This document shows positions 1 to 23,353 of a stretch of 23,353 nucleotides of DNA, one piece after another. Location of the stretch: positions 1 through 23,353 of IMG/VR virus record IMGVR_UViG_3300027759_000436. One strand, 5' to 3'. The translations under genes were made by a program, and so were the position numbers. Source of the DNA: a virus. How positions within the stretch are numbered: the first letter of the stretch is position 1; every line of letters begins with the position of its first letter. The notes below the pieces were generated by a model, which was not told where the DNA came from, did no database searches, and saw only the letters and a list, made by a program, of their open reading frames with translations.

Positions 1-14
1 GTAAGGAATGCAGG

Positions 15-332
15 ATGAATACAATGAATTTTCGTTTAAAAGAAATAGCGATGTGCCAAGCATTAGAGAGTTATCAGGCACCAGCCAATTTTCGTTCCAC
101 TTATAAGGCAGTACCAATTGCTTTATATGAAGAAGTGAAACGGTTTATTGATTTTACCAAGTATTATGTTTGTTTTCGTGGTCCCCGCTTTAATGGTAGT
201 TATTCTACCCGTAAGCGTGATGCTTATGCTTTTGATGTATACCAGCGTAGCGACCGTGATACCAGAGAAATTCGTATTGAGCGTGATGCCTTTAATCGTG
301 GTGTCCGTTGGGCAAATAATAGGAGTCATTAA
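15..332 (+). CDS. hypothetical phage protein
   Basis: This is a 105-residue protein of unknown function. It is soluble, rich in Arg, Tyr and Phe, has a basic C-terminal half and shows no signal peptide or membrane segment. The start at 15 is chosen because AAGGA (3-7) lies 7 bases upstream; a second ATG at 24 is possible. It ends two bases before the next start, so it is the first visible gene of a run of small co-transcribed genes. I recognise no domain. The regular codon use and the Shine-Dalgarno site make it a convincing gene. Confidence 0.75.
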   Translation: MNTMNFRLKEIAMCQALESYQAPANFRSTYKAVPIALYEEVKRFIDFTKYYVCFRGPRFNGSYSTRKRDAYAFDVYQRSDRDTREIRIERDAFNRGVRWANNRSH

Positions 333-334
333 TT

Positions 335-523
335 ATGACACAAAGCGAATTGATTAAAAAGTTAGAACAGGCACAAAGCCTGCTTTCGGATGTTTATCAT
401 TGGGCAGATACCAAAGGTGCTGGTGAATTGAAGGTAAGTGCTCATGTTGCATCTTTGATGAGTTGTGCTGATGACTGTATTATTGAAACGATTGACTATT
501 TAACAGGTGAAAATGATGAATAA
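335..523 (+). CDS. small hypothetical phage protein
   Basis: This 62-residue acidic protein is probably all helical, with Leu/Ala-rich stretches over residues 5-35, two cysteines near residues 44 and 48, and an acidic C-terminus. The ribosome site AGGAG at 321-325 sits inside the end of the preceding gene, 9 bases before the ATG. Its 3' end overlaps the next gene by a few bases, suggesting translational coupling. No family is recognised and no function can be given. Confidence 0.7.
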   Translation: MTQSELIKKLEQAQSLLSDVYHWADTKGAGELKVSAHVASLMSCADDCIIETIDYLTGENDE

Positions 524-707
524 TGTATATATTGTAAAATCTGGTCAATTGGTAGATTTTAGTGGATGGGAATGGTTGAATCTCCGAGCTTTTACTGATT
601 ATGATAAGGCAGAAGAATTTATGTGGTCAGTTGAAAAACAGATTAAACCAGAAGATTTAGGTGAAAAAGAAGATGTGCATATTGAAACATTAACATTAGA
701 GGTGTAA
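516..707 (+). CDS. small hypothetical phage protein
   Basis: This is a protein of about 64 residues of unknown function, with an N-terminal beta-like stretch (NNVYIVKSG) and an acidic helical C-terminus. The reading frame opens at GTG 507. The ATG at 516 is preferred because AGGTGA (505-510) precedes it by five bases; the ATG at 513 is equally in frame. It overlaps the end of the previous gene and stops one base before the next start, which fits coupled translation in an operon. Confidence 0.65.
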   Translation: MNNVYIVKSGQLVDFSGWEWLNLRAFTDYDKAEEFMWSVEKQIKPEDLGEKEDVHIETLTLEV

Positions 708-708
708 T

Positions 709-954
709 ATGAGTGGTAATCATTTTGATGGTATGAGTGTGGACGAATTACAATCGTATTTCTCCGATTTCTATAAAGATTATTATGGTTTTCGTCCTCG
801 TTTTGCAACACCAGAACAATGGATTAATCGTGAGTGGTTGATACAAAGCATTAATGGCATCCATGATGCTTTTGATGCTATGAAGAAAACGGCAAGTGGT
901 CGTGAACAGTTGCGTGCTGAAGGTTGGCAAATTGATGAAAGTGAGTTTGTATGA
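709..954 (+). CDS. hypothetical phage protein
   Basis: This 81-residue protein of unknown function is rich in aromatic residues (YKDYYGFRPRF around residues 22-32), followed by a predicted helix. The look, with a short YGFRPR-type motif, resembles small uncharacterised proteins in T4-like phages, but I cannot assign a family. The purine-rich site GAGGTG is just upstream. The stop codon overlaps the next start (ATGA at 951-954). Confidence 0.7.
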   Translation: MSGNHFDGMSVDELQSYFSDFYKDYYGFRPRFATPEQWINREWLIQSINGIHDAFDAMKKTASGREQLRAEGWQIDESEFV

Positions 955-1124
955 GTTATGATTCAGATTTCGAAAGAGTTTACATGGTTGAATTTCAATC
1001 GGGTAGGGTTATTCATATTGGCCAATATACGGTTCAAGATGTATTGGAATATTGTGCTGATGAGCATGAAGGTGAAGTTATTAAATCAATCTATGAAGAA
1101 GTTTATAGTAAGTGGGAAGAATAA
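951..1124 (+). CDS. short hypothetical protein (57 aa)
   Basis: This 57-residue frame fills the space between two genes. It starts at an ATGA overlap with the upstream stop and ends at a TAATG overlap with the downstream start. The product begins MSYDSDFERVYMVEF and ends with a Glu-rich helix. Both overlaps, continuous frame use and the lack of any other gene here argue that it is real. No domain is recognised. Confidence 0.65.
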   Translation: MSYDSDFERVYMVEFQSGRVIHIGQYTVQDVLEYCADEHEGEVIKSIYEEVYSKWEE

Positions 1125-1414
1125 TGGCAATTAGATATTCTACCAATTGGATGGGACCAATCAGTAAACAATGGTACAATGATAGAGACCTTGAATTGTG
1201 GACTTATTCCGCAGGTCGTATTGATTGTCGTGGTGAAGGATTGGGACCATACGGTGAAGAATTATATTTGGCACCAATGCTTACCGAAGATTGGGTCAGA
1301 TTTACTAAATGGTTGAATACATTTGAAACTGATGCAATGTGGAATTTAAAAGATTTGGTTGAATTGTATGAAAGAGTAAATCCAAAAATTACTTGGGCTG
1401 AAGGATATGAATAA
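1124..1414 (+). CDS. hypothetical phage protein
   Basis: This 96-residue protein is rich in Trp and Tyr (about seven Trp), which suggests a compact folded domain, with a helical C-terminal half. The frame is open from GTG 1112, but the ATG at 1124 is preferred: it overlaps the preceding stop (TAATG) and has GGAAGA at 1115-1120. It ends in another TAATG overlap with the SWIM-finger gene, so the two are probably made together. No function can be assigned. Confidence 0.7.
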   Translation: MAIRYSTNWMGPISKQWYNDRDLELWTYSAGRIDCRGEGLGPYGEELYLAPMLTEDWVRFTKWLNTFETDAMWNLKDLVELYERVNPKITWAEGYE

Positions 1415-1803
1415 TGGGTATTAGTGCATATAAAGAAGTTACAGAATGGGATAATTCGGAGTTTGTGGTGCCGAACCATACTTATTTGTTTGATGGCAAA
1501 TCCAATATTCTGGCATATGCCAAGGCGAGCAATGATGAGTTGGTGATAATGAATAAACCAATGAAGATTGATACCCGTAGGCGTAAGTTTGAGAAGGTCA
1601 GACACCGTGCCTTGGAAGCGTTTGGTAAAACATTGGAGAGCGTGCAGGAGGCGCCCGAAGGCATTGCTGTGAAGTCCGATAGTGGTAAGACTTACTATAT
1701 TACGGAAAGTAATGGAAACTATCGGTGTAATTGCGTGGGGTTTGGTTATCGTGGAAAGTGTAAGCATATAGATGTTGCTAGGAAACAACAGTCTGGTAAA
1801 TAA
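1414..1803 (+). CDS. SWIM-type zinc-finger protein
   Basis: This 129-residue protein carries a C-terminal SWIM zinc-binding signature, C105-x-C107-x8-C116-x-H118 (CNCVGFGYRGKCKH). SWIM fingers bind zinc and usually mediate DNA or protein contacts; elsewhere they occur next to helicase or transposase domains. Here the finger follows a basic, Arg/Lys-rich segment (residues 51-66, KIDTRRRKFEKVRHRA), consistent with nucleic-acid binding. The N-terminal half is unknown. The gene overlaps the upstream stop by one base and closes the first operon, with a promoter following directly. The finger assignment is firm on spacing; the biological role is not known. Confidence 0.75.
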   Translation: MGISAYKEVTEWDNSEFVVPNHTYLFDGKSNILAYAKASNDELVIMNKPMKIDTRRRKFEKVRHRALEAFGKTLESVQEAPEGIAVKSDSGKTYYITESNGNYRCNCVGFGYRGKCKHIDVARKQQSGK

Positions 1804-1806
1804 TGC

Positions 1807-1834
1807 TTGTGGTATTCTGTGGTTCGTGTATAAT
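1807..1834 (+). promoter_or_regulatory. sigma70-like promoter P1
   Basis: TTGTGG (1807-1812) and TATAAT (1829-1834) are separated by 16 bases. The -10 lies in the motif TGTATAATGG, shared with the sites at 3028-3055 and 5856-5883. It sits in the gap behind the SWIM gene and just before the AAA ATPase gene. The -35 is weak, so this relies mainly on the repeated -10 module. Confidence 0.6.
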
Positions 1835-1860
1835 GGTTGTTTTAGTGAGTGAGGAATAAT

Positions 1861-2733
1861 ATGTCAGAAATTAAATATGTTAATGGAAAATACACCGCCA
1901 CAATTAATGGCAAAACCGTGAAGCGTAGCAATTTGAAGCATTTAGAATATGTCCTCAAAAAAGCAGGCAAACAATCTGTATCAGAACCAACACAATCAAA
2001 ATTTACAATCAACCAACGATTTGGTTTTTTATCTGATATGATTGTAATGCTTGCCAAAGGTGACCAACCCTCCGTTGTAGTAACGGGACCTGGTGGTTTG
2101 GGCAAATCTCATACAGTTACCACTACATTGAGAAAAGCTGGACTCAAAGATATGTCCATTCTTGATGACTATGAGATTGGCGCCCAAGTACCAAAAAATG
2201 CGTTTGTTGTAATTAAAGGTTATTCTACACCTAAAGGTTTGTATCGTACCTTGTATGAGAACCGTAATTCAATTATTGTATTTGATGATTGTGATTCAGT
2301 ATTAAAAGATCCTGTATCATTGAACATATTGAAAGGTGCTTTAGATTCTTACTCAAAGCGTATCATTTCATGGCGTGCAGATATTAAAGATGAAGATTTA
2401 CCGACCTCATTTGAATTTAAAGGTCGTGTGGTGTTTATCTCTAATATGTCCTCATCACAATTAGACCAAGCAATCATTTCACGGTCTATGTCAGTTGATG
2501 TGACAATGACAGCAACACAAAAAGTAGAGCGTATGCGTTTCTTGGTGAAAGAAAAAGATTTCATGCCTGATTTTGATTTGGTTGCAAAGAATGATGCTTT
2601 GAATTTGATTGCCAAGTTGGTTGACAATGTAAAAGAATTATCTTTGCGGACTTTGATTCAAGTAACCAAGATTCGTAAATCTAATCCTAATAATAATTGG
2701 AAAGAATTGGCAGAATATGCCATTTGTGGATAA
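1861..2733 (+). CDS. AAA-type ATPase
   Basis: This 290-residue P-loop ATPase has Walker A GPGGLGKS at residues 76-83, Walker B IIVFDDCD at 138-145, a sensor-1-like FISN at 192-195 and a candidate arginine finger at R208, so the core AAA fold is complete. An N-terminal segment of about 45 residues (VNGKYTATINGKTVKRSN) and a C-terminal helical lid flank it. Such ATPases remodel proteins or nucleic acids; the substrate is not evident. The frame is open from GTG 1849, but ATG 1861 is preferred because GAGGAA (1851-1856) precedes it. Promoter P1 lies directly upstream. A second AAA ATPase follows one gene later, and the two might act in the same process. Confidence 0.85.
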   Translation: MSEIKYVNGKYTATINGKTVKRSNLKHLEYVLKKAGKQSVSEPTQSKFTINQRFGFLSDMIVMLAKGDQPSVVVTGPGGLGKSHTVTTTLRKAGLKDMSILDDYEIGAQVPKNAFVVIKGYSTPKGLYRTLYENRNSIIVFDDCDSVLKDPVSLNILKGALDSYSKRIISWRADIKDEDLPTSFEFKGRVVFISNMSSSQLDQAIISRSMSVDVTMTATQKVERMRFLVKEKDFMPDFDLVAKNDALNLIAKLVDNVKELSLRTLIQVTKIRKSNPNNNWKELAEYAICG

Positions 2734-2734
2734 T

Positions 2735-3004
2735 ATGAAAACTAGAAAATACTCAAAGACTGTAAAAGATTGGTTTAATAATTTCAAATCTTGTTATGGC
2801 AATCCGTCTATTAAAGATGAAGCAGAAAGTTTTTATAATGCTGGGTTCGATGATGGTGCAGGTTGTATGTGTAGTGCCATGAGAGAAGCAGGAGTACCAT
2901 TAGATAAAATCATTGAGGTGTATTCAAAGTTTGATCCTAAAGGTGAATCGATTAGTTATGGTATGATTATGGAAGATTGGGCAGATGAGGAATGTGTTGC
3001 TTGA
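2735..3004 (+). CDS. hypothetical phage protein
   Basis: This is an 89-residue soluble protein of unknown function. It contains the segment FYNAGFDDGAGCMCSAMREAG, a helix-rich region with two close cysteines (CMC), and an acidic C-terminus. The ATG at 2735 directly follows the ATPase stop; an earlier in-frame ATG at 2717 lies inside the ATPase gene and lacks a better ribosome site. It lies between two AAA ATPase genes and could be an accessory protein to either, but only position suggests this. Confidence 0.7.
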   Translation: MKTRKYSKTVKDWFNNFKSCYGNPSIKDEAESFYNAGFDDGAGCMCSAMREAGVPLDKIIEVYSKFDPKGESISYGMIMEDWADEECVA

Positions 3005-3027
3005 AAACAACGGACTGAAAATATTTC

Positions 3028-3055
3028 TTGACTTATGGTGCGGTACCTGTATAAT
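3028..3055 (+). promoter_or_regulatory. sigma70-like promoter P2
   Basis: TTGACT (3028-3033), a 16-base spacer and TATAAT (3050-3055) form a strong sigma70-type promoter. GGTAC occurs on both sides of the -10 (3042-3046 and 3056-3060). The stretch GGTACCTGTATAATGGTA is identical to that of the promoter at 5856-5883. It lies 35 bases before the CobS-like ATPase gene. Confidence 0.8.
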
Positions 3056-3089
3056 GGTACATTAAATATGATTATTGTGAAAGGCGTAT

Positions 3090-4256
3090 ATGGCAGATTT
3101 AAATAAAAACGGCATTGCTTTTGTGCAGGCTGCTGAAAAGATTTTTGGTGTTGGTGCAGTATTGACCAGAGATGGTATCGCTCACGTGGTGAGTGAAACT
3201 GGCGTACCATATCCATATTGGTTTGTTACCAAAACAGAATATCGTAATGGTCCCCGTGGTGAGTATTTGTTGCCTAATATTGGCACCAAGAAAACAGCCA
3301 AAGCATCGGCACCTGTAGTAGAAGAAGAATTAGAAGTTGCGCTTCAGGCTCAAGTGTTAGAATTCCGTCAACCAAAAATGATTGATGAATCTGATTCTGC
3401 CGTGCCTGCTAAATGGCCTGATTATGTGCCATTTGGTTTCTATAAAGATATGAAGAATATCATTAATAGCAAGGCATTCTATCCTGTATTCGTTACTGGT
3501 TTATCAGGCAACGGCAAGACCTTGATGGTTGAGCAAGTGTGTGCTGAATTGAATCGTGAGTGTATTCGTGTGAATATCTCCATTGAAACAGATGAAACCG
3601 ACCTACTTGGTGGTCCTACTCTTATCAATGGTAATGTGGTCAATCGTGATGGTCCGGTTCTTCAGGCGATGAAGAAAGGTGCCGTATTGTTGATTGACGA
3701 AGTAGACCGTGGTTCTAATAAGTTGATGTGTTTGCAAGGCATTCTTGAAGGCAAACCATACTACAATAAGAAAACTGGTGAAGTGGTAACACCTGCCAAT
3801 GGTTTCACAGTAGTAGCAACGGCAAATACCAAAGGTCGTGGTAGTGAAGAAGGTCGTTATCTATCGCAAGTGCTTGACGATGCTTTCTTAGAAAGATTCC
3901 CAATCACCGTAGAACAGGAATATCCTGATGCCAAAACTGAGAAGAAAATTCTTACACCGTTAATTGACGATAAAGAATTTGTTGAGAACCTTTGCCAATG
4001 GGCAGATGTGGTTCGCCAGACTTTTGACCAAGGTGCTACTGACGAGATTATCTCTACTCGCCGATTGGTACATATTGCCAAAGCGTATGGAATTTTCAAA
4101 GACCGCATGAAAGCAATTACATTGTGCGTGAATCGTTTTGATGCCGAAACAAAAATGGCATTTTTAGATTTGTATTCAAAAGTGGATGCTACTGTCGAAT
4201 CACCAGCGAATACAAGTACCACAGTTGCAAGTGCCGAAACACCGGTACAACAATAG
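3090..4256 (+). CDS. CobS/MoxR-like AAA ATPase
   Basis: This is a 388-residue AAA+ ATPase of the CobS/MoxR type, often annotated cobS in T4-like and cyanophage genomes. Walker A is GLSGNGKT (137-144) and Walker B VLLIDEVD (199-206). The stretch ATANTKGRGSEEG is typical of the sensor-1 region of this family, and LDDAFLERF supplies the arginine-finger region. A separate N-terminal domain (residues 1-68) and an Ala/Pro/Glu linker precede the ATPase core. Cellular CobS is a cobalt-chelatase subunit, but phage versions stand without CobT or CobN, so a protein-remodelling role is more likely than cobalamin synthesis. The C-terminus is low-complexity Ser/Thr/Val. AAGG precedes the start and promoter P2 lies just upstream. 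Confidence 0.88.
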   Translation: MADLNKNGIAFVQAAEKIFGVGAVLTRDGIAHVVSETGVPYPYWFVTKTEYRNGPRGEYLLPNIGTKKTAKASAPVVEEELEVALQAQVLEFRQPKMIDESDSAVPAKWPDYVPFGFYKDMKNIINSKAFYPVFVTGLSGNGKTLMVEQVCAELNRECIRVNISIETDETDLLGGPTLINGNVVNRDGPVLQAMKKGAVLLIDEVDRGSNKLMCLQGILEGKPYYNKKTGEVVTPANGFTVVATANTKGRGSEEGRYLSQVLDDAFLERFPITVEQEYPDAKTEKKILTPLIDDKEFVENLCQWADVVRQTFDQGATDEIISTRRLVHIAKAYGIFKDRMKAITLCVNRFDAETKMAFLDLYSKVDATVESPANTSTTVASAETPVQQ

Positions 4257-4267
4257 TGGTAAACAAC

Positions 4268-4297
4268 CAAGGACTGGTTGCCAACCAACCGTCCTTG
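4268..4297 (+). terminator. GC-rich hairpin behind the CobS-like gene
   Basis: CAAGGAC (4268-4274) pairs with GTCCTTG (4291-4297), and GGTTG (4276-4280) with CAACC (4286-4290), leaving one bulged T and a five-base loop. This 12-bp hairpin begins 12 bases after the stop codon. It is not followed by a clear T run, so termination would be weak or factor-assisted. It also covers the -35 of the next promoter. Confidence 0.5.
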
Positions 4298-4306
4298 TGT
4301 TACAAT
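4278..4306 (+). promoter_or_regulatory. sigma70-like promoter P3
   Basis: TTGCCA (4278-4283), a 17-base spacer and TACAAT (4301-4306) followed by GG resemble the other promoters of this region. It would serve the winged-helix-like gene at 4361. The -35 lies in the loop and arm of the hairpin at 4268-4297. Confidence 0.5.
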
Positions 4307-4360
4307 GGCAGTTCAAGTAGTATTTTATATTATGTTTAATTTGATTAGGAGTATTATACA

Positions 4361-4702
4361 ATGGCATTAACAGTTCGCAAAGGCAAAATCAACCGTCATG
4401 AAAAAATTACCCAAGTATTATTGAGTGGTAAGCCTGTTTCACCAGACGAAATCATGGCTGTGTTTAAAGGCACAGACCAAGAGAGCGTGCTGTACCGCCT
4501 CTCGACCAACATCTATAACATTCGTAAAGATGGTGGTATTGTGAAAGTTATTAAATCTGGCCGTAAGGTGACAGGTTATCAGTTGGTTAACTTCACAGAG
4601 TTCGACAAGAACGGCCGTTACCAAGGCAAAACAGTTGCTAAGGCATCACCTGCACCTGTTGCTTCAGTAAAACCCGCAACAGTCCAACCTGTTACAGCGT
4701 AA
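4361..4702 (+). CDS. winged-helix-like DNA-binding protein (predicted)
   Basis: This is a 113-residue basic protein. Residues 7-75 read like a winged-helix domain: a helix (HEKITQVLLSGKPVSPDEI), a second helix ending in LYRLSTNIYNIRKDGG, then a beta wing (IVKVIKSGRKVTGYQLVN). This pattern is common in small phage and archaeal DNA-binding proteins. The last 25 residues are low-complexity Ala/Pro/Val/Thr, as at the end of the upstream ATPase. AGGAG at 4347-4351 supports the start. It has its own promoter and lies amid promoters that share a motif, so a regulatory role is possible. The fold call is by pattern only. Confidence 0.7.
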   Translation: MALTVRKGKINRHEKITQVLLSGKPVSPDEIMAVFKGTDQESVLYRLSTNIYNIRKDGGIVKVIKSGRKVTGYQLVNFTEFDKNGRYQGKTVAKASPAPVASVKPATVQPVTA

Positions 4703-4709
4703 GAAGTAA

Positions 4710-4816
4710 AATATGGCCCCTCGGGAGAGGCCGCCATATTGAAGCATTTACCCGAACCGATTATTCTGGTAGCAAGGCGAAACGCCGGTAAGTGCTTCAA
4801 TATGGTGTGTACCATA
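4710..4816 (+). ncRNA. structured RNA of unknown class
   Basis: Several helices pack into about 107 bases between two genes. Hairpin 1 pairs AATATGGC (4710-4717) with GCCATATT (4733-4740), with an inner CCTC/GAGG stem capped by GGGA. The central helix pairs 4734-4752 with 4787-4805, 18 of 19 as Watson-Crick pairs plus one U-G pair. It encloses GGCG-AAA-CGCC (4776-4786) and a short ACCG/TGGT stem. Hairpin 3 is TATGGT-GTGT-ACCATA (4801-4816). Hairpins 1 and 3 compete with the ends of the central helix, so two folds are possible. The U-G pair would be A-C on the other strand, which favours + strand RNA. It matches no class I know. Confidence 0.7.
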
Positions 4817-4850
4817 GTGTGAGTATTATATTTTATATTATGAGGATGTT

Positions 4851-5327
4851 ATGAAGAAATCTCAAGTCAAACGTATTACAGGTTTTTCTGATTATGGTGT
4901 TACTAAAGATGGTCAAGTTATTTCTTATCGTAGAAATTCTGAAGGTGTTGCTCTAACACCATCCACAAGCAATGGTTACGAAAAGGTATCTTTGCAAGGC
5001 AAGAAAGGCAAAGGAAACTTTCAGGTGCACCGATTGGTTGCTATGATGTTCTTGCGTAAGAAAAAGAATTGCAATATTGTCAATCACATTGATGGTGATA
5101 AGTTAAACAATAAATTCAGCAATTTGGAATGGACTACTCGTAGTGGTAACGCACAACATTATGAAAAGACTATTGCACCAAAATACAAAGCAGACCGAAA
5201 GCAGAAAAAACATGATGACTTGACAACAAGATTATCTATCATTTCTTATGCTCAAAGTGCTTGCACATCCAATCCTGAATTGTTCCAATCTATCGTTGCA
5301 ACAGCTTTACATGGCGTAAAGTTTTAA
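4851..5327 (+). CDS. NUMOD4/HNH homing endonuclease
   Basis: This 158-residue protein has an N-terminal NUMOD4-like segment (ITGFSDYGVTKDGQVISYRR, residues 9-28). An HNH_3 nuclease domain follows, with the features VHRLVA, VNHIDGDKLNN, NLEWTT and a closing GNAQHY. Such enzymes cut one DNA site and spread their gene by homing. This copy is free-standing: no intron core or interrupted gene can be seen around it. AGGA at 4843-4846 supports the start. It follows a structured RNA directly, so that RNA may control its translation or have moved with it. The catalytic His and Asn residues appear intact. Confidence 0.88.
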   Translation: MKKSQVKRITGFSDYGVTKDGQVISYRRNSEGVALTPSTSNGYEKVSLQGKKGKGNFQVHRLVAMMFLRKKKNCNIVNHIDGDKLNNKFSNLEWTTRSGNAQHYEKTIAPKYKADRKQKKHDDLTTRLSIISYAQSACTSNPELFQSIVATALHGVKF

Positions 5328-5329
5328 TC

Positions 5330-5548
5330 ATGGACTGGATTCTAGTTTTTTACCTCAATACTCCATTGAATTATCAAGTCCATTCGGACTATAAATTGAG
5401 AGAAGATTGCCTTTCTAAGGCAATTTACTACAATGGAGTTTTCAATACAGTTGATACAAAATTGGTTGCAGTTTGTAAACCAAAAGAGTTCAAACAGTAT
5501 GCAAAGAATCAAAACAAATTAATATATAAAACATATACGGTGAGATAA
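5330..5548 (+). CDS. small hypothetical protein
   Basis: This 72-residue protein of unknown function has an aromatic N-terminus (MDWILVFYLNTPLNY) and a basic Lys/Tyr-rich C-terminus. It begins two bases after the endonuclease stop with no clear ribosome site, so translation is probably coupled. It ends in a TAATG overlap with the next small gene. The N-terminal hydrophobic stretch is too short for a convincing membrane helix. Confidence 0.6.
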   Translation: MDWILVFYLNTPLNYQVHSDYKLREDCLSKAIYYNGVFNTVDTKLVAVCKPKEFKQYAKNQNKLIYKTYTVR

Positions 5549-5637
5549 TGAAAACTTTTATTGTTGGTATTATTATAATTGCCATTATTGCTTTTTTAGC
5601 ATGGACTTCAATGAAGCTCAATCAATCAGGAAAATAG
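5548..5637 (+). CDS. 29-residue single-pass membrane peptide
   Basis: The frame encodes 29 residues: a Lys, then a hydrophobic run (FIVGIIIIAIIAFLAW, residues 4-19), then a polar tail ending in Lys. This is the layout of a one-pass inner-membrane peptide. The start overlaps the previous stop (TAATG) and GGTGAG lies just upstream. Phages often encode such peptides near lysis or host-takeover genes; nothing here points to a specific role. Confidence 0.55.
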   Translation: MKTFIVGIIIIAIIAFLAWTSMKLNQSGK

Positions 5638-5819
5638 TAGTGTCCATTATTCTTTTAATATTCTGTATTGCTTGTGCCTTTGGAGCTGGTCGTGAGTATG
5701 AGTCCAAAGGCACCTTAGAACACTCACCAGGAGCGCTTGGATTGCTTCTGGTTTGTTCTTTGGTACTAGGTCTCATCGTCATTGGTATACTCTCTCCTAC
5801 AACGATTTGGTTAGACTAA
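5601..5819 (+). CDS. small membrane protein, two predicted helices
   Basis: This is a 72-residue membrane protein with two hydrophobic segments (about residues 12-30 and 45-65) separated by a polar loop containing REYESKG. The ATG at 5601 lies inside the preceding peptide gene and has no good ribosome site. GTG at 5640 (residue 14) has AGGA eight bases upstream and may be the true start. Function is unknown. The gene is followed by a short hairpin and promoter P4. Confidence 0.6.
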   Translation: MDFNEAQSIRKIVVSIILLIFCIACAFGAGREYESKGTLEHSPGALGLLLVCSLVLGLIVIGILSPTTIWLD

Positions 5820-5822
5820 ACC

Positions 5823-5840
5823 TGTTGTATCCATGCAACA
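5823..5840 (+). other. small hairpin behind the membrane gene
   Basis: TGTTGTA (5823-5829) pairs with TGCAACA (5834-5840), including one U-G pair, around a TCCA loop. It starts just after the stop codon at 5817-5819. No T run follows, so it may protect a 3' end rather than end transcription. Confidence 0.35.
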
Positions 5841-5855
5841 AACATCAAATAACGC

Positions 5856-5883
5856 TTGCAATCCACCGTGGTACCTGTATAAT
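5856..5883 (+). promoter_or_regulatory. sigma70-like promoter P4
   Basis: TTGCAA (5856-5861), a 16-base spacer and TATAAT (5878-5883) make up the site. The surrounding GGTACCTGTATAATGGTA is identical to that in promoter P2. Transcription should start near 5890, immediately before the folded leader. Confidence 0.75.
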
Positions 5884-5893
5884 GGTATTTTAA

Positions 5894-5946
5894 AGGTTGT
5901 AATAGGGACGGGCGTTCCTTCTGGCACCATGAGACCAGTAAAACCT
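5894..5946 (+). ncRNA. three-way-junction leader, riboswitch-like
   Basis: AGGTT (5894-5898) pairs with AACCT (5942-5946). The two enclose the hairpins GGGAC-GGGC-GTTCC (5905-5918) and CTGG...CCAG (5921-5938). The fold begins just downstream of promoter P4 and precedes a terminator-like hairpin and a start codon, the usual order of a riboswitch or attenuator. The stems are short and the sequence matches no class I recognise. Confidence 0.45.
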
Positions 5947-5957
5947 GCATGAGTTTT

Positions 5958-5995
5958 TGCTAGTGATACTCTTGAAACAAAACTAGCATTTTTTT
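5958..5995 (+). terminator. terminator-like hairpin ahead of the WYL_2 gene
   Basis: TGCTAGT (5958-5964) pairs with ACTAGCA (5982-5988) around a 17-base loop, followed at once by seven T residues (5989-5995). It has the form of an intrinsic terminator with a weak seven-pair stem. It lies between promoter P4 and the start at 6011, so it could limit read-through into that gene. Confidence 0.55.
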
Positions 5996-6010
5996 ATTAT
6001 GGAGAATATT

Positions 6011-6742
6011 ATGGGAACTAGGTCACTTACATTTGTTTATGAAAAATACGGCGAAGTGCAAAAACCTGTGTGTAATATGTATCGTCAATTCGATGGCTAT
6101 CCTACGGGACATGGTGCCGAGTTAGTTGAGTTTTTAAATGGTGGTCGTTTGGTGAATGGATTGATTTACACCGAAACAGTTGAAGAAATAGTTTTCAACG
6201 GCATGGGTTGTTTGGCAGCAAGCATGGTTGCTCACTTTAAAGAATCGCCTGGCGGATTCTATATTCATCCAACCGATGTAACCGATTGTGGTCAAGATTA
6301 TGAATATCACATCTACAATAAAGATGGACTGTATATTGAAGTATATAATTGTGGTTGTAATTTCTTTGGTATGAGTGGTGATAAAAAAGAATTGGAATTT
6401 GGTGGTTATTTAAAAGATTTTGCTAAATTTTGTTCTGATAAAGATGAATCAATAACCACTACACAAAAGAATGTGTTTGATGGAAGTAAGATTGGTAAAG
6501 ATTGGTTAAAATCTGTATTGCGTGATGGTGTAGCAGTCGTAAAGTTTGAAAAGAATGATGGCACAGAGCGTGTAATGAAATGCACACTAAAGCGAGATTT
6601 GGTGCCACAAGAACCTATTGTTGAGGGTGCAATAAAGAAAACGAAAACACATTCACCTGATGTATTGCCTGTTTATGATGTTGAAGTAAATGGTTGGCGG
6701 TCATTCCGCTGGGATTCAATTAAAAGTGTGGAGATTTCATGA
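6011..6742 (+). CDS. WYL_2/Sm-like (DUF2693) protein with N-terminal extra domain
   Basis: This is a 243-residue protein with two parts. The N-terminal part starts GTRSLTFVYEKYGE and contains MYRQFDGYPTGHG, a pattern found in uncharacterised phage and bacterial proteins. The C-terminal part (from about residue 160) reads WLKSVLRDGVAVVKFEKNDG, later CTLKRDLVP and VNGWRSFRWDSIKSVE; this is the WYL_2, Sm-like SH3 beta-barrel (DUF2693) family common in T4-like phages. The family's role is unknown; nucleic-acid or ligand binding is often supposed. ATG 6011 is preferred over 5999 because GGAG lies six bases before it. The folded leader with a terminator-like hairpin upstream suggests regulated expression. 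Confidence 0.75.
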   Translation: MGTRSLTFVYEKYGEVQKPVCNMYRQFDGYPTGHGAELVEFLNGGRLVNGLIYTETVEEIVFNGMGCLAASMVAHFKESPGGFYIHPTDVTDCGQDYEYHIYNKDGLYIEVYNCGCNFFGMSGDKKELEFGGYLKDFAKFCSDKDESITTTQKNVFDGSKIGKDWLKSVLRDGVAVVKFEKNDGTERVMKCTLKRDLVPQEPIVEGAIKKTKTHSPDVLPVYDVEVNGWRSFRWDSIKSVEIS

Positions 6743-7029
6743 GTGATAGATTTGATTTCGAACAGCAAATAGTTAAATGTTGGAGTGTAGTGGACGATTT
6801 AAAAGACCTCGATGAAGGTATTTTTGAGGAGTGGTTAAGTTTTAATAAAGATGAGATATCAACCCAAATTCTTGGTATTGCCAATTCGTATGATGTAAGA
6901 TTCCATAAACTATGGTATTTGTTTGAAGAAGTGCATATGAATTTGGTTCGTGATAACAAATTCTTGAATGAAGAATGTACCGCATTGCGTGAACAACTGG
7001 CAGAAAAAGAAAAAGGTAAAAAGAAATGA
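6739..7029 (+). CDS. hypothetical protein with C-terminal coiled coil
   Basis: This is a 96-residue, mostly helical and acidic protein. Its last 30 residues (NKFLNEECTALREQLAEKEK) look like a short coiled coil with a Lys-rich end. The start overlaps the previous stop (ATGA), and the next gene overlaps its end, so it is part of a tight operon behind the WYL_2 gene. No family is recognised. Confidence 0.65.
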   Translation: MSDRFDFEQQIVKCWSVVDDLKDLDEGIFEEWLSFNKDEISTQILGIANSYDVRFHKLWYLFEEVHMNLVRDNKFLNEECTALREQLAEKEKGKKK

Positions 7030-7205
7030 ATCATTCACCAAGACAAATGTTATATGCCATAAATGTTCGGAATTTAAAAGATATTATGATTACCTTACAT
7101 TTAAACCATTTACACCAAACTCAGCTTGACATGATTGATGAAGCTGTGTTAAAGTCGGATATGGCTGAATCAAAAACTGTTCTTAAACATATTATGGAGA
7201 AATAA
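7026..7205 (+). CDS. short hypothetical protein (59 aa)
   Basis: This 59-residue frame fills the gap between two genes: the start overlaps the upstream stop by four bases (ATGA) and the stop comes one base before the next ATG. The product begins MNHSPRQMLYAINVRNLKD and is rich in His, Leu and Met; it is probably helical. The exact fit between neighbours argues that it is a gene. Function is unknown. Confidence 0.65.
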   Translation: MNHSPRQMLYAINVRNLKDIMITLHLNHLHQTQLDMIDEAVLKSDMAESKTVLKHIMEK

Positions 7206-7206
7206 A

Positions 7207-7977
7207 ATGCCTAATTGGTGTCAAAATGTGGCTTACATTAACCACGAAGATAATGATAAGATTGATTACATTGTAGAAGAATTGGGTAAGAAAGAACCTC
7301 AATTATTCAATTCGCTTTGCCCACGACCAGCCGAACACGAAGAAGATTGGTATGGTTGGAACACTTCTAATTGGGGAACTAAATGGGATGCATCCGTATA
7401 TGACCACCACATGGAAGAAGATGGTAGATTGTATATCTCATTCGATACGGCATGGGGACCTCCAATTGGTTTCTATGAGTTTCTATATCAAAATGGTTAC
7501 GATGTAGAAGCTTTCTACAATGAAGAAGGTATGGCATTCGCTGGTTGGTTTATCGATGGTGAAGATAACAACTACAATTACGCTGATATGTCTGCTGATG
7601 AAATTGAAGATGAATTGCCATCTCGATTGGATGAAATGTTTAATATTGCTCAATACAAGCGTGATTGGGAAGATGAGAACGAAGAAGATTCTGATGATGA
7701 AGAAGATGAAGAACCAGAATATGAAATGACAGAATGGTTTGATGTTAAAACTAAACCTGTTCATACTGGTTTGTATGATATTCAATATGATAAACCAAAT
7801 GCGTGGCCTTTCCCATCAAGACTTACATGGACCGGTGAGAAATGGTTAAATGACCAAGGCGAAGAACGCAAAGATGTTGGTAAGTGGCGTGGTATTACTC
7901 AGGCTGAACATGAGTCATTTTTGAAATTGGAAGAATTAAAAAAAGAACTTGATGCTTTGATTGTGGAGGCCAATTAA
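7207..7977 (+). CDS. Api92/YubB-like ferredoxin-fold protein
   Basis: This 256-residue protein opens with MPNWCQNVAYI and later has NWGTKWDA and FDTAWGPPIGFYE, the hallmarks of the Api92-like/DUF1281 (YubB) ferredoxin-like family found in phages and plasmids. Its role is unknown. An acidic linker follows (about residues 156-175, mostly Asp/Glu). The C-terminal domain, with WFDVKTKPVHTGLYDIQY and WTGEKWLNDQ, resembles small Trp-rich domains in other phage proteins. The gene is therefore a two-domain fusion. It ends with a Leu/Glu-rich helix. ATG 7207 directly follows the previous stop. Confidence 0.75.
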   Translation: MPNWCQNVAYINHEDNDKIDYIVEELGKKEPQLFNSLCPRPAEHEEDWYGWNTSNWGTKWDASVYDHHMEEDGRLYISFDTAWGPPIGFYEFLYQNGYDVEAFYNEEGMAFAGWFIDGEDNNYNYADMSADEIEDELPSRLDEMFNIAQYKRDWEDENEEDSDDEEDEEPEYEMTEWFDVKTKPVHTGLYDIQYDKPNAWPFPSRLTWTGEKWLNDQGEERKDVGKWRGITQAEHESFLKLEELKKELDALIVEAN

Positions 7978-7978
7978 A

Positions 7979-8212
7979 ATGGCCTCAACACAAGAAGATT
8001 CTATGTTAGCTGAACTATCAGAAGAAATTGATACAGCATTAATAAAATGGATAAGTGAATATAAAGTTCCACCATTAAATATTACTGCCGTCATCTTAGC
8101 AAGATTAACATGGTTAGCAAAACAAACGGACTGTAAAGAAGATTTTATTTCATTGCTTCAAGCACCAAGAGAAATTTTGGAATCAGAAGAAGAACATAAA
8201 CAGGTACATTAA
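7979..8212 (+). CDS. hypothetical phage protein
   Basis: This 77-residue helical acidic protein of unknown function has the central stretch LNITAVILARLTWLAKQTDC. The frame extends back to a TTG at 7961, but ATG 7979 with GGAGG at 7965-7969 is the convincing start. It ends in a TAATG overlap with the next gene. Confidence 0.65.
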   Translation: MASTQEDSMLAELSEEIDTALIKWISEYKVPPLNITAVILARLTWLAKQTDCKEDFISLLQAPREILESEEEHKQVH

Positions 8213-8496
8213 TGAAAATTGTAATTAATTCTTGCCATGGTGGTTTTGGCCTAAGTGTAGAAGCGGAAGAAGTCTATCGGACTAAAAAAGGAATTACCAG
8301 TGATGATTCTTGGTGGAGTAGAATGATTCCCCGTGATGACCCTATTTTGGTAGATATTGTGGAAACAATGGGTGAAAAGTCTTTTGGTAGTTTTGCTGAA
8401 TTGAAAGTAGTTGAAATTCCAAATGATGTAGAATGGCAGATTGATGAATATGATGGTGCTGAATGGGTAGCAGAAAAACATAGAACTTGGACATAA
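8212..8496 (+). CDS. conserved phage protein of unknown function
   Basis: This 94-residue protein begins MKIVINSCHGGFGLS and contains RDDPILVDIVETMG and VVEIPNDVEWQIDEYDG. This set of motifs recurs in a small protein family in phages and some bacteria. The family has no known activity. It starts in a TAATG overlap and ends one base before the phosphoesterase start, so the two are expressed together. The family likeness is from memory of the motifs. Confidence 0.75.
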   Translation: MKIVINSCHGGFGLSVEAEEVYRTKKGITSDDSWWSRMIPRDDPILVDIVETMGEKSFGSFAELKVVEIPNDVEWQIDEYDGAEWVAEKHRTWT

Positions 8497-8497
8497 A

Positions 8498-9313
8498 ATG
8501 AAAATTGCTTTAGCATCAGACATCCACTTGGAGTTTGGTGACTTGATATTGAAGAATGAAAAAAATGCCGAAGTATTAATACTGAGCGGCGATATCTGCA
8601 CAGCTAAAGTTTTTAAACACAAACCAAAAGAAAGAGCAATGGTTAAGGATTTCTTTCGCCGTTGTTCATTTCAATTTCCTCATGTTGTATATGTAATGGG
8701 TAACCATGAGCATTATGATTTTGATATTGCTAAGACATATGACAGACTAAAAGCAGAGTTGGCCGATTTGCCAAACATTCATTTTCTTGAAAAAGAAACA
8801 TGGGAACATGATGACATTACCTTTGTTGGTGGTACATTGTGGACTAATATGAACAAAGGTGATTCTTTGACTTTATGGCATACTGGTCAAAGAATGAATG
8901 ACTTTCAGTTAATCAAGAATGGCAATCGTGGCATTTCGGGTGGCGGTTATGCTTCTCGTTGGTCGCCAGAAGATTCTGTGGAAGACCATAATAAGATGTT
9001 GGACTACATAAAGATTGCTACTGCTGATTATGGTGGTACACCCAAGAAGTTTGTGGTCGTAACTCATCATGCACCAACAACATTAAGTATTGCGGAATGG
9101 TTCAAACATGATAATTTAATGAATGGTGCCTTTGCATCCGATTTAACTGATTTCATTTTAGATAGACCACAGATTAAATTGTGGACTCATGGTCATATGC
9201 ACAATGTATCAGATTACATGATTGGTGAAACTAGAGTTGTTTGTAATCCAAGAGGTTATATTGGCCATGAACAACAAGCACTTAGCTTTGAATTAAAGTA
9301 TATGGAGATTTAA
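8498..9313 (+). CDS. calcineurin-like metallophosphoesterase
   Basis: This 271-residue protein has the full set of metal-binding motifs of the calcineurin-like phosphoesterase family: D8-x-H10 (SDIH), G31-D32, G68-N-H70-E, H189-H190 (THHAP) and G-H232-M-H234. These bind two metal ions and hydrolyse phosphomono- or phosphodiesters. The substrate cannot be read from sequence; phage members may act on nucleotides, DNA ends or RNA. The length and complete motifs suggest an active enzyme. It lies one base behind the previous gene and just before a small unknown gene. Confidence 0.9.
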   Translation: MKIALASDIHLEFGDLILKNEKNAEVLILSGDICTAKVFKHKPKERAMVKDFFRRCSFQFPHVVYVMGNHEHYDFDIAKTYDRLKAELADLPNIHFLEKETWEHDDITFVGGTLWTNMNKGDSLTLWHTGQRMNDFQLIKNGNRGISGGGYASRWSPEDSVEDHNKMLDYIKIATADYGGTPKKFVVVTHHAPTTLSIAEWFKHDNLMNGAFASDLTDFILDRPQIKLWTHGHMHNVSDYMIGETRVVCNPRGYIGHEQQALSFELKYMEI

Positions 9314-9664
9314 ATGGGAATGTTTGATTATATACATTATGAAGGAAGGGAGTATCAGACAAAAGATACTCCTGCTCAATCATTGGATGATTATAAGATT
9401 GAACACGACCAAGATTCTGGTCACCAATACTTATGGCATTCAGAATATGATTCTGAGTGGGTTGATGATGAAGGCCTTTTTGGTGGTAGTGTAAAACAAT
9501 ACAATCAACGCTGGGTGTGTTGTCATGAGTTTGATGGTAACATTCGATTCTATCGGCCTGCATTGGAAGATAAACATGAATCATGGAAACAGGACGCATG
9601 GATAGAATATTCTGCCTTGTTTATGGATGGTAAATTATTAAGAATCAAAGAAATTAAAAAATGA
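9314..9664 (+). CDS. hypothetical phage protein
   Basis: This 116-residue protein begins MGMFDYIHYEGREYQTKDTP, an opening seen in a family of small phage and bacterial proteins of unknown role. It is rich in Trp, Tyr, His and Asp and ends with a Lys-rich tail. GGAG lies a few bases before the start, which directly follows the phosphoesterase stop. Its end overlaps the start of the epimerase gene. Confidence 0.7.
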   Translation: MGMFDYIHYEGREYQTKDTPAQSLDDYKIEHDQDSGHQYLWHSEYDSEWVDDEGLFGGSVKQYNQRWVCCHEFDGNIRFYRPALEDKHESWKQDAWIEYSALFMDGKLLRIKEIKK

Positions 9665-10509
9665 AAAAAGTATTGGTGACAGGAAGTTCCGGTTATATCG
9701 GCCAACACCTTGTAAAACTCCTTAGAAAGGAAAGATACGAGGTCTTTGGTATTGATAAATCTCGAGCATGGAATGATTATCTACACCGTGATAATTTTTT
9801 GCAATTTGATATTCGTTATGATTTACCACAATGGATGTTTACATTGAATGATTGGTCATATGAGTATGATGCTGTTGTTCATTTGGCTGCATTGGTGCGA
9901 GTGAATGAATCAGTAGAGAAACCAACAGAATACTATACAACCAATTTAAACGGCACCATCAATGTATTGGAAGATATTTCATGTAAGAACTTCATCTTTG
10001 CTTCAACTGGTGCGGCCGCCAATCCTGTGGTGTCCTATTCGTTATCTAAACGATGTGCAGAAGATGTTGTAAAAGAATGGAGAAAAGATAAAGACTATAC
10101 AATCTTCCGTTTTTATAATGTGATTGGTACTGATGGTGTATCACCAACCAATCCCGATGGTTTGTTTTCTAATCTAATGAACGCAGAAAAAACAGGCACA
10201 TTTAACCTGTTTGGTAATGATTACAATACACCTGATGGTACTTGTGTTAGAGATTATGTCCATGTTATGGAAATATGCCGTGCAATTCAGTTGGCAATCG
10301 AAACACCAGCCAATAGTTTACAGAATCTAGGTCATGGTGTTGGTCATTCGGTATTGGAGATGGCAACCACATACCAAGAGGTAAACAATTGTAAATTTGA
10401 TATAAACTATTGCCAAAGGCGTGATGGTGATTTAGAATGTAGTGTGTTGGACAATGTATCATCCTATATGAAAGAGTTGTATAACTTTAAGGAACTAATG
10501 AAACGATGA
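9661..10509 (+). CDS. NAD-dependent sugar epimerase/dehydratase (GalE-like)
   Basis: This is a 282-residue short-chain dehydrogenase/reductase of the extended type. The Rossmann dinucleotide motif GSSGYIG is at 8-14, and the catalytic pair Y126-xxx-K130 (YSLSK) is present. VVHLAALVRVNESVEKP and FRFYNVIGTD also match UDP-sugar epimerases such as GalE. These enzymes interconvert nucleotide sugars with bound NAD. It is shorter than E. coli GalE (338 residues). In a phage it could supply sugars for glycosylation of virion, DNA or host envelope; no glycosyltransferase is seen in the window. Substrate is uncertain. It overlaps both neighbours by four bases. Confidence 0.87.
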   Translation: MKKVLVTGSSGYIGQHLVKLLRKERYEVFGIDKSRAWNDYLHRDNFLQFDIRYDLPQWMFTLNDWSYEYDAVVHLAALVRVNESVEKPTEYYTTNLNGTINVLEDISCKNFIFASTGAAANPVVSYSLSKRCAEDVVKEWRKDKDYTIFRFYNVIGTDGVSPTNPDGLFSNLMNAEKTGTFNLFGNDYNTPDGTCVRDYVHVMEICRAIQLAIETPANSLQNLGHGVGHSVLEMATTYQEVNNCKFDINYCQRRDGDLECSVLDNVSSYMKELYNFKELMKR

Positions 10510-11147
10510 AAGTTTATTTAAGTAATTACCGTAACCATTGGTTATCACCTTATGTCATTCTCAAAACAATTTGTTTTTGGGAAAAAGATGAAGATAGAAT
10601 TTATAATCTAAATGATGATGTGAATAATCCATATGAGAAGTGGGTTAACTTTTTAAATCCTATTTGTGAAGTGTGGCAGAAGTTCTTAGACTTCATTCAT
10701 CCAAGATTTAACTATGTAAAAATTGACCGATGGGATACATGGTCAATGGACCACACCTTGGCCTATATTATCCATCCAATGCTAGTTCAATTAAATAAAA
10801 CTAAACACGGTGCACCTTATACTGATGACGAAGATGTGCCAGAATACTTGCGTAGCCACATGGCACAACCAAAAGAGAATGAGTGGGATACCGACAGTTT
10901 ACATTTCATGCGTTGGGATTGGATTCTCAATGAAATGATTTGGGCATTTGAACAAGAACTCAAAGATGATGATGAATCACAATTCTTTGACGATTCGGAA
11001 TGTGGTGACGAAAAGTTTCCATGGAATAAAGATGGCCAGTATGTAAGTAAATTGAAACTGGATACAGAAGGTTTAGAATCACACCAAAAGCGAAAGGCAA
11101 ATGGTTTTAGATTATTTGGTAGATACTACCAAAACTTGTGGGATTAA
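10506..11147 (+). CDS. conserved phage protein of unknown function
   Basis: This 213-residue protein contains VKIDRWDTWSMDHTLAYII, followed by HGAPYTDDEDVP and RWDWILNEMIWAFE. These stretches characterise a protein family frequent in aquatic T4-like phages, with no known activity. It is rich in Trp, Asp and Glu and has no membrane segment. It starts four bases inside the epimerase gene and its 3' end is followed at once by membrane-protein genes. The conserved Trp/Asp pattern suggests an enzyme or binding fold, but nothing more can be said. Confidence 0.75.
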   Translation: MKVYLSNYRNHWLSPYVILKTICFWEKDEDRIYNLNDDVNNPYEKWVNFLNPICEVWQKFLDFIHPRFNYVKIDRWDTWSMDHTLAYIIHPMLVQLNKTKHGAPYTDDEDVPEYLRSHMAQPKENEWDTDSLHFMRWDWILNEMIWAFEQELKDDDESQFFDDSECGDEKFPWNKDGQYVSKLKLDTEGLESHQKRKANGFRLFGRYYQNLWD

Positions 11148-11149
11148 TT

Positions 11150-11386
11150 ATGATACCGTATATTGGATATGTTCAGGCTAAGAAGTCTTTGGCATTGGCA
11201 AAAGAAACAATTAAGTTAATGGATGACCCTAACAATTATATGTTAGAGGCACAGAAAGATATGCTTGAATTAGAAGTGGAACATTTCCGTGAACTATCAG
11301 TAAAGTTTACCATAGTTCTATTGACTGTGGTTGTGTTTTGTGTTACAATAGTATATCTATTCAATAAAGGAATATTCCATGTTTGA
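11150..11386 (+). CDS. small membrane-anchored protein
   Basis: This 78-residue protein has an amphipathic helical N-terminal region and one clear transmembrane helix near the C-terminus (FTIVLLTVVVFCVTIVYLF, about residues 53-71). The frame opens at GTG 11138, inside the preceding gene; ATG 11150, just after that stop, is preferred. It overlaps the next membrane-protein gene by eight bases. It may be a tail-anchored protein. Function is unknown. Confidence 0.65.
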   Translation: MIPYIGYVQAKKSLALAKETIKLMDDPNNYMLEAQKDMLELEVEHFRELSVKFTIVLLTVVVFCVTIVYLFNKGIFHV

Positions 11387-11630
11387 TAAATTACACGATT
11401 GGGCTGTTAAGAATACAATTAACATTCTTATTTTTTTAATATTAGCATCTGCTATTATTACGGTTTATAATTTGGTTGATGTGGTTCGTAAACCTGCAAC
11501 TATCAATATTATTGAAGGTAGTATTCAACATCGATTAGTTTGGTCAGCTAAAGGTGAATGTTTTTTTGTCAGACCATTTTCAAATGAAACTGTATATTTA
11601 ATCCGTGTTAATGATTGTGATAAGAAATGA
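11379..11630 (+). CDS. small membrane protein
   Basis: This 83-residue protein has one hydrophobic segment (INILIFLILASAIITVYNLV, residues 14-33) and a C-terminal soluble part with two cysteines that could lie outside the inner membrane. A ribosome site AAGGAA precedes the start. The end overlaps the next gene by four bases. It has no recognised family. Confidence 0.65.
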   Translation: MFDKLHDWAVKNTINILIFLILASAIITVYNLVDVVRKPATINIIEGSIQHRLVWSAKGECFFVRPFSNETVYLIRVNDCDKK

Positions 11631-11788
11631 AACCAAATAAAGATTTTAAATTAAGTAAATCAGCAAAGCGACGTTTAGCTACCATGTCATCAAGTGTTCG
11701 TGGTTTATGGAAGAAACTATATATTGAAGCAGAGTTGGCTGAGAAACAAGCAAAGTTTGCAAAAATTCGTGAACCTAAAGGAGAGTAA
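11627..11788 (+). CDS. short basic protein (53 aa)
   Basis: This 53-residue, Lys/Arg-rich helical frame overlaps the upstream stop (ATGA) and the downstream start (TAATG). The product begins MKPNKDFKLSKSAKRRLATM. Its charge would suit nucleic-acid binding or a structural helper role, but no family is recognised. The tight fit between neighbours supports it as a gene. Confidence 0.65.
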   Translation: MKPNKDFKLSKSAKRRLATMSSSVRGLWKKLYIEAELAEKQAKFAKIREPKGE

Positions 11789-11790
11789 TG

Positions 11791-12060
11791 ATGAGTTTAT
11801 TTGTTGAAGTGTTTTCTGTTGAAAAACAATGTATGGTGATTGTCAATTTAGATACAGTTATTGAGATTGCACCCTTAGCAATTGGTGGTTGTGCAATTTT
11901 CTTTGCTGATGGTACTGGCGGTAAAGTATCAATGCGTGTAAAAGAAGATTATAACCTCTTCAAACAGTTTGTTTTACAAACAGTATCAACGGAAGATATT
12001 GAAAAGAAGTTTGGTAAAACAAAAATCAAAGATTTAACAATGGATATTCCTAAGTTGTAA
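11791..12060 (+). CDS. small conserved phage protein
   Basis: This 89-residue protein begins MSLFVEVFSVEKQCMVIVNLDTVIEIAPL. It has a beta-rich first half, a GG turn and a helical C-terminus (QFVLQTVSTEDIEKKFG). The pattern is known to me from small phage proteins with no assigned role. GGAG at 11780-11783 is seven bases before ATG 11791; ATG 11788 overlaps the upstream stop and is the alternative. It ends in a TAATG overlap. Confidence 0.65.
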   Translation: MSLFVEVFSVEKQCMVIVNLDTVIEIAPLAIGGCAIFFADGTGGKVSMRVKEDYNLFKQFVLQTVSTEDIEKKFGKTKIKDLTMDIPKL

Positions 12061-12344
12061 TGAACGATTTATTATATAATGTATTTGATTGGATTCGTGA
12101 TGATTGGAAGTCAGGTAAGGTTAGGTTCGTTGTTGAGATATTGGCATGGGCAATCTCCATTGGTTGCTCTATTACAATGGCTCTCACCGTTCCTCACCCA
12201 CCGTTACTCATACTATATCCAATTTGGATTCTCGGTTGTGCTTTGTATTTGTGGGCTGCTTTTACTCGCAAATCTTTTGGGATGGTTGCTAATTACTTGT
12301 TACTTACTACTATTGATACAATCGGCTTAATAAGAATGTTATGA
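12060..12344 (+). CDS. multi-pass membrane protein
   Basis: This 94-residue protein has a soluble start (MNDLLYNVFDWIRDDWKSGK) followed by about three hydrophobic segments (about residues 23-41, 46-68 and 73-93). The N-terminus and the TVPHPPLL loop resemble a small membrane protein that recurs in aquatic T4-like phages. It is sometimes compared with nicotinamide transporter (PnuC) pieces, but it is too short to claim transport. It overlaps both neighbours and is probably translated with them. Confidence 0.7.
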   Translation: MNDLLYNVFDWIRDDWKSGKVRFVVEILAWAISIGCSITMALTVPHPPLLILYPIWILGCALYLWAAFTRKSFGMVANYLLLTTIDTIGLIRML

Positions 12345-12943
12345 ATATTTTTTACCTTGATAATGATCCTGTGAAGTGTGCAGAAATGCACGTTGATAAA
12401 CATTGCATAAAGATGATACTTGAATATGCTCAATTACTTTCTACCGCACACCGTGTTCTTGACGGTGTTCTTACTGATGGTGTATCTCAGTCTGGTCGCA
12501 AACGGAAGCTATATGTTCTCAAAGATAGCCGTGATACGATATTGTATTCTGCCACCCATATTAATCATCCTTCTGCTGTATGGTGTAGACAATCTGATTC
12601 AAATTATATTTGGTTAGCCAATCTATTGCGTGAGTTGTGTAAAGAATATACCTATCGTTATGGTAAAACTCATAAAGTAGAATCTGATGGTTTGTTAAAA
12701 GCATTATATTGGAATTTACCAAACAATATACCAAAAGCCGTCAATTTTACACAACCCACACCTGCTATGCCTGATGAATGTAAAGTACCTGGTGATGCCT
12801 TACAATCATATCGTAACTATTATGTTATGAACAAACAACATCTATGGTCATGGAAAGGCAAGATAAATAGTAGAACACCACCACCGTGGTTTAAAGAGTG
12901 GACACAAAAAGTTCTCGAATCACTTTCTTATGGATATAGTTAA
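12341..12943 (+). CDS. conserved phage protein of unknown function
   Basis: This 200-residue protein begins MNIFYLDNDPVKCAEMHVDK, then has MILEYAQLLSTAHRVLDG, NHPSAVWCRQSDSNYIWL and EYTYRYGKTHK. This motif order defines a protein family found in many large phages. The DKH...ILEYAQLL core is suggestive of an enzyme and has at times been likened to the pyrimidine-dimer glycosylase fold, but I cannot show this. It overlaps the upstream gene by four bases and the downstream start by one. Confidence 0.75.
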   Translation: MNIFYLDNDPVKCAEMHVDKHCIKMILEYAQLLSTAHRVLDGVLTDGVSQSGRKRKLYVLKDSRDTILYSATHINHPSAVWCRQSDSNYIWLANLLRELCKEYTYRYGKTHKVESDGLLKALYWNLPNNIPKAVNFTQPTPAMPDECKVPGDALQSYRNYYVMNKQHLWSWKGKINSRTPPPWFKEWTQKVLESLSYGYS

Positions 12944-13221
12944 TGCCTGCATATGAATTCTTAAATAAAGATACAAATGAAATTGAAACTCACATAATGA
13001 GTTATACTGTATATGACCAATTCAAAGTGGATAATCCACACCTAGAACGATTTATCTCAGCGAAAAATCTTCCAGTCTTTGGTGATGGTTCTCGTATGTC
13101 AGTACCAGGAATTGGACAGCCTCACGCCGCTTTCGAAACTGGTGTAATTCAAAGAATGAAAGAAACGATTCCTGGTAATACAATGTCTGGTCACAAGACT
13201 AAAAAGCCAAGAGAATGGTAA
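12943..13221 (+). CDS. FmdB-like small protein lacking zinc cysteines
   Basis: This 92-residue protein opens MPAYEFLNKDTNEIETHIMS and continues with DNPHLERF, as in phage relatives of the FmdB/putative regulatory zinc-ribbon family. The paired cysteines that would bind zinc in that family are absent; there is no Cys at all. It may therefore keep only the fold. The basic, Gly-rich tail (SGHKTKKPREW) is likely flexible. It starts at a TAATG overlap. The family call is tentative. Confidence 0.6.
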   Translation: MPAYEFLNKDTNEIETHIMSYTVYDQFKVDNPHLERFISAKNLPVFGDGSRMSVPGIGQPHAAFETGVIQRMKETIPGNTMSGHKTKKPREW

Positions 13222-13421
13222 TCAATAATCTACCTGCCTTACTAATCTACAAAGGAGTTAAACTTGAAAATAAAGTTGCCCCCGTAGTTAAAGCTCAAAA
13301 ACTATCCGATGATAACAATAATAAGAGGAATTTTGATGAGCAAAAAAAGAGGAATGTCCAAACAACAGCGGCTATATTACGAGTATCAAAACAAGGACAA
13401 AGTAAGGCAAGAATTGGTTGA
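13215..13421 (+). CDS. small hypothetical protein
   Basis: This is a 68-residue frame. The first 45 residues look like a genuine protein (MVINNLPALLIYKGVKLENK, then VAPVVKAQKLSDD), and it begins in an overlap with the previous stop. Without it about 110 bases would be non-coding, in a genome where that is rare. The last 28 codons overlap the next gene in another frame and are less protein-like. Function is unknown. Confidence 0.45.
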   Translation: MVINNLPALLIYKGVKLENKVAPVVKAQKLSDDNNNKRNFDEQKKRNVQTTAAILRVSKQGQSKARIG

Positions 13422-13500
13422 GTTTGTTAAACAAGAAAAAGCAAGAGAAAAAAGTAGTCTAAAATCATATAATCCACACGAAAGCTCGTATTTCACATAA
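13336..13500 (+). CDS. small basic protein
   Basis: This 54-residue, strongly charged helical protein begins MSKKRGMSKQQRLYYEYQNK. ATG 13336 is chosen because GAGGAA (13325-13330) precedes it by five bases; the frame extends to ATG 13309 without such a site. It overlaps the end of the frame at 13215-13421. The Lys/Gln/Arg content suggests nucleic-acid or protein binding. No family is recognised. Confidence 0.55.
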   Translation: MSKKRGMSKQQRLYYEYQNKDKVRQELVEFVKQEKAREKSSLKSYNPHESSYFT

Positions 13501-13502
13501 TT

Positions 13503-14096
13503 ATGAACCTAGATGATGTAAAGAAATATAAATGTGAAAATGAAAATTTATACGAGAATCCAATACTAGCATCAAGTATTAATCTATTACTAGATTTACC
13601 TGATGTTGTTTGTCGGATTCAAGGAACAAAATATGATTCTGCTCACGGTGAAATATTGACATCTGTGGGTAACGAATATTCAAATGTATTAACTTTGCCT
13701 GGTGCAGAACAATTGATGATATGGATTACTTCAAGAATTCAAGAATCTGCACCACCAGGTAAATCAGTAGATTATATAAAATCTTGGGCTAATAAGATGT
13801 TTTATGGCAGTCAAGGTTTGGTCCATGCACATACACATCCAGATTTTAAAAATTCTGAGTCGGATTTTGTTGCAATATTTTATGTCCACATTCCCGAAAA
13901 TAGTGGTCAATTAGTTTTTATTGATGGTGGTGAGTTTAATAAGAAGTATACTGAATATGATGAATCCAAAATGACAATTATGCAATGTGAATCTGGTGAC
14001 CTAGTAATACACCCTCCTACAATTCCCCATGCAGTAACAGTTCATAATAGTCATGTACCTAGATTGTGTTTGGTGTTTGAGGGAATATATAAATAG
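13503..14096 (+). CDS. 2OG-Fe(II) oxygenase-like protein
   Basis: This 197-residue protein resembles the putative 2OG-Fe(II) oxygenase family (PF13759 type). It has a His-rich metal motif (VHAHTHPDF), a beta strand YVHIPENSGQLVFIDGG, and a C-terminal GDLVIHPPTIPHAV with the distal His, followed by an Arg in HVPRLCLVFEG. Such enzymes use 2-oxoglutarate, iron and oxygen to hydroxylate substrates. It is more divergent than the two copies at 16655 and 17185. It lies just before the late promoter and the Cys-rich gene, so it could act on the same product, although it may belong to the upstream transcript. Confidence 0.65.
   Translation: MNLDDVKKYKCENENLYENPILASSINLLLDLPDVVCRIQGTKYDSAHGEILTSVGNEYSNVLTLPGAEQLMIWITSRIQESAPPGKSVDYIKSWANKMFYGSQGLVHAHTHPDFKNSESDFVAIFYVHIPENSGQLVFIDGGEFNKKYTEYDESKMTIMQCESGDLVIHPPTIPHAVTVHNSHVPRLCLVFEGIYK
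14088..14095 (+). promoter_or_regulatory. T4-type late promoter
   Basis: TATAAATA is an exact match to the T4 late promoter -10 element, recognised by the gp55 sigma factor with gp33 and the gp45 clamp. It overlaps the stop of the upstream gene and lies 30 bases before the ATG of the Cys-rich gene, the usual distance. I found no other exact copy on the + strand. A gp33-like gene lies later in the window. Confidence 0.75.
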
Positions 14097-14124
14097 TCAA
14101 TATATTTGAAAAAAAGAGATTAAA

Positions 14125-14523
14125 ATGACATTACCTTCTTCTGGACCATTAACAATTAATGATGTGAATATCGAAACCGGCCGTGGTTCAGGTACGGCAA
14201 CTGGCCTTGATTGGATACGAGATAATACAAAAGATAATGCCACAGCACTAGGTCAATTATATGATAGGGCTTATTATCAAAGAAATGTTGATGGCAACTG
14301 TAATAATGGAAACTGCACTTCCAATTGTAATTGTGGTAATATTCAATGTAATAATTGTTTGATTGCTGCTACTGTAAACTGTACCAATTGTGATGCACAA
14401 TCTTGGTTACAAGGAAACTGTAACTGTGCTTGTACCTATAATTGCACAACATCAGAAACCTCATACAATTGTAACTGCGCTTGTGCTTGTGCCTGTTTCG
14501 TTTGCGCTTGTGCTTGCTGGTAA
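14125..14523 (+). CDS. Cys-rich protein, candidate modified late/virion protein
   Basis: This is a 132-residue two-part protein. Residues 1-40 (MTLPSSGPLTINDVNIETGR and on) resemble the N-terminus of many phage tail and virion proteins. Residues 59-131 contain 20 cysteines (59, 64, 68, 70, 75, 78, 86, 89, 99, 101, 103, 107, 116, 118, 120, 122, 124, 127, 129 and 131), many in NC and CAC steps, and the last residue is Trp132; W30 and W94 are also present. A T4-type late promoter precedes it and a radical SAM/SPASM gene follows 24 bases later. I infer a substrate that is modified after translation. A plain metal-binding or disulfide-bonded tail protein is the alternative. Confidence 0.75.
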   Translation: MTLPSSGPLTINDVNIETGRGSGTATGLDWIRDNTKDNATALGQLYDRAYYQRNVDGNCNNGNCTSNCNCGNIQCNNCLIAATVNCTNCDAQSWLQGNCNCACTYNCTTSETSYNCNCACACACFVCACACW

Positions 14524-14547
14524 TTATTTTATAAAATTAGGATTAAT

Positions 14548-15990
14548 ATGATATTTGAAATTTTGGCTGAAAAAATTGGCGGCGACAAGGCCACATTTTA
14601 TTATGATAACGAATTTAATATTCTCAAAGACTCCAATGGAAATGTATTTGAATATCCAGAAGAAAAGAGAATGAAACAGGACAAACAACCTGTAGTTCCG
14701 TTTGACAAAAACTCTCCACTTAAAAAATCCAAAGCAATTAAATTACTAAAGATTCAGTTAGGTCTCTCTTGTAATTATTCCTGTGATTATTGTTCTCAAA
14801 AATTTGTTGAAAGAGCACCAGAAACCAGTAAAAAAGATATTGATGATTTCTTGACCAAGTTTGATAAAATGGAATTTAGTGAAGAAAAAGGTCTAAAGAT
14901 TGAATTTTGGGGTGGTGAACCATTTGTTTATTGGAAAACATTAAAACCTTTGGCAGAAGCTTTGCGTGAGAAATTTAGCCATTGGCAAAAAGAACCGGTA
15001 TTTTCTGTTATCACCAATGGTTCTATTCTTAATAAAGAAATCTGTGCTTGGTTGTATTACATGGGATTTCAAGTGTCTATTTCACACGATGGTCCAGGTC
15101 AAGCAGTTCGTGGTCCAGATCCATTTGATGATCCAGACCAAAAGAAAATTATTCTCGACTTCTATAAGATTATGAATAAGCAGAAAAGAATTAGTTTTAA
15201 TTCTATGATGAATAATAAAAATAGAAGTCGTAAAGAAGTTCATGATTGGTTTATCAAACTCACCGGTGATCCTAATGTTCCTTTGGGTGAAGGCACCATT
15301 GTTGATGCATACGATGAAGATGGCCTAACAAATTCATTAGATTCATATCAGGATCATTTTGAATATCGTAAACTGGCTTTCAATGACATTCATGCAAACA
15401 ACGGCAACATTGGTTTTGGTATGATTATATCTAAGATTGATGAGTTCACAACTAATGTATTATCACATTCTGAATCTAAATATTTGGGTCAAAAATGTGG
15501 CATGGATGATGTTGATGTCATGGCAGTTGACTTGCGTGGTAATGTAATGACTTGTCAGAATGTGAGTCCATTAGAAATAGCCAAGAATGGTGAAAGTCAT
15601 TTTGGCGGCACATTAGATAACATTGATGATATCGAAATCAAATCAGCCACACATTGGATGAATCGTGCTGATTGTGCAAGTTGTCCTGTATTGCACATCT
15701 GTAAAGGTTCATGTATGTTCCTCGATGATAAGTATTGGGAAACATCATGTAATAATGCTTACTCTGATGCTGTTGCTTTGTTTGCTTTGTCATTCCAAAA
15801 AATGACAGGTTATGTACCTGTTCTAATTAAGAATGATAGATTACCAAAGGATCGTCAAGATATTTGGGGAACAATGTTGCAACACCAAGAAAAAACTAAA
15901 AGAAAAATTATTCCAATCAAAGTGATTTCGGAAGTAGTGGGTAAAATTGATGAAATTGAAGTTTATGGTAAATCTAAAGTAGAGGCATAA
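14548..15990 (+). CDS. radical SAM/SPASM peptide-modifying enzyme
   Basis: This is a 480-residue radical SAM enzyme. The iron-sulfur motif C75-xxx-C79-xx-C82 (CNYSCDYC) and the SAM-binding WGGEPF at 121-126 are intact. A SPASM-type C-terminal region carries C317, C336, C376, C379, C385, C389 and C401, enough for two auxiliary clusters. SPASM enzymes include the maturases of ribosomal peptides that form thioether or carbon cross-links, and also anaerobic sulfatase activators. The Cys-rich gene just upstream is the obvious substrate candidate. Residues 1-65 form an extra N-terminal region that may bind a leader. AGGA at 14539-14542 supports the start. Confidence 0.9.
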   Translation: MIFEILAEKIGGDKATFYYDNEFNILKDSNGNVFEYPEEKRMKQDKQPVVPFDKNSPLKKSKAIKLLKIQLGLSCNYSCDYCSQKFVERAPETSKKDIDDFLTKFDKMEFSEEKGLKIEFWGGEPFVYWKTLKPLAEALREKFSHWQKEPVFSVITNGSILNKEICAWLYYMGFQVSISHDGPGQAVRGPDPFDDPDQKKIILDFYKIMNKQKRISFNSMMNNKNRSRKEVHDWFIKLTGDPNVPLGEGTIVDAYDEDGLTNSLDSYQDHFEYRKLAFNDIHANNGNIGFGMIISKIDEFTTNVLSHSESKYLGQKCGMDDVDVMAVDLRGNVMTCQNVSPLEIAKNGESHFGGTLDNIDDIEIKSATHWMNRADCASCPVLHICKGSCMFLDDKYWETSCNNAYSDAVALFALSFQKMTGYVPVLIKNDRLPKDRQDIWGTMLQHQEKTKRKIIPIKVISEVVGKIDEIEVYGKSKVEA

Positions 15991-16665
15991 ATGTCGTTAA
16001 CTATATCACCACAATTACAAAAAGCACTAGAGATAGCTTCATCTATTGATGAGGTTATTTCTGTTCAGGCTATCGAACCACCACAAAACATACTAGACCA
16101 AATCGAAAATAAAGATAGTGTGTATTTGGATTTTGTAATTCAAACCAAATCTGGTGAAATGCCTTTTGCTATTGTAGTACCAAAAGTTTTAGTTGATGAT
16201 GTTGATGATTCACTACATATTCCTATTAAAGATTTGTTATCATGCGGTTGCACTCAGGTTGAAGATGGTATTGGTCATATGTGTGGTTATAGTGTATTTG
16301 ATAACATTGGTAAAATGACATATTATGTTCGTGAGTCCGACCAATACTTGGTAAAACTAATTGATGCCGAAGCACCTTCTATTTTTGAACAAACAGAAAA
16401 TTTAAAGAAGTTAATAACAAAACTTGAATCGGTAGATGGTGTAAAACGAATTGTTATTGAAGAAATTGTTGATGATAGTCTAAAACAAAGTTTAGAAGCA
16501 GAACGACCAGTAATTGTCAAAGCATATATTGATGTTAATAGTGATAAAATTATTGACCATTTTGTTTCATTTGCTGTAACAGAATTAGTTTATGATATTG
16601 AAACTAGTCATGAGTGGGCTGTAAATAATCTTATGGATATGATTGAAAAAAATAATGCACAATGA
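15991..16665 (+). CDS. unknown protein with two similar halves
   Basis: This 224-residue acidic protein belongs to no family I recognise. Its two halves look related. Residues about 12-84 (ALEIASSIDEVISVQAIEPP onward) and 127-216 (LITKLESVDGVKRIVIEEIV onward) share the order helix, S-(I/V)-D-x-V, beta strands, then a region ending LL or LM. There are three cysteines (CGC and C) between the halves. It starts directly after the radical SAM stop and overlaps the next oxygenase gene, so it is likely a partner in the modification system, perhaps a substrate-binding protein. That role is inferred from position only. Confidence 0.65.
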   Translation: MSLTISPQLQKALEIASSIDEVISVQAIEPPQNILDQIENKDSVYLDFVIQTKSGEMPFAIVVPKVLVDDVDDSLHIPIKDLLSCGCTQVEDGIGHMCGYSVFDNIGKMTYYVRESDQYLVKLIDAEAPSIFEQTENLKKLITKLESVDGVKRIVIEEIVDDSLKQSLEAERPVIVKAYIDVNSDKIIDHFVSFAVTELVYDIETSHEWAVNNLMDMIEKNNAQ

Positions 16666-17188
16666 GAAAATATTATTTGGTACACCGGTTTGGATTCACG
16701 ATTTAGATATATCAAATAGTAAACTGGAAGAAGAAGGTCGACCATATAAAACTGGTAACTACTTTGACCTCAATACACCAGAAATCAACAAATTAAAATA
16801 CACAGTAAAATCTTACTGTGACCAAATAGCCGAACAATATCATTGGAATAAAAAAGCCACTTATATTGTTGGTCGGCAAAATCCAATATTTCCAGGAGAA
16901 AATGATACGCCCCATGGTCATCACCATGCAATGATGGTTGCCGTCTATTATCTTCAAGTGCCAGAAAAATCAGGTGACATCATATTGAACGATCCTCGTG
17001 GTATGGTATTTTGGGTTGATCCACAAGTTGTCAATGATGGACCACATAAGAGTTGTCGGTCATATCATCGTATCACACCAAAACCAGGAATGTTGTTGAT
17101 GTTCCCAAATTATTTAATTCACTCCGTTGAAACCAATATGAGTAATGAAATGAGATTGTCTATTATGATGGAAATTTATAATCTATGA
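16655..17188 (+). CDS. 2OG-Fe(II) oxygenase, copy 1
   Basis: This is a 177-residue member of the putative 2OG-Fe(II) oxygenase family (PF13759 type). The motifs in order are LFGTPVW at the start, RQNPIFPG (74-81), the His cluster HGHHH (87-91), VPEKSGDIILNDPRG (102-116), TPKPGMLLMFP (141-151), IHSVET with H156, and R167 that would hold 2-oxoglutarate. These enzymes hydroxylate or otherwise oxidise substrates. ATG 16655 lies inside the preceding gene; an in-frame TTG at 16643 is possible. Its paralogue follows with a four-base overlap. A peptide, perhaps the Cys-rich protein, is a plausible substrate. Confidence 0.85.
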   Translation: MHNEKILFGTPVWIHDLDISNSKLEEEGRPYKTGNYFDLNTPEINKLKYTVKSYCDQIAEQYHWNKKATYIVGRQNPIFPGENDTPHGHHHAMMVAVYYLQVPEKSGDIILNDPRGMVFWVDPQVVNDGPHKSCRSYHRITPKPGMLLMFPNYLIHSVETNMSNEMRLSIMMEIYNL

Positions 17189-17721
17189 GTAGAATCAATT
17201 TATTTTCCACACCTGTTTGGACAATAAAGTTAAATGATGATGAATTAAATTCTAACTTATTTTCAATTGCAGGCAACTATAAAGTTGGCACCGATTATTT
17301 TGAACAGAATAACGAGTCGGTGTTACAATTAAAAAGTCAAATTCAATCCGCTCTATCTGATGTGGCAACAGAATGTGGTTTCTCTACCAATTTTAAATTT
17401 ACTGGTCGTCAGAACCCAATGATGCCAGGAAAAAACAATTCACCACACCATCATCCTGATTGTAAGTTAGTTGCTGTGTATTATGTTAAGGTGCCAGAAA
17501 AATCAGGAGATATTTTACTACATGACCCAAGAGGTTCTATATTGTGGTCAGACCCACAAGCAAGAACTGATGTTGCTTGGGAATCACACAGACCTTACCA
17601 TAAGATTACACCGACACCAGGTACATTATTAATATTTCCTGGTTATGTAATACATTCGGTTGAAACAAATCTAAGTAATGAAATCAGAATATCAATTGCA
17701 ATATCTACGAGGTTCGAATGA
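17185..17721 (+). CDS. 2OG-Fe(II) oxygenase, copy 2
   Basis: This 178-residue paralogue of the preceding gene has the same motif order: LFSTPVW, RQNPMMPG, HHHPD, YYVKVPEKSGDILLHDPRG, TPTPGTLLIFPGYVIHSVET and NEIRISIAI. Metal-binding His residues and the cosubstrate Arg are kept, so both copies look active. The N-terminal parts differ most, as expected if the two act on different residues or substrates. Tandem duplication is the simple origin. It overlaps both neighbours by four bases (ATGA), placing it firmly in the operon with the halogenase. Confidence 0.85.
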   Translation: MSRINLFSTPVWTIKLNDDELNSNLFSIAGNYKVGTDYFEQNNESVLQLKSQIQSALSDVATECGFSTNFKFTGRQNPMMPGKNNSPHHHPDCKLVAVYYVKVPEKSGDILLHDPRGSILWSDPQARTDVAWESHRPYHKITPTPGTLLIFPGYVIHSVETNLSNEIRISIAISTRFE

Positions 17722-18863
17722 AATATACAATTTTAGGTGGCGGCACAGCAGGTTGGTTGACCGCACTATTTGTTAATAAACATTATCCAAACGATGATGT
17801 TACTGTAATAGCCAGTTCCGAAATTGGAATATTAGGTGCAGGTGAAGGCACCACTCCACACTTTATAAATTTTCTTAATCAGTTGGGTATCGATGAAAAA
17901 GATATCTATGAAAACTGTAAGGCAACCATTAAAACAGGAATTAAATTCACTAATTGGAATGGCGAAGGTGATGAATACTATCACAACTTTAACTGTATAG
18001 GTCCTGATTTACACGCTTTGCATTTTGATGCCAGTTTATTGGCCAAATACTTTCAATCGTTGGCTATCTCCCGTGGTGTGAAACTAATTGATGATGAAGT
18101 GGTAGATATAAAGTGTAAAGAGAATAAAGATGTGGAAAGTTTTATTCTGAAGTCTGGTAATGTGGAACATACCGATTTTGTTTTTGATTGTTCTGGATTT
18201 AGGAGATTAATTATCGGAGGGCTTTACAAATCAGAATGGATAGAGTATAATATGCCTTGTAGGAGGGCAATACCATTCTTTTTACCGAATGATAATACCA
18301 ATCTGCCTCAGTATACCGAATCAGTTGCAATGAAGTATGGATGGATATGGAAGATTCCTGTTCAAGGTCGATATGGTTGTGGTTATGTGTTTGATTGCAC
18401 AAAGACTACAGATGAAGAAGCCAAACAAGAGATAAGAGATTATCTCGGACACGATTTTGTATCACCCAAGACATTCAACTTTAATGCTGGTTCTTATAAA
18501 GATGTTTGGATTAACAATTGTTTAGGTGTAGGTTTATCTTCTGGTTTTATTGAACCACTAGAAGCTACATCAATATGGATTCAGATTATAACATTGAATA
18601 CTTTTATTGAATGTGATGGCAATAAAGAAAAATTGAACCACGACATGAAAGAAATGAATGAAGATATTTTAGGTTTCTTATACTATCATTACATGACAAA
18701 AAGAACTGATAGTAAATTTTGGTCAGAGTTTCAAAAAGATAATAAGATGCCTGAAAAATTAAAAATGAGATTAGAAAATAAGTTGATTACAAATAATTTT
18801 AGTATGTTTACCGAAGAAAGTTGGCAGACAATTAAAGAAGGAATAAATTATGTTAATTCCTAA
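17718..18863 (+). CDS. flavin-dependent tryptophan-halogenase-like protein
   Basis: This 381-residue protein has the FAD motif GGGTAGW (7-13), GAGEGTTPHF (40-49), the family Lys in ATIKTGIKFTNW (K72 by motif, equivalent to PrnA Lys79), the halogenase signature WxWxIP (W209-I-W211-K-I-P214) and GFIEPLEATS (276-285), which carries the active-site Glu. All key features are present. At 381 residues it is far shorter than free-tryptophan halogenases such as PrnA (about 540), mainly at the C-terminal, substrate-covering end. This would suit a larger or peptide-bound tryptophan, or another aromatic. Related genes occur in cyanophages. Operon overlap with the oxygenases, and a neighbour ending in Trp, suggest a shared product. 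Confidence 0.88.
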   Translation: MKYTILGGGTAGWLTALFVNKHYPNDDVTVIASSEIGILGAGEGTTPHFINFLNQLGIDEKDIYENCKATIKTGIKFTNWNGEGDEYYHNFNCIGPDLHALHFDASLLAKYFQSLAISRGVKLIDDEVVDIKCKENKDVESFILKSGNVEHTDFVFDCSGFRRLIIGGLYKSEWIEYNMPCRRAIPFFLPNDNTNLPQYTESVAMKYGWIWKIPVQGRYGCGYVFDCTKTTDEEAKQEIRDYLGHDFVSPKTFNFNAGSYKDVWINNCLGVGLSSGFIEPLEATSIWIQIITLNTFIECDGNKEKLNHDMKEMNEDILGFLYYHYMTKRTDSKFWSEFQKDNKMPEKLKMRLENKLITNNFSMFTEESWQTIKEGINYVNS

Positions 18864-19464
18864 ATGCATTGATGGTAAGTTTGAAATAATTGATGTGCTT
18901 GATCCTTGGGATTGCATTAATAATAAGTTGCTTTGGGATATAGGTTCAGTTGATAAAAATTTGATTGATTGGTTTAATATGCAAAAAATTAAACCAAAAA
19001 CTGTGTTAGAATTAGGATGTGGTTCGGGAATCAATTCTATTTGGTTATCCAAACAAGGTTGTGATGTTACTGCGATAGATTTTCATGATTCAGCTTTATC
19101 AAAAACAAAACAAATATCAGAAGAAAATAAAATAAAAATTGATTTATTAAAAATAGACTTGATTAAAGAAAAATGGCCAAAAAAAAAGTTTGATTTTATT
19201 TTTGACCGAGGTTGTTTTCATATCTTTAATGAATTAGAATGTGAAATTTATACCTCTAAATTGATTGAGTGTTTGACATCTAGTGGAGTTTGGTTAAGTT
19301 TGATTGGAAGTAAAGAACAGTTTGAATGGTTTTGGTCGGCAACAAAAATAATCAATATGGTTGAGCCAAAATTAAAAATTTTAAGTTTAAACAAAACAAC
19401 ACTAGAAACAATAGATGGCCATGATGTGAAAGCGTGGGCACTATTAACCAAAAGAAAAATATAA
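18850..19464 (+). CDS. class I SAM-dependent methyltransferase
   Basis: This is a 204-residue class I methyltransferase with the SAM-binding motif LELGCGSGINS near residue 53, the acidic strand-2 end VTAIDF, and the strand-4 region FDFIFDRGCFH. The general look is of small-molecule or thiopurine-type methyltransferases rather than DNA methylases, as no DPPY-type motif is seen. It overlaps the halogenase gene by 14 bases. Its DNA is more AT-rich than the genes around it, with long A/T runs between 19080 and 19200, hinting at separate acquisition. It may act on the same product as its operon neighbours; this is inference. Confidence 0.85.
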   Translation: MLIPKCIDGKFEIIDVLDPWDCINNKLLWDIGSVDKNLIDWFNMQKIKPKTVLELGCGSGINSIWLSKQGCDVTAIDFHDSALSKTKQISEENKIKIDLLKIDLIKEKWPKKKFDFIFDRGCFHIFNELECEIYTSKLIECLTSSGVWLSLIGSKEQFEWFWSATKIINMVEPKLKILSLNKTTLETIDGHDVKAWALLTKRKI

Positions 19465-19465
19465 T

Positions 19466-20134
19466 ATGACATTTAATTACTGCCCACCTAAATCATTGCC
19501 AGACTTAAAATCTGAAACCTTTCCTGACGGCAAGAGATACTATACATTGGAAGATGGTACAAAACTTCCATCAGTTACTACTGTGCTTGGCGCCCAAAAG
19601 AAGGCAGGTATTATGGCATGGCGTAAGAAGGTGGGTGAAGAAGAAGCTAACCGAGTATCGAGAATTGCAACAGGTCGTGGTACCGCAGTCCATACATTAT
19701 GTGAGAATTATTTAAACAATAATGATTTAGGTTCTGCAATGCCAGATGCACTTGAAATGTTCCTATCTCTCAAGCCATTACTTAATCGTATCAACAACAT
19801 ACATTACCAAGAGTGTGCATTGTGGTCCAAACAATTGGAGATGGCGGGTAGGGTCGATTGTATTGCTGAGTTCGATGGCAAGTTATCTGTGATTGACTTT
19901 AAAACCTCCAAGCGTGCCAAGACAGAGGCACACATTGAGGATTACTTCTGGCAAACAACCGCATATGCCTTGATGTATGAGGAGATGATTGGTACACCTA
20001 TTGATGATATCATTATTATTATGGCTGTGGAGAATGACCTGCCATTAATATTTAAACAGAAAACCGCTGACCACATACCTGGATTGGTGAAAGCAATAAA
20101 TTATTACAAAGAGAGTTCTACAAAGCATAAATAA
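19466..20134 (+). CDS. PD-(D/E)XK nuclease (exonuclease-like)
   Basis: This 222-residue nuclease has the core motifs GRGTAVH (H76), AGRVDCIAEFDGKLSVIDFK with D131 and the D144-F-K146 pair, and Q163-TTAY-type motif IV. This is the Cas4/RecB-like PD-(D/E)XK fold, often labelled exonuclease in T4-like aquatic phages. It would bind a metal and cut DNA in recombination, repair or host DNA breakdown. There are too few cysteines placed for a Cas4-type iron-sulfur cluster. It begins one base after the methyltransferase stop. A hairpin and a strong ribosome site follow it. Confidence 0.85.
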   Translation: MTFNYCPPKSLPDLKSETFPDGKRYYTLEDGTKLPSVTTVLGAQKKAGIMAWRKKVGEEEANRVSRIATGRGTAVHTLCENYLNNNDLGSAMPDALEMFLSLKPLLNRINNIHYQECALWSKQLEMAGRVDCIAEFDGKLSVIDFKTSKRAKTEAHIEDYFWQTTAYALMYEEMIGTPIDDIIIIMAVENDLPLIFKQKTADHIPGLVKAINYYKESSTKHK

Positions 20135-20137
20135 AAC

Positions 20138-20161
20138 ACCAGCAACACACAAACCGCTGGT
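20138..20161 (+). other. hairpin in the intergenic gap
   Basis: ACCAGC (20138-20143) pairs with GCTGGT (20156-20161) around a 12-base loop of A and C. There is no T run, so it is a weak candidate for transcript-end protection behind the nuclease gene. CATAAATA at 20126-20133, just before it, is one base off the T4 late box. Confidence 0.35.
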
Positions 20162-20190
20162 ATACACACAACACACAAAGGAGTAACAAT

Positions 20191-20463
20191 ATGACACCCT
20201 ATGAAATTCGCCTAGAATTATTAAAAATGGCGCAAGGTTTAGTATCTGATGAGTATTCATACAGCAGAAGCGCTAAACTAGAACAATGGCACACACAGGT
20301 CGAAGCCGCAAAGATTGCCGGTTTAGAATCACCTGATATTCCCGAATTGCCAAATTTCCCAACAGAAGCAGATATAGTTAAGAAGGCAGAAGCCCTCAAT
20401 CTATTCGTTTCGCAAACCCCTCCACAACCTGAAGTTAAAATAAAATCGAAAACAAATTCGTAA
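20191..20463 (+). CDS. small conserved phage protein
   Basis: This 90-residue protein begins MTPYEIRLELLKMAQGLVSDEY. It has a helical N-terminal half and a Pro-rich second half (IPELPNFPTEAD, PPQPEVK). This type of small protein is common next to nuclease and lysis genes in aquatic T4-like phages, without known function. AAAGGAG directly upstream is the strongest ribosome site of the neighbourhood, so abundant translation is likely. Confidence 0.7.
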   Translation: MTPYEIRLELLKMAQGLVSDEYSYSRSAKLEQWHTQVEAAKIAGLESPDIPELPNFPTEADIVKKAEALNLFVSQTPPQPEVKIKSKTNS

Positions 20464-20474
20464 TTGGAGACCAA

Positions 20475-20496
20475 GGCGGTCAGATGTTTGGCCGCC
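20475..20496 (+). other. GC-rich hairpin before the lysin
   Basis: GGCGGTC (20475-20481) pairs with GGCCGCC (20490-20496), with one U-G pair and an eight-base loop. It lies between the small gene's stop and the lysin start at 20517. It covers an upstream in-frame ATG at 20484, which supports using the later start. No T run follows. Confidence 0.5.
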
Positions 20497-20516
20497 GTAA
20501 TCAAAAAGGAAGAAAG

Positions 20517-21068
20517 ATGTATTTCAACAAAAAAATAACAAACAAGTTTTTAATCGGCACATCAATATTTTTAATTGTAATTAATTTATTGGTACCTGCT
20601 GCCCAAGCGTATGCACAAAATATCGAAACCTCATCTGAGGTCGTTAGTGCCCATTTCAATTCAGAACTACAATGTCTTGCTGAAAATGTTTACTATGAAT
20701 CATCCAAAGAATCATTCGAAGGTAAACTAGCAGTAGCACAGGTCACAATGAACCGTGTAGACTCTGGTAAATTTCCATCCACAATTTGTGGTGTGGTAAA
20801 ACAAAAGAGCGTCATCAATGGTGTAATGGTATGCCAGTTCTCTTGGTTTTGTAATCAAGCATATATCAAACTGGTTCGTAACCCATACCAATGGGAAGAA
20901 TCTTTGGTGGTTGCGAGAAAAGCCTTGACATCCGCCATTGCCCATGATACACTATATCATTCGAAAGCAATGTATTTCCATGCCAATTATGTTAATCCCA
21001 ATTGGAACTTGACAAAGGTTACACAGATTGGTAACCATATATTTTACAAAGAGAAGAATAGAATTTAA
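20517..21068 (+). CDS. SleB-type cell-wall hydrolase with signal peptide
   Basis: This is a 183-residue lysin of the SleB/Hydrolase_2 family, which cleaves peptidoglycan. Residues 1-33 form a Sec signal: basic start (MYFNKKITNK), hydrophobic core (FLIGTSIFLIVINLLV) and an AAQAYA cleavage region. The catalytic domain has CLAENVYYES with the presumed catalytic E56, AVAQVTMNRV, CQFSWFC and a C-terminal YFHANYVNPNW stretch. A signal peptide on a phage lysin implies export by the host Sec system instead of holin-only release. ATG 20517 is preferred over 20484 because AAGGA sits six bases before it. No holin is certain nearby. Confidence 0.85.
   Translation: MYFNKKITNKFLIGTSIFLIVINLLVPAAQAYAQNIETSSEVVSAHFNSELQCLAENVYYESSKESFEGKLAVAQVTMNRVDSGKFPSTICGVVKQKSVINGVMVCQFSWFCNQAYIKLVRNPYQWEESLVVARKALTSAIAHDTLYHSKAMYFHANYVNPNWNLTKVTQIGNHIFYKEKNRI
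20925..20953 (+). promoter_or_regulatory. sigma70-like promoter inside the lysin gene
   Basis: TTGACA (20925-20930), 17 bases and TACACT (20948-20953), with an extended TG one base before the -10. It would transcribe the gp33-like gene that starts about 117 bases downstream. The -35 is perfect and the -10 has two mismatches. Confidence 0.45.
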
Positions 21069-21069
21069 T

Positions 21070-21291
21070 ATGCCAACTAAAGATGAGATCCGTGATTTTA
21101 GTATATTAGTAGAAGAACTTTCAACCAGATATCGTTGCAATAGAATGGACGCAATACTACAACATTGTAAAGATACTGGTTTGGAAGTTGAAGTGGCATC
21201 CACATTAATTTCTTCTGCATTGAAAGCAAAGATTAAAGAAGAAGCACAAGAATTAAATTTGATTAAGAAAAGTTCAAAGCTACCTATATGA
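21070..21291 (+). CDS. 33: gp33-like late transcription co-activator
   Basis: This 73-residue protein begins MPTKDEIRDFSILVEELSTR and has MDAILQHCKDTGLEVEVAST and SALKAKIKEEAQELNLIKKS. This matches the gp33 family of T4-like and cyanophages. gp33 binds the host RNA polymerase flap and the gp45 sliding clamp and, with gp55, turns on late promoters. It is shorter than T4 gp33 (112 residues), as in cyanophage versions. The frame is open from 21028; ATG 21070 just behind the lysin gene fits the family start. The late promoter at 14088 is a candidate target in this window. Confidence 0.8.
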   Translation: MPTKDEIRDFSILVEELSTRYRCNRMDAILQHCKDTGLEVEVASTLISSALKAKIKEEAQELNLIKKSSKLPI

Positions 21292-21863
21292 TTGAATTGG
21301 TACAAGTTACCACACAAGAACAAAAGAATATTGTCAAAGAAATAATTGAAACTCATCACTCTTATGTGGCATCCAATTCATCGGTTGGTCGCAGAATAGA
21401 TTGGCTGATTTATATTGATGATGGTATGTTGGGTGAGTGTATTGGTATGATTGGTGTTGGTTCATCTGTCTACCCACCACCCAAAGACATACTGAATTAT
21501 CTTGGTGTATCAAAATTCCAATACAAAGACCAGTTCAATAATATCGCCAACAACTGGAGGTTCTGTTTCTCCAAATCGATTAAGAACGCAGGCACACAAG
21601 TATTAAAACAACTACGGCAGAAGGCACCAATCGCCTGGAAACAAAAGTATGGTGATGATTTAAAACACATCATTACATTTGTTGGTGCAGGTAAGAATGG
21701 TGCAGTATACTTGGCAGATAATTGGAAGAAGATTGGTGAAACGGCAGGATTGCCGGCACACAAAAGCAGTTCTATGAAATGGCATGATAATGCTGAATTG
21801 AAAAAGTTATTTGTCAAGCCAACAGGCGAAAACAAAAAGATTATATTGATTAAATCGTTATGA
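21288..21863 (+). CDS. Mom/DUF4338-like acyltransferase-fold protein (tentative)
   Basis: This 191-residue protein has the features of the DUF4338/Mom group of GNAT-fold proteins: an early VGRRIDWLIY, then IGMIGVGSSVYPPP, then GKNGAVYLADNWKKIGETAG near residues 133-152. The last motif, aromatic-x-A-x-NW-x-x-(I/L)G, is typical of that group. Mu phage Mom modifies adenine in DNA; DUF4338 is part of Druantia defence. Proteins of this type lie near gp33 and gp59 in some T4-like phages without known role. It overlaps the gp33 and gp59 genes by four bases. DNA modification is a possibility, not shown. Confidence 0.6.
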   Translation: MIELVQVTTQEQKNIVKEIIETHHSYVASNSSVGRRIDWLIYIDDGMLGECIGMIGVGSSVYPPPKDILNYLGVSKFQYKDQFNNIANNWRFCFSKSIKNAGTQVLKQLRQKAPIAWKQKYGDDLKHIITFVGAGKNGAVYLADNWKKIGETAGLPAHKSSSMKWHDNAELKKLFVKPTGENKKIILIKSL

Positions 21864-22480
21864 CAGAAAATACAGGTTTTGCGGCATACTCTTTGTGGAA
21901 TGCTTTAAAGTTACATTTTACTTCCGATTCTTATGATTACTTTAAGTATAACGGAAAAACAAATGTATCTAAGCAGACATTTACCACCAACAAATCAAAA
22001 TACCAATTCTATAAATTATCTCGTAAATACGATTTGGAAGAATTAAAGAATTTCTATATTGCCAACTTTATAAAGGGCAATGGTGATTGGGTAGGTGACC
22101 TATTGCAAGATGGTGATGAGAACTATGCCAAGTGGCAAAAAACCCAACAGAGCTTGACATATACCTTTGAAAATGATATAATCTATATGTTTGATAGTGT
22201 TGATGGCGCTGAGTTCTGGCACATTGATGATTACTTCAAACCCATCGATGGTGGTTGGCCAATGTTAATTACCAAGATGATGCACGAAAAGATTTCATTA
22301 GAAACAGTTTGTATGTTAGTTGATATACTTGGTTGTATGCCAAAATGGGAAAAACAAATTACCGAAGATATTATTTGGCCGACACACCGAAGAATTATAA
22401 AGAAATATACACCGTTTATACAATACGATAAAGAAAAGTGTAAACAAATGTTAAAAGAGAAGATTAAACAATATGCCTGA
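21860..22480 (+). CDS. 59: gp59-like helicase loader
   Basis: This 206-residue protein matches the T4 gp59 family, which loads the gp41 helicase on forked DNA coated with gp32. The typical N-terminal stretch is SLWNALKLHFTSDSYDYFKY, followed by YQFYKLSRKY and NFYIANFIKGNGDWVGDLL; length is close to T4 gp59 (217). It lies two genes upstream of gp32, close to the arrangement in T4, with a HAD phosphatase in between. A consensus sigma70 promoter is embedded in the gene. It overlaps the upstream gene by four bases and the downstream gene by eight. Confidence 0.9.
   Translation: MTENTGFAAYSLWNALKLHFTSDSYDYFKYNGKTNVSKQTFTTNKSKYQFYKLSRKYDLEELKNFYIANFIKGNGDWVGDLLQDGDENYAKWQKTQQSLTYTFENDIIYMFDSVDGAEFWHIDDYFKPIDGGWPMLITKMMHEKISLETVCMLVDILGCMPKWEKQITEDIIWPTHRRIIKKYTPFIQYDKEKCKQMLKEKIKQYA
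22154..22182 (+). promoter_or_regulatory. perfect sigma70 promoter inside gene 59
   Basis: TTGACA (22154-22159), a 17-base spacer and TATAAT (22177-22182), preceded by an extended TG (TGATATAAT), match the consensus at all 12 positions. It points to the HAD phosphatase and gp32 genes. T4 gene 32 is also served by a promoter within the upstream region. Confidence 0.8.
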
Positions 22481-22964
22481 AGTTAAGATTACTAAGATTT
22501 ACCTAGACATGGACGGTGTGATTGCCGACTTTGACAAAAGGTACAAAGCTCGGTATAAAATGGAACCAAGAGAGGCAGAACAACACAAAGAGTTTGATAA
22601 GTTCTTTACGCAGTTCATTAATGATGAAGAATTTGCAACATTGGATTTAATGCCTGATGCCATGGAACTAATCAATTATTTGAGAAGTCTAAAAGTACCA
22701 ACCGAGATTCTATCATCTAGTGCCTCAGAGAAAAGAGATCCACAGATTCGACCACAAAAGATGGAATGGTTGAAGAAACACAACATTGAGTTTCCTGCCA
22801 TCATTGTACCAGGTAAAAGGCACAAGAAGGAATACTCAAACAAAAATACCCTATTGATTGATGATACTCCGGTAAATATCGACCAATGGCGTAGAGAAGG
22901 TGGTATTGGTATACTTCATACCGATGCACAAACAACCATTAATATTTTGAAGATGTATGTTTGA
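22473..22964 (+). CDS. HAD-family phosphatase, deoxynucleotidase-like
   Basis: This 163-residue haloacid-dehalogenase-fold enzyme has motif I D12-M-D14-G-V (YLDMDGVIADFD), a motif II region EILSSSASEK, a Lys-rich motif III zone near KKEYSNK and motif IV LIDDTPVN. The overall pattern fits the 5'-nucleotidase (NT5C-type) group that removes phosphate from deoxynucleotides. Such activity could trim nucleotide pools in infection. It lies between gp59 and gp32, overlapping the end of gp59 by eight bases, and both internal and following promoters surround it. The substrate is not certain. Confidence 0.82.
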   Translation: MPEVKITKIYLDMDGVIADFDKRYKARYKMEPREAEQHKEFDKFFTQFINDEEFATLDLMPDAMELINYLRSLKVPTEILSSSASEKRDPQIRPQKMEWLKKHNIEFPAIIVPGKRHKKEYSNKNTLLIDDTPVNIDQWRREGGIGILHTDAQTTINILKMYV

Positions 22965-22989
22965 CAATGGATAAATATTATGATATAGT
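22961..22989 (+). promoter_or_regulatory. sigma70 promoter before gene 32
   Basis: TTGACA (22961-22966), 17 bases and TATAGT (22984-22989) with an extended TG (TGATATAGT) form a strong promoter ending about 74 bases before the gp32 start. It overlaps the stop of the phosphatase gene. The predicted leader is about 65 bases. Confidence 0.8.
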
Positions 22990-23026
22990 AGTTGATTATG
23001 AGCAGTAATTTGAAAGTAGTTTATAT

Positions 23027-23049
23027 TCCGTTAATACTCCGTTTAATAC
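23027..23049 (+). repeat. tandem repeat in the gp32 leader
   Basis: TCCGTTAATAC (23027-23037) is followed at once by TCCGTTTAATAC (23038-23049), the same unit with one extra T. It is AU-rich and ends 14 bases before the gp32 ATG, so it lies where an autogenous gp32 translational operator would be expected. Confidence 0.6.
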
Positions 23050-23062
23050 GAAAGGCAACATC

Positions 23063-23353
23063 ATGAGTTTTGCAAATCTAAAACGCCAATCTGGCAATCT
23101 CGATAAATTATCTAAAGCAATCGAGGCACTCTCCCAAACATCCGAAGGCAGTTCAGAGAAATCTGATAACTTTTGGCGTCCAGAAGTAGACAAAGCAGGT
23201 AATGGCATGGCCACTATCCGTTTTCTCCCAGCATCCGAAAAAGATGGTGAAGATGGTCTACCTTGGGTAAAAATCTTCTCACATGGTTTTCAAGGACCTG
23301 GTGGTTGGTTAATTGATAATTGTTTGACAACAAAGAATCAACAATGTCCTGTG
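23063..23353 (+). CDS. 32: gp32-like single-stranded DNA-binding protein (3' end beyond window)
   Basis: The first 97 residues are visible. The N-terminus MSFANLKRQSGNLDKLSKAI is the cooperative-binding (LAST-type, KRxS) region of T4 gp32-like proteins. NFWRPEVDKAGNGMATIRFL and WVKIFSHGFQGPGGW follow, then two cysteines (DNC and QCP) that probably belong to the zinc site, before the window ends. gp32 coats single-stranded DNA in replication and recombination and works with the gp59 loader encoded just upstream. AAAGG before the ATG and the strong promoter at 22961 fit high expression. The gene is truncated only by the window. Confidence 0.92.
   Translation, partial: MSFANLKRQSGNLDKLSKAIEALSQTSEGSSEKSDNFWRPEVDKAGNGMATIRFLPASEKDGEDGLPWVKIFSHGFQGPGGWLIDNCLTTKNQQCPV

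Follow-up and report, generated by a model that had tools for sequence, protein, structure and literature searches.

A radical SAM enzyme encoded beside a Cys-rich, putatively fibre-type protein suggests chemical finishing of phage host-recognition ends

What do the peptide-modifying enzymes encoded by a T4-like phage act on? We addressed this question for a cluster at positions 13503-19464 of IMG/VR record IMGVR_UViG_3300027759_000436 (the window, that is, the whole 23,353-nt stretch of DNA that was analyzed). The eight proteins of the cluster were scanned against Pfam, NCBIfam and PHROGs. All eight genes lie on the plus strand within 6 kb, at the coordinates given in a preliminary description of this DNA, and the ORF coordinates bear out that they abut or overlap over 15991-19464. 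The T4-like assignment of the phage agrees with T4-type replication genes in the window, a helicase loader (phrog_269, 1.8e-58) and a single-strand DNA-binding protein (phrog_224, 2.1e-30), both of which we take to be T4 hallmarks. We think it likely that a protein of the tail-fibre type carries a Cys-rich tip modified by a dedicated radical SAM (rSAM) enzyme, that accessory enzymes decorate this tip and that the tip meets the host.

The candidate substrate is encoded at 14125-14523. As described earlier, it is Cys-rich: a 132-aa protein with 20 Cys, the highest count among the 111 stop-to-stop window frames of at least 60 codons. The head (14125-14292, plus strand; MTLPSSGPLTINDVNIE...) is the putative virion-attachment part; relatives start similarly and differ at their C-termini. 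The tip (14293-14520, plus strand), with N-C and A-C repeats, is the proposed rSAM substrate and ends in a Trp codon (14518-14520, plus strand), a proposed halogenation site. All 20 Cys fall within the last 78 residues of the protein. This segment contains 9 C-x-C motifs, compared with a shuffle mean of 4.8 (at least 9 in 168 of 10,000 shuffles), and no C-C, which is likewise absent from 16 of 10,000 shuffles. An alignment of 20 tip sequences, including that from the window, revealed 12 invariant Cys, 8 of which are preceded by an invariant Asn. The protein matches no family in Pfam or NCBIfam and none strongly in PHROGs, fibre families and fibre chaperones included; its residues 1-36 weakly match phrog_26817 (E 0.0036). 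A tblastn search of a phage collection with this protein and with the duplicated-domain protein described below returned no match.

The neighboring radical SAM/SPASM enzyme (14548-15990, plus strand), the proposed tip maturase, matches Radical_SAM (1.9e-7), phrog_1802 (4.8e-60) and the SPASM domain TIGR04085 (1.2e-7; 32 bits, cutoff 27). In an alignment of 18 diverse relatives, CxxxCxxC and seven more Cys towards the C-terminus are all invariant. Peptide maturases lead the NCBIfam matches, among them PapB (NF047865), the best at 80.2 bits and below its family cutoff of 340, CcpM and the quinohemoprotein maturase; because the family cutoffs shown are all missed by far, the type of bond formed cannot be read from homology. 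Matches in the PDB include chains 8vpo and 5wgg and an anaerobic sulfatase-maturating enzyme. The latter similarity (sulfatase maturase profile, 1.6e-13; PDB 4k37, 2e-8), together with the annotation of the gene as a sulfatase maturase in one Achromobacter phage record, could fit a tip that binds a metal or an Fe-S cluster, where the rSAM carries out a single limited conversion, such as that of Cys to formylglycine, and most Cys serve as ligands or form disulphides. The CxC-rich sequence does resemble a possible metal-binding peptide. We nevertheless consider this unlikely: the PapB, CcpM and quinohemoprotein maturase profiles outscore the sulfatase maturase for the window enzyme, the repeated invariant Asn-Cys units point to many equivalent sites instead of a single one, and metal binding alone would make a dedicated rSAM unnecessary.

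The suggestion that the Cys-rich phage protein is the substrate of the enzymes probably holds, being well supported by comparative genomics, with linkage recovered in both search directions. IMG/VR contains 494 stretches encoding a relative of the window rSAM, 80 of which were taken in. Starting from the rSAM, a Cys-rich gene was found in 44 of 47 viral loci that lay outside the Cys-rich search, and the other three loci are truncated by the contig end within the rSAM gene or next to it; regular occurrence of the enzymes without the Cys-rich gene, which would have spoken against the link, was not observed. Across all viral clusters at 95% identity, a count that includes loci found through the Cys-rich gene and omits six loci with a best rSAM match below 150 bits (L042 and L130-L134), the pair is present in 82 of 83 and its members are at most 100 bp apart in 72. 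One of the omitted loci, L130, has a Cys tip. Starting from the tip, a DNA search with the pattern NCNCNC[NTDA]C alone identified a same-strand rSAM of this family nearby for 66 of 88 distinct proteins, and 18 of the 22 misses are located near a locus end, with less than 2.7 kb downstream. The linkage occurs in both gene orders, and the core pair was found repeatedly, in many freshwater phages and bacterial contigs as well as in two sequenced Achromobacter phages, JWF and 2-1. This recurrence suggests an undescribed viral route to host-recognition tips.

Going beyond the preliminary description, we found the same rSAM family beside further proteins of fibre type that have a Cys repeat as their tip. 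Among 37 rSAM clusters, drawn from bacterial contigs and from two phages, the partner is usually such a protein; in 29 of these, the Cys repeat is at the C-terminus of the partner or precedes a Hint domain (one of the 29, L091, has a partner from the window's own Cys-rich family). Eight of the 37 clusters, outside viral contigs, have no N-containing CxCxC tip: L125 and L127 encode an N-less CxCxC, L129 and L090 are short or edge contigs, and L118, L119, L122 and L126 have no evident excuse of this kind. CxCxC is present in 33 of 1207 ORFs on the same strand within 3.5 kb of the rSAM, 1 of 1079 farther away and 10 of 2457 on the opposite strand. The residue before Cys in the tip repeats (n=187) is N in 112 cases, A in 25 and D in 19. 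The common tip is carried by several fibre stem families (single linkage at E 1e-4 groups the stems into 5 families among 27 and into 11 among 105), 6 of 8 partner proteins outside the window family match PHROG tail-fibre profiles (E ≤ 1e-5), and one fibre-type partner contains collagen repeats. Three relatives from the window family have Peptidase_S74, a self-cleaving fibre chaperone, above cutoff after the repeat, with a catalytic Ser and a Lys at +5; by motif and then Pfam, S74 was recognized in 3 of 100 distinct Cys-rich proteins. A further domain, helical in one model, follows the tip in 65 relatives, so that an extra step would be needed for the tip to become terminal. No tail genes were detected among the genes scanned around the window Cys-rich gene, which include an exonuclease, the helicase loader, the single-strand DNA-binding protein and others.

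The Cys-rich partners range from 72 to 616 aa, with the repeat at the C-terminus, and this range bears on the earlier suggestion of a free phage-encoded natural product, that is, a peptide of RiPP type that would serve as a toxin, signal or metal chelator and be cleaved off the Cys-rich precursor for export during infection. The enzyme classes of the cassette are those of RiPP clusters, and the Cys-tip proteins of L116 and L109 are just 72-92 aa long. Our results disfavor such a product, which we regard as improbable, because partners elsewhere are of the tail-fibre type, up to 616 aa, with a C-terminal tip, the genes for the small L116 proteins precede those for the tail sheath and tube by about 5.5 kb, and the eight window proteins yielded no RRE/PqqD, protease or exporter profile (for NCBIfam, among the matches listed) in a search that a diverged RRE would escape.

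The remaining genes of the cluster would supply the accessory functions, and the profile scans agree with the enzyme identities proposed previously for the rSAM/SPASM protein, three 2OG-Fe(II) oxygenase-like proteins, a halogenase and a methyltransferase. The oxygenase-like genes, all plus-strand and all matching 2OG-FeII_Oxy_5 (PF13759), are located at 13503-14096, directly upstream of the Cys-rich gene (5.5e-9; phrog_81, 1.4e-16), at 16643-17188 (1.1e-19; the start codon is TTG, and four codons downstream lies an in-frame ATG) and at 17185-17721 (1.9e-20). The 16643 oxygenase has HGHHHA where the neighboring oxygenase has HHHPDC, possibly a change at a metal ligand. In viral clusters, 2OG genes are present beside the pair in 53 of 81, with a nine-fold higher density up to 3 kb from the Cys-rich/rSAM pair (0.176/kb) than farther away (0.019/kb). 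The protein encoded at 15991-16665 (plus strand) is a real duplication, as had been noticed: profiles of its halves align (probability 95%, E 2.7e-8), whereas alignment of one half sequence to the other is unconvincing. Its model (m8df7ca076a0a; pLDDT 77, pTM 0.58) consists of two alpha-beta-alpha-beta-beta-alpha halves, which are separate adjoining ORFs in L043, L046 and L171. PDB fold searches with this model and with that for L015 gave no match at E ≤ 0.001. The protein, found in 12 of 14 halogenase clusters, is possibly an adaptor or chaperone. The class-I SAM methyltransferase (18850-19464, plus strand; Methyltransf_25, 9.5e-14) overlaps the halogenase gene. Searches with its own profile detected relatives only in the window virus and one near-identical IMG/VR contig, so this enzyme, previously counted in the set, lacks conservation in relatives and was set aside as a core member.

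The flavin-dependent (tryptophan) halogenase (17718-18863, plus strand) matches Trp_halogenase at 6.4e-93 (312.5 bits, cutoff 21), and Trp halogenases are also its closest sequence matches in the PDB (best, 1.7e-56). It contains GxGxxG, WIWKIP and KTGIKFTNW; among the 16 distinct halogenases above 100 bits, GxGxxG and WxWxIP are present in all 16 and the catalytic-Lys region in 15, motifs that we take to be functional in flavin-dependent halogenases. In 15 clusters the tip ends in Trp, either as the final residue of the protein or just ahead of the S74 cleavage Ser; 14 of them encode a halogenase, and the 15th is interrupted by a contig end. This co-occurrence amounts to about two independent events, too few for a test on independent pairs, and on this basis the C-terminal Trp is the probable target of the window halogenase. 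Among S74-containing relatives, L160 has CACFW before the Ser, with a predicted cleavage site between W128 and S129, and a halogenase; L202 has ICACAC, and the 9 kb following its tip gene contain no halogenase. No halogenase was seen for the CDCLF tip of L054, weak evidence given that the contig ends 754 bp after the last oxygenase; many non-halogenase loci are contig fragments. Next to tips without Trp, L188 encodes a diverged Trp_halogenase-family protein without WxWxIP, and L276, L302 and L307 similarly have family matches of 47-52 bits. Action on terminal Trp has precedents: SrpI forms 6-bromo-Trp at a peptide C-terminus, and Thal is reported to accept only C-terminal Trp in polypeptides (PMC12518702). 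We also considered whether VirX1-type cyanophage halogenases share the substrate type; the 27 ORFs around the halogenases of HTVC008M, Syn10 and Syn1 contain no Cys tip or C-terminal Trp, and the sharing is therefore not claimed. Although phage records without this rSAM have halogenases, some with 2OG genes alongside, and fatty-acid-desaturase-like genes occur in 17 viral clusters, it is very improbable that the rSAM/Cys-rich cassette is hitch-hiking while its enzymes act on a host molecule, phage nucleotides or lipids, as linkage is kept in both gene orders across several fibre stem families with a common tip repeat and the halogenase tracks a single tip residue.

We thus return to modification of a fibre tip. 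The Cys-rich protein would be a tail-fibre-type virion protein, with a conserved head followed by the Cys-rich C-terminal tip, and the adjacent rSAM/SPASM enzyme would be its dedicated maturase. The rSAM would take hydrogen from residues of the (N/A/D)-Cys repeats, and the Cys sulphurs would become bonded to nearby carbons, most likely as thioethers, with -2 H per bond; the cross-linked tip would be stiff and compact. Accessory enzymes would then decorate it, differently by phage: the 2OG oxygenases could hydroxylate tip residues, perhaps Asn or Asp adjoining Cys, and in the window lineage, the flavin halogenase would halogenate the C-terminal Trp. When S74 or Hint follows the tip, self-cleavage is expected to make the modified tip the mature C-terminus and host-facing end. 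Tentatively, we extend this scheme to a widespread undescribed class of phages with natural products fused to tail fibres as virion tips, each a thioether-knotted (N/A/D)-Cys needle. Under the same tentative extension, the needle might be further hydroxylated, C-methylated (with a B12-type rSAM in some), desaturated or capped by halogenated Trp, borne on several fibre stem families and exposed by S74 or Hint. The weak similarity of the rSAM to the dynobactin maturase profile (3.1e-15) allows the speculation that the tips mimic outer-membrane-protein signals.

If this proposal is correct, radical SAM chemistry finishes phage virion parts, for which no description was found among the literature matches listed; natural substrates are provided for the phage radical SAM family phrog_1802 and one lineage of phage tryptophan halogenases, and chemical modification joins the factors deciding phage host range. 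Should the needle-tip reading also be true, it would add a layer of host recognition, with the receptor-binding surface set by chemistry and not by protein sequence alone. A fibre-end Cys repeat with an rSAM is a searchable signature, and the S74 and Hint variants give clean predictions for the mature end.

The closest known enzymes are the ranthipeptide/thioether rSAM-SPASM maturases, which include PapB, CteB and CcpM, and the quinohemoprotein amine dehydrogenase maturase, which share with the window rSAM the CxxxCxxC motif, seven SPASM-region Cys and a Cys-rich neighbor gene. In contrast to the ranthipeptide maturases, the window enzyme scores far under the family cutoffs, its partner is a fibre-type protein with C-terminal repeats and no RRE or separate leader seen, and the acceptor residues would be N, A or D. 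The rSAM core and SPASM Cys of ranthipeptide and sactipeptide systems are present, but not the small leader/core precursor, several partners having tail-fibre stems, even though the smallest partners alone would not exclude one. PapB itself accepts varied Cys-to-acceptor spacings and sequences (PMC9413430). Radical SAM cassettes have been reported in the tail-fibre island of T4-like pelagimyophages, where the accessible part of the report gives no tie to a Cys-rich substrate and no mechanism (PMC7029224). The window halogenase belongs to the same flavin-dependent family, with the same motifs, as SrpI, MibH, ChlH and viral VirX1, a cyanophage enzyme reported to have broad in vitro substrates (PMC8407142); here, the proposed substrate is a virion protein tip. 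Finally, S74 fibres, such as T5 pb1 and the K1F endosialidase, offer a parallel for maturation: the Ser and Lys+5 of the Cys-rich relatives correspond to Ser1264/Lys1269 of T5 pb1, the site at which cleavage is described to unmask the distal receptor-binding end (PMC4690869). Unlike in those fibres, S74 was recognized in just the three Cys-rich proteins noted above, and the end predicted to be exposed is a Cys repeat encoded beside a modifying enzyme.

All eight genes of the preliminary description were recovered on the plus strand at the positions given there: 2OG oxygenases at 13503-14096, 16643-17188, and 17185-17721, the Cys-rich protein (14125-14523), the radical SAM/SPASM enzyme (rSAM; 14548-15990), a duplicated-half protein (15991-16665), a halogenase (17718-18863), and a methyltransferase (18850-19464). 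Searches of Pfam, NCBIfam, and PHROGs agreed with the proposed enzyme or unknown class for seven of the eight; the Cys-rich protein had no confident family in these databases. Its 132 residues include 20 Cys, all within the final 78 residues. This is the highest count among the window's 111 stop-to-stop frames; relative to shuffles, C-x-C is overrepresented and C-C underrepresented. The internal duplication was borne out by half-profile comparison and is also visible in the structure model; in three relatives (L043, L046, and L171), the two halves are separate ORFs. A helicase loader and a single-strand DNA-binding protein likewise support the T4-like assignment. The oxygenase at 16643-17188 carries HGHHHA at the putative metal site, compared to HHHPDC in its neighbor, and, judging by these residues, may be altered or inactive.

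Searching IMG/VR with the Cys-rich protein (best 80 of 87 relatives), we compiled 87 loci with both genes, mostly chosen through the Cys-rich gene and including some contigs counted twice. The two genes share a strand in all of them, are separated by -56 to 66 bp in 80 and by 616 to 1566 bp in 7, and occur in the order rSAM-Cys (56 loci) or Cys-rSAM (31 loci). Because of this selection, loci were also collected independently, through an rSAM alignment (best 80 of 494 relatives). The suggested association, which had been read from gene order, held in this set: the Cys-rich gene was present in 44 of the 47 loci outside the Cys-rich set, and in each of those lacking it (L141, L178, and L197), the contig breaks off within the rSAM gene or next to it. 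When the viral rSAMs are grouped at 95% identity, 82 of the 83 resulting clusters include the Cys-rich gene among the matches listed. The two genes are one unit.

A further set comprised 45 loci on bacterial-genome contigs, probably prophages, and two Achromobacter phages. Here, a Polynucleobacter contig (L091) was the only locus found to carry the Cys-rich family of the window. Same-strand neighbors of rSAM include other fibre-type proteins with terminal repeats, such as NCNCNCACDCCC, NCNCACRC, and CDCACACDCACNC; in some, the Cys repeat immediately precedes a Hint domain. Across 37 clusters (35 from genome contigs and 2 from phage records), CxCxC was found in 33 of 1207 ORFs on the rSAM strand within 3.5 kb, in 1 of 1079 on that strand beyond 3.5 kb, and in 10 of 2457 on the opposite strand. 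An Asn-containing CxCxC tip was present in 29 of the 37 clusters and was not found in the other eight (L129, L126, L125, L127, L122, L118, L119, and L090); L125 and L127 have a CxCxC tip without Asn, and the contigs of L129 and L090 are short or edge ones. In 30 tips of this set, the residue preceding the 187 Cys is N in 112 cases, A in 25, and D in 19. The stems preceding the tips fall into 5 families among 27 in the bacterial-contig and phage set and into 11 among 105 when pattern-found proteins are included (single linkage, E 1e-4). The association of rSAM is chiefly with the tip and less with the remainder of the protein.

In the reverse direction, the DNA pattern NCNCNC[NTDA]C, which is blind to both rSAM and fibre, retrieved at least 120 stretches, with the pattern in an open frame in 104. 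Among the matches listed, 85 of 110 in-frame ORFs had an rSAM match, as did 32 of the 34 with 3.5 kb on either side, including a 33-bit opposite-strand match in L314 that we regard as spurious. Under a stricter count of distinct proteins requiring a same-strand match of 40 bits, rSAM accompanies 66 of 88 among the matches listed. In 18 of the 22 without it, under 2.7 kb of downstream sequence was examined. For L269, L290, L314, and one of L319, the downstream sequence spans 3.8 kb or more, but the frames are so short or so low in complexity that they are perhaps not genes. Two additional families occur in the pattern-found loci: a conserved family of ~270 aa without assigned function, located between fibre and rSAM in many of them (28 members, including those of L213, L220, and L227), and a 12-member family that includes the position of Achromobacter JWF gp029.

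A PHROG scan of eight partner proteins from bacterial contigs yielded tail-fibre profiles with E values no higher than 1e-5 for six (L092, which contains collagen repeats, L096, L099, L103, L121, and L130, the best match of which is head decoration), a tail-fibre profile at 0.002 only for L093, and none for L104. The partner in Achromobacter phage 2-1 matched a tail-fibre profile at 8.8e-7. Bradyrhizobium hipponense (L116) encodes two tandem Cys-tip proteins of 72-77 aa, and the tail sheath and tube genes of this locus follow ~5.5 kb downstream. Also upstream of the latter are rSAM, a gene that by eye is desaturase-like (no Pfam match), and two similar hydroxylase-like genes, one of which was scanned (Asp_Arg_Hydrox, 2.6e-4, slightly under cutoff). 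Among 100 distinct proteins of the window family, 65 extend past the tip into a further domain (modeled for L015 as helical, with no PDB match), 30 end with the tip, three carry Peptidase_S74 above cutoff (L054, L160, and L202), one has a Hint-like domain below cutoff (L066), and one is a shortened copy (L193, in the L191 cluster). In the S74 relatives, the catalytic-type Ser, with Lys at +5, directly follows the tip. S74 is a self-removing domain that cuts before its Ser; for T5 pb1, cleavage of the Thr1263-Ser1264 bond, with Lys1269, is reported to unmask the receptor-binding end (PMC4690869). With no family match for the window Cys-rich protein and no tail gene among its scanned neighbors, its identification as a putative fibre protein is by homology.

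Among the matches listed, 14 viral clusters have a halogenase scoring above 100 bits. In 13 of these, Trp follows the repeat as the last residue of the Cys-rich protein; in the 14th (L160), Trp128 directly precedes the S74 Ser129. The only other tip-Trp cluster among these matches, L074, is on a contig cut 8 bp after the oxygenase. Neither tip Trp nor halogenase occurs in the S74 forms L202 (>9 kb downstream examined) and L054 (contig end 754 bp past the last oxygenase), and the final Trp of L168 belongs to the further domain. Against the match stand L188, in which a diverged halogenase-family member (53 bits; Pfam 5.2e-27), with WMFGVP where other halogenases have WxWxIP, lies beside a Trp-less tip, and halogenase matches of 47-52 bits in L276, L302, and L307. 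On the rSAM tree (FastTree, 85 rows), tip Trp requires two changes and halogenase three, one owed to the cut contig. The correspondence is thus almost perfect but reflects about two events. The bacterial-contig edge locus L090 has halogenase and rSAM with no Cys-rich gene visible. In cyanophage Syn10 (L209), short fibre-like genes (PQGGNFSHNH...) are succeeded by a pair of adjacent halogenase-like genes and one or more oxygenase-like proteins, a possible further fibre-decorating island; except for the annotated halogenase, these genes were identified by eye.

The accessory enzymes are modular. The density of genes for PF13759-type 2OG enzymes is 0.176 per kb up to 3 kb from the pair compared to 0.019 per kb beyond; among the matches listed, such a gene occurs in 53 of 81 clusters. 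Among these matches, 19 viral clusters, of which 9 also have a halogenase, carry a second, B12-type rSAM close to the pair (e.g., L007:4359-5873 and L009:10263-11759, the latter matching TIGR04072 at 2e-18 and PhpK-type at 2e-15, both below cutoff), with C-methylation as a possible role. A fatty-acid-desaturase-like gene (PF00487, 4.4e-13 at L013:1850-2575) is found in 17 viral clusters, none with halogenase, among the matches listed. Noted in L013, L019, L065, L081, L142, L143, L162, and L181, and often located between rSAM and the Cys-rich gene where a further domain follows the tip, it possibly encodes a further tip-modifying enzyme. The methyltransferase relative was found only in this virus among the matches listed.

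The rSAM alignment shows the core motif plus seven additional invariant Cys, which we take to indicate a two-cluster SPASM enzyme; the best scores of rSAM are to peptide maturases, mostly far below family cutoffs. The tips of the window family share 12 invariant Cys, 8 of which are preceded by invariant Asn. We consider the enzyme-tip relation itself highly probable. Thioethers from Cys to a neighboring residue at several sites are the likeliest chemistry, with about an even chance of being correct. Based on linkage and enzyme class, the 2OG enzymes would hydroxylate Asn/Asp of the tip and the halogenase would halogenate Trp; the finished tip, from its position on the fibre, could bind the receptor. 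Among the titles and abstract openings listed from the open-access (PMC) literature, none dealt with phage fibres modified by an rSAM; the nearest statement, in PMC7029224, concerns radical SAM cassettes in the tail-fibre island of pelagimyophages. In its proposed mode of action, the system resembles RiPP or quinohemoprotein-type maturation. Of the features that define a RiPP, the leader, recognition domain, and small precursor were not recognized, and we therefore do not assign it to that class.
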